This document shows positions 1-64,000 of a DNA stretch of 64,000 nt, in pieces (the first letter of the stretch is position 1; each line of letters opens with the position of its first letter). A model generated the notes under the pieces. That model was not told the origin of the DNA. It searched no databases and saw nothing but the letters and a program-made list of their open reading frames with translations. The translations under genes and the position numbers were made by a program. Source of the stretch: Pyrinomonadaceae bacterium (GTDB taxonomy: Bacteria > Acidobacteriota > Blastocatellia > Pyrinomonadales > Pyrinomonadaceae). The stretch is taken from NCBI GenBank assembly GCA_026129865.1, contig JAHCHG010000001.1, positions 434,001 through 498,000 of the forward strand. The letters run 5' to 3'.

Positions 1-360
1 CTTTACCTTTGGAAACATTTCACCTTCTTCTTCCTGAATATGATGCTCGACGTTTTCGATCAAAACCTTGGCTTTCGGTTCAAACTTTTCGCTGTCGCCG
101 ACAAGATTATCGATCTCGCGGAAAAGCACATCGACTACATGATGTTCTTCGATTCCTTCGAGCGTAATGTCTTCAAGTTCCTTCTTTTCCTTTAGTGCCG
201 GATAAAAAATTGTTTCCTCGATGTGTGTATGGACCTCGATCTCCTTTTTGAATTTTTCGTAGATCTTCTCCTTCTCGCTGTCGCTGTCGGTCGCCTCAAA
301 TTGGTTAAAGAGAGTTTTAACCTTTGTATGGTCTTCTTTTAAAAGTTGTATCGCGTTCAT
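1..360 (-). CDS. Hemerythrin (HHE) domain protein, partial
   Basis: The first 120 residues of a minus-strand gene that runs off the left edge. Seen: histidines and acidic residues in hemerythrin spacing, with H11 in KEDHTKV, H44/H46 in EVHTHIEE, H73/H74 in EGIEEHH and H106/H107 in VEHHIQEEEGE. Family knowledge: HHE proteins form a four-helix bundle with a diiron site binding O2, NO or peroxide, or sensing oxygen. The C-terminus is not visible, so an added domain cannot be excluded. It belongs to the minus-strand redox block. The start is the ATG at 360. Confidence 0.88.
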   Translation of the reverse strand, partial: MNAIQLLKEDHTKVKTLFNQFEATDSDSEKEKIYEKFKKEIEVHTHIEETIFYPALKEKKELEDITLEGIEEHHVVDVLFREIDNLVGDSEKFEPKAKVLIENVEHHIQEEEGEMFPKVK

Positions 361-509
361 TTCTGATTTTCTCCTCAAAATTTTTAATCTAACTGCTGTG
401 AAGTCAGAATCTGCAAGCACCGTGCCTGATTTTTAACTTGTTGAGAAAATTGGATTTACGCGACCCATGAATTTGACCGTTTAATTTTTCGTATTGAAGT
501 AAGACAGTT

Positions 510-1466
510 TTAAGGAATAAGAACGATCTTTCCGAATGCCTTGTCTTCGATCACTGCGCGGTGCGCTTCCGAAGCTTGCGCAAGGGGAAAAGTTCGCCCG
601 ACTGCCGGATCGAGGTAGCCCTTTTCAAGACCGTCGTAAATGGCACCGTAGATCTCGCACATCGCTTCCGGCGGCGCATTAAAAAGCGACATTCCAAGAA
701 TCGACGCGTCTTTTCCCATCGCAAGCCGCGGGTTAAAGTCGAGACTTCCGCGATTTCCGATCACGACGATGCGACCGAATTGCGCCAGAACTTCAAAGTC
801 TCGTACAAGATTTTCGTTTGCAAGCATTTCGAGAATGATGTCGACTTCGCCGACCGTTTCTTTTATCGCGGAAAGATAATTTTCGGAAGAATGATCGAAA
901 ACAAAATCGGCACCGGTTTCTTTTACAAGTTTTTTCCCATCGTCCGAACTTCCCGTTCCGACTACGCGAAGTCCCGCGTTCTTTGCCCATTGTGTCGCTG
1001 CCACGCCGACACCGCCTGACGCACCGTGGATCAAAACCGTCTCGCCGCTCTGCGCCTTTGCGCGGTGAAAAAGCGCGCGGTAGGAAGTCGCATACGGAAC
1101 GAAAACTCCGGCTCCTTTTTCAAACGAAACATTTTCCGGCAATTTTATCAGCTGATCCGGCGAGCATAAACAAAATTCGGCGTAAGTTCCGGTTAACGAA
1201 CCCGTTGTCAAAACACGATCGCCAGGTTTGAAATTTTCAACATTTTTGCCGACTGATTCGACGATTCCCGCCGCATCTTTGCCAGGTGTGTATGGAAGAG
1301 CGGGTCTCTGCGCGTGTGTTCCGGTTCGAATATATGTATCGACCGGATTTACGCCTGCGGCTTTAACACGCACAAGAAGCTGATCCGCCGAGGGTTTAAG
1401 CATTTCAGTTTCGCGGTATTGCAGAACATCTTCCGCGCCGAACTCTTCAATTATTACTGCCTTCAT
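510..1466 (-). CDS. NADPH:quinone reductase-like MDR oxidoreductase
   Basis: A 318-residue zinc-free medium-chain dehydrogenase/reductase of normal family length. Seen: an N-terminal GroES-like part with the pattern VNPVDTYIRTG, and a Rossmann glycine motif GASGGVGVAA near residue 148. No zinc-binding cysteine cluster is visible. Family knowledge: such enzymes reduce quinones, enals or other activated double bonds with NADPH. It lies 87 bp downstream of trxA on the same strand and may be read from the promoter region carrying the TGTAACA palindrome upstream of trxA. The exact substrate cannot be told from sequence. Confidence 0.85.
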   Translation of the reverse strand: MKAVIIEEFGAEDVLQYRETEMLKPSADQLLVRVKAAGVNPVDTYIRTGTHAQRPALPYTPGKDAAGIVESVGKNVENFKPGDRVLTTGSLTGTYAEFCLCSPDQLIKLPENVSFEKGAGVFVPYATSYRALFHRAKAQSGETVLIHGASGGVGVAATQWAKNAGLRVVGTGSSDDGKKLVKETGADFVFDHSSENYLSAIKETVGEVDIILEMLANENLVRDFEVLAQFGRIVVIGNRGSLDFNPRLAMGKDASILGMSLFNAPPEAMCEIYGAIYDGLEKGYLDPAVGRTFPLAQASEAHRAVIEDKAFGKIVLIP

Positions 1467-1553
1467 AGATTTAAAAATAAATTTCCCGCGAAATTGGCAG
1501 AAAACGCAGACGATTTCCGCGAATTCCGCGTTTTCCGCGGGAATAAAGAAAAA

Positions 1554-1880
1554 CTAAACGTACTTATCAATTACCTTCGCGATCGCTTCGCGGGTTACCG
1601 CGCCGACGATACGTTCCTGTTCCTGACCGCCCTTAAAAACGATCAAAGTCGGAATTCCGCGAATGCCGAATCGCTGCGGAACGTTCATATTTTCATCAAC
1701 GTTCATCTTATAAACGCCCGCTTTTCCTTCGTAATCCTGCGCCACGGCTTCGACCGACGGAGCGATCATCCGGCACGGTCCGCACCATTCCGCCCAAAAA
1801 TCGACCAGAACCGGCTTGTCCGAACCGAGGACATCCTTTTCAAAATTTGCATCAGTTGCTGTTTTAGTAAAATCTCCCAT
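1554..1880 (-). CDS. trxA: Thioredoxin
   Basis: A 108-residue classical thioredoxin with the active site WCGPC (C33 and C36) and the cis-proline loop GIPTL. It reduces protein disulfides and is itself reduced by thioredoxin reductase in the cytoplasm. The ATG at 1880 has AGGAG at good distance. A perfect TGTAACA-N5-TGTTACA palindrome lies about 110 bp upstream, matching sites in front of the Rrf2 regulator and doxX. Regulated expression under thiol or electrophile stress is therefore inferred. The quinone-reductase-like gene follows in the same direction. Confidence 0.95.
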   Translation of the reverse strand: MGDFTKTATDANFEKDVLGSDKPVLVDFWAEWCGPCRMIAPSVEAVAQDYEGKAGVYKMNVDENMNVPQRFGIRGIPTLIVFKGGQEQERIVGAVTREAIAKVIDKYV

Positions 1881-1988
1881 TGTTTACTCCTATAAATAAT
1901 AATTTAATTCCTTAACTTTGCCCGAAAGAATTTCTGAAATCAAACATTCGTGAAACTCAATAAACAGACAAATTTTCAATGTTTTGAT

Positions 1989-2007
1989 TGTAACACTCAC
2001 TGTTACA
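1989..2007 (-). promoter_or_regulatory. Palindromic operator candidate upstream of trxA (Rrf2 site 1)
   Basis: Seen: TGTAACA CTCAC TGTTACA, two perfect 7-bp inverted arms with a 5-bp spacer, in the 138-bp gap between the osmC-like stop and the trxA start. The same arm/spacer design occurs at 13853-13871 and 14349-14367. Assignment to the Rrf2 protein at 13.9-14.3 kb is inference from this shared motif. Confidence 0.65.
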
Positions 2008-2018
2008 TTTACCAAATG

Positions 2019-2444
2019 CTAGTTCTTGATCTCAAGTTCGATCTTCGTTCCGGCGAGCGCCTTTGAAACCGGACAGTTTTCCTTTGCATCATTGGCAAAC
2101 CTTGCAAACTCTTCGTCTGAAAGCCCCGGAACGTCGCCGTTCAGTGTCAGTGTGATATTCGTTATTTCAAAACCGTCGCCGACTTTGTCGATACGCACGG
2201 CGGCTTCGGTATGAAGACGTTCCGGCGAATGCCCGGCTTTTGAAAGCGCCGCGTCGAGCGCCATTGTAAAACAGCCTGCATGAGCCGCACCGATCAATTC
2301 TTCCGGATTCGTTCCGGGTTTTCCTTCCTCGAAGCGCGACGCAAAGGAATAATTCCCTTCAAATGCGCCACTGCCCAACCGGATCGTACCTTTTCCGTCC
2401 GTAATCGTCCCCTTCCATTCCGCCTCTGCTTTTCTAACCGGCAT
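2019..2444 (-). CDS. OsmC-family peroxiredoxin
   Basis: A 141-residue OsmC/Ohr family protein. Seen: the peroxidatic cysteine C58 in GAAHAGCFTMALDAAL and a second cysteine near residue 123 in ENCPVSKAL, the pair used by this family to reduce organic hydroperoxides. The PEELIGAAHAGC context is closer to OsmC than Ohr. The ATG at 2444 has a strong GGAGG 8 bp upstream. It sits in the minus-strand redox block between an alcohol dehydrogenase and trxA, which fits a role in peroxide or electrophile defence. Confidence 0.9.
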   Translation of the reverse strand: MPVRKAEAEWKGTITDGKGTIRLGSGAFEGNYSFASRFEEGKPGTNPEELIGAAHAGCFTMALDAALSKAGHSPERLHTEAAVRIDKVGDGFEITNITLTLNGDVPGLSDEEFARFANDAKENCPVSKALAGTKIELEIKN

Positions 2445-2519
2445 ATTATTTCCTCCATGTTCTAAATGATTTCCCTGCGAAATACTATTAATTATTCTCT
2501 CTCGCCCGGTAAATCGACC

Positions 2520-3536
2520 CTAAAAATCGTTTTCCAGAACTACGCGGTAACGCGCCTTTCCATTTTCCAGATGATCGAACGCTTCGTTGATCTCGGACAT
2601 TTTAAAATTTTCAGTAACGGTTTCTATTCCGTGGCGGGCGCAGAAATCGATCATCTGCCGAACGACGATCGGACTTCCCGTGGCGGTTCCCGTGATCGCT
2701 TTTTGATTCATTATCAGGTCGAACGAGCCGACAGGAATCGGTTCAAGCGTTGCGCCAACCAGATGCAGCCTCCCTTTCGGCGCAAGCGCAGCAAGGTACA
2801 AACGCCAATTTAACGAAACATTTACGGTCGAAAGGATCATATCAAATTTTCCTTTTAATGATTCGAGCGCATTATCGTCGCGCGAATTTACGACATGGTC
2901 GGCACCGAGTTTTTTCAGCTCGTCCGATTTTGAAAGATCAGACGTAAACGCCGTAACCTCGCAGCCCCATTTGTCCGCAAACTGCAGCGCAAGATGCCCG
3001 AGACCGCCGATGCCGATAACTCCGACCTTGTCCGTCGGTTTTATGTTGTCCTGAACGAACGGATTGAACACGGTAATTCCGCCGCAAAAAAGCGGACCGG
3101 CTTTTGAAGCGTCCATGCTATCGGGCAGTTTAACCGCCCAATCCCAATTACAGCGCACCTTTTCAGCAAAGCCGCCGTACCGTTCGACGATCGTGCCTTC
3201 CAAATTGGGACAGTTGATGTGAAATCCGGAAATACAATTGTCACAATGTCCGCAGGTTGCAGAATTCCATCCCAAACCTACCGTGTCTCCGACTTTTAAT
3301 CCCTTTACGGCACCGCCCGCCGCGGTAATTTTTCCGACGATCTCGTGTCCGCCGACGAAAGGATACTGCGTTATCATCCAGTCGTTGTTTTTCATCGAAA
3401 TGTCGGAATGACAGATTCCGCAGTGATCGACGGAAATTTCGATCTGTTCGGCGCCAAGCTCGCCCGCTTCAAACTCAAACGGCACCAATTTCCCGCCGGC
3501 TTCCATCGCAGCGAATGCTTTTATCTTTTCACTCAT
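2520..3536 (-). CDS. Zinc-dependent alcohol dehydrogenase, CAD/YahK type
   Basis: A 338-residue zinc MDR. Seen: the catalytic zinc motif CGICHSD near residue 40, GHE in FVGGHEIVGK, a structural zinc cluster CGHCDNC followed by INC, and the Rossmann motif GIGGLGHLALQFA. Family knowledge: cinnamyl-alcohol-dehydrogenase-like enzymes of the YahK/AdhC group interconvert broad-range aldehydes and alcohols with NADP(H). This fits detoxification of reactive aldehydes next to OsmC and old yellow enzyme. The ATG at 3536 has GGAG about 13 bp upstream. Confidence 0.88.
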   Translation of the reverse strand: MSEKIKAFAAMEAGGKLVPFEFEAGELGAEQIEISVDHCGICHSDISMKNNDWMITQYPFVGGHEIVGKITAAGGAVKGLKVGDTVGLGWNSATCGHCDNCISGFHINCPNLEGTIVERYGGFAEKVRCNWDWAVKLPDSMDASKAGPLFCGGITVFNPFVQDNIKPTDKVGVIGIGGLGHLALQFADKWGCEVTAFTSDLSKSDELKKLGADHVVNSRDDNALESLKGKFDMILSTVNVSLNWRLYLAALAPKGRLHLVGATLEPIPVGSFDLIMNQKAITGTATGSPIVVRQMIDFCARHGIETVTENFKMSEINEAFDHLENGKARYRVVLENDF

Positions 3537-3573
3537 GTTTTTTATTAGTTCTCCAAGTTCTTAAAAAAATTAT

Positions 3574-4482
3574 TTACTTCATTGACCTTCTATACGAACC
3601 GTTTTCGACGTCGTCGATGATCGAATGATAGGAATTTGGCACCCAGCGAAGTTCGCGGACGGCTTTTTCCGACGTCATCTGATTATTCACAGACAAAAAT
3701 TCGAACATTTTTCCAAACTGTTTGCGGGCTTTTTCTTCTGAAATGCTTTTTCCTTCAATGTTCAGCATTCGCGCGATGGCTTCCGCAAGGTCCTTCATCG
3801 ACACAGTTTCAGCCGAGACGTTAAATAGTCCTTTTGCCGTACTTGTTTCGAGCGCAAGAAGATAGAGATCCGCAGCGTCCTCAACGTGAACTGCGGAAAC
3901 CCGCTGCGAACCCGTTTCTATATAGTTGGCAGAGTTCTCCGCCTTTGCCTGATTTATCAAAAACGGTAAAAACGAACTGCCGCCGCGCCCGTAAACGAAA
4001 AGCGGAAGCCGCAAAACGACAGCGCGAATGCCGATCTGCGGCAGCCGGAGGACGTCCCGTTCGACCTCGCCGCGAAGAAGCCTCGTGGAATTCCGGTCAA
4101 AAGCGTGATCTTCATCGGCTTCGGCGCGTCCGGTTTCGCCGAGGACCGCCGAGCTCGACGTTACGATCAACGGTTTGTTCGTCTGTTTCAAAACTTCGGC
4201 AAAAGATTCGATCACCGTTCGGTCGAGACGCACCGCGTCGTCATAATCGTCAAAACCGTGGCTGAATGCCGTATGAATAACCGCATCAGCTTCGCGGGCG
4301 GATCGTTTAAGCACATCCGGATCACCGAGATCGCCGCGCACCGGCGAAATTCCTTTCGCGTTCAACGCCTTTTCAGAATCGTCATTGCGCGCCAAGCCGG
4401 CGATCTTATGACCTTTTCCTTTTAATTTTTCCGCGATCACGGAACCGACAAATCCGGTTGCACCGGTAATAAAAACATTCAT
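3574..4482 (-). CDS. NAD-dependent epimerase/dehydratase family protein (extended SDR)
   Basis: An extended short-chain dehydrogenase of about 302 residues. Seen: an N-terminal Rossmann motif TGATGFVGS, an Asp-rich turn after beta-3, and a serine region TSSSAVLGE. The usual YxxxK is not obvious: the segment near residue 130 reads RNSTRLLRGEVERD, so catalysis may be altered. The start at the ATG at 4482 is preferred over an in-frame TTG one codon earlier. It follows the DUF305 protein after a 4-bp gap, suggesting cotranscription. Substrate unknown. Confidence 0.8.
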   Translation of the reverse strand: MNVFITGATGFVGSVIAEKLKGKGHKIAGLARNDDSEKALNAKGISPVRGDLGDPDVLKRSAREADAVIHTAFSHGFDDYDDAVRLDRTVIESFAEVLKQTNKPLIVTSSSAVLGETGRAEADEDHAFDRNSTRLLRGEVERDVLRLPQIGIRAVVLRLPLFVYGRGGSSFLPFLINQAKAENSANYIETGSQRVSAVHVEDAADLYLLALETSTAKGLFNVSAETVSMKDLAEAIARMLNIEGKSISEEKARKQFGKMFEFLSVNNQMTSEKAVRELRWVPNSYHSIIDDVENGSYRRSMK

Positions 4483-4486
4483 CAAA

Positions 4487-5014
4487 TTACTTCACTTTTT
4501 CCAAAAGCCGCTTCATTTCATCGATCTCTTTTCTTTGTGTTTCGATGATGTTATCAGCCAGCTTTCTAACTTCGGGATCCTCGATCTTTGCCCGTTCGCT
4601 TGTTAAAATTGCGATCGAATGATGCGGGATCATAGCGCTCATCCAAGCGCTGTCGCCGATAAAGGTCTGCGCACGGACAAAGACCAGCGCAAGTGTAAAC
4701 ACGACAACGCTCGCAGCAACGATCGACATATTGACCAATTTGTTCTTGTACATTCCGCGCATAAACGCGAGCATGATCAAAGCCATCGGCGAGATCATCA
4801 AAAAAGTCATATAAAAGCGCGTCATGCTAAAAAAAATATGATCGAACGCGTAAGTATTCAGATACATAACAGCGTACATCACCAGGAACGAGATCAACAT
4901 CATCAAAGCGAATTTTGCGTAGTTTCCCGAACTTCCGTCGTGTTTTTTATCTCCTGATGCCGCACTATTTCCGGTCTTTCGGCTATCCGCAACGGCTGCT
5001 TTTGTTCCTACCAT
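4487..5014 (-). CDS. Membrane protein with C-terminal DUF305 domain
   Basis: About 175 residues. Seen: a polar N-terminus, three hydrophobic segments (about residues 35-55, 65-85 and 92-113), then a DUF305-like part with WMSAMIPHHSIAI and a helix ending EIDEMKRLLEKVK. DUF305 proteins carry the MIPHH signature and are thought to bind metal; function is not settled. The start is moved to the ATG at 5014, which has AGGAGGG about 7 bp upstream; the longer reading needs a TTG inside the ribosome site. The epimerase gene follows directly. Confidence 0.82.
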   Translation of the reverse strand: MVGTKAAVADSRKTGNSAASGDKKHDGSSGNYAKFALMMLISFLVMYAVMYLNTYAFDHIFFSMTRFYMTFLMISPMALIMLAFMRGMYKNKLVNMSIVAASVVVFTLALVFVRAQTFIGDSAWMSAMIPHHSIAILTSERAKIEDPEVRKLADNIIETQRKEIDEMKRLLEKVK

Positions 5015-5058
5015 TTCCAACCCTCCTTGAACTTATACCCTTATCATTTCGGTATGAT

Positions 5059-5337
5059 CTACATTAGATCGTCAACCGTTTTCAAAGACTCCGCTCGGTT
5101 CGTATAACCGGGATGAACGTCATCGGCTGTAGTAAAACTGTCCTGATTTATTACATATCGCGCCATCATCGGCAACGTCCGGGAATTTTCACCCATAAAT
5201 CGTTCTAGATCCGAACCGAAACCTTTGTAAAATTCTTTCAGGTAAATTGGAAATGCAAGTTTCAATCCGAAACGTTCCGTGAGCCGGTTTCCTTTGACGC
5301 GGAGCATGTCAAACCGGAGATATTTCTCCGTTCTCAT
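5059..5337 (-). CDS. Small hypothetical protein
   Basis: A 92-residue open frame on the same strand as its neighbours. No family recognised. It is rich in charged and aromatic residues, with no signal peptide or membrane segment. The C-terminal DDVHPGYTNRAESL vaguely recalls the Asp-His end of SGNH hydrolases, but it is too short to be a whole enzyme. No good ribosome site is seen in front of the ATG at 5337. It may be a real small gene or the truncated end of a lost one. Confidence 0.35.
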   Translation of the reverse strand: MRTEKYLRFDMLRVKGNRLTERFGLKLAFPIYLKEFYKGFGSDLERFMGENSRTLPMMARYVINQDSFTTADDVHPGYTNRAESLKTVDDLM

Positions 5338-5766
5338 TTATCAGGAATATTTCTACGAGCTCAGACGCTGCACTGCACTATGGTCATCAAATCCCGAGAT
5401 AAAACGTAACTACCCGATCGCGGTTTTTCAGCAAATCGTCCAAAATTAGCAACTCACTATTAATGTTCCGCAGCGAGAATGCTGGCATTTTATCGCGAAC
5501 GCCCGGCGCGTCCGGCTCGACCGGAATCGTTTAATTCCTGCACAGCCTGCGCCATTTTGTGCCGCGACTCATCCGCCAATTTCTCGCCGCTTTCCTTTGA
5601 TACATTTTCTAATTTTTCGTTCAATGACGTAATTTTTCTCTTTCTGAGTCAGAACCGTCTGCGGTAACGGGCGGTTTCTGTTGATCGGCTCGATAATTTA
5701 ATTGCTTAAATTATTTATGTTCAACCATCCGTTACCGAAGATGAATCTGACTTATATGATTCAAAA
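5338..5766. other. Gap without a confident gene
   Basis: The stretch holds one weak minus-strand frame (5490-5624) described separately. Otherwise there is no promoter-quality motif, RNA gene or repeat. It separates the DUF305/epimerase group from the old yellow enzyme gene. Confidence 0.5.
5490..5624 (-). CDS. Possible 44-residue charged small protein
   Basis: A minus-strand frame with TTG start at 5624 and TAA at 5490-5492. The residues are strongly protein-like: LNEKLENVSKESGEK, then LADESRHKMAQAVQEL, ending in a Gly-Arg tail. This suggests an amphipathic helix. No clear ribosome site exists and a stop lies a few codons upstream. A frame just upstream (PQTVLTQKEKNYVIER) looks as if it could join with a one-base shift, so a decayed gene is an alternative. 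No family recognised. Confidence 0.25.
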   Translation of the reverse strand: MNEKLENVSKESGEKLADESRHKMAQAVQELNDSGRAGRAGRSR

Positions 5767-6843
5767 TCAATTTGCGGCTTTAGCTTCGTCCAAAGTTGGA
5801 TAATCGATATATCCTTTAGTGCCGGGCGTGTAAAACGTCGAATTGTCCCATTCGTTCAGTTCTGCATCGATCTTAAAACGCTTCGGCAGATCGGGATTTG
5901 CGAGGAAAAGTTTTCCAAAAACGATCGCGTCCGCGCCGCCCGCTGCTAGAAGTTTTTCGCCGGTTTCTTTGGTAAAACCGACGCCGGCAAAGTAAACGCC
6001 TTCAAATTTCGGACGAATAACGGGATGCCAGTTACGATTTTGATCGAAGGTTCCAATGTGAAGATACGCAAAATCTCGTTTGTTCAGTTCATTTATGACA
6101 TAATCGTAAAGCTCTTCCGCATCGTCTTCCTTAATGTCGTTAAATTCCCCGCCGGGCGACAGCCGCAAGCTCGTTCGTCCGCCGCCGATCTCCGCGATCA
6201 TTGCGTCAAGAACCTCAAACAAAAAACGCGCACGATTTTCGATCGAACCGCCGTATTCATCGCTGCGTTTGTTTACGTTCGTCGAAAGAAATTGCTGAAC
6301 AAGGTAACCGTTCGCGCCGTGAATTTCCACACCGTCGAACCCGGCAGCGATCGCGTTTTTGGCTGCGTTTGCGAAATCTTGAACAGTTTCCTTTACTTCC
6401 CCGGTCGTCATTTCCCGCGGTTCGACGAAATCCTTCATTCCATCGTCGGTATAATTTTGCCCATTCGCCTTAACCGCGCTCGGCGCGACCGGTTTTTCCA
6501 CGCCCTCCGGAAGAAAATCCGGCAGCGCGATTCTACCGGTGTGAAAGATCTGCATAAAAATCTTTCCGCCTTTCGCGTGCACCGAATCGGTTACCTTTCG
6601 CCACGATTCGATCTGATCTTCCGCGTAAATTCCCGGCGTCCGAACATAGCCTTTTGCCATCGGCGAAACGTTCGTCGCTTCTGTTACCAGTAATCCGGCG
6701 CTTGCGCGCTGCGTGTAATAATCAACCGTAAATTCGGGCTGAACGCCTTCATCGTTCGCACGGCTCCGCGTCATCGGCGCGTAAATTATTCGATTGTCTA
6801 ACACCAAATTCCCGATCTTTAATTCCTTAAAAAATATGCTCAT
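5767..6843 (-). CDS. nemA: Old yellow enzyme-type alkene reductase
   Basis: A 358-residue FMN-dependent TIM-barrel flavoprotein of the OYE family. Seen: YAPMTRSRA near residue 21, the substrate-binding pair in VEIHGANGYLVQQFLS, and the FMN-phosphate region GADAIVFGKLFLANPDL near the C-terminus. Family knowledge: NemA-like enzymes use NADPH to reduce enals, maleimides, nitro compounds and quinones, and are often under electrophile-sensing repressors. The symbol is by family resemblance only. The gene is monocistronic in appearance, with 112 bp upstream to the next gene. Confidence 0.9.
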   Translation of the reverse strand: MSIFFKELKIGNLVLDNRIIYAPMTRSRANDEGVQPEFTVDYYTQRASAGLLVTEATNVSPMAKGYVRTPGIYAEDQIESWRKVTDSVHAKGGKIFMQIFHTGRIALPDFLPEGVEKPVAPSAVKANGQNYTDDGMKDFVEPREMTTGEVKETVQDFANAAKNAIAAGFDGVEIHGANGYLVQQFLSTNVNKRSDEYGGSIENRARFLFEVLDAMIAEIGGGRTSLRLSPGGEFNDIKEDDAEELYDYVINELNKRDFAYLHIGTFDQNRNWHPVIRPKFEGVYFAGVGFTKETGEKLLAAGGADAIVFGKLFLANPDLPKRFKIDAELNEWDNSTFYTPGTKGYIDYPTLDEAKAAN

Positions 6844-6955
6844 AATTTTAACCTTAATGCTATTGTCTTTCTTAAAAACTGATTAAGCTCTAACCCTTCC
6901 GCGGACACACAGCCAGGCTGATTCGAATGCCTAAGATATGCAAGACGCTGCGCTT

Positions 6956-7912
6956 TTAGCCGACGGTCAATACTACTTTTCCTGTCGTTTTTCTCCCTTC
7001 GATCGCTTCGTGCGCCTCTTTTGCCTTTTCCAACGGAAATTCGGTTATCTGAATTTTCAGATTCCCCGAACTGAGGTTCTTCATCAGCTCTTTAGTAAAG
7101 CGAATGCGATTTTCGATCGATTCGTTCATCAGCCAGTAACCACGAATGGCATGATTTTTTTCCATCAAACTCAATACGGAAACCTTGAAATCCTCGCCGC
7201 TTGCGGCACCGTAAACGATCATCGTGCCGTGTTTCGCCAACACTTTCAGGTTTTGCGCAACGATCTCGCCGCCGACCATTTCGATCAGCCAATCGACGCC
7301 TTTTCCGCCGGTATGTTCGAGCACCTCGGTCGTCCAATCGTCTTTTGTATAATCGATCGCGTGATCGGCACCGAGGTTTGCTGCCAATACTCTCTTTTGC
7401 TCGCTCGACGCAGTTCCTAAAACTTTCAAGCCTTTCAACTTCGCGAGCTGAACAAGTAAACTTCCGACTCCGCCGGCAGCCGCATGGATCAGGATCGATT
7501 CGCCGGGTTCCGCGTCATCGAGCAGTCCGAGTGCCGTCAGACCCTGAACAAGGAGCGCGGTCGATTCGCCAAAGCCGAGTTCGTCCGGGATCGGCATTAC
7601 AAGCGCGGCTTTTGCCGTTGCGAATTCTGCGTAACCGCCTGAAGAAACGGTCGCCAAAACCCGCTGACCTTTTTTGAAGTTCGCAACATCTTTTCCAACT
7701 TCCTCGATCGTTCCCGCCGACTCGTAACCGAGCGTGAAAGGCAGTTCCGGCTTGGTCAAATAATTGCCGCTCCGCATCATCGTGTCGGCATAATTTATGC
7801 CCGCCGCCGCGACTTTGATCAAAACTTCGTCCGCTTTCGGTGCCGGTTTTTCGATCTCATCAAGCGACAATTTTTCCGGACCGCCAAGTTCATTTACTCT
7901 AATTGCTTTCAT
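6956..7912 (-). CDS. qorA: NADPH:quinone oxidoreductase (QOR-type MDR)
   Basis: A 318-residue zinc-free MDR reductase resembling bacterial QOR. Seen: GINYADTMMRSG in the GroES-like part, LGYESAGTIEEVG, and the cofactor motif HAAAGGVGSLLVQLAK near residue 145. Such proteins reduce quinones one or two electrons at a time with NADPH. It is a paralogue, not a copy, of the gene at 510-1466. Two short GCT-AA-AGC hairpins precede it in the gap to the luciferase-like gene. Confidence 0.87.
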   Translation of the reverse strand: MKAIRVNELGGPEKLSLDEIEKPAPKADEVLIKVAAAGINYADTMMRSGNYLTKPELPFTLGYESAGTIEEVGKDVANFKKGQRVLATVSSGGYAEFATAKAALVMPIPDELGFGESTALLVQGLTALGLLDDAEPGESILIHAAAGGVGSLLVQLAKLKGLKVLGTASSEQKRVLAANLGADHAIDYTKDDWTTEVLEHTGGKGVDWLIEMVGGEIVAQNLKVLAKHGTMIVYGAASGEDFKVSVLSLMEKNHAIRGYWLMNESIENRIRFTKELMKNLSSGNLKIQITEFPLEKAKEAHEAIEGRKTTGKVVLTVG

Positions 7913-7928
7913 AATTTTTTCTTTTGTT

Positions 7929-7979
7929 CGGCTAAAGCCGCAAACTAAATCCCAAGCTAACCACTAGCTAAAGCTAGTG
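7929..7979. repeat. Two adjacent GCT-AA-AGC palindromes (REP-like)
   Basis: Seen: CGGCT-AA-AGCCG at 7929-7940 and CACTAGCT-AA-AGCTAGTG at 7962-7979, two perfect short stems with the same AA centre, 21 bp apart, between two minus-strand genes. There is no T-run, so a terminator is not supported. They resemble intergenic REP-type palindromes. No further copy was noticed in this window. Confidence 0.5.
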
Positions 7980-8033
7980 ACAATTCACTTAAGCTAGAGG
8001 CGGTTTATAAGAATCTGCGAAAAAAGCATTTGT

Positions 8034-9068
8034 TTATCCGCGTCTTTCCGCGGTTAATTTCTTCTCATTTTCGTCAAAAATTTCTGCGATGATTTCGTAT
8101 GAACGAAGTCTTTTTGATTGATCGAAGACCATGGCGTTTACCATTATCTCGTCAGCTTTCGTTTCGTCTAAAAACTTCTCCAATTTTCTTTTCACAGTTT
8201 CCTTGTTTCCGAAGATCGAACCGCCGGTGCGCGAATTTACCAGAGCCTTTTCGCGCTCGTTCCAAATCGGATTCATATCTTGAACAGGCGGCGGAATTTT
8301 TCCGGGCGTTTGTCTGATCAAATTTAAGAACGATTGATATTGCGAAGTCGCTAAAAACTCGGCTTCTTCATCAGTTTCCGCCGCAATAATATTCAACGCG
8401 ACCATCGCGTAAGGTTTTTCTAAATCATCAGAAGGTTGAAACGTTTTGCGGTAAAGTTCCAACGACGGCAAAGTGTATTCCGGCGAAAAATGCGCCGCGA
8501 ACGCGAACGGTAAACCTAAAATTCCCGCCAATTGAGCCGAAAAACCGCTTGAACTAAGCAGCCAGATCGGAACGTCCAATCCCGCGCCCGGAACTGCTTG
8601 AACTTTTTGATTTTCGACCGTTTCGCGGAAGAAAAATCGTAATTCTTCCAATTGTTCGGGAAATTCTTCGCCGTCATTCGCCAGAGTTCTTCGCAAAGCC
8701 ATCGTTGCCGGACGATCGGTTCCGGGTGCACGTCCCAACCCGAGATCAATTCGCCCCGGATAAAGACTTTCGAGCGTCCCAAATTGCTCGGCAATGACGA
8801 TCGGCGCGTGATTCGACAGCATAATTCCGCCCGCACCGACGCGGATCTTCTCCGTATTCCCGGCGATAAAACCGATCACAACCGAAGTCGCGGCGCTCGC
8901 AATGCCGGGCATGTTGTGATGCTCGGCGAGCCAAAATCTCTTGTAACCCAGACCTTCCACCGTCTGCGCCAGTTTCAGGGAATTTTGGAGCGCATCCGTC
9001 GCTGTTTGCCCTTCGAAGATCGGCGATAGATCCAGCACCGAGAACGGGCGCGTTGTAATACTGCTCAT
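8034..9068 (-). CDS. LLM class flavin-dependent oxidoreductase (bacterial luciferase-like)
   Basis: A 344-residue luciferase-like monooxygenase of the MsnO8-type subgroup. Seen: N-terminal [23 protein letters not shown] near residue 44, and [15 protein letters not shown], the family's FMN/substrate pocket signature. Family knowledge: these TIM-barrel enzymes use FMNH2 or F420H2 with O2. The true substrate is unknown. The AhpD-like gene lies 12 bp upstream on the same strand, so the two are probably cotranscribed. Confidence 0.87.
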
Positions 9069-9080
9069 AATAATTTCACT

Positions 9081-9539
9081 CTATTCACCAGACGGCTGGT
9101 AGCTGCCAACATCGTTTTGAAAACTCATTGCAAAACGATTCCAGCTGTTTGTCATATTTATCATCATCGTCAGATAAACCAGTTCTTCTTCATCGAAATG
9201 AGTCCGGACTCGATCGAAAAGTTCGTCGGAAATTTCATATTCCGAGATTCGCGTCAGGCGTTCAGCCCATAAAAGTGCGGCACGTTCGCGTTCGCTATAG
9301 AACGATGATTCGCGCCAGGCGGAAAGGCAATACAAACGCTGTTCGGTCTCGCCAGCCTGCCGCGCATCTTTCGTGTGCATGTCGAGACAATACGCGCATC
9401 CGTTTATCTGCGAAACGCGAATTTTAACAAGTTCCTGCAATTTGCTATCAATTCTTCCGCGTTTGAGCAGCGCTTCAAACCCCAGCATTCGTTTGAAAAC
9501 ATCCGGAGCCGATTTTTCCAGATCGATCCTCTGCGTCAT
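9081..9539 (-). CDS. Carboxymuconolactone decarboxylase (AhpD-like) family protein
   Basis: About 152 residues. Seen: the alkylhydroperoxidase signature CAYCLDMHTKDARQAGE with the CxxC pair and the following His, typical of AhpD-like disulfide reductases. The start is the ATG at 9539, which has GGAGG 5 bp upstream; the longer frame starts at a TTG inside the ribosome site. Probable role: reduction of peroxides or of a partner's disulfide. The LLM oxidoreductase follows after 12 bp. Confidence 0.88.
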   Translation of the reverse strand: MTQRIDLEKSAPDVFKRMLGFEALLKRGRIDSKLQELVKIRVSQINGCAYCLDMHTKDARQAGETEQRLYCLSAWRESSFYSERERAALLWAERLTRISEYEISDELFDRVRTHFDEEELVYLTMMINMTNSWNRFAMSFQNDVGSYQPSGE

Positions 9540-9608
9540 AAATTCCTCCAAAAGCCAAAAAATTCACATCATAAAATGCCGCGTTCCAAACGATGGAGAT
9601 TTCGTTCT

Positions 9609-10469
9609 TCAAATGCCCGCTCCATCTGCCTGACTGTGGTCGACCGCCGTATCAAGCGCTATTTCGCGCATTTCATCGATGTTCTTAAGAACGGAGTGGA
9701 GCTTTTCTTCCATCGCAGTTACGGCGTCTTCACCGAGCGGAAGCCGCAGCGGCGGGTTTTCCATTTCCGCTATTTTCACGATCGCCTTGACGGCTTTTAT
9801 CGGATCGCCCGGCTGATTATTGTGATATTCGCCCATTTTATCGATTCGTTCCGACGTTATGTAATCGTCAATGCGGTTAGCCGGCTGGGTGAACGAACGC
9901 CCGGCAAAATCGGTGCGAAAACCGCCGGGTTCGACGATCGTTACCTTGATATTTAAATGTTCGAGTTCTTTCGCGAGACCTTCGGACAATGCTTCGACCG
10001 CGAATTTTGTCGATGAATAATAACTGCTCGAAGCATACGTCGTAATACCGACGACCGACGAAAGATTTATGATATGCCCGCTTTTTCGTTCGCGCATTGC
10101 GGGCAGTACCGCACGCATCATTCGGGCAACGCCGAAAACGTTCGTATCGTACTGTTTTTCGATCTGCTCCATCGACGGTTCTTCGATCCCGCCGCCGAGT
10201 CCGTAACCGGCATTGTTGACCAGAATATCGATCGCGCCGAACTTCCCGGTCGCCTTTTCTACCGCCGATTTCACCTGCGATTCGCTCGTAACATCCAGCT
10301 TTACCGCCAGCGCGCGCTGCGGATATTTCGTTTCAAAGTCCTTTACATCCTCAATATTTCGCGCAGTTGCGATTACCTTATATCCGTTCTCGAGTGCTTC
10401 TTCCGCCAACAATCGACCAAAACCCGTCGAACTTCCCGTAATAAACCAAACTTTATTTTTATCGCTCAT
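9609..10469 (-). CDS. Short-chain dehydrogenase/reductase
   Basis: A classical SDR of 286 residues. Seen: the cofactor motif TGSSTGFGR near residue 12, NNAGYG near residue 87, and the catalytic Ser-Tyr-Lys arrangement in INLSSVVG and SSYYSSTKFAVE. The absence of an acidic residue right after the first turn and the ATARN stretch suggest NADP(H) use. The gene ends about 60 bp before the AhpD-like gene. Substrate unknown. Confidence 0.88.
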   Translation of the reverse strand: MSDKNKVWFITGSSTGFGRLLAEEALENGYKVIATARNIEDVKDFETKYPQRALAVKLDVTSESQVKSAVEKATGKFGAIDILVNNAGYGLGGGIEEPSMEQIEKQYDTNVFGVARMMRAVLPAMRERKSGHIINLSSVVGITTYASSSYYSSTKFAVEALSEGLAKELEHLNIKVTIVEPGGFRTDFAGRSFTQPANRIDDYITSERIDKMGEYHNNQPGDPIKAVKAIVKIAEMENPPLRLPLGEDAVTAMEEKLHSVLKNIDEMREIALDTAVDHSQADGAGI

Positions 10470-10477
10470 AATTTTCC

Positions 10478-10900
10478 TTAATTCTTTCCGTACTTTTTAT
10501 CAAAATATTTGACCGACTCCGTGATCAGCTCGCTAAGAACCGACTCATCGACATCGCTCAGCCGCTTAAGATAAAGACAAGATTTTCCGGTCTTATATTT
10601 TCCCAGCTTCGCCATCAATTGGTCATAACGTTCGAATCCGTTCATGATGTAAACCGTTAAATTCTGTTTTCGCGGCGAAAAACCGATCCGCATCCATTCG
10701 CCCTCTCGCCCGGACGCATATTTATAGTGATAAGTTCCAAATCCAACGATCGAACTTCCCCACATCCGAGGTTCCTGACCGGAGATCTCGCGCATCATTT
10801 CCAATACCCGAAAGCTGTCTTCGCGTTTTTCCGGGTCGGAAACCTTATTTAAGAACTCGCCGACGTCGGCATCATTCAGTTTTGTCTTCAACTCCGCCAT
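10478..10900 (-). CDS. DUF1801 domain protein
   Basis: About 140 residues resembling DUF1801 (YdhG-like) proteins. Seen: FRVLEMMREISGQEPRMWGSSIVGFGTYHYKY and a C-terminal CLYLKRLSDVD segment typical of the family. Function is not established. The ATG at 10900 is chosen over a TTG at 10909: it lies 1 bp past the methyltransferase stop with AAGGAA about 10 bp upstream, so translational coupling with the preceding gene is likely. Confidence 0.82.
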   Translation of the reverse strand: MAELKTKLNDADVGEFLNKVSDPEKREDSFRVLEMMREISGQEPRMWGSSIVGFGTYHYKYASGREGEWMRIGFSPRKQNLTVYIMNGFERYDQLMAKLGKYKTGKSCLYLKRLSDVDESVLSELITESVKYFDKKYGKN

Positions 10901-10901
10901 A

Positions 10902-11549
10902 TCAATCAAATTCCTTCCGGCTGACCATCAATCCATCGCGAACCGCGAGAAGAATGTTCGAAACGCGCGGATCCGAATTTATTTTTATGTTGTATTCGTG
11001 AAGTGCGCGCGTCGATTCGTTCACGTCTTCCCCGTTTTCGGCATTCAAAACGTCGCCGCTCCATAGTACGTTGTCGGCAATTATCAGCCCGCCAATACGA
11101 AGCTTTGGAAATACGAGCTCAAAATATTTTGAATAGTTAGGCTTGTCAGCGTCGATGAAAACGAGATCGAACTGCTCATCGAGTTTCGGAATTACTTCAT
11201 CCGCTTCGCCTAAGATCGCTTCGATCCGGTCCTGAAAAGACGTCTGCGCCCAAAATTCCTTCGCTATCCGGTTCGTTTCTTCGTTAATATCGAGCGTTAT
11301 AATTTTCCCGCCGTCCGCCAGTCCTTCCGCAAGACAAAGTGCGGAATATCCCATATACGTGCCGATCTCGAGAATTCTTTTCGGCTTCAGCATCTTGCTG
11401 AACATCGCTAAAAGCCGCCCCTGGTAAAACCCTGAAAGCATATTCTTATCGCTTCTTTCGCCGAAGGTCTTCGCCCGCAACTGCTGCAAGATCTCACTTT
11501 CCGCCGACGTAAACTTTTCTGCGTAATTTTGTATTTTTTCGTCAATCAT
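10902..11549 (-). CDS. O-methyltransferase (caffeoyl-CoA/COMT-like, family 3)
   Basis: A 215-residue class I SAM-dependent methyltransferase. Seen: motif I in ILEIGTYMGYSALCLAEGL near residue 60, the acidic residue after beta-2 (ITLDIN), and DLVFIDADKPNYSKYFE followed by ADNVLWSG, the metal-binding region of cation-dependent O-methyltransferases. It likely methylates a catechol-type hydroxyl. The stop nearly touches the DUF1801 start, suggesting a two-gene unit. Confidence 0.9.
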   Translation of the reverse strand: MIDEKIQNYAEKFTSAESEILQQLRAKTFGERSDKNMLSGFYQGRLLAMFSKMLKPKRILEIGTYMGYSALCLAEGLADGGKIITLDINEETNRIAKEFWAQTSFQDRIEAILGEADEVIPKLDEQFDLVFIDADKPNYSKYFELVFPKLRIGGLIIADNVLWSGDVLNAENGEDVNESTRALHEYNIKINSDPRVSNILLAVRDGLMVSRKEFD

Positions 11550-11645
11550 AATTTTCGAAGGAAACGGGTGAAACGGTTAAAACTCGATTTCGTTAGCTAA
11601 AAAACCAAATGATTTGCCGCATCGCCATTGTCCTTATTTCCCGTT

Positions 11646-12659
11646 TTAAATTTTCACGACTATTTTTCCAAAATGCGCTCCGGATTCCATATATTTGAGC
11701 GCGTCTTTTACTTCGCTAAACTCAAATGTTTTATCGATCACAGGCTTGATGTGAACGTATTGCGACAACATCCGCGTTAGGTTTTCAAACATCTGCCGCG
11801 AACCGACATAAATTCCCTGCAGACGAACCGATTTCATCAAAACGTTTACCGGATTAATCCCGTCATTTACCGCTCCCGACAGTGCGCCGATGACAGCAAT
11901 GTAACCTCCCATTTTGACGGCTTTTAACGATCTGCCGATCGTTCCCGCGCCGCCGACTTCGACAACGTGGTCGACGCCCCGTTTTCCGGTCAATTCAAGA
12001 ACTGCTGCGTCCCAATCTTCACGTTCTTTGTAATTTATGAGATCCGTCGCACCAAGTTCTTTCGCTCGCTCCAATTTCTCATCGTTCGAAGACGTAATAA
12101 TGACCCGCGTCCCGAGCGCAGCCGCAAATTGGAGAGCAAATATCGAAACGCCGCCGGTGCCTAACAGCAAAACCGAATCGTCCGATCTCATTCCGCCCGA
12201 TTCGAAAAGCGCGTGAAAAGCCGTAACAGCCGCGCACGGCAGCGTCGCCGCCTCTTCGTAAGAAAAATGATCGGGAATACAAACCAGACCGTTTTCGTCA
12301 AATGTGCCGAACTCGCGCAAACAGCCATCCAAATCGCCGCCAAGCGCGGTTCGCGCTTTTTGAAAATCGATCGCGCCGTCCGTCCATCCCTGCATAAATG
12401 CGGGCATCACCCGATCGCCGACCTTAAATTTTGTCACCGCATCGCCAATTTCAGTAACTTCACCGGCACCATCCGAAAAAGGCACGAGCGGACGTTTTAG
12501 CCGCGGGTTATAATCGCCTCTGACGACCATTAGATCTCGATAATTTAACGATGTCGCGTGAAATTTCACCTTCACCTCATTCGGCTGCGGTTGCGGTTCT
12601 TCACGGTCAGTCAAGGTTAAATTATCGATCCCAAATTCATTTATTTCGTATGCTTTCAT
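11646..12659 (-). CDS. NAD(P)-dependent alcohol dehydrogenase/enal reductase (MDR)
   Basis: A 337-residue MDR protein. Seen: LNYRDLMVVRGDYNPRLKRPLVPFSDGAGEV, a pattern of zinc-free MDR reductases, and the cofactor motif GTGGVSIFALQFAAALG near residue 167. The zinc cysteines of true alcohol dehydrogenases are not apparent. It is the fourth MDR enzyme in the first 13 kb. It follows the thioredoxin-like gene at 12.8-13.4 kb after a 127-bp gap, so membership in the doxX unit is possible but not shown. Confidence 0.83.
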   Translation of the reverse strand: MKAYEINEFGIDNLTLTDREEPQPQPNEVKVKFHATSLNYRDLMVVRGDYNPRLKRPLVPFSDGAGEVTEIGDAVTKFKVGDRVMPAFMQGWTDGAIDFQKARTALGGDLDGCLREFGTFDENGLVCIPDHFSYEEAATLPCAAVTAFHALFESGGMRSDDSVLLLGTGGVSIFALQFAAALGTRVIITSSNDEKLERAKELGATDLINYKEREDWDAAVLELTGKRGVDHVVEVGGAGTIGRSLKAVKMGGYIAVIGALSGAVNDGINPVNVLMKSVRLQGIYVGSRQMFENLTRMLSQYVHIKPVIDKTFEFSEVKDALKYMESGAHFGKIVVKI

Positions 12660-12786
12660 AACTTTATGTTAAACCTAAATTGCGCGGCGACTGCTTCGAT
12701 GCCTTTGAAATATCGAAATTAATCGCCGCATGTCCTTCGCCCGCCGCCGAAAAAGCGGCTTTTATCGGGATTGTCACGATCGAATG

Positions 12787-13425
12787 TCAGCCCACTAAGG
12801 TCGGACTCAATTTTGCCACCGCTTTTTTGCTGCGGTCGCCCGCCCATCTATTTAAAAGTTGTTCAAATTCTTTCTGGATCGACCGCTCTTTATCGTTTAT
12901 ATACCAGCGCTGCAGACGTTCCATCATTTCGGGTTTTTCCAAACCCTGGCTGCGCATTTCCAGAAAATAATCCATAGCCGCCGCCGGGCGCGGACCCCAG
13001 GTTCCCAATACTTCAAGAGTTTCGGCGTCGAGCGAGATCAGTTTTGGGATCGACCGGGCGCCGTTCGTTAAAAAGCGGTCCATTAAGTCGAGATTTTCGT
13101 CCCGAAGAAGGTAAACGGTACGAATGTTCGAATTTTCGTGCGCGATCTTTTCGATCACCGGAAGATTCTGCGCCGCGTCGCCGCACCAGCCTTCGGTAAT
13201 GACAAGCCAGATAATTTTTTTGTCGATCGCACGAACAGTTTCCAACAGACTTTCATTGAGTTCGACAGTGTTTCCCAAACGCTTCATTCGCTGGCGATTG
13301 AGCTTTGCATAGCCGAACATCTCTTCCGATTGCACCGGACCGGTTGTTTTTCCCTGCTGGAGTAATTCGTCGATAAGACGAATGTACTCCGCGAATTCTA
13401 TTCCGTTTTCAATATATTCTTTCAT
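12787..13425 (-). CDS. Thioredoxin-like protein with single-cysteine WCGDA site
   Basis: A 212-residue thioredoxin-fold protein. Seen: TEGWCGDAAQNLP near residue 79 where a thioredoxin would have WCGPC, and a cis-Pro loop ARSIPKLISL. The second active-site cysteine is absent, so it cannot be an ordinary disulfide oxidoreductase; a mixed-disulfide or binding role is possible. It lies 13 bp downstream of doxX on the same strand, and would share doxX's TGTAACA operator. Confidence 0.82.
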   Translation of the reverse strand: MKEYIENGIEFAEYIRLIDELLQQGKTTGPVQSEEMFGYAKLNRQRMKRLGNTVELNESLLETVRAIDKKIIWLVITEGWCGDAAQNLPVIEKIAHENSNIRTVYLLRDENLDLMDRFLTNGARSIPKLISLDAETLEVLGTWGPRPAAAMDYFLEMRSQGLEKPEMMERLQRWYINDKERSIQKEFEQLLNRWAGDRSKKAVAKLSPTLVG

Positions 13426-13438
13426 CTTAAAAATTCCT

Positions 13439-13828
13439 TTATTTTTTCTTTGTTAAAGCACGATCCAAACTCCAATCTCCGCCGCCCGCAAAGAAGAAGT
13501 AGAAAAATACGAAACAATAGAGCACCGCGAGTTCGCCGCGATTTACGAGCGGCAAAAATCCGTTCGGCGAATGCGACATAAAATAAGCAACCGCCATCAA
13601 TCCGCTTAAAATAAAAGCGGTCGGGCGGGTAAATAATCCAAGTGCTAATAGTGTGCCGCCGGTGAGTTCGAGAATACCGGCAGTCAACATCAGCGCGCCT
13701 TTGCCTCCGCCTTGCTTTTCCGGGAAGCCGAGGATCTTTTGACTACCGTGCCAAAAGATTAGAAACCCCGAGATAAAACGCAAAACGCTAAGAATTTTAG
13801 GAGACCATTTTGTTAGTGAATCAAACAT
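13439..13828 (-). CDS. DoxX family membrane protein
   Basis: A 129-residue protein with about four hydrophobic helices. Seen: RFISGFLIFWHGSQKILGF, followed by GGTLLALGLFTRPTAF and a C-terminal FVFFYFFFAGGGDWSLD, all typical of DoxX/DoxD-like proteins. Family knowledge: DoxX proteins occur in thiol-stress membrane complexes and quinone-linked oxidoreductases. The palindromic operator candidate at 13853-13871 sits 24 bp before the start, and the single-cysteine thioredoxin-like gene follows. Control by the neighbouring Rrf2 regulator is inferred. Confidence 0.87.
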   Translation of the reverse strand: MFDSLTKWSPKILSVLRFISGFLIFWHGSQKILGFPEKQGGGKGALMLTAGILELTGGTLLALGLFTRPTAFILSGLMAVAYFMSHSPNGFLPLVNRGELAVLYCFVFFYFFFAGGGDWSLDRALTKKK

Positions 13829-13852
13829 GTTTTAAATTGGTAAAATAACGTT

Positions 13853-13871
13853 TGTAACATCATTTGCTACA
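13853..13871 (-). promoter_or_regulatory. Palindromic operator candidate upstream of doxX (Rrf2 site 2)
   Basis: Seen: TGTAACA TCATT TGCTACA, the same arms and 5-bp spacer as at 1989-2007 with one mismatch. It lies between the regulator's stop and the doxX start, in the core promoter position. Confidence 0.62.
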
Positions 13872-13897
13872 AAACGAGTCAAAAAAAAGGTTAATGT

Positions 13898-14347
13898 TTA
13901 AGCAGCCGCACTTAAATCGGTGATCGGCTGCCCGGTTTCAACAGACTCCAAGACATCTGCCAGCGAATAATCGACGAGTTTTTCGTCTATCGCACGATCG
14001 ATCACCTTTTGAAGGTGGCAAAGCACCGACTCGATGTTCTTTCCTACAGGACATTTTTGACTTGGTTTTTGTCGATGGAGCGCGAATGCGTCTCCGGGAA
14101 CAACGGCTTTGTAAACGTCGCTCAACAATATCTTGTCGGCATGTTTAGCAAGTCGAAAACCGCCGGTCGCGCCTTTTTGCGATAAAACAAGATCCGCAGA
14201 TTGAAGATTACATATCAATCTGCGGATCACGACCGCGTTAGTGTTGACGCTTTTCGCAATGTATTCAGATTTAACAAGACCGTCGCCGCTTTTGGCTAAG
14301 ATCGTTAAAACATGAAGTGATATTGCAAACTGTGTATTCGATGCCAT
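13898..14347 (-). CDS. Rrf2-family transcriptional regulator
   Basis: A 149-residue Rrf2 regulator from the ATG at 14347. Seen: a winged-helix N-terminus (FAISLHVLTILA, then VVIRRLICNLQSADLV), the wing GATGGFRLAK near residue 60, and a C-terminal sensor segment KCPVGKNIESVLCHL with C99 and C110. C46 lies in the recognition helix. There are only two cysteines in the sensor region, not the three of IscR/NsrR cluster binders, so thiol-based or two-cysteine sensing is plausible. A longer TTG start at 14356 would fall inside the operator palindrome at 14349-14367, so autoregulation is inferred. Confidence 0.88.
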   Translation of the reverse strand: MASNTQFAISLHVLTILAKSGDGLVKSEYIAKSVNTNAVVIRRLICNLQSADLVLSQKGATGGFRLAKHADKILLSDVYKAVVPGDAFALHRQKPSQKCPVGKNIESVLCHLQKVIDRAIDEKLVDYSLADVLESVETGQPITDLSAAA

Positions 14348-14348
14348 T

Positions 14349-14367
14349 TGTAACAAGGATAGTTACA
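14349..14367 (-). promoter_or_regulatory. Palindromic operator candidate at the Rrf2 gene start (site 3)
   Basis: Seen: TGTAACA AGGAT AGTTACA, with outer flanks extending the symmetry (CCATTTGTAAC against GTTACAGATGG). It directly abuts the ATG of the regulator, with no normal ribosome site in between, so the mRNA may be leaderless or short-leadered. Confidence 0.65.
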
Positions 14368-14411
14368 GATGGAAATTATGTCAAATCACTTGTTTAATTT
14401 TTTTTCATCGG

Positions 14412-14633
14412 CTAAAGAAGACCGCGTTCGTCGTCGTCATTCGCTTCCGAATCTTCGAGCGAAGGAAACGGGTCGCGGTCGGCTGGCAGCGGGATCGCTT
14501 CTCCCGGATCGCCTTCTTTGCCTGGACTTTCAATACCGCTGTTCCGCGGTTTCGGATCGTAAGCAGCGTGGCTGCCGAATTCTTTTTCATCGTTATCCGT
14601 GTCCGGATTGGGAATATTCTGAACGTCTTGCAT
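14412..14633 (-). CDS. Acidic, probably disordered small protein
   Basis: A 73-residue protein starting at the ATG at 14633, which has AGGAGAA just upstream. The sequence is rich in Asp, Glu, Pro and Gly, with no hydrophobic core, and ends EANDDDERGLL. No family recognised. The neighbour upstream on the same strand is another small basic protein, and the two may form a unit. Confidence 0.5.
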   Translation of the reverse strand: MQDVQNIPNPDTDNDEKEFGSHAAYDPKPRNSGIESPGKEGDPGEAIPLPADRDPFPSLEDSEANDDDERGLL

Positions 14634-14671
14634 ACTGATTTCTCCTTGTTTTCCTAAAAGTTGACCGTAGA

Positions 14672-14881
14672 TCAACGTAGTTCATTTAACAAACTTCCCT
14701 GGTTCTTACTGATATATCGTGAAATATACGGATGCCGCCAAAAGTCGGAACGCGGGCGCGGTGTCGGCTGGCGCGCCGGTCTTTCCTCTTTTTCCTGTCG
14801 TGCCTTTGCATTGCGGTCGCTGCCGTAAACGATTTCCTGTAAGTTTTCTTCGAAAATATTAAAAGTTACTTTTCTGAACAT
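14672..14881 (-). CDS. Small basic hypothetical protein
   Basis: A 69-residue protein with a GAAGGAA ribosome site just before the ATG at 14881. Seen: an N-terminal hydrophobic/polar mix (FRKVTFNIFEENLQEIVYG), a Pro/Arg-rich middle and a DFWRHPYISRYISKNQ tail. No family recognised. It overlaps the upstream non-coding part of the acidic small gene but not its chosen start. Confidence 0.45.
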   Translation of the reverse strand: MFRKVTFNIFEENLQEIVYGSDRNAKARQEKEERPARQPTPRPRSDFWRHPYISRYISKNQGSLLNELR

Positions 14882-15041
14882 AAATTCCTTCCCGTTTGCT
14901 CGTTAGTAGTTGGCTTTTATAAAAGCAAAGCTTATGCCGAACCCGGAAAAAGGCGCAGAACCGGAAGATTACTATTCATTTAAGATGATTTCGTAGCAGT
15001 TTGGGACGATCGTCAGTGTGTTGAATACGGACAGATCAGCT

Positions 15042-15929
15042 TTACGTAAGCAAAGATATCTCGTGGAGGGAATCTTCAGAAATAAGTGGAAATGCACGGA
15101 CATTTGGCAAGTCGCCGAGGCATTTTGCTGTTAATGTGTCGCAGACGATCATCGCGGCGCTGCCTAGTCCTTTTTGCCAATCATCGTCTTTCGTCGAACG
15201 AAGCATAAGGCTTTCCGGATCGATGTTCGCTGCCAGCAAAATTGTCTTTGACAGCGCCAGAAACTTTTGCCAGCCGGATGCGATCGCAACGATCTCGTCG
15301 CTTGACGGTGGAATCTTGCCGCTGAGTGCTGCCGGTATAGAACTTGAACGAATATATAGACAATGCTGATCTGCGGTGAGAATTGAGTTTATTTTTTCTT
15401 CCTCATCGCTCATGGCAACGAGGTTTCCTTTATATTCTCCGATCGAATTCGCGAACTCTTCAAATGCTATGCCTTTTATATCTACTTCAAACAAATCTCT
15501 GAGTTCCGACAATAGAATTTGACGAAAATCTTCGTCGGATTCGATCAAAATAAGTCCGGAGGATCTCGGCTCGACAAATTTCCGAAGCCGTGCGCGAACT
15601 TCACCTATCGAAATTCCGTGCTTTTGAGCGGATGTAAACATTTCCGTGATCAGAGAATCGAGTTTGGACAAATCTTTATTTTCCCGGACGAGAGGTTCCC
15701 GCACGTAAAAACCGCTGCCGGTTCGAAATTCGATCCAGCCGTCCGACGCCAGATTTTGATATGCGTTGGAAACGGTATTCGCATGGATCCGAGATCTTCG
15801 AGCGATCTCCTGCGTGCTCGGCAGACGCGAACCGATCGGAAGGTCGCCGCTCGTAATACCAAGCGTGATCTGTGTAACGATCTGCTCGCGGACAGGAACC
15901 TCGGAATTTTTAGAGATCCATATTTTCAT
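15042..15929 (-). CDS. GntR-family transcriptional regulator
   Basis: A 295-residue regulator. Seen: an N-terminal GntR winged helix with VPVREQIVTQITLGITSGDLP, a recognition region STQEIARRSRIHANTVSNAYQ and a wing GWIEFRTGSGFYV, all standard for the family. The C-terminal 200 residues do not match the MocR aminotransferase fold or a clear FadR/HutC domain by eye, so the ligand is unknown. The TIGR01777 gene is 15 bp upstream on the same strand, suggesting joint transcription. Confidence 0.85.
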   Translation of the reverse strand: MKIWISKNSEVPVREQIVTQITLGITSGDLPIGSRLPSTQEIARRSRIHANTVSNAYQNLASDGWIEFRTGSGFYVREPLVRENKDLSKLDSLITEMFTSAQKHGISIGEVRARLRKFVEPRSSGLILIESDEDFRQILLSELRDLFEVDIKGIAFEEFANSIGEYKGNLVAMSDEEEKINSILTADQHCLYIRSSSIPAALSGKIPPSSDEIVAIASGWQKFLALSKTILLAANIDPESLMLRSTKDDDWQKGLGSAAMIVCDTLTAKCLGDLPNVRAFPLISEDSLHEISLLT

Positions 15930-15944
15930 CGGTGAGCGTCGAAA

Positions 15945-16841
15945 TTATTGCACGACATGTTTTAGTGCATCGTCCAATTTCGGGAACTTAAAACTAAATC
16001 CAAGCTTTTCGAGTTTCGACGGGATAACTCTATTTCCTTCCAACAAAAGCGTTTCGCCCATTTCGCCGAAAAGGAGTTTGACGCCGAACGCAGGTATCGG
16101 AATGATAGTCGGTCGGCTCAAAACCTTGCCGAGCGTACTGGTAAATTCCTCATTCGTCGCCGGGTTCGGCGCCGTCGCATTAACGGCACCGCTGACGCTT
16201 TCGTTTTCGAGCGCAAAAACAAAGACATTCACAAGATCGTCGATCGCGATCCAGCTCATATATTGATCTCCGCTGCCGATCGTTCCGCCGACTCCAAATT
16301 TGAAAGGCGTCAGCATTTTTTCCAACGCGCCGCCGTCTTTCGCCAAAACGACGCCGATCCGAGGATGGACGACCCGCGCACCGAATTCGGCAGCGCGGCT
16401 GCCTTCGCGCTCCCATTCAGAGCAGACTTCCGGGAAAAAGCCTTCCCCGCGGTCGCTTTCCTCGGTCAAGAGCTCGTCCCCTCGATTTCCGTAAAACCCG
16501 ATCGCCGACGCAGAAATAAATATCGACGGAGGATTTTCGGATTTCGAAAACGCATCAACTAATGTTTCGGTTCCCTTTACCCGGCTGTCGCGTATTCGAC
16601 GTTTTTTGTTTTCAGACCAATTTCCGGCGACATTTTCACCAGCCAAATGAATAACAGCTTCTATTTGATGAAGTTTTTCGAATTCGGACGATGAAAAGCC
16701 TTCGTAAGGATCCCATTGAATCTCGCCTGGATTTTCGGCTTGCGACCGCGATAGTTTGAAAACATCGTGACCTTTTTGTTCAAGAATGTTAACCAGTCGC
16801 CCGCCGATGAAACCGCTCGCACCTGTAATTAATACCTTCAT
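15945..16841 (-). CDS. TIGR01777-family epimerase-like SDR (YfcH type)
   Basis: A 298-residue extended SDR. Seen: ITGASGFIGGRLVNIL at the N-terminus, the conserved VIHLAGENVAG and a C-terminal ITGNRVIPSKLEKLGFSF-like end (GNRVIPSKLEKLGF) that is diagnostic of the TIGR01777 group. These proteins are called nucleoside-diphosphate-sugar epimerases but their substrate is unknown. It precedes the GntR regulator on the same strand with 15 bp between. Confidence 0.9.
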   Translation of the reverse strand: MKVLITGASGFIGGRLVNILEQKGHDVFKLSRSQAENPGEIQWDPYEGFSSSEFEKLHQIEAVIHLAGENVAGNWSENKKRRIRDSRVKGTETLVDAFSKSENPPSIFISASAIGFYGNRGDELLTEESDRGEGFFPEVCSEWEREGSRAAEFGARVVHPRIGVVLAKDGGALEKMLTPFKFGVGGTIGSGDQYMSWIAIDDLVNVFVFALENESVSGAVNATAPNPATNEEFTSTLGKVLSRPTIIPIPAFGVKLLFGEMGETLLLEGNRVIPSKLEKLGFSFKFPKLDDALKHVVQ

Positions 16842-16898
16842 AATTTTAATTTCGCGAACGACCTTCGAACGGTTTCAGTATTTGCGCAGTATATTCGA

Positions 16899-17300
16899 TC
16901 AATTGCCTTGATCCGGAGTTTCCGTTCCGCGTGCCTGAAGATCGACTCTGATAAATTTCACCATTCGGCGGATATCTTCTTCGCTTAGTTGATTTTCAAA
17001 AGCCGGCATCGGCAATTTTCCGTGTTTTATCTGCTCGTAGATCTGTTCATCGGTCTTTTTCGCCGCATCCCCGTACCGGAGACTGGGAACGAGTCTTCCG
17101 CCTATCTCCTTTCCGTTGCCTTCTTGTCCATGACAGATCGCGCAGTTTTGCCGGAACAACGATGCCTCGTATGAATTGCTTTCTGCGATGACGATACCTT
17201 GGCGACGAGATTCCTTTTGCGTACATGAAACCGCAGCGAATGCCGAAACAAGCAAAACGACGACCAATTTGATCAGAGTTTTTTTATCGATCGGCTTCAA
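16899..17300 (-). CDS. Lipoprotein c-type cytochrome
   Basis: A 133-residue monohaem cytochrome c. Seen: an N-terminal hydrophobic segment ending AVSC (lipobox, C26), the haem motif CAICH (C53, C56, H57) and a likely axial methionine in [16 protein letters not shown]. It would be lipid-anchored in the membrane facing the periplasm. The start is a TTG at 17300 overlapping the thiG stop (TTGA), which suggests translational coupling with thiG, an odd pairing between thiamine synthesis and electron transport. Confidence 0.87.
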
Positions 17301-18067
17301 CTGATCGCACCTTCGATCGGGCTTGACGCGCTCGCATACAAACGCTTCGGCATCCGCCCCGACAAATACGCAAGACGACCGGCACGAACTGCAAGCTTCA
17401 TTGCTTCAGCCATTTGCGCCGCATTGCCGGCTTCGGCGATCGCAGTGTTCATCAATATTGCGTCGGCTCCGAGTTCCAACGCTTTTGCCGCATCTGATGG
17501 AACACCGACGCCGGCATCGACAATGATCACCGCGTCCGGGAGCTGCTCGCGCATGATTCTCAAATTTGAAGGATTTTGAACGCCCATACCCGAACCGATC
17601 GGCGAGGCAAGCGGCATAATCGCGGGACAGCCCGAATCTAACAGTTTTTTCGCCATGATCAGATCGTCCGAAAAATATGGCAATACAATAAAACCTTCGC
17701 TAACCAAAATCTTTGCCGCTTCGAGAGTTTGTTCATTGTCCGGAAGCAGCGTCACCGGATCGCCGATGACCTCGAGCTTTAACCAATCGGTTTCGAGCGC
17801 CTCGCGCGCGAGACGCGCGGTTCGAACCGCATGTTCAACATCGTAACAGCCGGCTGTGTTCGGAAGGATCATCATTTTCGGATCAAGAAAATCGAGAAAC
17901 GATTCCGTTTTTCGATCGAGCGGAACGCGGTTTACAGCAACAGTCACCATTTCCGCGCCTGAAGCGCGATGCGCGTCCTGCATTTCACTATGCGAGCGAT
18001 ATTTTCCTGTTCCGATTATAAGTCTTGAATCGAAAGAAACGCCGGCTAAATTAAATTTGTCAGTCAT
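17297..18067 (-). CDS. thiG: Thiazole synthase ThiG
   Basis: A 256-residue TIM-barrel thiazole synthase. Seen: [30 protein letters not shown] split over the N-terminus, the Schiff-base lysine in [12 protein letters not shown] near residue 96, and [31 protein letters not shown]. It forms the thiazole phosphate of thiamine from deoxyxylulose phosphate, dehydroglycine or iminoglycine and ThiS thiocarboxylate. ThiS is 119 bp upstream on the same strand, with a perfect hairpin between, and the cytochrome gene overlaps its stop. Confidence 0.95.
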
Positions 18068-18126
18068 AATTAAATCTTAAAATATGTTCGAGCTGATCTA
18101 AGTCTATCAAAATTTTGAACAAATGA

Positions 18127-18160
18127 AATGCGGACTGAATTCAAAAACACAGTCCGCATT
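18127..18160 (-). terminator. Perfect hairpin between thiS and thiG
   Basis: Seen: AATGCGGACTG and CAGTCCGCATT, an 11-bp perfect inverted repeat with a 12-nt loop, in the thiS-thiG gap. On the minus strand it is followed by a weak T-rich stretch (TTTCATTTG), so partial termination or mRNA-end protection is possible. A clean U-tract is missing. Confidence 0.5.
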
Positions 18161-18186
18161 GGAAGGTTATTCAATTTTACCTAAAC

Positions 18187-18387
18187 TTAACCGCCGCCGA
18201 CGAAATGAACGATCTCCAGTTCGTCCGAATCGAGCACTTCGGTCGTTTCCCAGTCCTTTTTACGAATTACATTTTTGTTTAGTTCTACCGCAATCTTATG
18301 ATCAAGCGTGATGAGCCGATCGAGAACTTCGCTCAAATTCAAACCGCTTTCGATTTCCTTTTCTTCTCCATTAACCGTGATCTTCAT
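18187..18387 (-). CDS. thiS: Sulfur carrier protein ThiS
   Basis: A 66-residue ubiquitin-like protein with a glycine-rich C-terminus (HFVGGG) whose terminal glycine is adenylated and thiocarboxylated. It supplies sulfur to ThiG for thiazole formation. Length and the MKITVNGEEKEIESGLNLSE start are typical. It lies 33 bp downstream of the hypothetical gene at 18.4-19.4 kb on the same strand; no TPP riboswitch was found upstream. Confidence 0.9.
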   Translation of the reverse strand: MKITVNGEEKEIESGLNLSEVLDRLITLDHKIAVELNKNVIRKKDWETTEVLDSDELEIVHFVGGG

Positions 18388-18420
18388 GATCCAAATTAAA
18401 CACCAAACATGGAGCGGTCT

Positions 18421-19446
18421 TCAAGGACGTCTTTCCATGTTTTGAATGATCGGCAGACGAACTTCGGTCTCTTCGCCTTCATGGAGTACACGGATCAACA
18501 AAACCGCGCGACCCGATGTAAAGTCCGGAAGCTGTAGATGAACTATGGCAAAACCGTCAGCATCGGTCTTTGCGTGAAAGATGATCGGACGGAAAGAGGA
18601 GCCGAGAATTTTAATGATGACGTGCGCTTTAACAAGACCTTCCCTGTTTTCACCTTTATGGACCGAAATTCTCAACGTCCGCTGTGTTCCGCCGACAAAC
18701 TCGGATCGATCCTGCAGGCGTATTGAAAGCTCGTTCGGCAGCGGGTTTGATTTCCCCAAATTGCCGGTAATTATTGCGACGGCTTCCGCCGGAAGGATCG
18801 GTTCTTCATCTACGATCACCGGGATCGTTACCTGGAGGCGTTCTTCAGGTTTGGGAATTCGTCTCGCTTCGGTTTCAAATGGATCGGTCGACGCATCAAA
18901 ATTATCAACCTGAGCTTGAAGAACCGTGGTTGTCTCGCGAAAAGCAACAAGCGCCGCCGGTTCGACAACTACCGGTTGAAAAAGTTCAGGCTTGCTTTCT
19001 GCCAGAATTCTCGGTTCCACCGGAAGAAGGTCAACGAAATCCTCATCAGTTTCGATGATTGATTCCACCGGAATTTTTAAAGTGATGTTCGGATTGAACG
19101 GTTCGTCCGGCTGAGGCTTTTCGCTGCTATCGGGAAGTTCTTCGAGGGGTTGGATTGTCAATATGGGCTCTGATTCTCTAGCAGACATCTGCCTCAGGTC
19201 GCCGAGCCGTCCGCCCTTAATTGCTGCGCAGATCAACTTATGCTGCCGCTGAAGGCGGTCGTTTAACGCCTTATCATCCAATCCTCCATCGATAAGATCG
19301 GAATAATTCGATCGCTTGCTTGCCAAAATGGTCCCGCCTTCGTAAACCAGCGATAAGATTACAGGCGTAGCAATACCTTTATCTTCCGTCTGCACGTGAT
19401 AGGTTACGCCTTCATGGACAATATCTGTATTGAATCCCGAAATCAT
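18421..19446 (-). CDS. Hypothetical protein with Ig-like C-terminal domain
   Basis: A 341-residue cytoplasmic protein. Seen: N-terminal region with HEGVTYHVQTEDKG and a helical QRQHKLICAAIKGG, a low-complexity Pro/Glu-rich middle (about 90-225), and a C-terminal beta-rich part with LRISVHKGENREGLVKAH and a TDADGFAIVHLQLP stretch like an Ig-type fold. No signal peptide. I do not recognise a named family. The gene is divergent from nuoA and in front of thiS. Confidence 0.6.
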   Translation of the reverse strand: MISGFNTDIVHEGVTYHVQTEDKGIATPVILSLVYEGGTILASKRSNYSDLIDGGLDDKALNDRLQRQHKLICAAIKGGRLGDLRQMSARESEPILTIQPLEELPDSSEKPQPDEPFNPNITLKIPVESIIETDEDFVDLLPVEPRILAESKPELFQPVVVEPAALVAFRETTTVLQAQVDNFDASTDPFETEARRIPKPEERLQVTIPVIVDEEPILPAEAVAIITGNLGKSNPLPNELSIRLQDRSEFVGGTQRTLRISVHKGENREGLVKAHVIIKILGSSFRPIIFHAKTDADGFAIVHLQLPDFTSGRAVLLIRVLHEGEETEVRLPIIQNMERRP

Positions 19447-19742
19447 TGAAAATTTGAAAATTGCGAGAGAATTGCAGGCTTGTTAAACCATTTAAAAGCT
19501 ATCACAGCGCTCGGATAACGGTCAATCATTTTAATATGTTGAGACTCGTTCCGGCACCCGGCAATCCGGCTTTTGCGGGACTTTGCTAAAACACGAAATT
19601 GGCAGTGCCTTGACACTCCAAACCGCTTAACTTAGGATTGGAATTGTGCAATAATTCTCAAAGTTACCGCCGTTATTTTAGCTGTTTTTGGTTGTGTTTA
19701 TGACGAAAAATTCGTTGCACGATCTGCGATTTAACTTTTATT
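19447..19742. other. Intergenic region between the hypothetical gene and nuoA
   Basis: It contains the nuo promoter candidate at 19610-19638 and about 100 nt of leader, with no ORF or RNA structure recognised. The left part serves the divergent hypothetical gene. Confidence 0.6.
19610..19638 (+). promoter_or_regulatory. Sigma-70-type promoter for the nuo operon
   Basis: Seen: TTGACA at 19610-19615, a 17-bp spacer, and TAGGAT at 19633-19638 (perfect -35, 4/6 match to TATAAT at -10). Predicted start near 19645, giving about a 98-nt leader before nuoA. Confidence 0.6.
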
Positions 19743-20231
19743 ATGAGCGAATTTAACATCTTCGATTACGCGCCGATCGTTATTATGTTCCTGGTTGCGA
19801 TCGGGTTCGCCGGAAGCCAGATCCTTGTAACTCAATTGGTCGGTCCGCGAAAACGAACCGCAACCAAATTGATGCCGTACGAATGCGGGAAGGATCCGGT
19901 CGGGTCTGCAAGAGATCGTTTTTCTATCAAGTTTTATGCTGTGGCGGTCGTTTTTTTATTGTTTGACATCGAGGTTTTGTTCATGATCCCGTTCGGGGTC
20001 GCATTTAAATATTTGATCGGTCAGGAACAGTTGAGCGGCATTGCCTACGGGACAATTGCATTCGTTGAGATACTTATTTTCATTGCGACGTTTGTCGCTG
20101 CATATGTTTACGTGTGGAAGAAAGGTGTTTTCGAATGGGGAGTGGAAGCGCGTGAAGAAGCTAGAGCAAAATCAAATGCATTATTGAAGAAAAAGCAGCT
20201 ACGCATTGAAGAATTAAAACGCGCGGCGTAG
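19743..20231 (+). CDS. nuoA: NADH-quinone oxidoreductase subunit A
   Basis: A 162-residue membrane subunit, a little longer than the usual 120-147, with three hydrophobic helices. Seen: the family loop MPYECGKDPVGSARDRFSIKFYAVA and the helix VVFLLFDIEVLFMIPF. NuoA packs beside NuoH in the membrane arm of complex I near the quinone entry. It is the first gene after the promoter candidate at 19610-19638. A charged C-terminal tail of about 30 residues is extra. Confidence 0.93.
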   Translation: MSEFNIFDYAPIVIMFLVAIGFAGSQILVTQLVGPRKRTATKLMPYECGKDPVGSARDRFSIKFYAVAVVFLLFDIEVLFMIPFGVAFKYLIGQEQLSGIAYGTIAFVEILIFIATFVAAYVYVWKKGVFEWGVEAREEARAKSNALLKKKQLRIEELKRAA

Positions 20232-20266
20232 GCTGCGATCAGATAAATTTACTGTAGCCGAATACC

Positions 20267-20914
20267 ATGGGTTTAGAAAATAAAATATTCGAATCTTTGC
20301 CGGACGTGATCACCGTAAAACTTGACGCCGTGGTGAACTGGGCGCGCAAATCTTCGCTTTGGCCGGCAACGTTCGGATTGGCTTGCTGCGCGATTGAAAT
20401 GATGAATACCGTCAGTTCACGCAACGATCTATCGCGCTTCGGCGCTGAAACGTTTCGCGCGAGTCCCCGGCAGGCTGACGTGATGATCGTTTCGGGTCGA
20501 GTATCGCGGAAAATGGCACCAGTCCTTAGAAGAATATATGATCAAATGCCTGAGCCGAAGTGGGTTATTTCGATGGGCGCATGCGCAACTTCGGGGGGAG
20601 TGTTTGACAATTATGCCATTGTTCAAGGAGTCGACAAGGTTGTTCCGGTAGACGTCTACATTCCGGGCTGTCCGCCGCGACCTGAAATGCTGATCCACGC
20701 TATCATGATGCTTCAGGAAAAGGTTATGAATGAATCGGTCAAGGATCGCCGCGATACTTTTGAAAAGGAATCGCGAGTTTCCATCGTACCGGGGACCCTT
20801 CCGGTCACCGAAGGTACCGAACTCGAGCAGGATACAAAGGATGATGTACGAAAAAACGATGTTTCGCGTCCATATACCGTGCCTTCCCGGCACGAAAAGC
20901 GAAGGTCGTCCTAA
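20267..20914 (+). CDS. nuoB: NADH-quinone oxidoreductase subunit B
   Basis: A 215-residue subunit carrying iron-sulfur cluster N2. Seen: the paired cysteines in ACCAIEMM, then GACATSGG and PGCPPRPE, giving the four N2 ligands. It carries the last electron step to quinone at the NuoD interface. Beyond about residue 165 there is a polar tail of some 45 residues not needed by the family. Spacing of 35 bp from nuoA and 51 bp to nuoC fits one operon. Confidence 0.95.
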
Positions 20915-20965
20915 AGTTTTCTTCGCGGCGGTGCGCACAACGGCATCGCCGCTTTTATTGTATTT

Positions 20966-21451
20966 ATGGCTGAATCAACTGTTTTACTTGAGTTTGTAGA
21001 AAAACTAAGAACTGAAAACTCCGAATGGATCTCAGATTTTAAGGATGCGCGAGGCGAAGTCACTATCACGGTGCCGCGTGAATTCATTGTCGACGTTTGT
21101 TGGGTTTTGAAAAGCAAACACGGATTCAATATGCTCGCCGATCTTTGCGGTGCGGATCGAGGACCTGAGGAAGATCCCAGATTCGAGGTAAATTATCATC
21201 TATTTTCGACAACGCATCACAAACGGATTCGTTTAAAGGTTTTGTTAAGCGAAGATGACCCGAAAGTGAATACAGTAGTCACGATTTGGAAAACGGCTAA
21301 CTGGCATGAACGCGAAACTTATGACCTTTTGGGAGTTATTTTTGAAAACCATCCGGACCTTCGCCGAATACTTTTACCGAGCGATTTCGACGGACATGCG
21401 TTGCGCAAAGATTATCCGCTTCGCGGCTACGAGCCGTACAGTTTGACCTAA
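20966..21451 (+). CDS. nuoC: NADH-quinone oxidoreductase subunit C
   Basis: A 161-residue peripheral-arm subunit, of the 30-kDa type and not fused to NuoD. Seen: the signature ERETYDLLGVIFENHPDLRRILLP and the end DYPLRGY, which is diagnostic. Its stop is 7 bp before nuoD, so the two are translationally close. It helps anchor NuoB and NuoD. Confidence 0.95.
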   Translation: MAESTVLLEFVEKLRTENSEWISDFKDARGEVTITVPREFIVDVCWVLKSKHGFNMLADLCGADRGPEEDPRFEVNYHLFSTTHHKRIRLKVLLSEDDPKVNTVVTIWKTANWHERETYDLLGVIFENHPDLRRILLPSDFDGHALRKDYPLRGYEPYSLT

Positions 21452-21458
21452 ACCAACT

Positions 21459-22679
21459 ATGAGCGCAGTTTTAGAGAATATTCCGGAAAAATTTGAAGTG
21501 TTGGATCAATCGCTTAATTCACACATGACGCTTTCAATGGGTCCGCAGCACCCGTCAACGCACGGCGTTTTGCGCCTTGAGCTCGAACTGGACGGCGAAC
21601 TTGTTGTAAATGCAATTCCGGACATCGGCTATCTCCATACCGGAATGGAAAAGCTCTTTGAATACAAAAAATATCAGCAAGGGATAGTGATAACCGACCG
21701 CATGGATTATCTTAATCCTCTCGGCAACAACCTTGTTTATGTGATGGCAGCGGAAAAGCTGCTCGAGCTTGAAATTCCTGAGCGCGCACAGGTCATCAGG
21801 GTTATGATGTGCGAACTTCAAAGAATTGCGTCGCACATGGTCTGGCTCGGAACGCACGCGCTCGACATCGGCGCAATGAGCGTGTTCTTTTATTGCTTTC
21901 GTCAGCGGGAAAAGATTCTGAATTTGATCGAAGCTTGTTCCGGCGGAAGAATGACTCCCAGCTATTTCCGTATCGGGGGGCTTATGATGGATATCCCGGC
22001 AGGTTTTGAACGTCGGGTGAACCAATTTATGGCGGATTTTCCAGCCGCACTGGAAATGCTGGAAACGCTGGTCTCGGGCAACACGATTTGGCAAAGCCGG
22101 ACAAAGGGTATTGGAATTATCACCGCAACCGAAGCGATCGATTGGGGCTTGACCGGTCCAAGTCTTCGCGGAAGCGGAGTCGATCTCGATCTTCGGCGCG
22201 ACGAACCTTATTCGGGCTATGAAACTTATGATTTTGACGTTCCGGTCGAACGCGACGGCGACGTTTGGGCTCGATTTCGTGTGAGAATGCGGGAACTTTA
22301 TGAGTCTTATAAGATCGTGCAGCAAACGCTTGACCGGTTAAAACCCGGACCGATCAAAGCCGACGCTCCGAAGGTCGTTTTGCCCGATCGTGACGATATG
22401 CGAAAACACATGGATTCTCTTATCCATCACTTTTTGATCGTTGCGGAAGGATTTAATGTTCCCGAAGGCGAGGTTTATCACGCCATCGAAGCCTCAAAAG
22501 GTGAACTTGGCGTTTATATGAAATCCAACGGCGGTCCGAAACCGGAACGAGTTCATTTCCGGGGTCCGAGTTTTGTAAATTTGTCTGCTCTTCCCGTCAT
22601 GAGCGAAGGTGAGATGGTTGCAGATGTTGTCGCCATAATCGGATCGCTGGATATTGTTCTTGGAGAAATAGACAGGTAA
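21459..22679 (+). CDS. nuoD: NADH-quinone oxidoreductase subunit D
   Basis: A 406-residue 49-kDa-type subunit. Seen: GPQHPSTHGVLRLELELDGE near the N-terminus, with the histidine that lines the quinone cavity, and the C-terminal GDIDIVLGE-like end (GSLDIVLGEIDR). It forms the quinone site with NuoB and NuoH. The coiled-coil gene begins 15 bp after its stop and splits it from nuoE. Confidence 0.95.
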   Translation: MSAVLENIPEKFEVLDQSLNSHMTLSMGPQHPSTHGVLRLELELDGELVVNAIPDIGYLHTGMEKLFEYKKYQQGIVITDRMDYLNPLGNNLVYVMAAEKLLELEIPERAQVIRVMMCELQRIASHMVWLGTHALDIGAMSVFFYCFRQREKILNLIEACSGGRMTPSYFRIGGLMMDIPAGFERRVNQFMADFPAALEMLETLVSGNTIWQSRTKGIGIITATEAIDWGLTGPSLRGSGVDLDLRRDEPYSGYETYDFDVPVERDGDVWARFRVRMRELYESYKIVQQTLDRLKPGPIKADAPKVVLPDRDDMRKHMDSLIHHFLIVAEGFNVPEGEVYHAIEASKGELGVYMKSNGGPKPERVHFRGPSFVNLSALPVMSEGEMVADVVAIIGSLDIVLGEIDR

Positions 22680-22694
22680 ATTTCTCAGAATTTT

Positions 22695-23075
22695 ATGACC
22701 GAAAATCAGGAAAGAGAATTATTTAACACACTTGCAACTTTGGTTACAGGAGTTAAAGGTATTCAGACCGAAATGAAGGTTGTGCAAACCGACATTAAGG
22801 TATTGCAAACCGATTTTAAGGTCATGCAAACCGACATTAAGGTATTGCAAACCGATATGAAGGTCATGCAAACCGACATTAAGGACATGCGAGCCGAGAT
22901 GAAGGTTATGCAATCCGATATCGAAGGTATTAAGGAAACATTGACGAATCACTCGCAGATTCTTAAAAAGCTCGATGCGAAGACGGATAGTATTGCTGAT
23001 AAAGTCTTAAACCACGAAACCAGATTGACAAAAGCGGAAAAGAGTTTAGAAGAATTACAAAGTAACATTCATTAA
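22695..23075 (+). CDS. Coiled-coil protein with heptad repeats, inserted in nuo operon
   Basis: A 126-residue protein, mostly one coiled coil. Seen: about seven tandem 7-residue units of the type KVMQTDI / KVLQTDM from residues 22-75, with corresponding 21-bp repeats in the DNA, followed by HSQILKKLDAKTDSIADKVL. No enzyme motifs or membrane segment. The repeats may change in number by slippage. The 8-mer TCAGAATT occurs on both sides of the gene (22685-22692 and 23100-23107). Function unknown; it is absent from standard nuo operons. Confidence 0.72.
   Translation: MTENQERELFNTLATLVTGVKGIQTEMKVVQTDIKVLQTDFKVMQTDIKVLQTDMKVMQTDIKDMRAEMKVMQSDIEGIKETLTNHSQILKKLDAKTDSIADKVLNHETRLTKAEKSLEELQSNIH
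22750..22920 (+). repeat. 21-bp coding tandem repeats
   Basis: About eight diverged 21-bp units of the kind AAGGTATTGCAAACCGATAT run head to tail within the coiled-coil gene. The units follow the heptad frame exactly, so they are coding and not a CRISPR or mobile repeat. Confidence 0.7.
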
Positions 23076-23123
23076 ATACTTGCTTTCAGGAATCCGTATT
23101 CAGAATTACTGACTATTGAAATT

Positions 23124-23660
23124 ATGGCATCAGTTGCAACAGATTATACGAACCAGGTCGTTTATACCGACGAGGTTGCAGATTTTTCGCCCGAGATCGT
23201 CGAGGAGATGAGAGCGCATTTGGTAAAATATCCCGCCGACCGAAAGCGTTCTGCGCTGATCCCTCTCTTATTCGTCGTCCAACGGGAACGAGGGTACATA
23301 GACAACGAAGGCGTAAACTTCCTCGCTAAGTTCTTAGATCTTGAAGTTACCGACGTCTGGGAAACAGCTACCTTTTACTCGATGTTTAATATGCGCCCGG
23401 TCGGCAAGTACCATATTCAAGTTTGCAAAACGCTTTCGTGCCGAATATTGGGTGAACCGGAGATCACGGGACATATTTGCGATCGTTTGGGAATCAAGCC
23501 GGGGGAGACAACCGAAGACGGATTATTTACGGTTACGAGAGTCGAATGTCTGGGCAGCTGCGGGACGGCGCCGATGATGCAGATCGGGTTTGATTATCAC
23601 GAAGATCTAACGATCGAGAAGGTCGATCGTCTACTGGACACCTTAAAAGCGGGCAAATGA
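23124..23660 (+). CDS. nuoE: NADH-quinone oxidoreductase subunit E
   Basis: A 178-residue 24-kDa subunit with the binuclear cluster N1a. Seen: WETATFYSMF and the four cysteine ligands in VCKTLSCRILG and CLGSCGTAPMM. It pairs with NuoF in the NADH-oxidising tip of complex I. The gene lies 49 bp after the coiled-coil gene. Confidence 0.95.
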   Translation: MASVATDYTNQVVYTDEVADFSPEIVEEMRAHLVKYPADRKRSALIPLLFVVQRERGYIDNEGVNFLAKFLDLEVTDVWETATFYSMFNMRPVGKYHIQVCKTLSCRILGEPEITGHICDRLGIKPGETTEDGLFTVTRVECLGSCGTAPMMQIGFDYHEDLTIEKVDRLLDTLKAGK

Positions 23661-23730
23661 TCAAGAAATCGAAGCGCATTTATAGCAACGATAAATAGCG
23701 AAGCACTTAATTCGGTAAGAATTGTAGTTT

Positions 23731-25020
23731 ATGGAAATCAAAGCAATCGGTTGCGAACCTTTACAGTTAAAGATGATGCACGTTAAAGACGGGCATACGC
23801 TGAAGGTTTACGAAGATCACGGCGGCTACAAATCGCTGAAAAAGGCGATGAACATGTCGTCGGACGATATTATTAACGAAGTTAAGGCATCTGCGCTGCG
23901 CGGTCGCGGCGGGGCGGGTTTTCCGACCGGAATGAAATGGAGTTTTGTTCCGCGGGATTCACCAAAACCGAAATATATTGTCTGCAATGCCGATGAATCC
24001 GAACCGGGAACATTTAAAGATCGGTATTTGCTCGAACGCGACCCGCATGCATTGATCGAAGGAATGCTGATCGGTGCATTCGCGTTAGGCGTTGAAACTT
24101 GCTACATCTATTACCGTGGTGAATATAACTATTTGATCGACATAATGGATAAAGCGATCGAAGAGGCGCGCGCAGCTAACCTGGTTGGCAGAAATATCCT
24201 CGGAACGGATTTTTCTTGCGAAATTTACACGCACACTGGTGCCGGAGCGTATATCTGCGGTGAAGAGACCGCGCTTTTATCGAGCCTGGAAGGTTTTCGC
24301 GGACACCCGCGAATGAAGCCGCCGTTTCCCGCGATTGAAGGTGTTTACGCATGTCCGACAGTTGTAAATAATGTCGAAACTTTGACGAGCGTTCCTCAGA
24401 TCATCGAGATGGGCGGAATCGCCTGGCGCGATCTAGGGACTGAGAAATCGGGCGGAACAAAACTTTGGTCGGTATCGGGACACGTTAAAAAACCGGGAGT
24501 TTACGAACTTCCAATGGGTTATTCCGATATGGAAAAGTTCATTATGGAAGATTGCGGCGGAATGCTTCGCGACGATAAGAAATTAAAGGCGGTCATACCG
24601 GGCGGATCTTCGGTTTACATTATGAATGCGGATCAGATCATTGGCAAAAACGTGACCTTAGATTACGAAGGACTGGTCGAAGGGGGTTCGATGGTTGGAT
24701 CTGGCGGATTTATCGTTATGGACGAAACCGTCGATGTAGTGGATTCGACGAAAAATCTGACTGAATTTTACCGCCACGAATCCTGCGGCTGGTGTACGCC
24801 TTGCCGAGAAGGAACCGATTGGTTGGTAAAGATTTTTAACCGGGTAGCCGACGGCGGGGGAAGACCTGAAGACGCACAACTGCTATTGGATATTTGCGAC
24901 AATATTGAAGGAAAATCATTCTGTCCGCTCGGCGATGCGGCAGCCTGGCCTATTCAAAGCGCTGTCAAAAGATTTCCGGAAGATTTTAAAAAACATTTGT
25001 TTCAAAACACAGGTATTTAA
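23731..25020 (+). CDS. nuoF: NADH-quinone oxidoreductase subunit F
   Basis: A 429-residue subunit binding FMN and NADH and cluster N3. Seen: the nucleotide motif RGRGGAGFPTGMKW near residue 57, ICGEETALLSSLEG, and the cluster segment ESCGWCTPCREGTDW with a final cysteine in GKSFCPLGDAA. It takes electrons from NADH. The small ribosomal protein gene follows after 20 bp, before nuoG. Confidence 0.96.
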   Translation: MEIKAIGCEPLQLKMMHVKDGHTLKVYEDHGGYKSLKKAMNMSSDDIINEVKASALRGRGGAGFPTGMKWSFVPRDSPKPKYIVCNADESEPGTFKDRYLLERDPHALIEGMLIGAFALGVETCYIYYRGEYNYLIDIMDKAIEEARAANLVGRNILGTDFSCEIYTHTGAGAYICGEETALLSSLEGFRGHPRMKPPFPAIEGVYACPTVVNNVETLTSVPQIIEMGGIAWRDLGTEKSGGTKLWSVSGHVKKPGVYELPMGYSDMEKFIMEDCGGMLRDDKKLKAVIPGGSSVYIMNADQIIGKNVTLDYEGLVEGGSMVGSGGFIVMDETVDVVDSTKNLTEFYRHESCGWCTPCREGTDWLVKIFNRVADGGGRPEDAQLLLDICDNIEGKSFCPLGDAAAWPIQSAVKRFPEDFKKHLFQNTGI

Positions 25021-25040
25021 TACGAACTGAGGTACTTAGC

Positions 25041-25163
25041 ATGGGAAAAGGTGATAAGAAAACAAAACGCGGAAAGATATTTGCGGGAAGTTACGGCAAA
25101 ACACGTCCGAAGAAGAAATCGAAAACTCAATCCAAAGGTAATTCAGATAAGGAAACGAAGTAA
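25041..25163 (+). CDS. 30S ribosomal protein Thx
   Basis: A 40-residue, very basic protein between nuoF and nuoG, too short for common ORF cutoffs. Seen: MGKGDKKTKRGKIFAGSYGK, then TRPKKK and a Lys/Ser-rich tail, matching the THX family (bS22-type) that sits at the top of the small ribosomal subunit in Thermus and many Bacteroidetes-like bacteria. The GAGGT ribosome site is 8 bp before the ATG. It has 20 bp to either neighbour, so it is part of the operon transcript. Its place inside a complex I operon is unusual. Confidence 0.82.
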   Translation: MGKGDKKTKRGKIFAGSYGKTRPKKKSKTQSKGNSDKETK

Positions 25164-25183
25164 AAATTTTACAAATCAATTAA

Positions 25184-27466
25184 ATGTCAGCAGAACTTAT
25201 CAAAGTTACGATAAACGGACAGGAATTTGAGGCTGAGAAAGGCAGACCGTTAATCGACGTGTGTCTTGAAAACGGTTTTGGAATTCCCTCTTTTTGTTAT
25301 TACAAAGACCTGGCGCTTCAGGCGTCGTGCCGGATGTGTCTAGTTCGCATTGAAAAAATGCCGAAATTGCAGACTTCGTGTTCGATCACCTGTACGGACG
25401 GAATGGTCGTGACTACCCAAAGCGAAGAGATCGAAAAGGCGCAGCGTGCAATGGGTGAATTTCTTCTGGCGAATCACCCGCTCGATTGCCCGGTTTGCGA
25501 CCGCGGCGGCGAGTGCGAGCTGCAGGAGGTGATCTTTGACTGGGGCGATGTTGAAGAACGATTCACGGAAGACAAAAATGTTCAGCCGGAAAAATTCCTG
25601 TCACCGATAGTCGCCAACGATCCGCAGCGCTGCATCCTTTGTAAACGCTGTACGAGGGTTTGCGACGAATGGATGGGCGAAGATGCTATCGAAGCCGGAA
25701 ATCGCGGGGCGAATACGGTAATTGGAACATATGGCGGCTGGTTGAACTGTTCGCAATGCGGAAACTGCATCGAAGTTTGCCCGACAGGAACCTTGCTGGA
25801 CGGTGTTTACAGGCATGAGACGCGCCCGTGGGAACTCGACCAAACGATAACGACCGACGTTTACGGCTCGGACGGAATGCAGCTTTCTATCGGGTCGCGC
25901 AGCGGTTTGGTTCATCGAATCGTCGCACGAGACCGTTACGTTAACGGTTTGAATGGCGAATTTTTGGATGTCAAAGCCCGATTTGGACACGAATTTATTA
26001 ACCATCAAGATCGACTGAAAACCCCTTTGATCCGTTATAAAAAAGGAGGAAAGCTGATTCCTGCAACATGGGACGAAGCCGTTAATCTAGTCGCCGAAAA
26101 ATTCAGGGAAATTGGAAACACCGGTGTCATCGCTTCTTCAAGAATCACTAATGAATCGGTCTTCACGTTGAAAAGATTTGCCAAAGAAGTTGCCGATTCG
26201 GAAAACTACGCTGTTTCCGATTCGTACGATATGTCTCCGGTTTTCAACAACCTAAGCGTTCCGCTCGCAACGCATCGCGAAATTCGTTACGCCGGAACTA
26301 TCGTTTTGATCGGAGGAGAACCTGAAGAGGAACAAACATTTACCGCAAAGCAGATGCGTCAGGCTGTCAGGAACGGCAAGGCAAATTTGATAATCGTAAA
26401 TGACCGACCGATTCGTTTAACTCAAAACGCTACTCAGTTTATTCACGTAAATCCGGGATCATACGACGCATTTGCGTATATGTTCGGAGGCGAGATCGAT
26501 GCCGCGGCAACAAAAAAACTCGGGATCGAACAATCGGAGATCGATTCCCTTCTGAAAACGATAGGCGAAACCGAAGGCGATCTCGTAATCATGTTCGGCG
26601 GCGATCTTTCGCTCGAAGCGCAAGCTGTTTTAGCCGGTTCGGCGGCAAGATTTGTGTCAGAGGCGCGGCGTGTTCTTTTGCACCCGTTACCGCTTTACAA
26701 TAATTCCGTCGGCGCAAACGACATGATGGCTGATAAAAAGAATGTGCCCGACGTTTTGAATAATTCAAAATCGCTTTTGATCGCCGGAAGACTTTCCGAA
26801 GAAAATGCTCAATTGTTGGAAGGCAAAGATTTCGTAGTTGTTCAGGAACTGTTCGAAACATCGACTACCGATCATGCAGACGTCGTTTTGCCTGCAGCGA
26901 GTTTTGCGGAAGTAGATGGAACATTTACAAATAACACCGGTTTTGTTCAACGCGTTAGGCGGGCGATAGATCCGGTTCATCAATCAAAACCGGATTGGAT
27001 GATCACTTCCATGATCGCAGACGCGATGGGAGTCGATTTTGGATACAATCTTGCGGCGACCGCAGTGTTCAAAAATATCTCTGACAATGTTTTGGCATAT
27101 CAGGGAATTCGATATCCAAATTTGAAGGACGAATCCAACCCCGTTCAGGTAAATCATCCGATAAATTCGAAACCGGACATTTCGAGAGCCCTAGAGGAGC
27201 TTGGAAAAAGCTTAAAATCGCTGCCGGATGATGCCGAAAAAGATCAAACAGTGCCGAAAGTCGGGCATAAACTGCACCGGTTAACTACTTTAACCAGCAA
27301 GACACCACAGTTTCATTTATTGGCGCACGGAAATCCGAAACCGGACAATTTACTGGTCGCGCCGCTTGCCCAGTTTAATTTAGATGGAACGCCGAAGCTT
27401 GACAGCCGTGTCGACGCGGCGGCGGTTGGTGCGATCGACCGAGAAAATTTAAGTATCGACAGCTAA
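25184..27466 (+). CDS. nuoG: NADH-quinone oxidoreductase subunit G
   Basis: A 760-residue 75-kDa subunit. Seen: an N-terminal [2Fe-2S] ferredoxin part with CRMCLVRIEK, the HxxxCxxC region in ANHPLDCPVCDRGGECELQ, then two tetranuclear-cluster motifs CILCKRCTRVCDE and CSQCGNCIEVCPTG. A molybdopterin-like domain of the complex I type follows. It holds N1b, N4, N5 and possibly N7. It ends 1 bp before nuoH. Confidence 0.95.
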   Translation: MSAELIKVTINGQEFEAEKGRPLIDVCLENGFGIPSFCYYKDLALQASCRMCLVRIEKMPKLQTSCSITCTDGMVVTTQSEEIEKAQRAMGEFLLANHPLDCPVCDRGGECELQEVIFDWGDVEERFTEDKNVQPEKFLSPIVANDPQRCILCKRCTRVCDEWMGEDAIEAGNRGANTVIGTYGGWLNCSQCGNCIEVCPTGTLLDGVYRHETRPWELDQTITTDVYGSDGMQLSIGSRSGLVHRIVARDRYVNGLNGEFLDVKARFGHEFINHQDRLKTPLIRYKKGGKLIPATWDEAVNLVAEKFREIGNTGVIASSRITNESVFTLKRFAKEVADSENYAVSDSYDMSPVFNNLSVPLATHREIRYAGTIVLIGGEPEEEQTFTAKQMRQAVRNGKANLIIVNDRPIRLTQNATQFIHVNPGSYDAFAYMFGGEIDAAATKKLGIEQSEIDSLLKTIGETEGDLVIMFGGDLSLEAQAVLAGSAARFVSEARRVLLHPLPLYNNSVGANDMMADKKNVPDVLNNSKSLLIAGRLSEENAQLLEGKDFVVVQELFETSTTDHADVVLPAASFAEVDGTFTNNTGFVQRVRRAIDPVHQSKPDWMITSMIADAMGVDFGYNLAATAVFKNISDNVLAYQGIRYPNLKDESNPVQVNHPINSKPDISRALEELGKSLKSLPDDAEKDQTVPKVGHKLHRLTTLTSKTPQFHLLAHGNPKPDNLLVAPLAQFNLDGTPKLDSRVDAAAVGAIDRENLSIDS

Positions 27467-27467
27467 T

Positions 27468-28556
27468 ATGGAAGAAATTGTAAAGACAATTTTCCCTTTC
27501 GCCGTAATCGGTTTGGGTATTTTTCTGGCGTTTCAAGGCGTCTTGATGATTGTCGCCTATACGGTCTTGGCGGAACGAAAGGTGCTGGGATGGATTCAGG
27601 GTCGAATAGGTCCGAACCGGGTTGGTCCATGGGGACTTTTACAGCCGTTTGCCGATCTCTTTAAATTCATTTTTAAAGAAGATATCGTTCCCGATAAATC
27701 GACCAAATTCATTTATTATCTGGCGCCGGTCGTTGCATTGACATGTGCGCTTTTACCGATCGTCGTTTATCCATTCGGTCCGGCAATTACAACGGTCGAT
27801 TGGAGTTTTCTGCCTTACGGACTCGGCGAAGGGATTCGCGAACTTCCACTGACAATTGCGCAGATCGACGTCGGTGTCCTATATGTTTTGGGAATCACCT
27901 CGGTCGGTGTTTACGGCATCGCGCTCGCCGGCTGGTCATCAAACAATAAATACAGTTTGATGGGCGGTCTGCGTTCGTCGGCACAGATGATCTCTTATGA
28001 GCTCGCAATGGGAGCATCGATTATCGGCGTCGTCATGTTGGCTGGATCGCTTGATCTTAATACGATCATTCATGCCCAGATAAATTCACCATTCAAATGG
28101 TTTATTATTCCGCAGTTTGTAGGATTCTTTGTGTTTCTGATCGCTGCGTTTGCTGAAACCAATCGTATACCGTTTGACCTTCCGGAAGCCGAAACCGAAC
28201 TGGTCGCAGGATTTCACACGGAGTATTCTGCGCTGAAGTTTGCGCTGTTTTTCATGGCGGAATACGTGAATATGTTCACAGTGTCCGTGATGATCGTAAC
28301 GCTTTTTCTCGGCGGATGGTACGTTCCCGGGCTTGGCAAGATCCTCGAACCCGGCTCGATTCCCTACGCATTGGTCAGCCATATTGCGTTCCTCGGAAAG
28401 ATCTTCGCGTTCCTGTTTCTTTATATCTGGATCCGCGGTACGCTGCCGAGATTCAGGTTCGATCAGCTCATGAATTTCGGTTGGAAATTTCTTCTTCCGG
28501 TGGCGCTTGGCAACGTGATCCTGACGGTCATAATTGTATATTTTTTGAATATTTAA
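27468..28556 (+). CDS. nuoH: NADH-quinone oxidoreductase subunit H
   Basis: A 362-residue membrane subunit of about eight helices. Seen: [23 protein letters not shown] at the first loop, [26 protein letters not shown] and a C-terminal [18 protein letters not shown], the family's invariant quinone-site segments. The gene follows nuoG by 1 bp. No nuoI follows; nuoJ is next after 53 bp. Confidence 0.96.
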
Positions 28557-28609
28557 CGTTCACGGGAGTCTGCGGTTATTAATGCCGGGCTTCCTAAATC
28601 GATTGCAAA

Positions 28610-29167
28610 ATGGTTACAGTCCTTTTCTATATATTCGCGGGTTTGGCAATCGCTTCGGCGATTTCGACCGTTTATCACAAAAACCCGCTATACAGTGCTG
28701 TTTCGCTTGTGGGAGTGTTGATCTCGCTGGCATGCATTTACGTTACACTGGCGGCACCGTTTATCGCAGCCGTTCAGATCCTGGTTTATGCGGGCGCGAT
28801 AATGGTACTCGTGATCTTTGTGATCATGCTTCTAAATCTTGAAGAAGATCGTCCCATCAATCGGCTCAGATATCTTTTTGCAGTCGGTGGTGTTTTGGGA
28901 GTCATTTTGCTCGTTCAAACTTTCTTTATTTTTTACGCGGTCAGCAAATCGCCGTTAAATGAAGTAAAGATGGACGAAACTGTCGGAAAGACGCTCAGTA
29001 TCGGCACGGCAATGTATACCGAATATCTTTTGCCCGTGGAAATAGTCGCTGTTTTATTGATGATGGCGATAGTCGGTTCGGTGATACTGGCGCGAAGACT
29101 GAGTCAGCCGAAATTGGATATGGTAGCGACCGACGAACCTTTGGATTCGGCGGATCATTCAAACTGA
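28610..29167 (+). CDS. nuoJ: NADH-quinone oxidoreductase subunit J
   Basis: A 185-residue membrane subunit with five hydrophobic helices. Seen: KNPLYSAVSLVGVLISLACIYV and AGAIMVLVIFVIMLLNLE, typical of NuoJ. The C-terminal tail is polar. In most bacteria nuoI lies between nuoH and nuoJ; here the gap is 53 bp and nuoI is missing. Confidence 0.94.
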   Translation: MVTVLFYIFAGLAIASAISTVYHKNPLYSAVSLVGVLISLACIYVTLAAPFIAAVQILVYAGAIMVLVIFVIMLLNLEEDRPINRLRYLFAVGGVLGVILLVQTFFIFYAVSKSPLNEVKMDETVGKTLSIGTAMYTEYLLPVEIVAVLLMMAIVGSVILARRLSQPKLDMVATDEPLDSADHSN

Positions 29168-29194
29168 AACTAGAAAGATTTTGAAAAAACACTA

Positions 29195-29500
29195 ATGGAA
29201 CCGAGTTTAGCAACATATCTGGCGCTTTCAGGAATTTTATTTACGATCGGTACGGTCGGCGTGATCTATAAGCGCAACGCGATCGGAATGTTTATATGTA
29301 TCGAGCTTATGCTCAACGCCGTAAACCTCTCGTTCGTAGCATTTTCGCGATATTACGGCGACGTTACAGGTCAGCTTTTCGTTTTTATGGTAATGTCCGT
29401 CGCCGCCGCCGAAGCCGCGGTAGGACTGGGGATTTTCATCGCATTCTTCCGGAACCGTCTTTCGGTTGATGTAGACGACGCCAGTTTGATGAAGAATTAA
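29195..29500 (+). CDS. nuoK: NADH-quinone oxidoreductase subunit K
   Basis: A 101-residue three-helix antiporter-like subunit of normal length. Seen: [19 protein letters not shown] in helix 2, with the conserved glutamate E in CIELML, and [17 protein letters not shown] in helix 3, with a second membrane glutamate. It is part of the proton path of complex I. After it the operon is interrupted by two non-nuo genes before nuoL. Confidence 0.95.
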
Positions 29501-29562
29501 ATTCCGGCGACTCGGCTTGAATTGAGGAATAGTTAAAGTAGCGGAGTCAGCCGTGAAAAGTA

Positions 29563-30188
29563 ATGCTAAATGCCGATGTTTTGACATTTCAGGAGTTTGT
29601 GGCACACGAAACGTTACCACTTTCTCAGATACACGGCGCAGTGCTTGAATTTTTGCAGGGGCGCAAGGATGTCGCGTTGTTGGGGGCACATGCGCTCAAC
29701 GCTTATGTTTCGGAGCCGCGTATGACGCAGGATGTCGATCTGCTCTCGACTAATCCGAAGGAATTTGCCGAAGAACTGACCGAACATCTTAGCGAGACAT
29801 TCAAAATTGCAGTTTGTGTTCGCGAAGTGGCGCAGGGAAAGGGTTATAGATTTTATCAAAAGTGCAAAGAAGGAAATCGTCATTTAGTGGATGTTCGCAT
29901 TGTGGAGAGTTTCCAAACACAGAACAAATTGAAAACATTAATGATTTAGCGCCGACCGAATTGATCGTAAGCAAGATGATTTCCTTTCAATCAAGATACG
30001 GCAATCCGAAATCTTGGACCGATCGACGTGATCTTGCGGTATTGCTTTTGCGGTTCCCGGAGCTAAAAGAGAAGGTAACAGAAACTTTGCAGTCAAAGAA
30101 TGTTGGAGACGCCGTATTGAAGATGTGGTCAGAGATTGAGGCGCAAGATCTACGCGATCAGGATAGTGATGATGATTTAAGTTTTTGA
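29563..30188 (+). pseudogene. Nucleotidyltransferase (AbiEii/MNT-like), frameshifted
   Basis: A gene of about 208 codons broken by a one-base deletion near 29910-29913. Seen: in the first frame, LLGAHALNAYVSEPRMTQDVDLL, the DxD-type catalytic segment of nucleotidyltransferases, ending at a premature TAG. In the next frame, the reading PTELIVSKMISFQSRYG continues to LSF. Restoring one T in the TTT run would join both. It could be a toxin-like AbiEii relative or an ordinary NTase fold protein. Read error and true decay cannot be told apart here. It sits between nuoK and nuoL. Confidence 0.65.
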
Positions 30189-30197
30189 GATCTATTT

Positions 30198-30764
30198 ATG
30201 AAACGCATTCTCTATTTACTTGTTCTTTGCATTTTGGCTTCTGCCCAAATAATCCTTGGACAATCTCAAGAAACTGTCATCAAAAGCAAACCCTTAGCTG
30301 CCGATGATAGAGGTTTTTCAGGCTATCCGAATCTTAGGTTACAAGCTGAAGAAGTAGTTAAAGCAACTGTTACCGGTGATTTTGCTAAAGTTATCGATTT
30401 TACGCATCCTAAAATCGTAGGCTTAGCCGGCGGAAGGGAGAAAATGATTGAGTTCATGAACAGTGATTTTGTTCAAATGAAATCGGATGGCTTCGAATTA
30501 GTTTCGGTAACCGTTGATGAAGCCGTACAGATCGAAGAAATCGAGAACGAACTTTTCGCGGTTATGATGACTACGTTGAAAATCAAAGACCCTTCGGGAC
30601 TAACTGAGTCGAAAAGTTCGCTTGTTGGCATTTCTAGCGATCAGGGTTCAAATTGGACATTTGTAAACGGTGTTGGTCAAGAGAGATTTAATAAGATGTT
30701 TTCTGCGGCGTTGGGGCGAGTTACAATTCCGGATGAACAGCCGGCAAAACGAATTGAGAATTAG
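30198..30764 (+). CDS. Secreted hypothetical protein
   Basis: A 188-residue protein with a signal peptide: MKRILYLLVLCILASAQIIL then a likely cut after LGQ. The mature part has a YPNLRLQAEEVVKATVTGDF start reminiscent of NTF2-like or DUF3887-type extracytoplasmic proteins, but no catalytic residues are evident. It lies just downstream of the broken nucleotidyltransferase, 26 bp before nuoL, and seems to have entered the operon with it. Function unknown. Confidence 0.65.
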   Translation: MKRILYLLVLCILASAQIILGQSQETVIKSKPLAADDRGFSGYPNLRLQAEEVVKATVTGDFAKVIDFTHPKIVGLAGGREKMIEFMNSDFVQMKSDGFELVSVTVDEAVQIEEIENELFAVMMTTLKIKDPSGLTESKSSLVGISSDQGSNWTFVNGVGQERFNKMFSAALGRVTIPDEQPAKRIEN

Positions 30765-30790
30765 TATTTGATTAAGTTATTGAAACAAAA

Positions 30791-33046
30791 ATGATTGAGA
30801 ACAATCTTTTAAGTCTAATAATTTTCGCGCCTTTGCTTGGTGCTTTGCTCAACTGGATCTACGGCGGCTGGCTTAAGCAGCGAAATGAGACGGTCAGCGG
30901 TGCAATTGCCTGCGGATCGATCGCGATTTCGTGCATCGTCGCGTTTATGATCGCCTTTGGCATCGGGACGCCGCATGCGGGCGCGCTATTTGCGGACAAA
31001 CCGGTTCTCGACCAGATCTGGACATGGGTTGACGTCGGCGGTTTTCGCGCCGATTTCGGACTCGGAATGGACAGACTTTCCGGAATTTACGCCTGCTTCA
31101 TTACTTTCGTCGGGTTATTGATCCATATTTTCGCGACCGGCTATATGAAGGGCGATGACGGTTTTTACCGGTTTTTCGCTTATCTGAACCTTTTTATGTT
31201 CGCTATGCTGACGCTCGTTCTCGCAGACAACTATCTGCTTATGTTCGTCGGTTGGGAAGGTGTCGGGCTCTGTTCGTATTTGCTGATCGGTTATTACATC
31301 AATAAAGACGAAGCGCGAAAGGCGGCGAAAAAAGCCTTTGTCATGAACAGGATCGGCGATTGGGGCGTTTTGATGGGCATTTTCCTGATCTTTGCGATGA
31401 CGGGTTCGATCTCGTTTTTCGATAAGACGGTTGATGGTGTTCAGGTTCAAAGCGTATTTTCCTGGGTCGCGGCTAATGTTCTGACGGCTGAACCGTTTAC
31501 GTGGGGAATAATTTTCGCGGGCGGAATAACCAGTGCGGCTGTTTTATTATTCATCGGCGCGACCGGAAAATCCGCGCAGATCCCGCTTTTAACCTGGCTT
31601 CCGGACGCGATGGCTGGACCGACGCCGGTTTCGGCGCTTATCCACGCAGCGACAATGGTAACTGCCGGGGTTTATCTCGTCGTGCGCTCAAATGTGATCT
31701 TTCAAAAAGCCCCGACTGCGATGTGGATCGTTGCGGTGATCGGCGCGGCGACGGCGATATTTGCCGCAACCATCGCGATCGCCCAAAACGATATTAAAAA
31801 GGTTCTTGCTTATTCGACCGTTTCGCAGCTCGGGTTTATGTTTCTAGCTGCGGGTGTCGGAGCGTTCGCAGTCGCAATTTTCCATGTCATGACACACGCG
31901 TTTTTCAAAGCGCTGCTGTTCCTCGGTTCAGGTTCGGTCATTCACGGAATGCACCATGAACAGGACATGCGGCGCATGGGAAATTTGAAAAAATACATGC
32001 CGATCACATGGATCACAATGGTCATCGGTACGCTCGCGATTGCCGGAATTCCGATCTTTGCAGGATTTTTCTCAAAAGACGAAATTCTTTATAAGACGTT
32101 TGCTGCCGATAAATATTTTCCGACCGGACCGTTCCCGGGAAATGAGATCTTATGGGTCGTTGCCGTCGTTACGGCAGTTTTGACCGCTGTTTATATGACC
32201 CGGATGATGGTCATGACCTTCTGGGGCAGCGAGCGTTTCCATCAGGAATTACTGGAAACCGCGCCGGCGGTTCATGACGACCACATCATCGACGAATTTG
32301 CGCTGGCAGAACATTCGGACGAGGCTCATGCTCATGCAGCCGATCACGGCGACGACGATGACCATCATCATGCCATTCCGCCCGACTTCAAGCCGCACGA
32401 ATCGCCTTGGTCGATGACCGTGCCCTTGATCGCGCTTGCTGTTCTTTCGACGTTCGGCGGACTTGTCGGGGTTCCTTATGCAATGAGTTCTTTGGTCGGC
32501 GCCGGAGATATTAATGTTTTTGAACACACGCTTGAACCGGTTATTTATAAAGCCGATGCCGCGCATTCTGATAACGCCCATTCTACTGCTGCACCGGATG
32601 TCAAACATGCGACCAGCGGAGAGACCGGCGAAGGTGGCGCAGACGGCGCTCATTCTCCGGAGGTCGTCTTTAAGGAACAAGTTCTGGCTCTGCTTTCAGT
32701 AATTTTCGCTGTGATGGGAATCGGAATCGGGTGGTTTGCATTCCGTCATAATCCGCTGCGAAAAATGCCGAAAATTCTGGAAGAAAAATGGAGGCTCGAC
32801 GAGTTTTATAACCGTTACATTGTCGACCCGATCACAAATATTTCAACCAAAGGATTGTGGAAAGGAATCGATATCGGCGTGGTTGACGGCATTGTCAACG
32901 GCATCGGAAATTTTGTAATCGCCCTGGGTTCGGCTGCGCGCAGCGTTCAGGTCGGTTTTGTCCGAACTTATGCGGCGTTTATTTTATTCGGCGCGCTGAT
33001 CGTTATCGGATACTTTCTTTATTACGGATTTAAGTTGATCGCATAA
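30791..33046 (+). CDS. nuoL: NADH-quinone oxidoreductase subunit L
   Basis: A 751-residue antiporter-like subunit, longer than the usual 610-650. Seen: FVGWEGVGLCSYLLIGY, the ion-path helices with TWLPDAMAGPTPVSALIHAATMV split across the middle, and HAFFKALLFLGSGSVIHG. Extra length comes from two polar loops: one near residues 492-530 rich in His and Asp, and one near 590-630 rich in His, Ala and Gly. These loops might bind metal ions; that is inference. The long lateral helix is present at the C-terminus. Confidence 0.94.
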   Translation: MIENNLLSLIIFAPLLGALLNWIYGGWLKQRNETVSGAIACGSIAISCIVAFMIAFGIGTPHAGALFADKPVLDQIWTWVDVGGFRADFGLGMDRLSGIYACFITFVGLLIHIFATGYMKGDDGFYRFFAYLNLFMFAMLTLVLADNYLLMFVGWEGVGLCSYLLIGYYINKDEARKAAKKAFVMNRIGDWGVLMGIFLIFAMTGSISFFDKTVDGVQVQSVFSWVAANVLTAEPFTWGIIFAGGITSAAVLLFIGATGKSAQIPLLTWLPDAMAGPTPVSALIHAATMVTAGVYLVVRSNVIFQKAPTAMWIVAVIGAATAIFAATIAIAQNDIKKVLAYSTVSQLGFMFLAAGVGAFAVAIFHVMTHAFFKALLFLGSGSVIHGMHHEQDMRRMGNLKKYMPITWITMVIGTLAIAGIPIFAGFFSKDEILYKTFAADKYFPTGPFPGNEILWVVAVVTAVLTAVYMTRMMVMTFWGSERFHQELLETAPAVHDDHIIDEFALAEHSDEAHAHAADHGDDDDHHHAIPPDFKPHESPWSMTVPLIALAVLSTFGGLVGVPYAMSSLVGAGDINVFEHTLEPVIYKADAAHSDNAHSTAAPDVKHATSGETGEGGADGAHSPEVVFKEQVLALLSVIFAVMGIGIGWFAFRHNPLRKMPKILEEKWRLDEFYNRYIVDPITNISTKGLWKGIDIGVVDGIVNGIGNFVIALGSAARSVQVGFVRTYAAFILFGALIVIGYFLYYGFKLIA

Positions 33047-33093
33047 AAACTGTTCTCTCGTTGAAAATCGGGTGAGCAAAACACGTTATTAAA

Positions 33094-34707
33094 ATGGATT
33101 TCATACACGAAAATCTTTTAACCATCTTGATCCTGCTGCCGACGTTCGGCGCAATTGCGCTGGTTGGTCACTCGATGTTCTGGAAACAGGAATCGCATTT
33201 AAAATGGCTGACGCTCGGTATAACGATTCTAAATTTTATCGTTTCTTTGCCGATGACCTTCATCAGCGGCAAGATCGGCGAAGGCGGATTCTTTTTTGAA
33301 AAGAATATCCCGTGGATCAAGGCGATCAATACGAATTATCACGTCGGCGTTGACGGAATCAGCCTTTGGCTGATCATACTTACGACATTCATGATGCCGA
33401 TCGCGGTGCTTTCAGCGTGGAACGCCGTCGAAAAGCGGCAGACAGCATTTTATGCGTTTCTGCTTTTGCTCGAAAGTGCGATGATCGGCGTTTTTGTTTC
33501 GCTCGATCTGCTTGTTTTTTATCTCTTTTTTGAAGCTTCGCTCGTTCCGATGTTCTTTCTTATCGGAATTTGGGGCGGCGAAAACCGCATTTATGCGGCG
33601 GTCAAGTTCTTTATTTTCACGGCTTTTGGAAGCTTGTTGATGCTTGTCGCAATAATTGCGCTTTATTACCTGCATTACGAAGCGACCGGCGCCGGAACGT
33701 TCGATTACGTAACGCTCGTCAATTCTCTGCAGAACGGCAGCCTAACGTTCCTTGGGTCGGGCGGCGAACTGACGACTGTTGGAATTCTCCTTTTCTGGGC
33801 GTTTGCACTAGCGTTTGCGATAAAAGTTCCGATATTTCCGCTGCATACATGGCTACCGGACGCACATACCGAAGCGCCGACGGCAGGTTCGGTTATACTT
33901 GCCGCAATTCTGTTGAAAATGGGAACCTACGGTCTGCTGAGATTTAATTTTGCGTTATTTCCCGAGGCTTCCAGAGAATTTGCATATGTGTTCATCGTCG
34001 TAGCCGTAATCGGAATTATATACGGCGCGCTCGTCGCAATGGTTCAGCCCGATATGAAGCGTCTGGTAGCTTATTCTTCGGTCGCTCACATGGGTTTTGT
34101 CATCCTCGGAATGTTTTCGTTTACCGAAATGGGTATGCAGGGGTCGCTTTATCAAATGCTCAACCACGGTATTACGACCGGAGCGCTCTTTCTACTTGTC
34201 GGGTTTATTTACGAGCGCCGGCATACGCGGCTTATTTCGGAATACGGCGGGATTGCTAACGTAATGCCCCTTTATGCGACGATCTTTGTAATTACGACAA
34301 TGGCTTCGATCGGTCTTCCGTTCCTGAACGGCTTCGTCGGTGAATTTTTAACAATGATCGGAATGTGGACGGCACCGGAAACGGTGTTTTCCGGCACTTT
34401 CGCAAAAGTTGCGACAATGTTTGCCGGCACGGGCGTTATTTTTGCTGCTGTCTATCTTTTGTGGATGGTTCAGCGGATTTTCTTTGGAAAGCTCAGTAAT
34501 TCTAAAAATAAACTCCTTGCCGATCTATCGCCGCGCGAGATCGGTTTAATTGCACCGTTGGTCTTTTTGATGGTCTTTATGGGCGTTTACCCGAAACCGT
34601 TTCTCGATGCGTCGCAGAAAAGCATTTTGACTGTTCAGGAACGCGTACTCCATCAGGCGGGCGGCACGATTGAAAAGGCTAAAGCCGTTGAAAAACCCGT
34701 GCATTAA
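33094..34707 (+). CDS. nuoM: NADH-quinone oxidoreductase subunit M
   Basis: A 537-residue antiporter-like membrane subunit of ordinary length. Seen: FYLFFEASLVPMFFLIGIWGG with the key glutamate, KVPIFPLHTWLPDAHTEAPTAGSVILA, and AYSSVAHMGFVILGMF. It pumps a proton in the complex I membrane arm. It follows nuoL after 47 bp; the DUF1684 lipoprotein gene starts 4 bp after its stop. Confidence 0.95.
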   Translation: MDFIHENLLTILILLPTFGAIALVGHSMFWKQESHLKWLTLGITILNFIVSLPMTFISGKIGEGGFFFEKNIPWIKAINTNYHVGVDGISLWLIILTTFMMPIAVLSAWNAVEKRQTAFYAFLLLLESAMIGVFVSLDLLVFYLFFEASLVPMFFLIGIWGGENRIYAAVKFFIFTAFGSLLMLVAIIALYYLHYEATGAGTFDYVTLVNSLQNGSLTFLGSGGELTTVGILLFWAFALAFAIKVPIFPLHTWLPDAHTEAPTAGSVILAAILLKMGTYGLLRFNFALFPEASREFAYVFIVVAVIGIIYGALVAMVQPDMKRLVAYSSVAHMGFVILGMFSFTEMGMQGSLYQMLNHGITTGALFLLVGFIYERRHTRLISEYGGIANVMPLYATIFVITTMASIGLPFLNGFVGEFLTMIGMWTAPETVFSGTFAKVATMFAGTGVIFAAVYLLWMVQRIFFGKLSNSKNKLLADLSPREIGLIAPLVFLMVFMGVYPKPFLDASQKSILTVQERVLHQAGGTIEKAKAVEKPVH

Positions 34708-34711
34708 CGTT

Positions 34712-35350
34712 ATGAAGTTTTTGTTGGCAGTCATATCTTTTTGCGTTTTGTTAGGATGTACGACGCCAAGGACTACCTTTTACGGAACGTCCGATTTGAA
34801 AACCTTTCGTGATGGACGCGATGCGGAATTTAGGAACAAAACTGAGAGCCCGCTTTCAGAATCCGATTTCGAAATGTTTGACGGACTGGATTATTTTCCG
34901 GTCGATCAAAAATTTCGTGTGCAGGCAAAATTTGAAAAGTCGTCCGGTGAAGAGGTCATAAAAATGCCGACTTCATCAGGAACCGAAAAGACGTTCCGAA
35001 AATTCGGGGTTTTGAAATTTGAGATTGACGGTAAACCGTTGGAATTGACCGCTTTTCAGCTTGATCCGGAATCATTACGTTCGATCCCGGAGTATGCCGA
35101 TCTGTTGTTTATACCTTTTAAGGATCAAACGAACGGCGACGAAACTTACGGCGGCGGACGTTACATTGACATAAAGATCCCGGATGGAGATTCAGCCGTT
35201 ATCGATCTGAATCTTGCTTATAATCCGAGCTGTGCATATGGAACGAATCGTTACAATTGCCCGATTCCGCCGGTTGAAAATCATTTACCGGCAGCGGTAA
35301 GAGCCGGCGAAAAAGCGTTTCTTTCGCCTAGCGCCGCAAAATCAGAGTGA
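34712..35350 (+). CDS. DUF1684 domain lipoprotein
   Basis: About 212 residues from the ATG at 34712, just after the nuoM stop. Seen: an N-terminal hydrophobic run ending LLGC (lipobox), and the DUF1684 core: FRDGRDAEF, a FDGLDYFPVD segment, then IPFKDQTNGDETYGGGRYID, AYNPSCAYG, YNCPIPPVENHLP and RAGEKAF. DUF1684 proteins are widespread with unknown role. The frame upstream of the chosen ATG overlaps nuoM. It stands 29 bp before nuoN and may be cotranscribed. Confidence 0.83.
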   Translation: MKFLLAVISFCVLLGCTTPRTTFYGTSDLKTFRDGRDAEFRNKTESPLSESDFEMFDGLDYFPVDQKFRVQAKFEKSSGEEVIKMPTSSGTEKTFRKFGVLKFEIDGKPLELTAFQLDPESLRSIPEYADLLFIPFKDQTNGDETYGGGRYIDIKIPDGDSAVIDLNLAYNPSCAYGTNRYNCPIPPVENHLPAAVRAGEKAFLSPSAAKSE

Positions 35351-35379
35351 TCTTTTTATAGAATTTTTTCTAAGAGAAC

Positions 35380-36888
35380 ATGTTTATTAGTTTATTAAAT
35401 CCAAACGTAGATATTTCGGCGATCGCGCCGGAACTGATGCTTACGATCACCGGTATCTTGGTGATGCTCTACGACAGTTTCAATCCGCGCCAACGCTATG
35501 TTTCCGGCGCGGTTTCGCTCATCGGGATCATATTCGCAGCCGTTCTGCTCGGTTTGATGTATGTTACGCCGTCTTCTGCATCAGCCTGGAACGGAATGGT
35601 CATCACGGACGGGCTTCGCGTAAGTTTTTCGTTTGTCTTTCTTTTAGTCAGCGCTTTAACCATTTTGATCTCAGCCGTTTGGGTCGATACCGAAGAGGTT
35701 CCGGTCGGTGAATATCACACGCTCTTGCTTTTTGCGACGGTCGGAATGATGTTCATGGCTTCGGGCAACGATCTCGTGATCATCTTTCTCGGGCTGGAAA
35801 CGCTTTCGATCGCAACTTATGTAATGGCTGGACTTAGAAAGTCCGACCTGCGTTCGAACGAAGCTTCGATGAAATACTTCATTCTCGGTTCGTTCGCAAC
35901 GGGTTTTCTGCTTTACGGCATGGCGCTGATCTACGGTGCGACGGGTTCGACGAATATCACAGAGATCGCCCTCCTCGTTGCCAATCCGAATTTTCCTGCT
36001 CTGCTTCTGATCGGCGCTGCAATGCTTGTCGTCGGTTTCGGTTTCAAAATAGCAACAGTTCCCTTTCATGTGTGGACGCCGGACGTTTATGAAGGTGCGC
36101 CGACGCCGATCACCGGATTTATGGCGACGGGACCGAAAGCGGCGGGTTTTGCGTCTTTTATGCGTGTTTTCGTTTTGGGTTTTCCGCTAATCGCCGGTGC
36201 GCAGGCGGCTGGATTGCTTCATGAAACATGGATCACAGCGCTTGCCGTAATTGCGATGTTGACGATGACCGTCGGCAATGTCGCCGCAATCCTGCAAAAC
36301 AACATCAAGCGAATGCTGGCATATTCGTCGATCGCTCATGCAGGTTACGCATTGGTCGGGTTTGTCGGCGCCGGAATGGCAACTACGTTCCCGAAACGTA
36401 ACGAAGCGATCGCAGCGGTTGCGTTTTACCTGCTTGCGTATGCGATAACGAATCTAGGTGCTTTTGCGATAGTTGCACTTTTAGGCGAAAGAAATGACCG
36501 CCGATCCGAGTTCGAAGATTACAACGGCATCGGATTTAAGGCGCCGCTTCTTGCGTTCTCACTTTCCCTGTTTATGCTTTCGCTGCTTGGTTTACCGCTG
36601 ACCGCGGGCTTTATGGGAAAAGTTCTCGTGTTTCGACCTGCACTCGAAGCCGGAAATATGCTTTTGACGGTTCTCGTGATAGTCGCGGTCGTAAACACCG
36701 CAATCTCCGCTTATTATTATCTTCGTTTGATCGTCGTAATGTTTTTTCGCGAACGGGTTACCGAATGGACAGCGCCGCAGATTCCGACCGCGATCGCAGT
36801 TGTCTTATTGATCACGGTGGTTGGCGTATTCTATTTCGGGATCTTCAGTGAATCATTGATCGAGCGATTTTTCCAGGCGCCCATGTGA
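35380..36888 (+). CDS. nuoN: NADH-quinone oxidoreductase subunit N
   Basis: A 502-residue antiporter-like subunit, normal length. Seen: FLGLETLSIATYVMAGLRKSDLRSNEASMKYF, the helix KIATVPFHVWTPDVYEGAPTPITGFMATGPKAAGF, and KRMLAYSSIAHAGYALVG. It is the last nuo gene of the locus. No clear terminator hairpin was found right behind it. Confidence 0.95.
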   Translation: MFISLLNPNVDISAIAPELMLTITGILVMLYDSFNPRQRYVSGAVSLIGIIFAAVLLGLMYVTPSSASAWNGMVITDGLRVSFSFVFLLVSALTILISAVWVDTEEVPVGEYHTLLLFATVGMMFMASGNDLVIIFLGLETLSIATYVMAGLRKSDLRSNEASMKYFILGSFATGFLLYGMALIYGATGSTNITEIALLVANPNFPALLLIGAAMLVVGFGFKIATVPFHVWTPDVYEGAPTPITGFMATGPKAAGFASFMRVFVLGFPLIAGAQAAGLLHETWITALAVIAMLTMTVGNVAAILQNNIKRMLAYSSIAHAGYALVGFVGAGMATTFPKRNEAIAAVAFYLLAYAITNLGAFAIVALLGERNDRRSEFEDYNGIGFKAPLLAFSLSLFMLSLLGLPLTAGFMGKVLVFRPALEAGNMLLTVLVIVAVVNTAISAYYYLRLIVVMFFRERVTEWTAPQIPTAIAVVLLITVVGVFYFGIFSESLIERFFQAPM

Positions 36889-37125
36889 TAGGAAAGCGGT
36901 AAAAAAAGATGCTGACCGTTTCCGTTGATGTTCATCGTGCTGTGATGGACGGAATTCATGTGAGGCAGTTTTTCGGTTTGGTCCAAGATTATTTTTCAGT
37001 TTTGTCGAACATTTGCCGATAAGTTCGTTGGCGGACGCCGCGTGCATAGTTTTTATGAGAATCTGACGTCTTCAAAACATTTCGCTGATTGTGTTATTCT
37101 AAATCGAGCCTTGCGGCTCTTCATT

Positions 37126-37602
37126 ATGCAAGCGGTTTCCGAAATTAAGCAGCGTTCCGGTCAGGATTGGCTTCCTGCCATCTATGAAAAAAAGATTCGA
37201 ACATTGCGAACTCGGTCTTTTCAACTGGCGATCTCAAAGCGCGAACATCGCGCAGTCATCCAGCATACATTGCTCGGGATCGAACTGAAGGTCGGAAACA
37301 AGCGTTTTTCCTGCCCTGATCTTTCTACCGCACGATATTTACAGGTATTTGCCAGATTCGGTTGTCTCGAGTTTGCAGTTCCCTACGACATAACAAAGAT
37401 CGCTGCACTTGCCGACGAGCTGGAAAGCGCATGGCAGCGGGCACTTTTGATCGCAGAAAAATTGCCGGATAACGTCGGTGAAATTGATAAGAAAAAGCTA
37501 AGAACTGCCCTGATTCGAACAATTAGATCGGAAATAGAAGCACTTGGTGCGGGTCCCGCAATTCCTGAATTTAATCAAAACACGAAACAAAGAAGCGCTT
37601 AA
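37126..37602 (+). CDS. Hypothetical protein
   Basis: About 158 residues from the ATG at 37126; an in-frame ATG at 37042 gives 186 but has no ribosome site and a less protein-like lead. Seen: a mixed alpha/beta protein with SEIKQRSGQDWLPAIYEKKI and TARYLQVFARFGCLEFAVPYDITK. No signal peptide or membrane segment. I do not recognise the family. It sits alone between nuoN and the amidotransferase gene. Confidence 0.5.
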   Translation: MQAVSEIKQRSGQDWLPAIYEKKIRTLRTRSFQLAISKREHRAVIQHTLLGIELKVGNKRFSCPDLSTARYLQVFARFGCLEFAVPYDITKIAALADELESAWQRALLIAEKLPDNVGEIDKKKLRTALIRTIRSEIEALGAGPAIPEFNQNTKQRSA

Positions 37603-37686
37603 TTTTCGCCGGAAAACTGCGCACAACGCAATTATTAAAAACTTTTTTGTAACTAATCCGTAAGACGGTTCATCGAAAAAAAGACT

Positions 37687-38625
37687 ATGTTAGACGAAAT
37701 GCCAGTTTCATTCACTTCCAAGCCGACTTTGGCGGAACTCCCGTTTCCGTATAATAAGCGTCCGTACTGCCGTTACCAGCCGATCGAAAAAAAGATCGAA
37801 CATGCAAAAGTGCTGATCATGAATAATCTTCTGCGCTATGAAACGGACGTTTCCAACCTGGCGATCGAAGAATGGAACGAAGATCTTTCGACGAAGCTTA
37901 ATTTTGAACGAAAGATTTCGTCGATGGCGTGTAACAACATCGCGCAGAATGTTTTGCGGCTGGTAAAACAGCCGAAAACGCTGACCGTCCATCTTTCAGA
38001 GGTTGCCGATGCTGCAAAGTCGTTTCAGCCGGACGCGATCGTCATGAGCGGAACGCTTTCGGATTTTGATTATTACAATCCGGCACATATTGCTAAATTC
38101 ACAGAATTTATTACCACGACAAAGATTCCAGTACTGGCAATTTGCGGTGCGCACCAGCTCGTCGGTATCGGCTTCGGTGCGGAACTCACAACTCTCGATG
38201 AATTTGCTCCGTCAGAAAAGCGGACGGACCGCATTATCGAGTATCAATATCGATTCGTAAAAATAACCGACACTTCGGATCCTATTTTCGCCGGAATTGC
38301 GAACGGGGACACCGAAGACGCAAGGGTTTGGCAGGATTATACTCTGGAAGACGATATTTTAAGGGTTTGGCAAAATCACGGGCTGCAGATAGACGGAATC
38401 CCGCGCGGGTTTAAATTGCTTGCTACATCGTATCTTTGCAGAAATCAGATGATGGTAAAGCGGTCCGAAGGTCAGCTGATCTACGGTGTTCAGTTTCACC
38501 TTGAAAAATCATTTGAAGACTGGTCGAAAAACCCGACCCGTTGGGAACATGTCAACGAATCGCGCGACGGTCGGATCTTATTCGAAAATTTCCTGAAACT
38601 CGCTCTTCAGCACAAAGCCGCGTAA
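37687..38625 (+). CDS. Class I glutamine amidotransferase-like protein
   Basis: A 312-residue protein. Seen: a C-terminal class I amidotransferase domain with the nucleophile in LAICGAHQLVGIGFG near residue 156, the strand VMSGTLSDFD, and the His-Glu pair in YGVQFHLEKS. The first 90 residues, with KVLIMNNLLRYETDVSN, do not fit a synthetase domain, so a partner acceptor enzyme is expected. It is convergent with the GCS2-family gene 11 bp away. Role unclear; glutamine or gamma-glutamyl amide hydrolysis is inferred. Confidence 0.8.
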   Translation: MLDEMPVSFTSKPTLAELPFPYNKRPYCRYQPIEKKIEHAKVLIMNNLLRYETDVSNLAIEEWNEDLSTKLNFERKISSMACNNIAQNVLRLVKQPKTLTVHLSEVADAAKSFQPDAIVMSGTLSDFDYYNPAHIAKFTEFITTTKIPVLAICGAHQLVGIGFGAELTTLDEFAPSEKRTDRIIEYQYRFVKITDTSDPIFAGIANGDTEDARVWQDYTLEDDILRVWQNHGLQIDGIPRGFKLLATSYLCRNQMMVKRSEGQLIYGVQFHLEKSFEDWSKNPTRWEHVNESRDGRILFENFLKLALQHKAA

Positions 38626-38636
38626 AACTATATTTC

Positions 38637-39758
38637 TCAACCGAAACAATCTTCCGGGACGTTTTCCATCGTTCTTACGATAAGCATATCAACCACGGCA
38701 TTAAAGTCGCCGCCGGACTCTTCATAGACCTTAAGCTGTTCGTCTGCGGAAGTTCCGCGCTCCAGCATAGTATGGATATGTTCGATCTCTTTTCTTGAAT
38801 CGAGCTGATCGACAACATCATCAATAAAATCAAGAAGTTCACGGATCAGATCCTTTACTGGAACTTCCTTTTGCTTACCCAGATCGAGCAGTTTTCCGTC
38901 CAGACCGTACCGGACCGCGCGCCATTTGTTTTCCTGGATCAGCCGCCGGTGATAAAGCCGGAACCCGAGATTTTTGTCTATCAGGGTGTCGAGCTTGCAG
39001 ACGATCGCCTGAAACAGCGCTGCGATCGCAATTGTGTCATCGACCCGCGTGGGAATATCGCAAATTCGGAATTCGAGCGTCGGAAAAACAGGATGCGGGC
39101 GAATGTCCCACCAGATCTTGGTCGCGTCCTGCATACAGTTCATTTTGATCAAAAGATCGATGTAGCTCTGAAACTGCTGCCCGGATTCAAAATGATCGGG
39201 AATATCCGTACGCGGAAACTTTTTAAAAACCTCGGAACGATAGCTTTTCAATCCGGTATTAAAACCGAGCCAGAACGGCGAAGAAGTCGTTAAAGCCAAC
39301 ACGTGCGGCAGAAAATAACGCGCGGCGTTCATTATATGAATTCGCCGGTCGAGTTCTTCAATGCCGACATGAACATGGACGCCGAAGATCAGAAGCGACC
39401 GGGCAACCATTTGAAGTTCCTGAACCAAAAGCTTGTATCTATCATGTTCAAAGATCGTCTGTTCCGACCATTTTGAAAACGGATGCGTCGATGCAGCAAC
39501 GATTTCCATTCCCTTTTTGCGCGCCAGCGACGAAATTATACACCGCAGCTTTGTGATGTCCTCGCGCGCCTCCTGAATGTTCGCGCAGACGCCGGTCCCG
39601 ACCTCGATCATCGATTGGATCATCTCCGGCTTTACTTTTTCTCCAAGTAGCAGGACGCCTTCCTCGAGGATCTCAGAAACATGAGATTTTAGTTCACGCG
39701 ACTGCGGGTCAACGATTTGAAACTCTTCTTCAATGCCGAGTGTGAATTTTTGAAACAT
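38637..39758 (-). CDS. Carboxylate-amine ligase, GCS2 family (YbdK-like)
   Basis: A 373-residue ATP-dependent carboxylate-amine ligase. Seen: LGIEEEFQIVDPQSRELKSHVS at the N-terminus, HPFSKWSEQTIFEHDRY, VHVHVGIEELDRR and FRICDIPTRVDDTIAIAAL, hallmarks of the GCS2/YbdK group. Family knowledge: members make weak gamma-glutamylcysteine or ligate other amino acids. No glutathione synthetase is nearby. It converges with the amidotransferase gene. Confidence 0.88.
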   Translation of the reverse strand: MFQKFTLGIEEEFQIVDPQSRELKSHVSEILEEGVLLLGEKVKPEMIQSMIEVGTGVCANIQEAREDITKLRCIISSLARKKGMEIVAASTHPFSKWSEQTIFEHDRYKLLVQELQMVARSLLIFGVHVHVGIEELDRRIHIMNAARYFLPHVLALTTSSPFWLGFNTGLKSYRSEVFKKFPRTDIPDHFESGQQFQSYIDLLIKMNCMQDATKIWWDIRPHPVFPTLEFRICDIPTRVDDTIAIAALFQAIVCKLDTLIDKNLGFRLYHRRLIQENKWRAVRYGLDGKLLDLGKQKEVPVKDLIRELLDFIDDVVDQLDSRKEIEHIHTMLERGTSADEQLKVYEESGGDFNAVVDMLIVRTMENVPEDCFG

Positions 39759-39807
39759 AATTTGAATTCGATTTTTAAATAAACCACCAAGAAAAGCTCT
39801 TTCGGTA

Positions 39808-40137
39808 TCACGCTTCTATTTCGCTTCTTAGTAACTCTAAAGCAGATTCGGAAATGTTAATAAACGAAATGCCTGCTCCGATGCCGGGATCGCTGTGAAC
39901 AACTTTTCCTTCGAGTCTGAGTGTTTTGCCTCCGATCGTTAATCGAAGTACGAGGAACGCGCCCTCATTTAGAGGCGTGTTCGTTTTCATGTACAAACCG
40001 CCCTCGCCAATATCTTTCGTATTTGCTATCCCGGTCGCGTCTCCGCCGGCAAAATGCACATCGACTATCAGTTTTCGACGATCCGAATCGCGCTTCTCCG
40101 CGTGATGATCTTCGTTGATAGAATCCAAACTTGCCAT
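39808..40137 (-). CDS. PilZ domain protein
   Basis: A 109-residue single-domain PilZ protein. Seen: DRRKLIVDVHFAGG near residue 20, replacing the usual RxxxR with RRKL only, and TKDIGEGGLYMKTNTPL in place of the D/NxSxxG motif (here D-I-G-E-G-G). The lost arginine and serine may weaken or abolish c-di-GMP binding, so a protein-interaction role is also possible. Ribosome site AAAGGAA precedes the ATG. Confidence 0.78.
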   Translation of the reverse strand: MASLDSINEDHHAEKRDSDRRKLIVDVHFAGGDATGIANTKDIGEGGLYMKTNTPLNEGAFLVLRLTIGGKTLRLEGKVVHSDPGIGAGISFINISESALELLRSEIEA

Positions 40138-40558
40138 AAAGGGTCGTTCCTTTTCTTTCTTGTTTTCGTAAGTGAACTAATGACAGAAGATTTGTTAAAG
40201 CTTTTCGTAAATAGTATTCCATTTTGACCAATCGAACAAACCTTTTTTTCAGAAGGGCGGACGCACCGGTGCAAACTTCTTAATTTGTGGTTTTACCAGC
40301 GGTCAAAATCCTAATTTTGAAAAGGTTCGAGAACATTCTATCCGCACATCGACGATCGAGAAATTGCCAGCGAGTTTCGAAAAGACCCGGATAATCTCCC
40401 CGTTTATCGATGGTTTTGCAAAACGGCTCATTGTTTGCTTTTTTAACGACGGCAAGTTACCATAAATCCGCATTAAACAGGACTTCAGATAGCCGAAGTT
40501 ATTTATAATTTGTTAAAATCGGCTGTCATAATAACGGATCCAATTTCTTCGCTATTCT
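40138..40558. other. Gap with no gene found
   Basis: A divergent intergenic region between the PilZ gene and the cystathionine gamma-synthase gene. It is AT-rich with a TATAAT-like sequence near 40504 that could belong to the right-hand gene's promoter, but no good -35 box is seen. No RNA gene or repeat was recognised. Confidence 0.5.
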
Positions 40559-41692
40559 ATGGGTTTTTCAACAATCGCAATTCATGCGGGAAACGATCCC
40601 GACAGTGCAACCGGTGCCGTTTCCGTACCGATCTATCAAACATCGACTTATGCCCAGGACGGCTTGGGCGAACATAAGGGATTTGAATACGCAAGAACGC
40701 AAAATCCGACGCGTTCTGCGCTCGAGGCAAATATCGCAGCTTTAGAAGGCGCTAAATTTGGCTATGCGTTTGCGTCCGGAATGGCAGCGATCGACGCAGC
40801 TTTAAAGCTTGTTGTTGCCGGCGACCATGTTCTTCTCGGCGACAACACTTACGGCGGAACTTTTCGCCTATTCGATAAGGTATTAAAGCATTACGGCATT
40901 GAATTTGATCTTGTCGACACGACAGACATTTCCAGCGTCGAGCAGGCATTTAAGGAAAACACGAAAATGGTTTTCGTCGAAACGCCGACAAATCCGGTGA
41001 TGAGCGTTACCGATCTGAAAGCGGTCTCAGAACTGGCTCATGCGCGCGGCGCTAAAGTTGTCTGTGATAATACGTTTATGTCGCCGTATTTGCAGCGTCC
41101 GATCGATTTTGGCGTCGATATTGTCGTTCATTCGACCACGAAGTATCTGAATGGTCATTCCGATTCCGTCGGAGGCTTCGTCGCGTTGAGCGATGAAAAG
41201 GACGCGGAACACATTCAATTCATTCAAAATAGTGTCGGCGCAATCCTCTCTCCATTTGATTCCTTTCTTGTGCTGCGCGGAACAAAAACTTTGGCTGTCA
41301 GAATGGAAGCCCATGACAAAAACGGGCGCGAAGTTGCAAATTTCTTAACCGAGCATCCAAAGATCCAGAAAGTCTATTACCCCGGGCTTGTTTCGCATCC
41401 GCAGCATGAACTTGCGAAACGGCAGCAGACAGGATTTGGCGGAATGGTCTCCTTTGAGACCGGTTCGCTTGAAAACGCAAAAGCAGTCTTGGAAAACGTC
41501 AGGCTCTGTACTTTGGCAGAAAGTTTGGGCGGCGTTGAAACCCTCATTTCGCACCCGGCATCTATGACGCACGCATCAGTTCCGATTGAAAAACGTGAAT
41601 CGCTTGGAATTACCGACGGATTAGTCAGGATCTCGGTTGGAATTGAAGATGTTGAGGATATTATTGCCGACCTGGACCAGGCATTGAGTTAA
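40559..41692 (+). CDS. metB: Cystathionine gamma-synthase/lyase-type PLP enzyme
   Basis: A 377-residue PLP enzyme of the Cys/Met metabolism family. Seen: VPIYQTSTYAQDG, YARTQNPTRSALEANIAALEG, the strand VETPTNPVM and the PLP lysine in HSTTKYLNGHSDSVGG. These are shared by synthases, gamma-lyases and O-acetylhomoserine sulfhydrylases; the exact reaction is not resolved, so the symbol is tentative. No sulfur pathway neighbours. A short gap follows to the PP2C phosphatase gene. Confidence 0.85.
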   Translation: MGFSTIAIHAGNDPDSATGAVSVPIYQTSTYAQDGLGEHKGFEYARTQNPTRSALEANIAALEGAKFGYAFASGMAAIDAALKLVVAGDHVLLGDNTYGGTFRLFDKVLKHYGIEFDLVDTTDISSVEQAFKENTKMVFVETPTNPVMSVTDLKAVSELAHARGAKVVCDNTFMSPYLQRPIDFGVDIVVHSTTKYLNGHSDSVGGFVALSDEKDAEHIQFIQNSVGAILSPFDSFLVLRGTKTLAVRMEAHDKNGREVANFLTEHPKIQKVYYPGLVSHPQHELAKRQQTGFGGMVSFETGSLENAKAVLENVRLCTLAESLGGVETLISHPASMTHASVPIEKRESLGITDGLVRISVGIEDVEDIIADLDQALS

Positions 41693-41762
41693 ACGAACTT
41701 GTAGAATTTTCCACGTGATTTAAAAATTCTCGAGTAATCTGGCTGAATTAATAATCGAATAT

Positions 41763-42698
41763 ATGCTTATTGTTGAATCACATGCTACTTCGCACGTGGG
41801 GCGCGTACGACAAGGAAACGAAGACAATTTTTTAATGCTTCACGTGTCCGATGCCCGCACATGGATGAGTTCACAGGAACCCGGCGAATTTGTAATCGAA
41901 TCGCAGGTTTTTGAGATCGATTCGAGCGGGGTCGTTCTAGCAGTTTCCGACGGAATGGGCGGCGCGTTGGCGGGCGAGGTAGCCAGTAAAATGGCTGTCG
42001 AATCCGTAAGTCGAAGGTTCATTGATCAAGACCCGGACGAAACGATCGCACCGGAGAACTATAACGATGCTCTTGTTTCGACCTTGTACGATGCAACAGT
42101 TCAGGCGAATAATTTGATCCACTCTCAGGGACGGACCGATCCGCAATACAGCGGTATGGGAGCGACGTTTACTGCCGTCGGAATAACGCCGAGGGAGATC
42201 GATCTCGTACAGGTCGGCGACAGCCGCGTTTATCTGTTTCGCGGAGATCAGATCTATCAGGTGACCAAAGATCAGTCGCTGGTTCAGCAATTAATTGATG
42301 CCCAGCAGATTTTACCTGAAGAAGCCGAGACGCATTCTCTAAAAAACGTTATTTTGCAGGCGCTCGGAGCTCAGCCGGAGATCTATCCGGTCGCTGCGCG
42401 CTTCGAGCCGAGACAAAATGACATATTGTTGCTTTGCAGCGACGGTCTTTCCAATGAGATCAGCAGCGGAGATATGCAGCGAATAGTTACTTCAAATCTT
42501 GAACATCTCGAAAAAGCAGCTGCACAGCTCGTCGAACTCGCAAACGAACGCGGCGGCAAAGACAACATTACGGTGATTTTAGCGAGAATTCGCGGGGACG
42601 AATTGTCCGACGCATCAAACGGCGAGGTTAAGCTGGAAATGTTGGATCTTGGAAATATTCACGACACTGCGGATCAGGATACTGCCGAGATTCTCTAG
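41763..42698 (+). CDS. PP2C-family Ser/Thr protein phosphatase
   Basis: A 311-residue phosphatase. Seen: SHVGRVRQGNEDNFL at the N-terminus, VLAVSDGMGGALAGEVAS near residue 60, the central SGMGATFTAVG, LLCSDGLSNEI and GGKDNITVILARI at the end: the metal-binding aspartates of the Stp1/PrpC type. Members reverse Ser/Thr kinase signalling. No kinase gene is next to it. An insertion near residues 33-48 (AFTWMSSQEPGEFVIES region) distinguishes it from minimal PrpC. Confidence 0.88.
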   Translation: MLIVESHATSHVGRVRQGNEDNFLMLHVSDARTWMSSQEPGEFVIESQVFEIDSSGVVLAVSDGMGGALAGEVASKMAVESVSRRFIDQDPDETIAPENYNDALVSTLYDATVQANNLIHSQGRTDPQYSGMGATFTAVGITPREIDLVQVGDSRVYLFRGDQIYQVTKDQSLVQQLIDAQQILPEEAETHSLKNVILQALGAQPEIYPVAARFEPRQNDILLLCSDGLSNEISSGDMQRIVTSNLEHLEKAAAQLVELANERGGKDNITVILARIRGDELSDASNGEVKLEMLDLGNIHDTADQDTAEIL

Positions 42699-42718
42699 TT
42701 AAACTGAAAATAAGTAGA

Positions 42719-43204
42719 TCAGCTTTCCGAACGCCAGTCGGGGAGCTTTTTTTCATTGTCAACGGGTGTTACGTAAACGGATGCGCCTTCCACCCGTTCG
42801 ATCATCACTTTTTCGCCTTCGATCAGCTTACGAGAAGCATCCGCCGGAAATGCGGTCCAGGTCGTTCCATAAGCTTGAACTTCGCCCTTGTTTAGCGAAC
42901 CTTTGCTTTCTGAAGTTACTGTCCCGATCTGACCGGGCAAACTGTCTATGCCCGTCCGGTGCATATCACCCTCGCCGAGCGAAAAGTAATTTTCAAAAAT
43001 AGTTTTCGACATCGCCGTCAGAGCAATTGAAATTCCAGCAAAAAGCAAGAACTGCAGCCCGAACCCGAGTCCCAGCCAAGCCGCAAATGCCGCCGCGATC
43101 GCGCCGATCCCAAACCAAAGCAAGATGAAACCCAAGGTAAAAGTTTCCGCAATGATCAGCGCGATCCCCAAGACTATCCAAAATATCCAGGCAAATTGTT
43201 CCAT
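42719..43204 (-). CDS. NfeD family membrane protein
   Basis: About 161 residues from the ATG at 43204; a longer frame to 43249 adds MRYLIKQFFVALVFK without a good ribosome site. Seen: three hydrophobic helices, IVLGIALIIAETFTLGFILLWFGIGAI and LQFLLFAGISIALTAM, then a soluble OB-like domain with GTVTSESKGSLNKGEVQAYGTTWTA and GEKVMIERVEGASVYV. NfeD proteins accompany stomatin-like proteins in membrane quality control; no stomatin gene is adjacent. Convergent with the phosphatase. Confidence 0.85.
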   Translation of the reverse strand: MEQFAWIFWIVLGIALIIAETFTLGFILLWFGIGAIAAAFAAWLGLGFGLQFLLFAGISIALTAMSKTIFENYFSLGEGDMHRTGIDSLPGQIGTVTSESKGSLNKGEVQAYGTTWTAFPADASRKLIEGEKVMIERVEGASVYVTPVDNEKKLPDWRSES

Positions 43205-43365
43205 TTTAAATACCAAAGCGACAAAAAACTGCTTGATTAAGTATCGCAATTATAAGGGAATTTGTCATTTTACGCGTTTATTCCAAAACGCAGTTATTAA
43301 TTGTTCGAACTTACCTGCGATAATTGAACTTCATCATCTCTCGTGCTACTCTTTTTTCTCGTGCT

Positions 43366-43452
43366 GCTTGGGTGGCGGAATAGGTAGACGCACAGGACTT
43401 AAAATCCTGTATCCTTCGGGGTGTGCGGGTTCGATTCCCGCCCCAAGCACCA
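43366..43452 (+). tRNA. tRNA-Leu (UAA)
   Basis: Seen: acceptor GCTTGGG at 43366-43372 against CCCAAGC at 43442-43448, followed by A and an encoded CCA; anticodon stem CAGGA/TCCTG enclosing CTTAAAA with anticodon TAA; a long class II variable arm; and the T-loop GGTTCGATTCC. Decodes UUA leucine codons. A terminator-like hairpin follows. Confidence 0.96.
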
Positions 43453-43463
43453 AATTCGAAAGT

Positions 43464-43506
43464 AAAAAAGCGGGATGGGCTGCGTTTGCCTAGTCTCGCT
43501 TTTTTC
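43464..43506 (+). terminator. Terminator downstream of tRNA-Leu
   Basis: Seen: AAAAAAGCGGGA and TCTCGCTTTTTT with an inner stem TGGGC/GCCTA, a long imperfect hairpin followed by a T-run about 12 bp past the tRNA end. Confidence 0.75.
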
Positions 43507-43687
43507 GCGTTTTGGTATGCCGCAGATTTGCCGGAGCTTGGGAATCGAATATTATGCCGGCTATACAGACGATCGCTCATTAACCTGATACTTGGAGAAC
43601 AGTCGATTCCGAAGAAACTGTCGAACCTGCTGCATGACTAAATAAAGAATTATGTGACGCCGGAAACCGTAAGATCAAAGGTTGCGC

Positions 43688-44248
43688 TCACCGTGCAGAA
43701 GTTTCTGTCAGTCTATGGTAACAATCGCCGCACATCGAGTGTGAAATTCGCGTTGAATCGCTCGACATGGTACCCGGAGTCAAAGCAACAAAATCCTCAA
43801 CCTCAAGCCAGCTTCCATCCTGCCCCTTAAAACGGCAGCACCACGAGCACATATTTACCAGTTCAGATTTCCCGCCAAGAACGATCGATCTAAAAAACTC
43901 TTGTTCAGGGCGATTTTCAAATTCAACCGGATCTACCCGAAAGATAATCGAGCTCTCATCTCCGAGAGACATCGAAAGCCTATAAAGCCTTCGCTTTTCC
44001 GGCAGATCGCAGCGCAGTTCAAAAGCAACATCTTCGCCCGTTTTTCTGATGCGCTCCATGACCATCCGATACAGGTCTTGAGTCACGCCTTTGGCAAGAT
44101 ATCTCCAAAGGTTTTGACCGATGATCCGATCGGTAAAAAGCTGTTCCAGTTCGTATTCGTAAGCTACTTGAACCCATTCTCGATTGACGGAAATTATTCG
44201 GTCAAATCGGTCGACTGAGTAAATAACTGTTGCTCTGTTCCGTTTCAT
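43688..44248 (-). CDS. PAS-like sensor with C-terminal cysteine-rich motif
   Basis: About 186 residues from the ATG at 44248; longer in-frame starts at 44302 and 44347 have no ribosome site. Seen: a PAS-like core with IYSVDRFDRIISVNREWVQVA and RIIGQNLWRYLA, and a C-terminal part with CSWCCRF and, 44 residues later, CGDCYHRL, a likely zinc ribbon. It is divergent from the first histidine kinase gene, across the sigma-54-type promoter. It could be a sensing partner; no catalytic domain is present. Confidence 0.65.
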   Translation of the reverse strand: MKRNRATVIYSVDRFDRIISVNREWVQVAYEYELEQLFTDRIIGQNLWRYLAKGVTQDLYRMVMERIRKTGEDVAFELRCDLPEKRRLYRLSMSLGDESSIIFRVDPVEFENRPEQEFFRSIVLGGKSELVNMCSWCCRFKGQDGSWLEVEDFVALTPGTMSSDSTRISHSMCGDCYHRLTETSAR

Positions 44249-44347
44249 TCTTTTGAAGTTAAAATTCCTGCTGCCGTCTTTCCCGCCGCGGGAATTAATC
44301 ATTATTGCATTTTGCAGTCCACGGACGGATTCCGCGCCGGTCGGCAA

Positions 44348-44711
44348 TACGCCGGATTTCGCCGGTGTGGATTTGACGCTTTTAGGCAGCGACCGCTTCC
44401 TGCCTGCCTATTTTGCCCCACTCCGGGAAAATTTCGACCGGTTATTTTGCCCCGTCTGAACGGCAGTTTATCCCTTTGTCTGCATTACTAAATGTTTAAG
44501 CCGTTCCTATCCAGCAGTTTGAACGGACGTCTTCATTTTGGGGCGAAGTGGCACAACGGTTGCCATTAAAGTTTGTGCCATTCGGCAGTTTTCCCGCGAA
44601 AAACCTTTAAAATAATTTGATTACTCCGAAAGCTACCGTGAATTTGAATTGCCAGCCGCAACAGGCAGTTTACAGCTAGACGATCCAATTGCTTACCGTC
44701 GGATAAAATTT
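44348..44711. other. Divergent intergenic region before the first kinase
   Basis: It holds the sigma-54-type promoter at 44549-44563 in the direction of the kinase. No gene or RNA was recognised in the rest; two TTTTGCCCC repeats at about 44410 and 44443 stand out. The open frame starting at a TTG at 44649 is an unneeded extension of the kinase. Confidence 0.5.
44549..44563 (+). promoter_or_regulatory. Sigma-54 promoter candidate in front of the histidine kinase
   Basis: Seen: TGGCAC AACGG TTGC with 10 nt between the GG and GC elements, the -24/-12 spacing of sigma-54 promoters. The base after TTGC is C where T or A is preferred. Predicted start near 44575, about 137 nt before the ATG at 44712. 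Confidence 0.55.
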
Positions 44712-47156
44712 ATGAGCCTTGACCTACCTACAGAAAATGAATTACCACCGACGATCGGTCAATATTTGCAGCATTACGGTGACCTCACAATACGTGAAGA
44801 TCAAGATAAACGCACTTTCGCACATATAGATCGTTGCGATCTTGATCAAGTTCGGCAAGAGAGCGGGGGCGAAAAGCGCGGCGAAGTAAATAACGACGAG
44901 GTTCCATTCCAAAAGGAACCTCGAGTGTTTAATTTCTCGGCGGACAAACTGCATTTACTCGCTCAAAATACGCACCATGCGGTGATCGTTGCCGACAAAT
45001 CCGGAAAGGTAAGGTGGGTGAACGGAGGATTCGTTTCAATGACCGGATATTCGCTCCGCGATATGCTCGGGAAGTTTCCGGGAGAAATTTTACGCGGCGG
45101 TGAATCAAACGGCACTAATTCCGTAGAGATCGATTGGGCAGTCGCGAACGGCGAGTATATTAGAACCGAAACCTATAATTACAAAAAGAGCGGCGAAGGT
45201 TATTGGTCGTCTTTGGAAATTTTACCTGTTTACAATGAACAGTCTGAGATCGACGGCTTCGTTTCGATTCAGATGGACATCACCGAACAGCGGAAAAGGA
45301 TCGAACTTCTCAACCGTCGTGAAAAACAGGCAAGAATGCGAGCCGACATCGGTACGATACTTTCTGATTCAAAAAAACCTCTCCGGCAAACGCTTCAGGA
45401 ATGCAGCTCAGCTATCACAGAGCAGCTTGATCCCGACTATATCGGTATCTGGACGTGCAAAACTGCCGGACATATTTTCGAAATGCACGCCGGCGGAGGG
45501 CGAAAGATCGGCGATCGCGATTACAACGACGACCCGCTATTTGCGACGCTGTTTCGAAAAACGATGATCGCTGAATTGTCCGGTCGAAATTCGCCTCAGG
45601 TTATTTCTGATATCAAGAGTTATCCATGGATGATCGACCGCACGGTCGCTCTTTCTGAAAACCTGACATCATTCATCGGCTGTCCGCTTGCGCTCGACGA
45701 CACTAATCTCGGCGTCCTCGCAATGTATTTCGAAACCCCGCTGACGCTGGACATGACCGAAGCGGTCAATTCGATTTCTGACATTATTGTCCAGCGGCTG
45801 AAACGGGAAAAAGCCGAAGAAGAACTAAGACATGCACATTTCGTTTTGGAAATGCGCGTCGCAGAACGAACCGGCGAGCTTGTAAAAGCGGTCGAAATGA
45901 TGCAATTCGAAGTAAATGAACGGAAACGCGCCGAGGAAGAGCTAAGTGAAGCGCAGCGTTTCCTGCGAAGGATCATAGACAGCCTGCCGAACTGTATTTA
46001 TGTAAAAGATACGGGCGGGAAATATGTCCTGGTAAATGAACCATTCGCCCAATTGTTCAACATAACAGCCGATCAGGCGATCGGTAAGACAGCTGCCGAT
46101 TTCGTCCCGCATGAGGTCCTGAAAAAGACACAGTTGGAAGACGAAAAAATATTTGGAGGCATTGAAGAAAAGTATGCCTACGAAGAGAAATTGGTAGATC
46201 TGCTCGGAAAAGAGTACTGGATGCAGGCGATCAAGCTTCCGCTGCTGGATGCCGAGGGAAACCCGCGTTATGTGCTGGGAATAATAAACGATCTGACCGA
46301 ACGTAAGATACTCGAAGCCCAACTTCAGCATTCGCAAAAATTAGAATCCATCGGGCAGTTAGCCGCCGGGATCGCGCATGAGATCAATACGCCGACGCAA
46401 TTCGTCAGTGACAATACGCATTTTCTGCGCGAAGTCTTTGAAGAGATCAACCCGATGCTTAAAAAATACGAGAAACTGCTTGACCAAGCGGAAACGGGCA
46501 CCATAGATCCTGAATTGATTGCGGAAATCAGAAAAGGGATTGAAGTTGCGGACATTAAATATCTTTGCGAAGAGGCGCCGAAAGCGCTTGACCAAACTTT
46601 CGAAGGCGTTTCGCGCATAGCAATGATCGTTAAATCGATGAAAGATTTTGCTCATCCCGGTAACGGCGAGAAGCAGTCCGTTGATCTAAATCGCGCGATC
46701 GACAGCACTTTAACGGTTGCCCGCAACGAATGGAAATATGTTGCAGATCTTAAAACTCAGTTTGACCCAAACCTTCCTGCGGTTCCCTGCCTTTTGGGCG
46801 AGATAAATCAGGTCATTTTGAATATGGTGATAAACGCGGCACATGCTATCAGTGAGCTGAAAGGCGACACTCCGGATGTAAAGGGCAAGATCACTGTTTC
46901 GACAAAAAACATAGACAATAAATGGGCGGAAATTCAGATAGCGGACACCGGCGCCGGAATTCCCCCGGAAGTTCACGCACGGATCTTCGATCCGTTCTTT
47001 ACAACTAAGGAAGTCGGGACCGGCACGGGACAGGGTCTAGCGATCTCACATAACGTGATCGTCGATAAGCATGGCGGTAGGATCACTTTTAGCTCGGTTC
47101 AAGGTGAGGGGACGGTTTTCATTATCCGGCTGCCGCTGACTGCGCAAAAAGGGTAA
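44712..47156 (+). CDS. PAS-GAF-PAS sensor histidine kinase
   Basis: About 814 residues from the ATG at 44712; the TTG at 44649 is not needed. Seen, in order: a polar N-terminus, a PAS domain (about 75-195) with IVADKSGKVRWVNGGF, a GAF-like domain (about 210-360), a coiled coil, a second PAS (about 415-550) with RIIDSLPNCIYVKDTGGK, a phosphoacceptor box AAGIAHEINTPTQFVSDN, and a HATPase domain with NMVINAAHAI, ADTGAGIP and FTTKEVGTGTGQGLAIS. No membrane segments, so the signal is cytosolic. Two receiver genes follow directly. Confidence 0.88.
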   Translation: MSLDLPTENELPPTIGQYLQHYGDLTIREDQDKRTFAHIDRCDLDQVRQESGGEKRGEVNNDEVPFQKEPRVFNFSADKLHLLAQNTHHAVIVADKSGKVRWVNGGFVSMTGYSLRDMLGKFPGEILRGGESNGTNSVEIDWAVANGEYIRTETYNYKKSGEGYWSSLEILPVYNEQSEIDGFVSIQMDITEQRKRIELLNRREKQARMRADIGTILSDSKKPLRQTLQECSSAITEQLDPDYIGIWTCKTAGHIFEMHAGGGRKIGDRDYNDDPLFATLFRKTMIAELSGRNSPQVISDIKSYPWMIDRTVALSENLTSFIGCPLALDDTNLGVLAMYFETPLTLDMTEAVNSISDIIVQRLKREKAEEELRHAHFVLEMRVAERTGELVKAVEMMQFEVNERKRAEEELSEAQRFLRRIIDSLPNCIYVKDTGGKYVLVNEPFAQLFNITADQAIGKTAADFVPHEVLKKTQLEDEKIFGGIEEKYAYEEKLVDLLGKEYWMQAIKLPLLDAEGNPRYVLGIINDLTERKILEAQLQHSQKLESIGQLAAGIAHEINTPTQFVSDNTHFLREVFEEINPMLKKYEKLLDQAETGTIDPELIAEIRKGIEVADIKYLCEEAPKALDQTFEGVSRIAMIVKSMKDFAHPGNGEKQSVDLNRAIDSTLTVARNEWKYVADLKTQFDPNLPAVPCLLGEINQVILNMVINAAHAISELKGDTPDVKGKITVSTKNIDNKWAEIQIADTGAGIPPEVHARIFDPFFTTKEVGTGTGQGLAISHNVIVDKHGGRITFSSVQGEGTVFIIRLPLTAQKG

Positions 47157-47196
47157 TTGACGATTCTTTCAGGTAAATCAGGAGAAAATCTTTGCC

Positions 47197-48378
47197 ATGA
47201 TAAAAATTATGTTCGTTGATGATGACCCAAATATCCTAAACGGGATCAGACGAATGCTTCGAACGATGCGGGAAGAATGGAGTATTTCACTTTCAGGCGG
47301 CGGAGTTGAAGCACTTGAAGTGATGCAGCAGCAGCCTTTCGATGTGATCGTTTCGGACATGCGCATGCCCGGCATGGATGGCGCCGAGCTTTTGAATGAG
47401 GTCCGCCAACGCTTTCCGCATGTCGCAAGAATAATTTTATCCGGGTATTCCGAACAGAAAACGATTTTGAAATCCGTCGGTGCGGCGCACCAATACCTGG
47501 CAAAGCCGTGCGATTCGGAACTGCTCAAATCAACGGTTCAAAGAGTTTACGAACTTCGTGAGTTTTTGGAAAACCCTAAATTGCGTTCGCTCCTTTCCAA
47601 GCTTCACTCCGTCCCAAGCCTTCCTTCGATATATTCCGAACTTCTCGACGAGCTGCAGAATGAAGAGCCGTCAATAAAAAAGATCAGCGCAATAATTAAG
47701 CAGGACATCGGTATGAGCGTGAAGATCCTGCAGCTGGTAAACTCCGCATTCTTTGGTCTTCGACGGGAAATATCGGATATCAATAACGCGGTCGAGTATC
47801 TTGGGCTCGAAACGATACGCTCGCTCGCTCTCGCGCTCTGCATTTTTACAAAATTCGGTGAAAATCAGCTTCCGCCGGGTTTACTGACAAAGCTCTGGGC
47901 ACACAGTTCGACGATCGGTACGCTTTCTCGCCGGCTGGCTTTAATGGAGGATAAAACTTTGGCTCAGAATTCATTTACTGCCGGTTTGCTTCATGATATC
48001 GGTCGGGTGCTGTTGGCGACGAATCTTCCGAAAGAATTTCTTGAATGCGTTAATTTATCTGAGAAACAAGGAATGCGGTTGACGGATGCCGAAGTCGAGA
48101 TATTCGGAGCTTCGCATGCCGAGGTCGGCGCGTATCTTTTGGGTCTTTGGGGACTTCCCGAAAGCGTAGTTCAAGCCGTCGCATATCATCATCAACCCTC
48201 TAGAACAGAAGACACGAAGTTTTCCGTGCTCAGCGCGGTTCATTTTGCCGAAGCTCTGGTCGAAGCGCGTGATGAAACGGGAAGCGACCCGGGATCGCAC
48301 GTCGACAATGCCTATCTTGACCGACTTGGAATGCGGGAAAAATGGAGTTCCTGGCAAACAGCGGCGTCCGAGATATAA
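47197..48378 (+). CDS. Response regulator with HDOD output domain
   Basis: A 393-residue protein. Seen: a receiver domain with FVDDDPNI, phosphoacceptor D54 in VSDMRMPGMDG and the lysine in AKPCD, then an HDOD domain starting LHSVPSLPSIYSELLDEL with LVNSAFFGLRREISDINNAVEYLG and a C-terminal LHDIGRVLLATNLP. HDOD domains are usually non-enzymatic or weak phosphohydrolase relatives that transmit stress signals. The ATG has AGGAGAAAA upstream. It follows the kinase by 40 bp. Confidence 0.88.
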   Translation: MIKIMFVDDDPNILNGIRRMLRTMREEWSISLSGGGVEALEVMQQQPFDVIVSDMRMPGMDGAELLNEVRQRFPHVARIILSGYSEQKTILKSVGAAHQYLAKPCDSELLKSTVQRVYELREFLENPKLRSLLSKLHSVPSLPSIYSELLDELQNEEPSIKKISAIIKQDIGMSVKILQLVNSAFFGLRREISDINNAVEYLGLETIRSLALALCIFTKFGENQLPPGLLTKLWAHSSTIGTLSRRLALMEDKTLAQNSFTAGLLHDIGRVLLATNLPKEFLECVNLSEKQGMRLTDAEVEIFGASHAEVGAYLLGLWGLPESVVQAVAYHHQPSRTEDTKFSVLSAVHFAEALVEARDETGSDPGSHVDNAYLDRLGMREKWSSWQTAASEI

Positions 48379-48414
48379 AGTACTAAACATTTTAAACATT
48401 TTGCGAGGCACCTT

Positions 48415-49626
48415 ATGACAAAACGAATTTTATGCATAGACGACGAACCCAATATTTTAGAGGCGTATAAAAGAAACTTTCGGAAGGATTTCGATATATG
48501 CATAGCTGAAGGCGGAGAACAGGCAATATCTTTGCTGCACAGCGGCGAAACGTTTCCCGTGGTTGTTTGCGACATGCAGATGCCCGGAATGAACGGAGTT
48601 CAGGTTCTGCGAAAGATCAAAGAAATATCACCCGACACCGTCCGTATCATGCTGACGGGAAATTCCGATCTGAAAACCGCAATGGACGCGGTAAATGAAG
48701 GCAGTATTTTCCGATTTATCACAAAACCCTGCCCTCCGGAAGATTTTCTAAGGACCTTAAATGCGGGTATCGAACATCACCGTCTGATCACCGCCGAGAA
48801 AGAACTCCTTGAAAACACTTTGAGTAAGAGTCTTCAGGCGTTGATCGACGTGCTTTCTCTGGTCAATCCGACCGCTTTCGAACGGTCTTCCCGGGTAAAG
48901 CAGTTGGCTCGAAAAATAGCAGATCATCTCTGCATCAATCGGGCATGGGAAGTAGAGCTTGCGGCAATGCTCTCCCAGATCGGCTGCATTACGGTTCCTG
49001 AAAGCATCCTCGAAAAGGTAACCGAAGGAAAACCTTTAAGCGAAAAAGAAATCAGGCTCTACCAGCAGCATCCGCAGATCGGGCACGATCTAATAGCTAG
49101 AATTCCGCGGATGGAGACGGTTGCCGACATGATCTCCAATCAAAATCGGAGGATCAACGACAATATTATTTCGACGTCGGAGAATGTTGCACCGGATTCC
49201 CTTCAATTGGGCGCGCAGATCATAAAAGCGGTGCTTGATTATGACGCGCTGATAACGGCAGGAGCAAATAATAGAACCGCGATCCGGAAGATGTCCGAGC
49301 GAGCCGCGTGGTACAATCCGCGTGTTTTTGAAGCGCTGCGATCGTCTATCGCTGACCGGGTGGAATCGTATGAAACGGCTGAAATACATTTTTCCGAACT
49401 GCAGCCGGGAATGATTCTCGACGAGCCGATCTTCTCGCATCACGGCGTTCCATTTGTGTCAGAAGGGCAAGAGATCTCTCTTTATTTGGTTCATCGACTT
49501 TCGAATTTTGCCGATCTCGGGATCATACCGGCAAATATGCGGGTTCGGATTTTCGCAGGCATGTCAGCGCGTCAAGATGGCGAACCAGCGCAGAGCGAAG
49601 AAATTCATATGGAATTGCCGCTATGA
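48415..49626 (+). CDS. Response regulator with degenerate HD-type output
   Basis: A 403-residue protein. Seen: a receiver domain with IDDEPNILEAY and phosphoacceptor D53 in VCDMQMPGMNG, then an HD-GYP-like part in which the expected LLHDIGKI reads AAMLSQIGCI, so the metal-binding His-Asp pair is replaced by Ser-Gln. QHPQIGHDLIARIP still marks the fold. Cyclic-di-GMP phosphodiesterase activity is therefore unlikely, and a binding role is inferred. GAGG is present before the ATG. It directly follows the HDOD regulator. Confidence 0.85.
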   Translation: MTKRILCIDDEPNILEAYKRNFRKDFDICIAEGGEQAISLLHSGETFPVVVCDMQMPGMNGVQVLRKIKEISPDTVRIMLTGNSDLKTAMDAVNEGSIFRFITKPCPPEDFLRTLNAGIEHHRLITAEKELLENTLSKSLQALIDVLSLVNPTAFERSSRVKQLARKIADHLCINRAWEVELAAMLSQIGCITVPESILEKVTEGKPLSEKEIRLYQQHPQIGHDLIARIPRMETVADMISNQNRRINDNIISTSENVAPDSLQLGAQIIKAVLDYDALITAGANNRTAIRKMSERAAWYNPRVFEALRSSIADRVESYETAEIHFSELQPGMILDEPIFSHHGVPFVSEGQEISLYLVHRLSNFADLGIIPANMRVRIFAGMSARQDGEPAQSEEIHMELPL

Positions 49627-50151
49627 TCCAGCAGGAGTCTTGATTTGTACGTTTACCTACTTTAATATTCGTTGCCCGGCGAATAACTGGGGAAACATCT
49701 AACAGATTTTCGGAGGACTTTGAACGTCAGAATGAGATTAAACATTATTACTTACCTTCGAAAGCCGTGATCCATCACTCTGGTGACCTGATTTTCGGAC
49801 TAAGTGAAGCGTTTTTGAAAGTAACTTAAGCCTGCACCCGATCTCGAGCATATCGGACGATAACCGGAGGAATTATAAACTTGAAGATGACGGCTTTAGA
49901 AAAAGAAGCATTTTGTCCGCTGACCGGACTGCGGCTTTTTCACCTGGTGAATCAACGATCGAAAAATGGTTTATTTCGATTGAGGAAGATGAACTTCCGT
50001 GGATCGACACTAAGGTAGGCAATTGAGACGGTGCGGTCTATCTCAGAGTCGAGGACAACGAACAAAAACGGCTAAACTCGATTAATAGTAAGATCTATGA
50101 CGTGTTTTCTTTCCACCCGAAAGTACTCCATAAAAGTTGGCAGAGGTGAAC
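49627..50151. other. Gap before the hybrid kinase, no confident gene
   Basis: A 525-bp stretch. A plus-strand open frame of about 70 codons ends near 50030 (containing TIEKWFISIEEDELPWID) and a TTG-start frame of 45 codons at 49881-50018 has GGAGG upstream, but they overlap in different frames and neither is recognisable. It could hold the remains of a decayed gene. No RNA or sigma-54 site was found. Confidence 0.4.
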
Positions 50152-52488
50152 ATGAACGTTACCGAGAAAAAGTTGATCTCGCAAACGCTTAAAAAAAGTG
50201 AAGAGATGTTTCGTATCGTCGCCGAAACCGCATCGGACGGTATTCTCACGATGGACCGATCATGCAAGATCCATTTTGTTAATAATGCAGCTGCGTCGAT
50301 ATTCGGCTACCGTCGCGAAGAAATGATCGGGATGGATTGCTCGGAGCTTTTTGACCGGGTATTTTCTGAACTCCTGATCCAAGGTCTTGATCAGTATATT
50401 AAAGATGGAATTCGCCCCGATTATTGGTCGGGCAAAGAGTTCACGGGATACAGGCAGGACAAAAGTTCCGTCGAATTGGAAGTTTCTTTGGGCGCTGCGG
50501 CTGATTCCGACTATCCGAATATAACGGCGATCGTCCGAGATATTGGATTTCGAAAACAAGCAGCGGCGAAAATAAAAACAAGCGAGGCAATGTTAGCCCG
50601 TGCCCAGCGTATTGCCCATGTCGGAAGCTGGGATTGGGATCTGCGAAAAGACCAGATCACCTGGTCCGATGAACATTTCCGCATTTTCGGTTCTGATGTT
50701 CGCGATGGTCCGGTCTCTTATGAGTTTTTTGAGCAAAGCATCCATCCGGCATACAAGCAAACGGTGAAAGAAGCAGTTGAAAATTCTTTAAAAACCGGCG
50801 AGCCGTTTAATGTAGTGTTTCACATCATTCGAAATGACAATGGCGAGCAGAGAATCGTCCATTCTCTTGGAGAGACCAAACTCGATGAGGAAGGAAAGCC
50901 GATATTTGCGAGCGGCACGATTCAGGATATAACCGAATTTCGTGAGATCGAAGCGAAGCTCATGGAAAGTGAAAACCGATACCGCTTGCTCGCCGAATCA
51001 ATGCCGCAGCAGGTTTGGACTGCGTTGCCCGACGGCACAATGGACTACGCGAACAGCCGCTGGGTTGAAAGTTACGGAGATTTTCAGACGGCGGCGAGCT
51101 CCGGATACGAAAATGTTGTTCATCCCGGTGATATTGACGAATATCTGAAGTCTTACCAAAAAGCCATTGAAAATGGAATCCCGTTTGAAAACGAGAGCCG
51201 GCTAGGTAAAAAGAATTCCGAATATCGCTGGCACTTGATCCGCTGTTTTCCGATGCGGGATTCGGACGGAAACATCGTTAAATGGCTTGGTACCAACACC
51301 GATATCCATGATCTAAAAACGGCACAGGTCGAGCTTAAAAAGACACAGGATCAACTCCGACAATCGCAAAAACTTGAATCGATTGGAAGACTAGCCGGCG
51401 GAATTGCTCATGATTTTAACAATATGCTGACTGCGATCAACGGCTACAGCAGCTTGATACTTAAGCATATCGACTCTGATAACCCGATCGAGTGGCAGGT
51501 GGCAGAGATAAAGAGAGCCGGAGAGCGATCTGCAAAACTGACTCACCAACTGCTCGCATTTAGCCGCCAGCAGGTTCTTAAACCTGAAATTTTGGATATC
51601 AACAAGATCATCGATGAAACAAGCCAGATGCTCCGGCGGCTGGTTTCGGAGAACATCGATCTGCAAATAAAGACAGCACGCGAAACAGGAATGGTGCAGG
51701 TTGATCCGGGTCAATTGACTCAGGTCATTGTCAATCTGGCGATTAACGCCTGCGACGCAATGCCGAACGGAGGCAAGCTGGTTATCGAAACTGCAAACGC
51801 GGAATTGGACGACCATTACCCGGAAAAACATTTTCTTGCAAAGCGGGAAGGTTATGTCATGATCGCGGTTCATGACACAGGAATCGGGATGGACAATGAG
51901 ACAATGGATCATATCTTCGAACCATTTTTTACAACCAAAGAAGTTGGCAGGGGTACCGGACTCGGACTTGCGACTGTCCACGGAATCGTCTCTCAATCAG
52001 GCGGAGTAATCCGGGTATATAGCGAATTGAACAAAGGCACCACGTTTAAGCTCTTTTTCCCGAGAACGAATGACAAGGTTCTGGCGGCAAACCAACACTG
52101 GCACGGAAAGCGCAATCACGGGCACGAAACGATCCTGCTTGTTGAAGATGAAGAGATGGTGAGAAATTTGGCGCGGCACATTCTTGAAATGTCCGGATAT
52201 ACGGTAATTGAAGCGCGTAACGGCATTGAGGCATTGAAACTTTTCCGTGGTTCAGAAGAAAACATCGAACTGGTAATTACGGATGTAGTTATGCCGGAAA
52301 TGGACGGACGTGAACTTTCTGAACGACTCAAGGAGCAAAATCCGAATCTAACCGTATTGTTTATGTCAGGTTACACGAACGAGGTAATTTTGAAGCAATT
52401 TGTTACCGATGCGAGTTCCAATTTTATACTGAAACCTTTCACATTCGAATCTTTCGCGCACAAAGTGAGGGAGATCCTGGACAGTTAA
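50152..52488 (+). CDS. PAS hybrid histidine kinase with receiver domain
   Basis: A protein of about 778 residues. The ATG at 50152 has AGAGGTG upstream; a TTG at 50137 is less good. Seen, in order: PAS domains from about residues 10-130, 140-265 and 275-395; a phosphoacceptor box LAGGIAHDFNNMLTAING; a HATPase domain with NLAINACDAMPNGG, DTGIGMD and GRGTGLGLATVHGIV; and a C-terminal receiver with LLVEDEEMV and ITDVVMPEMDG. There are no membrane helices. It is convergent with the NtrC-type gene. Confidence 0.9.
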   Translation: MNVTEKKLISQTLKKSEEMFRIVAETASDGILTMDRSCKIHFVNNAAASIFGYRREEMIGMDCSELFDRVFSELLIQGLDQYIKDGIRPDYWSGKEFTGYRQDKSSVELEVSLGAAADSDYPNITAIVRDIGFRKQAAAKIKTSEAMLARAQRIAHVGSWDWDLRKDQITWSDEHFRIFGSDVRDGPVSYEFFEQSIHPAYKQTVKEAVENSLKTGEPFNVVFHIIRNDNGEQRIVHSLGETKLDEEGKPIFASGTIQDITEFREIEAKLMESENRYRLLAESMPQQVWTALPDGTMDYANSRWVESYGDFQTAASSGYENVVHPGDIDEYLKSYQKAIENGIPFENESRLGKKNSEYRWHLIRCFPMRDSDGNIVKWLGTNTDIHDLKTAQVELKKTQDQLRQSQKLESIGRLAGGIAHDFNNMLTAINGYSSLILKHIDSDNPIEWQVAEIKRAGERSAKLTHQLLAFSRQQVLKPEILDINKIIDETSQMLRRLVSENIDLQIKTARETGMVQVDPGQLTQVIVNLAINACDAMPNGGKLVIETANAELDDHYPEKHFLAKREGYVMIAVHDTGIGMDNETMDHIFEPFFTTKEVGRGTGLGLATVHGIVSQSGGVIRVYSELNKGTTFKLFFPRTNDKVLAANQHWHGKRNHGHETILLVEDEEMVRNLARHILEMSGYTVIEARNGIEALKLFRGSEENIELVITDVVMPEMDGRELSERLKEQNPNLTVLFMSGYTNEVILKQFVTDASSNFILKPFTFESFAHKVREILDS

Positions 52489-52521
52489 GCGGCAGAGCGA
52501 AGTTTATTGATCAATTTCAGT

Positions 52522-53904
52522 TTATCCGCTGCGGCTTAAGATTCTGCTTATAGTTTTCCGATCGACCTGCAAAATTCGGGCTGCAGCCTGTTTGTTTCCA
52601 CCTGTATGCTGCATGACCTGCTCGACATATTTTCGCTGCATTTCTGCAAGCGAAAAAAAATCACTTTCTTCTTCGTCGCCTAAGTTTTTTGTCGAGACCA
52701 ACGGCGTGTCGGCACTCTGCTCGGGTTCGGATAAATATTTCGGAAGGTGATTCGGGTAAATCATTCCGTCGCTCAGTGAAACCGCATGCAGAACTACGTT
52801 TTCCAGTTCGCGAACGTTTCCCTTCCAACGATGCGAAAGCAATATTTCACATGTCTCGCGAGAAAACCTAACTGACGCGCGGTCGGGGGGTTTGTACTTT
52901 TCTGCGAAATGTTCAGCCAGCAAAAGAATGTCCTCTCTTCTTTTTCGAAGCGGAGGAATTTCGATCTTGACTGCGTTTAACCGGTACATTAGATCCTGCC
53001 TAAATCTTCCCGCTTCTACATCTTCTTCGATATTCCGATTGGTAGCTGCGATCACGCGAACGTCAACTTTGATAATTTTGTTTGACCCGACCCTTCGTAT
53101 CTCGCCCTGCTGCAATATGCGCAGCAGTTTAACTTGAAAAAACGGAGTGGTTTCCGTGATCTCATCAAGAAATATAGTTCCGCCGTGCGCTTCTTCCCAT
53201 AATCCGGCGCGATCTCGTTCGGCGCCGGTAAATGCACCTTTAGCATGACCGAATAATTCGGACTCGATCAGCTCTGCCGGGATCGCCCCGCAGTTTACGG
53301 CGATAAAATTACCTTTTGAACGATCACTAGTTTGGTGCAGCGAATTTGCAATGACTTCTTTTCCGGTTCCCGATTCCCCGGTAACCAGCACAGGCAACTC
53401 AGTCATGGCGACTCGTCCCACCAGTTTTAGACAGTCGATAAATAACTGACTTCTTCCGACCAGATCAGTTTCAGGCGGAACCTGTCGCGGTGCCTCAAGC
53501 CGGGAGACAGTTGCTTCGGCATCAGAATCTGCGCCGATTGATCGCTCTACCTGAGCTGCTATTTTGATTATGTCGTCGTCGAAAAAAGGTTTGACGAGAT
53601 AATCTCGAGCCCCGAGATGCGTTGCTTCGAGAGCGCCGACCGCCGAACCGTACCCGGTCATCAAGACAATAGAAACATCCTTTAACTGAGCGTTAAAAGT
53701 TCGTAGAATCTCGTACCCGTTTGCATTTTCTAAAACCACATCACAAAAGATTAGGTTCCAGGGTTTGAAGGTCATTTTCTCAAACGCTGACTGGGCAGTT
53801 TGGGCTTCATGAACGGTCCATCCGCGACTTTCCAAGACAAACCTGATAAATCGCCGAATTTGAGGATCGTCGTCAATAACTAAAGCGTATAGATCTTTCT
53901 TCAC
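52522..53904 (-). CDS. NtrC-family sigma-54-dependent response regulator
   Basis: A 460-residue protein starting with GTG at 53904. Seen: a receiver domain with VIDDDPQIRR and phosphoacceptor D55, a AAA+ domain with Walker A GESGTGKE, the sigma-54 contact loop GAFTGA, Walker B GGTIFLDEIT, and an arginine finger region, then a Fis-type HTH (NKQAAARILQVDRKTISRIL). It activates sigma-54 promoters. The hybrid kinase is convergent, and sigma-54-type promoters are present at 44549 and 54442, so both are candidate targets; that link is inferred. Confidence 0.93.
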   Translation of the reverse strand: MKKDLYALVIDDDPQIRRFIRFVLESRGWTVHEAQTAQSAFEKMTFKPWNLIFCDVVLENANGYEILRTFNAQLKDVSIVLMTGYGSAVGALEATHLGARDYLVKPFFDDDIIKIAAQVERSIGADSDAEATVSRLEAPRQVPPETDLVGRSQLFIDCLKLVGRVAMTELPVLVTGESGTGKEVIANSLHQTSDRSKGNFIAVNCGAIPAELIESELFGHAKGAFTGAERDRAGLWEEAHGGTIFLDEITETTPFFQVKLLRILQQGEIRRVGSNKIIKVDVRVIAATNRNIEEDVEAGRFRQDLMYRLNAVKIEIPPLRKRREDILLLAEHFAEKYKPPDRASVRFSRETCEILLSHRWKGNVRELENVVLHAVSLSDGMIYPNHLPKYLSEPEQSADTPLVSTKNLGDEEESDFFSLAEMQRKYVEQVMQHTGGNKQAAARILQVDRKTISRILSRSG

Positions 53905-54441
53905 CGCGCCCGATTATAACAGGTTTAAACTACAATCGCGGCGTTTATCAGAACGTACGTCAATAATCTTCCCGAATAATGAAATTTCGCTGCAGAACTT
54001 TATTTAACGGTACCGGAATCTCCAAATTAAGATTTATTTTGGATTCAGGGTCGCCGACGAATGATTTCATCTGACCATTATTTCTCGTTTCTTCTGATAG
54101 ATTTTTATCAAACGACCCAAACGATTCTTGAACGATGTATTCCCCGTCGGCACCCAAATACTCGAAGCGATCGATATAGACTTTGATGAATCGTTGATTC
54201 GAGCCCGGCGAGCGGTGACCGGAAAAATATTGAGAGTTGGGAGCAAACCGTTTTTATTGCCCTCACTTATCGATCGCTTCATTCCGAAAACCCGATCTTA
54301 CGGTAGTCAATTTTTCTTCACCCGAAATCGTGCAGGCGCATACCGAAAATGTGACCAATAAGTATAGACATCTTTAGCCGACAGTATGTAAAATGCCACA
54401 AATCGTTGAAATCTAATCGGTTTTGCAGATAACGAAAATGA
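53905..54441. other. Gap with gene remnant upstream of the glycine-zipper gene
   Basis: A minus-strand frame from about 54254 to 53960, described separately, is the only protein-like content. Other small frames in both directions look like shadows. No RNA gene recognised. Confidence 0.4.
53960..54254 (-). pseudogene. Possible protein remnant without start codon
   Basis: An open minus-strand frame of about 97 codons whose content looks like real protein: FIKVYIDRFEYLGADGEY, IVQESFGSFDKNLSEET, SKINLNLEIPVPLNK and a tail RNFIIREDY. The only starts are a TTG at 54157 and an ATG further in. A stop codon lies just upstream of 54254, so a 5'-truncated gene is likely. No family recognised. Confidence 0.3.
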
Positions 54442-54457
54442 TGGCACACACATTGCT
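54442..54457 (+). promoter_or_regulatory. Sigma-54 promoter with full consensus match
   Basis: Seen: TGGCAC ACACA TTGCT, a full match to the TGGCAC-N5-TTGCW consensus with 10 nt between GG and GC. Predicted start near 54468, giving a leader of about 46 nt before the ATG at 54514. It is the best sigma-54 site in the window. Confidence 0.72.
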
Positions 54458-54463
54458 CATATA

Positions 54464-54500
54464 CTTCGCGGATACTTTGTTTGACAACATAACCGCGAAG
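54464..54500 (+). promoter_or_regulatory. 8-bp inverted repeat in the leader of the glycine-zipper gene
   Basis: Seen: CTTCGCGG at 54464-54471 and CCGCGAAG at 54493-54500, perfect inverted arms over the start point of the sigma-54 promoter, with an inner TTGT/ACAA stem. The predicted start would cut into the left arm, so a DNA operator is as likely as an RNA hairpin. The ribosome site GGAGG follows at once. Confidence 0.5.
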
Positions 54501-54513
54501 ATGGAGGTAGGAG

Positions 54514-55122
54514 ATGGTTAAATTGACGACCAAAATCTTTGCGATTTTGTTTTTGATCTTTGCAAGTTTAAGTTACGCAGAAGCACAGGACGCCAGCATT
54601 TACGAACTTCCTGTCGGCACGTTGATCCGGGTTCAAATGGATAACGGTATCAACTCAAAAGTTTCGTCGGTCGACGATACCTTTACGGCAACGGTGATCG
54701 AACCGGTATTGATAAGAGGCGCTGTCGTCGTCCCGGTCGGATCGGTCGTCGAGGGTTCCGTTGAATCGGTCAAACGAGCGGAAATGTTCAACAAAAACGG
54801 CGTTCTGATACTTCGATTTAACTTTTTGAGATTTAAGTCCGGGGAGGAACGCAAGATCGTCGCGGAATTAAACGATGCATTAACGGTTAAAAACGATCCT
54901 GTTAAACCCGTTGCGATTATCGCCGGAGGCGCCGGGATCGGAGCTTTGCTCGGTTCGCTGGCAAAGTCGGGCAAAGGAAGCTTTATTGGAGCCGCCGTCG
55001 GCGCGGGTGCAGGCACAGCAATAGCGCTTGCGAGCAAAGGAAAAGAGGCAGTTATCGGTACAGATGAAAAATTTACGATTCGTCTAAACGAAAACGTAAC
55101 GCTGCCCGTTAGAGATTTTTGA
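54514..55122 (+). CDS. Secreted glycine-zipper-type protein under sigma-54 control
   Basis: A 202-residue protein with signal peptide (ILFLIFASLSYAEAQ). Seen: a beta-rich middle (VPVGSVVEGSVESVKRAE) like the TrbI/VirB10-type domain seen in many acidobacterial proteins, then a small glycine-rich segment AIIAGGAGIGALLG with GAAVGAGAGTAIALA, a glycine zipper that may enter a membrane. The leader has a strong GGAGG and the full-consensus sigma-54 promoter. Envelope-stress function is a guess; no named family. Confidence 0.75.
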   Translation: MVKLTTKIFAILFLIFASLSYAEAQDASIYELPVGTLIRVQMDNGINSKVSSVDDTFTATVIEPVLIRGAVVVPVGSVVEGSVESVKRAEMFNKNGVLILRFNFLRFKSGEERKIVAELNDALTVKNDPVKPVAIIAGGAGIGALLGSLAKSGKGSFIGAAVGAGAGTAIALASKGKEAVIGTDEKFTIRLNENVTLPVRDF

Positions 55123-55164
55123 AAAGTTTGGTTTGATGATCCTTCGATCAGAAACCGAAAAAAT

Positions 55165-55204
55165 AAAAAGCCCATTATGAAGGGGAGAGCATTTTGGGCT
55201 TTTT
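55165..55204 (+). terminator. Hairpin A with loop AAGGGGAGAG
   Basis: Seen: AAAAAGCCCA/TGGGCTTTTT and ATG/CAT stems (2-nt internal loop TT/TT) around the loop AAGGGGAGAG, 43 bp after the glycine-zipper gene. It ends in a T-run, so it can terminate transcription. Confidence 0.75.
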
Positions 55205-55257
55205 ATTTAAAACATTTAATTTTGGTCCGATGCGCCTTGTCGCTTTGACCAAATAAC

Positions 55258-55296
55258 AAAAGCCCGGTGTGAAGGGGAGAGCGCACCGGGCTTTTT
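55258..55296 (+). terminator. Hairpin B with loop AAGGGGAGAG
   Basis: Seen: a 14-bp stem AAAAGCCCGGTGTG/CGCACCGGGCTTTT (one G-U pair) around the same loop AAGGGGAGAG, then T-rich sequence. The stem differs from hairpin A at several paired positions while the loop is unchanged, so the two show covariation. It lies 110 bp before mdh. Confidence 0.75.
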
Positions 55297-55406
55297 CGTT
55301 TTTTGCCTTCGCCGCATCGCCCGTGCTTTTGAGCTTTTCCGCTATCTATGACAAAATAACGCTTTTATCACACAACAATTTAAAATCAGAGAGGAACATC
55401 TATTAA

Positions 55407-56339
<933 letters not shown>

Positions 56340-56364
56340 TTTTTAGAGATAACTTATCGCAAAG

Positions 56365-56395
56365 AAGGAAAGTCTTAATTGGGCTTTCCTTTTTT
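56365..56395 (+). terminator. mdh terminator
   Basis: Seen: AAGGAAAG and CTTTCCTT enclosing TCTTAATTGGG, followed by a T-run, about 25 bp after the mdh stop. Confidence 0.85.
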
Positions 56396-56560
56396 ATTGA
56401 AATCACAACCCAAATAATTCTTGAATGCTTTTATGCCCCACATTTTATATTTCATCATGCAGTTTTGTCATATTTTTTCGCTGATTTCGTTTAACTACCT
56501 TTACGGAATCTCAGAATTGGCAGGGAAATCAAAGCAAACAATTAGCTAAGTGAAATTATA

Positions 56561-56589
56561 TTGACTAATAAACAAAGGTAGAGTGATAA
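56561..56589 (+). promoter_or_regulatory. Sigma-70-type promoter upstream of the carboxypeptidase-regulatory-like gene
   Basis: Seen: TTGACT, 17-bp spacer, TGATAA. It stands about 95 bp before the ATG at 56684. Confidence 0.4.
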
Positions 56590-56683
56590 AATGTCTATAT
56601 AAGAATCCGAAATTCAGCTCAATACGAAGTTGTCCCGCTCCGTGCTGGGAGCGAAACGTACTATAAATCATATGGAATATGTG

Positions 56684-57120
56684 ATGAGAAAACAGTTAAT
56701 CCTAAAACCGCTTCTTATATCTTTCTTTATTGTAGGGACAGTTTTGGCTGGCAGCACAATTTCGTTTGGACAGTTTCTCGAGGATTATGGAAACATCGGG
56801 ACGCTCAAAACTTTAAAAGGTCAGGTTAGAGATGCAGCGGACGGTTTGATTACCGGTGCGACAGTTCAGTTTAAGAATTGAGTTCCGAAGAAGAACAATC
56901 CGTCGAAGCCGACGAGAACGGAGTTTTCAGAGTTAAAGAATTGCCAACGGGAGAGTATAAAGTCAAAATTGCGCTTTCAGGATTTAACCCGACAGAATTC
57001 ACGATAAATATTAGCCCGTATGACTCAGCAGCATCGAAAAAGTTCATCATAGTTCGGCTGTCTCCAGGTTGTGCGTCAGGCGGGTCGGTTGAGTTGGAAA
57101 GCAGAATAAAGAAGGAATAA
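56684..57120 (+). pseudogene. Secreted CarboxypepD_reg-like protein, frameshifted
   Basis: Two overlapping frames read as one protein of about 145 codons if one T is added near 56878. Seen: a signal peptide ILKPLLISFFIVGTVLAGS, then LKGQVRDAADGLITGATVQFKN, ending at TGA. In the next frame SSEEEQSVEADENGVFRVKEL and GEYKVKIALSGFNPTEF, which complete the one-beta-sandwich CarboxypepD regulatory-like fold. The run AAGAATTGAG is where the shift occurs. Read error or decay both possible. It lies upstream of the cassette-like region. Confidence 0.6.
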
Positions 57121-57250
57121 AACTCATTTGATAATAATGGGCGCCTCAACAAATCCTTTGGCTCGAGGGCGAATTAGCGAGTTTGTTACCAACAGTTTCG
57201 TTTTTCATACAGTTTTTCGCAGTTGGTTCCGCCTGCGTTCATCTCAGCCG

Positions 57251-58045
57251 TTAGCCGATTCGTGCTAAAATTCGCCATTTGAAATCGAACTGCGAATTTT
57301 CAATGATATGAAAAAGGAAAAATCAATAATCATCCGCCTGCTCTGGACGGGAATAATTTTGCTGAGTGCTTATTATTTATATCGGGCTGTTCGTTATCGC
57401 TTTTTTGTAGAAGGGATCGGAGAAACATTCTGGAATAAGCAGTTTTGGTTTGTTTTCCATTTAATTACCGCCCTTCCTGTTTTGATTTTGGGACCGATTC
57501 AGTTTTCTGAATCGTTTCGCCAGCGTCATATCAACCGGCACCGGCAGTTCGGGAAAATCTATGTCGTCGCAAGTATTTTTGGCGGTTTGTCGGCATTATA
57601 CTTGGGTTTCACGCTTCCTTATCAAGGCTCGATCGTACCGGTCATTATCGGCTCGCTTTTGTGGCTGTTTATGACGACAGGCGCGTGGGTAACGATTAAG
57701 AGAAAGAACGTGCAGGCACACCGCCTTTTTATGATTCGCAGCTATGTGCTGGCGCTGACTTTTATTTCGCTGCGCATTTTGTCGGATATGGTCGAACATC
57801 TGAACATATTATTTTTTATCGAGAATCAAGATGTGAAAGACACGACCTACGAATGGATGAGTTGGGTTTTGCCTTTGCTGGTAACGGAATTGTGGATTAA
57901 CTGGGTACCGCTTTTGAAACAGAAGAAAAAGATTGCATAGTAAAGAACACGGCTAACGAACAAATGGACGCGGACAACGCGGGCAGCGACTTTCCGTTAA
58001 CTTTAGTTGGCTTGGCGGCGGCTTCACCCAACGCCATCCGAGCCG
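57251..58045 (+). mobile_element. Candidate solitary integron-type gene cassette (DUF2306 gene + attC-like site)
   Basis: Seen: the gene at 57308-57940 is bounded on the left by a G|TTAGCC core at 57250-57256 and on the right by an attC-like site starting GGCTAAC at 57951 and ending at a G|TTAAAT core at 58045-58051. In the circular cassette the left TTAGCC and the right GGCTAAC would be exact complements, as expected for an attC. The right core overlaps the holA stop codon. No integrase is in the window. Site-specific capture is inferred, not shown. Confidence 0.5.
57308..57940 (+). CDS. DUF2306 (YozB-like) membrane protein
   Basis: A 210-residue protein with about six hydrophobic segments. 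Seen: FWFVFHLITALPVLILGPIQF with the family's paired glycine-proline, RHINRHRQFGKIYVVASIFGG and QAHRLFMIRSYVLALTFISLRIL. DUF2306 proteins occur in many soil bacteria with unknown function; the conserved histidines might bind a haem. It is the only ORF in the cassette-like region and stands 9 bp before the attC-like site. Confidence 0.82.
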   Translation: MKKEKSIIIRLLWTGIILLSAYYLYRAVRYRFFVEGIGETFWNKQFWFVFHLITALPVLILGPIQFSESFRQRHINRHRQFGKIYVVASIFGGLSALYLGFTLPYQGSIVPVIIGSLLWLFMTTGAWVTIKRKNVQAHRLFMIRSYVLALTFISLRILSDMVEHLNILFFIENQDVKDTTYEWMSWVLPLLVTELWINWVPLLKQKKKIA

Positions 58046-58051
58046 TTAAAT
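57951..58051 (+). other. attC-like recombination site
   Basis: Seen: an R-box GGCTAACG at 57951-57958, a 5-nt unpaired spacer AACAA, an L-box ATGGACG at 57964-57970 with A57968 extrahelical when paired to CGCCAT at 58032-58037, then a 6-nt spacer and the core CGTTAAAT at 58044-58051. The order R-spacer-L...L-spacer-R is the attC architecture, and the length of about 100 nt fits the known range. The middle is poorly folded and not diagnostic. Confidence 0.5.
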
Positions 58052-59089
58052 ACTCAACAATTCATAAACAAGCATTTCGATCTGCAAGCGCGAACCCTTT
58101 TTTCCGCCGCCTCCGCGCGAGGTTTTTATTGCGAGGTCTGTGTCCGCGATGCGTTTTAACAATTGTGTGACCTTGTCTCTATCTGTCCGTCGTGCAGCTG
58201 CGATCATGACGTTATAGGCATCATTCGGCAGCCGAAACTCGTTGCGGATCTCGCCCGGATTTTTGCCTTGTATAACAAGTTCTTTCGCAAGGGCGAGCTG
58301 CCGGTAGTTGTTGGCGATCAAGCCAAGAAGCATTAACGGTTCGGCGCCGTCGTCGAGGATCTTACTTAAAATTTCTATCGTCTTCCGTGCATTTTTTTCC
58401 ATCAGACGGTTCGTCAGTTCGAAATTTTCCATTTCACGAGAGCTTGCGACTAATGAGCTGACGAGATCCTTTGTGACCAACTTATCAGGAAGCGCCGCAA
58501 CCGAAAGTTTGCTGATCTCGTTCGAAAGCCGGCGAAGATTGGATCCGATCAGATCGATCAGAAGAGCGACCGCGGTCGGCTCCGCCTCGGCTCCGTTCTC
58601 CGCGAATTTGCTTTTGACCCACTTGGTCAATTCGGGTTCGACGAGCTCGTTAAATTCGACGACAAAAGCCTTTTCAACCAGTACTTTAGAGATCTTTCGG
58701 CGTTTATCGAATTCGTCAGGAAGCAGAATTAAAACGGATCGATCGGAAGGATTCTCCAGATATCTCACCAAAATCTCTTCATCTTCATCTTTGAGGTTTT
58801 CTTTTTTCCCGGAAGACGAGATCAGAAAATTCGAAACAGTCACGACACGGCGCGCCGCCATCATCGGCAGCTGTTCTGCGTCAGAGACGGCGCGACCGAT
58901 AGAACTTTCGTTCAGCGAATGCTGGACTTCGTTAAATTCGCGAAGCTGCGCGTCTTCGAGTGCGAGATCTGCAATGGTTTTTGCGGCAAGGTCGCGAAGG
59001 AAGGTTTCTTGCCCGATTAGAACATAGACCGGCGAAAATTCGCGGTTCCTCAGCTGATTTCTAAGTTGTTCCCGACCGGCGATCTTCAT
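58046..59089 (-). CDS. holA: DNA polymerase III delta subunit
   Basis: A 347-residue clamp-loader subunit. Seen: the typical start REQLRNQLRNREFSPVYVLIGQETFLRDLAA, AVSDAEQLPMMAARRVVTVSNF, and LGLIANNYRQLALAKELVIQGK, family features of HolA with the degenerate AAA-like N-terminal domain. It opens the beta clamp with the delta' and gamma/tau subunits. LptE is 13 bp upstream on the same strand, the usual neighbour pair. The stop codon overlaps the attC-like core at its end. Confidence 0.9.
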   Translation of the reverse strand: MKIAGREQLRNQLRNREFSPVYVLIGQETFLRDLAAKTIADLALEDAQLREFNEVQHSLNESSIGRAVSDAEQLPMMAARRVVTVSNFLISSSGKKENLKDEDEEILVRYLENPSDRSVLILLPDEFDKRRKISKVLVEKAFVVEFNELVEPELTKWVKSKFAENGAEAEPTAVALLIDLIGSNLRRLSNEISKLSVAALPDKLVTKDLVSSLVASSREMENFELTNRLMEKNARKTIEILSKILDDGAEPLMLLGLIANNYRQLALAKELVIQGKNPGEIRNEFRLPNDAYNVMIAAARRTDRDKVTQLLKRIADTDLAIKTSRGGGGKKGSRLQIEMLVYELLSI

Positions 59090-59102
59090 TCGATTCTATG
59101 AG

Positions 59103-59654
59103 CTATTTCTTCTCCTGATTGACTCCGATGCCGTTGATGATCGCCGACACAACGGATTCCGCGAACGCCCGGGACATTCGCTCGACCGCAGGATCTTCTT
59201 CGTTAAAAAAAGAACGCGGATCATCGGAAAATTCAAAGGAATCGCGAAAAATGAAATTTTGATTATCGTAAAGGATCTTTCCGTTATCGAGATCTCTAAT
59301 GGTTACCGCGGACGTGACCGTTACTTCGTAAACACGCGCTCGCCCGTCCCGATCGAGCAAAACACCCGCAAAAGTAAAATCGCGAATGGTTCCCTCGATC
59401 ACGGCGTTCGCGCCTTCACGCGATCCCTGCACTTTCAAACCGCGACCGCGGCGGATGATCTCGTTGGAAACTGCTTCGGTAAAACGCGATGCGACGCGGT
59501 AACGGGCGCCTTTCACCTCGAATTGAAACGCCGGAACAGCAATTACTTTAACGTTGGAAGGCAGACCGGACTTGGTTACCGGTTCGTAACATCCCTTAAA
59601 ACCAGAAACGCTCATAACAAGCGCGGCGAATAGAAAAACTTTTACAAACTTCAT
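59103..59654 (-). CDS. lptE: LPS-assembly lipoprotein LptE-like
   Basis: A 183-residue outer membrane lipoprotein. Seen: a signal segment ending VSGFKGC (cysteine of the lipobox), followed by a domain with VKVIAVPAFQF, RYRVASRFTEAVSNEIIRRG and TVTSAVTIRDLDNGKILYD, as in bacterial LptE. It would plug the LptD barrel for lipopolysaccharide delivery. The start overlaps the folP stop by ATGA, and holA follows, a common lptE-holA pairing. The symbol rests on fold and context. Confidence 0.8.
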   Translation of the reverse strand: MKFVKVFLFAALVMSVSGFKGCYEPVTKSGLPSNVKVIAVPAFQFEVKGARYRVASRFTEAVSNEIIRRGRGLKVQGSREGANAVIEGTIRDFTFAGVLLDRDGRARVYEVTVTSAVTIRDLDNGKILYDNQNFIFRDSFEFSDDPRSFFNEEDPAVERMSRAFAESVVSAIINGIGVNQEKK

Positions 59655-60505
59655 AACTGTCCCTTAACAGCTTCCACTATCTTCAGAGCCTCGGCAGTTT
59701 CCCTAACATCATGGACCCGAAGAATATCCGCTTCATTCCACGCAGCCAATACATGCGCAGCGAGCGACCCTGAACTTCGTCTTTCCGGATCCGCTTGATT
59801 CAACACTTTGCCAATAAATGATTTTCGCGACGCTCCGATAAGCAGCGGAATGTTTTGAAAATGCTTTTTGATCTCTGCAATTTTAGCAATTAATTCGAAA
59901 TTTTGCTCGACCGACTTTCCAAATCCGATGCCCGGATCAATGCATATCTGTTCAGCTTTGACACCTTCATGCTTCGCGGCTTCGATAGAATTTTCCAGAG
60001 AATCGAAAACCTCGGGAATTATATCTATAATTTCCGGTTGGCTGTGCATCGTTTCAAACGTGCCGCGAAGATGCATTAAAACCAAGCCCGCACCGCGTTT
60101 TGCGGCGATCTCGGCGATCGTAGGATCGAACTTTAACCCAGAAACATCGTTAACGATCTCAGCTCCGGACGCAATCGCCGCATCGGCAACTTCTGCACGA
60201 CTTGTGTCGATAGAAACGACCGCATCGAACCGTCGTGAAAGTTCCTTTATGACCGGCACAACTCTGGAGATTTCCTCATCGACAGATACGCGAACGCTGT
60301 TCGGGCGGGTCGATTCGCCGCCGACGTCGATCATATCTGCGCCTTCCTCTATCATTTGCGCGGCATGTGAAAGGGCATGATCGATGTCGCTAAACTTCCC
60401 GCCGTCACTGAAACTGTCGGGCGTTACATTCAGAATGCCCATTACAAGCGGGCGATTCCCAAATGCTATTTGTCGTCTCGCGGTTTGCCAGATTCTATTC
60501 ATCAT
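59651..60505 (-). CDS. folP: Dihydropteroate synthase
   Basis: A 284-residue TIM-barrel enzyme from the ATG at 60505. Seen: VMGILNVTPDSFSDGG, IDVGGESTRPN and the KxxRG-like end in GASRKSFIGKVL, which bind pterin and pABA. It makes dihydropteroate for folate synthesis and is the sulfonamide target. An open frame continues upstream to 60907, but that part overlaps ftsH in a shadow frame and is Arg/Ser-rich noise. The stop overlaps lptE. The ftsH terminator abuts the start codon. Confidence 0.93.
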   Translation of the reverse strand: MMNRIWQTARRQIAFGNRPLVMGILNVTPDSFSDGGKFSDIDHALSHAAQMIEEGADMIDVGGESTRPNSVRVSVDEEISRVVPVIKELSRRFDAVVSIDTSRAEVADAAIASGAEIVNDVSGLKFDPTIAEIAAKRGAGLVLMHLRGTFETMHSQPEIIDIIPEVFDSLENSIEAAKHEGVKAEQICIDPGIGFGKSVEQNFELIAKIAEIKKHFQNIPLLIGASRKSFIGKVLNQADPERRSSGSLAAHVLAAWNEADILRVHDVRETAEALKIVEAVKGQL

Positions 60506-60548
60506 AAAAAAAGGCAAAAGCAGAGCGAAACTCAAAACTTTTGCCTTT
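60506..60548 (-). terminator. ftsH terminator abutting the folP start
   Basis: Seen on the minus strand: AAAGGCAAAAG and CTTTTGCCTTT, an 11-bp perfect stem with a 17-nt loop, followed by a run of seven T's that ends directly at the folP ATG (60505). Confidence 0.85.
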
Positions 60549-60569
60549 GATCTGAAAGTTATGAAAAAC

Positions 60570-62513
60570 TTACGCCGTTGCCGGATTATTTCCCGTGATC
60601 GGAGGAAGTATCGATTTCTTAAAGGGATTTCTCGATTTTTCCTCGGCTTCCGGGGTTCCGTCGTCGTTGTCCGGTGTCGAATCGTCATCATCAAGCGGCA
60701 AACCGGCGACAACACGGCGAATTTGAACTCCGTCGAGTGTCTCTTTTTCAAGAAGGGCTTCGGCGAGTCGTACCATCGCTTCGCTATTTTCCGTGATGAC
60801 CTTTTTCGCCAGCGCGTACTGCTCTGCAATGATCTTCTTGACTTCAACGTCGATCTTGATCGCCGTATCTTCCGAATAATCGCGGTGCTGCGATATCTCA
60901 CGACCAAGAAAGATCTGCTCTTCCTTCTTTCCGAAGGTCAAAGGACCGAGCAAACTCATTCCGTATTCGCAGACCATCGCTCGTGCAAGTTCGGTTGCGC
61001 GTTCGATATCGTTCGAAGCTCCGGTCGTGATCTGATCAGCGCCGAGATAAATTTCTTCGGCAATTCTGCCGCCCATCAAGATCGCGATACGGCTCGTCAA
61101 ATGCTCTTTCGTGTAACTATGACGATCTTCTTCCGGCAACTGCTGCGTTACGCCGAGCGCCATTCCGCGCGGTATGATCGACACCTTATGAACCGGATCA
61201 GCCGAAGGAACCTTTAAGCCAACCAATGTATGACCGGCTTCATGATAAGCAGTCAAGCGTTTTTCTTCTTCGGAGAGCACCATGCTCTTGCGTTCCGCGC
61301 CCATCAAAACTTTATCTTTCGAAACTTCAAAGTCCGACATCGTTACAACCTTTTTGTTGTACCGTGCGGCGTTCAAAGCTGCTTCGTTAACAAGATTCGC
61401 GAGGTCTGCGCCGGTAAATCCGGGCGTACCGCGCGCGATTACATTGATGTTCACGCCTTCGTCGAGCGGAATTTTTCTCGTATGAACCTTCAAGATCCCT
61501 TCGCGTCCTTTAATGTCCGGACGACCAACCATTACACGGCGGTCAAACCGACCCGGGCGAAGAAGCGCCGGATCAAGAACGTCCGGTCTGTTCGTTGATG
61601 CAACGAGAATCACGCCGTCGTTCGACTCGAAACCGTCCATTTCAACAAGAAGTTGATTCAAGGTCTGTTCACGTTCGTCATGTCCGCCGCCTAAACCGGC
61701 GCCGCGATGACGTCCGACCGCATCGATCTCGTCGATAAATACAATGCACGGCGCGTTTTTCTTGCCCTGTTCAAACAGATCGCGAACTCGGCTGGCGCCG
61801 ACGCCGACGAACATCTCGACGAAATCGGAACCCGAGATCGAAAAGAACGGAACATTGGCTTCGCCCGCAACTGCTTTTGCAAGCAATGTTTTACCTGTTC
61901 CCGGAGGTCCCACCATTAAAACGCCTTTCGGAATCTTGCCGCCGAGCTTTTGAAACTTCTGCGGATCCTTAAGAAATTCGATAATTTCCTGAAGTTCTTC
62001 CTGAGCCTCTTCAACGCCTGCAACATCTTTAAATGTCACGCGTTTCTGCTGGTTGTTGAGCAGTTTAGCTTTTGATTTTCCAAAACTTAAAGCCTTATTT
62101 CCGCCCGCCTGCATCTGCCTTAAGGTAAACAGCAAGAAGCCGATCAAAAGCAGAAAAGGCAGCGCGTTGATCAACAACAGCCAACCCCAGCCTGACGATG
62201 ACGGTTCTTCCTTGATCTCAACTTGCGAAGCGGAATTCGCAACGTTGTAATCTCTTATATTGTTAAGCAGCATTTCGCGGGTCGGATCGCTGCCGATCGT
62301 GGTGATATATTTCTTACCCGCTGCATCGGTAAACTCCACCTGCGACGCTTTGAAAAAGGCTTCCTTAAAATCCTTGTTATTAATACGGGTGATTGCTGCG
62401 GAAATCGTCAGATCATCCGGCGTAGTCTGTTTGCTGTTTAAGAAATAAATCAGCAACAGTCCGCTCGAAACAATAACGAACCACAATAAAACTTGCTTTG
62501 CTTTAGAACTCAA
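60570..62513 (-). CDS. ftsH: ATP-dependent zinc metalloprotease FtsH
   Basis: About 647 residues. The chosen start is the TTG at 62513, with GGAGG 8 bp upstream; an in-frame TTG at 62528 sits inside the ribosome site. Seen: an N-terminal membrane anchor ([19 protein letters not shown]), a small periplasmic part, a second helix, then the AAA+ module with [25 protein letters not shown] and the [20 protein letters not shown], and the zinc site HEAGHTLVG. It degrades membrane and short-lived cytosolic proteins. A strong terminator follows. Confidence 0.95.
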
Positions 62514-62681
62514 CTTAATAGCCTCCAAAAAATAACTTTCATCGAGTTTTCGCCTGAAAGTTCCACTCTCAAATTCGATACGGACTTTTGATGAAAGAAC
62601 TCCAACTTTCGTTGTTCCCGCAAATTCCCGCAGCGGTCTCCGAGACCTAACCTTTGATTGTAATTGCCAGACCTCATTTTT

Positions 62682-63698
62682 TCAACTTTTCTTTCGGGAA
62701 TATACCAGCAAGCCGCCTTGCCGCATTACACGGTCGCCGCCGGGCAGTTCGGAAATTTTTCCGCTCTTTCTACTTATTGCCAGGTTATCGACTGCTTCGA
62801 TGTGCAACGTTGAAATTCCGCGCAATGAACCGCGCGCGCAGCTAAGCCATTTACGTACCAACTTTCGGCGGACCGCCGACGGCAATTCACGGAAGTTTTT
62901 TAGCTTGAGCGCATCATCTATTAAAAATTCGGCTATCGGAACTTCCCGGTCAAACATGCTCTCGATCTGGTCAAGTTCTTCCTGCAAAACGAACGAAGTA
63001 TTTGCGAGCCGTTCAATAATTTTCGGATTGAAATCCTTCAAAAGCGGAATCAGAACCTTTCTAATGCGGACTCGCTGAAATGCAAGGTCCTCGTTCATCG
63101 AGTCATAACGAAAATCAACCGCCGATTCACGGCAAAATTGTTCGGTCAGATCACGCGAAGCCCAGGTCAGGAGCGGTCGAATTATCAGCGTTTCGCGATC
63201 GGTATTAATTCCCAACTTATCGAAAACTCTAAAAGCGCGCATTCCTGCAAGACCGTCCAGACCGCTGCCGCGAATCAAATTCATCAAGAATGTTTCAGCC
63301 TGATCGTTCAGCGTATGTGCGGTTAAAACCCCTTTTGCCCCAACCCGCACCGCGAGATTCGATAAAAAGTCATACCGCGCCGTTCTTGCAGCTTGTTCCA
63401 AATTTCCCGAAGCTTTATCTATCTCAAGCTTTTCTACGGCGAGTTCGAACCCATGCGCGGCGGCAAAATCGCGAACAAATTCTGCATCTTTTTCGCTTTC
63501 AGTTCCGCGCAGACCGTGGTCGGCATGACCGATGACAAATCGCAATTTCAGTTTTCCGAGCCGTTTTAATTCGGCAAGAGCAAGCGCAAGACTAACAGAA
63601 TCCGCACCGCCGGAAACTCCTGCGACAAAAGTTGCGTCTTCGAACGGAAGATCCAGATTTCGCCATTCGGTTATAAGATTTTTGACAAAATTATTCAT
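62682..63698 (-). CDS. tilS: tRNA(Ile)-lysidine synthase
   Basis: About 338 residues from the ATG at 63698; an upstream in-frame start at 63770 has no support. Seen: the P-loop VSGGADSVSLALALAELKR near residue 26, the conserved GHADHGLRGTESEKDAEFVRDFA and LTAHTLNDQAETFLMNLIRGSG, and a C-terminal helical part with VRRKLVRKWLS. It modifies C34 of tRNA-Ile(CAU) to lysidine, so the tRNA reads AUA. It lies 170 bp from ftsH on the same strand. Confidence 0.92.
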   Translation of the reverse strand: MNNFVKNLITEWRNLDLPFEDATFVAGVSGGADSVSLALALAELKRLGKLKLRFVIGHADHGLRGTESEKDAEFVRDFAAAHGFELAVEKLEIDKASGNLEQAARTARYDFLSNLAVRVGAKGVLTAHTLNDQAETFLMNLIRGSGLDGLAGMRAFRVFDKLGINTDRETLIIRPLLTWASRDLTEQFCRESAVDFRYDSMNEDLAFQRVRIRKVLIPLLKDFNPKIIERLANTSFVLQEELDQIESMFDREVPIAEFLIDDALKLKNFRELPSAVRRKLVRKWLSCARGSLRGISTLHIEAVDNLAISRKSGKISELPGGDRVMRQGGLLVYSRKKS

Positions 63699-63869
63699 CT
63701 GGCTCGCGATATGCTGTCGATTATAAACGATTTTTTCTATCCGAAGGCTTTTCCGGTCGCAAAATGTCAAAGTATTTCTCCTCGGAGGCTGAACGAAACA
63801 AAAAAATCGATTTGTGATAAGCCGTTTTTGCGGTAAGATTCTCTAAACAAAGCAATTCCATATCAAAAA

Positions 63870-64000
63870 ATGGTTAGAATAATTTTAATTCTTTTGATCG
63901 TATTTCCGGTCGGAAGCCTCGCTCAAAAACAGGGAAAAGTTGAAGTTACTCCGCGCATTCTCATCGGCGAAGCGGATAAGAAATGCGAATCGCTCGAACT
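63870..64000 (+). CDS. Secreted protein, partial (C-terminus beyond edge)
   Basis: The first 43 codons of a plus-strand gene cut at the window end. Seen: a signal peptide MVRIILILLIVFPVGSLAQ, with a likely cut after LAQ, then KQGKVEVTPRILIGEADK and a cysteine. No family recognised from the visible part. It is divergent from tilS. Confidence 0.6.
   Translation, partial: MVRIILILLIVFPVGSLAQKQGKVEVTPRILIGEADKKCESLE

Follow-up and report, generated by a model that had tools for sequence, protein, structure and literature searches.

The locus between mdh and holA in the window (the whole stretch of 64,000 nucleotides analysed here) is best explained, with a probability of about 85%, as what is left of a partly decayed integron, its integrase gene intI lost but attI and two cassettes retained; it would belong to a class of attI sites without intI that recurs in the bacterial family. 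According to this explanation, intI was probably deleted save for about seven codons, and the space between mdh and holA would still hold a Pc-like promoter, attI and two cassettes. Decay would have affected cassette 1 together with its attC, and the DUF2306 cassette would have kept an intact gene and matched ends. The intact IntI of contig C15 of the same genome could in principle still act on the locus in trans.

Cassettes and attC sites at the locus

Cassette 2, or the DUF2306 cassette (57251-58045, plus strand), carries a gene for a DUF2306 membrane protein of 210 amino acids with an intact frame (57308-57940, plus strand; PF10067, 3.3e-28). The preliminary description had seen this gene bracketed by integron-type motifs, and all of them were found when positions were read off the sequence: GTTAGCC (the G|TTAGCC boundary) at 57250-57256, GGCTAAC (R'') at 57951-57957 and GTTAAAT (G|TTAAAT) at 58045-58051. 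As also described, the right core overlaps the stop codon of holA (TTA, 58046-58048); holA itself (DNA polymerase III delta; 58046-59089, minus strand; PF21694 and PF06144) borders the cassette array on its right with this stop codon. The complementarity claimed between the left core and the right GGCTAAC is exact (7/7; chance 1/256 given the fixed GTT/AAC). The left core thus pairs with the R'' in the attC that its cassette carries, as in an integron cassette, and the same exact match is seen at several neighbouring cores of the C15 array. DUF2306 genes occur patchily: counting the source genome, 18 of 119 family genomes have a match, the closest other protein being 47% identical; no relative was found among solved structures.

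The preliminary description had also remarked that the 16 nucleotides before the left core resemble the right attC half. This resemblance is real, because these bases end a second, diverged attC. A generic finder of short attC sites missed the long attC of this lineage and was dropped in favour of models derived from the C15 array. Model R1 was built from nine C15 sites, and the broader R3 from 21 sites that came from relatives as well as from C15 and C18; the window sites were left out of both, and R3 is a sequence-only model, as no consensus fold emerged. With E-values that are rough for all attC and attI models built here, attC 1 (57143-57256, plus strand) scored 38.3 bits with R1 and 37.1 bits with R3 (E = 8e-9 genome-wide), while attC 2 (57951-58051, plus strand, from R'' GGCTAAC to R' GTTAAAT) scored 28.1 bits with R3 (E = 5.2e-6 genome-wide) and 19.1 bits with R1 (E = 0.11). 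The absence of any attC model match, which had been named in advance as grounds for giving up the idea of an integron cassette, was therefore not what we observed. Over the whole genome, R1 found 20 sites with E up to 1, in four places: 11 on C15, 4 and 3 on C18, and 2 in the window. The 21 matches of R3 with E up to 0.1 all fell in the same four places. We conclude that the locus is an array of two attC sites.

The second site is short (101 nucleotides), and folding its bottom strand, as had been proposed, gave a negative result, the fold being not significant (z = +0.46). Other true attC sites of the genome have bottom-strand folding z values from +0.27 to -2.96, several of them weak, so that folding is a poor discriminator here. 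An Rfam search of the locus gave no match, and a DNA similarity search with the right attC against its own genome returned only the site itself and chance matches.

Cassette 1 (56630-57250, plus strand) is decayed. Its CarboxypepD_reg-like gene is split between two frames (56672-56881 and 56875-57120), a frameshift that could stem from an assembly error; the C-terminal part matches PF13620 at 5e-7, which falls just short of the Pfam cut-off. The C15 array also has a related CarboxypepD_reg cassette. No match exists between the first core in the window, GTTGTCC, and the R'' of cassette 1, so the junction between attI and this cassette is placed by the attI model only, with decay invoked for the mismatch. 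The preliminary description had spoken of a solitary integron cassette. The cassette ending at the holA stop codon stands, but it is not solitary: instead of a single attC and no attI, the locus has two attC, a broken cassette upstream and an attI remnant.

A platform remnant upstream of cassette 1

That the cassette had been inserted without any integron platform, as initially supposed, proved wrong: a remnant of attI, Pc and the intI start lies at 56449-56635, and C15 bears an intact IntI with an array of 11 attC. Upstream of cassette 1, the sequence can be aligned to the intI-start/promoter/attI region found on C15 and in three relatives. When attI alone was aligned pairwise, the result was no more than suggestive (score 33, compared to a shuffle mean of 21 and maximum of 35), and a multi-genome model of the whole region, R2, was therefore built (183 positions, window not in the training set). 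Full-length matches were found at just two places in the genome: the C15 integron (120.7 bits) and the window at 56452-56631 (39.7 to 39.9 bits, genome-wide E = 1.9e-9, spanning positions 4 to 183 of the model's 183). The next best match had 16 bits (E = 0.036). The attI region is placed at 56452-56635 on the plus strand, with core GTTGTCC and the recombination point G|TT between 56629 and 56630.

Within it, a Pc-like promoter, TTGACT-N18-GATAAA, is predicted at 56561-56590 (plus strand), with the place and spacing seen in the attI modules of relatives. There the motif is TTGACT-N17/18-TATAAA, and 40 of 44 aligned modules have at least 10 of 12 matches to it; the element in the window may accordingly be a functional promoter, to judge by its sequence. 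On the minus strand, 56449-56471 holds the start of intI: an ATG at 56471-56469 and about seven codons, reading MTKLHDEI before a stop, compared to MSKLLDNV for the genome's own IntI. This remnant matches intI starts at 17 of 23 nucleotides (0 of 200 shuffles were as good) and lies at the expected distance from the attI module. Only about 130 bases separate it from the mdh stop codon, and most of the gene is gone, presumably through deletion.

Four tyrosine recombinases were found in the genome. The one on C15 (92109-93062, minus strand, 318 amino acids; TIGR02249, 460 bits for a cut-off of 265) is the integron integrase and the sole IntI match; its gene is followed by the array of cassettes with 11 long, similar attC.

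We then considered the neighbourhood of the locus. Mdh and holA are adjacent in the window (55407-59089) and are not adjacent in the relatives whose loci were read; the locus therefore lies at a synteny breakpoint, and there is no empty site for comparison. Beside mdh, these relatives have no attC or attI of the types described here, nor was the gene order of the window, lacking integron-type boundaries, observed in any of them.

The locus compared with known integron systems

Arrays lacking an integrase are widespread, and the CALIN is an established category. Three origins have been put forward for such arrays, namely rearrangement, loss of intI and insertion off target (PMC8618304). Models of attC exist for several phyla, including Acidobacteria (PMC8352920), and IntegronFinder 2.0 reports CALINs from two attC upwards, with no detection of attI outside class 1; according to the same paper, an integron typically has a single attI, which lies near the integrase (PMC9024848). 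Outside class 1, attI goes unrecognised, and the origin of integrase-less arrays can therefore seldom be decided. The lineage-specific model used here recognises attI, which makes this origin arguable locus by locus.

The window locus resembles a CALIN in having two attC with cassettes and no intact intI nearby, about seven intI codons being all that is left, and comparable CALINs of two cassettes are known from Xanthomonas genomes (PMC12444791). It differs from them in that it keeps a recognisable attI, a Pc-like promoter and an intI start, which allows a single origin to be argued directly. The C15 locus, with its intact intI, attI and similar attC, is like a sedentary chromosomal integron; the window locus, in contrast, has no functional intI beside its attI, and the attI modules of relatives are often away from intI.

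Modules of attI without intI in the family, and the origin of the locus

Sites of the attC type found in the window and on C15 were present in 56 of 118 family genomes, from 24 of 29 genera. R2 found 61 attI modules in 16 of the 118 genomes, up to 15 per genome and most of them without intI. Among the 28 loci fetched from this search, a clear intI lay within 1.5 kb at only five, and at many of the loci attC followed downstream on the same strand. Of 44 modules studied, 39 were not directly beside intI, one of which (L304:2789) belongs to the array at a locus that has intI. Absence of intI was judged within the fetched flanks (mostly 2.7 to 3 kb), or genome-wide where the IntI searches cover the genome, many of the relatives' genomes being fragmented assemblies. 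The modules without intI are about 155 bp long and head cassette arrays among loci L300-L339 (for example L301:2952-3098, L309:2916-3096 and L319:2979-3118). A trace of the intI start is kept in the window, in L302 and in L325, with a weaker match in L317. The left end of the modules is an imperfect palindrome of the AATTCGGCATAAATTTTTATGCCGAATT type, located between the intI start and the promoter.

The junctions of these modules with their first cassettes were examined next. Were the modules attI sites, each first cassette should start precisely at G|TT, and its left core should pair with the R'' of the attC in that cassette. The core of the first cassette matched the R'' of its own attC at 7/7 in 19 of 33 testable modules; without the five intI-adjacent modules, the unselected figure was 15 of 28. 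In a curated set of modules not beside intI, 17 of 23 matched at all four free positions (permutation mean 2.0, maximum 8 in 20,000); this set was our own choice, five modules having been left out because their first R'' was far away or unclear or their attI had been superseded, and the figure is to be read together with the 15 of 28.

In genus g6, five sets of loci are orthologous between species by their left flanks, with about 72 to 82% identity up to the module. Four of the sets reach far enough to the right for a comparison, and in these only attC repeats match beyond G|TT: flank and module are common, and the cassettes differ. In the fifth set, one contig stops 13 bases past the module. 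A weaker pair from other genera (G018 and G071) had some further similarity on the right side and was not counted. These exact junctions, together with cassette turnover at conserved places, suggest from the sequence that attI platforms lacking an integrase are used in trans. In one relative, G067, a stretch of 148 nucleotides (L310:3072-3219, contig C150) copies the genome's intI-adjacent module (contig C184) without a single difference, beginning with TTCGGC and ending with the G of G|TT. The copy is located precisely at the G|TT of a further attI, suggesting that attI modules can move in a cassette-like way.

Taken together, it appears rather probable that chromosomes in this family carry scattered attI/Pc modules, about 155 bp long and lacking intI, at the same places across species, that these modules capture and express cassettes by means of an integrase encoded elsewhere, that they can move between attI sites as cassettes do, and that the window locus is a decayed member of this class. 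If so, one integrase would serve many landing sites, and the integron of a genome would be distributed rather than confined to a single locus, which can be tested directly. It is in this class of modules that the novelty lies; the window locus alone adds to the known CALIN-type arrays. The literature searched yielded no description of dispersed attI modules that lack intI, which is weak evidence of novelty as most subscription papers were outside it.

The same modules bear on how the window locus came about. It might have been settled by an attI module that was already devoid of intI and arrived as such with its cassettes, rather than losing intI in place: about 35 modules of relatives have no trace of the intI start and begin at the palindrome, and the G067 copy indicates that modules can move. 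We hold this to be unlikely, as the window keeps an intI start remnant that is absent from the clean modules.

Less likely still is an off-target event in which IntI would have put the cassettes into a secondary, attG-like site beside holA where no platform had ever existed. Such secondary attG sites have been reported (Loot 2024, as cited in PMC12901181), and the window locus is similar in having cassettes away from the main array. Many family genomes have only one to three such attC, and in the source genome (G000) the attC models revealed two further clusters, at C18:17563-19241 and C18:163060-166020, with no clear R2 match in front of either; these two may have arisen by off-target insertion. 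The landing site in the window, however, is an attI with a predicted Pc-like promoter and not an unrelated chromosomal sequence, and off-target insertion does not predict a full-length attI/Pc match with an intI start remnant directly upstream. Chance resemblance of the bracketing motifs to integron sites, for which the insignificant fold and the E of 0.11 of attC 2 with R1 alone might be invoked, is ruled out at the sequence level by the attC and attI model matches, since models not trained on the window place two attC and one attI on the same strand and in the right order inside 1.6 kb, the whole genome having only some 20 such attC and two attI. We therefore retain the loss of intI from an integron as the origin of the locus.

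Finally, a non-coding repeat (AGCTATGAAAGAAGCAGTCAAGCG...) was noticed in relatives at L006:5291 and 8205 and at L178:6695 and 7550, with the same start point inside the left part of an attC. In some of the four places more attC sequence follows the repeat, which has the look of a short attC-targeting element.
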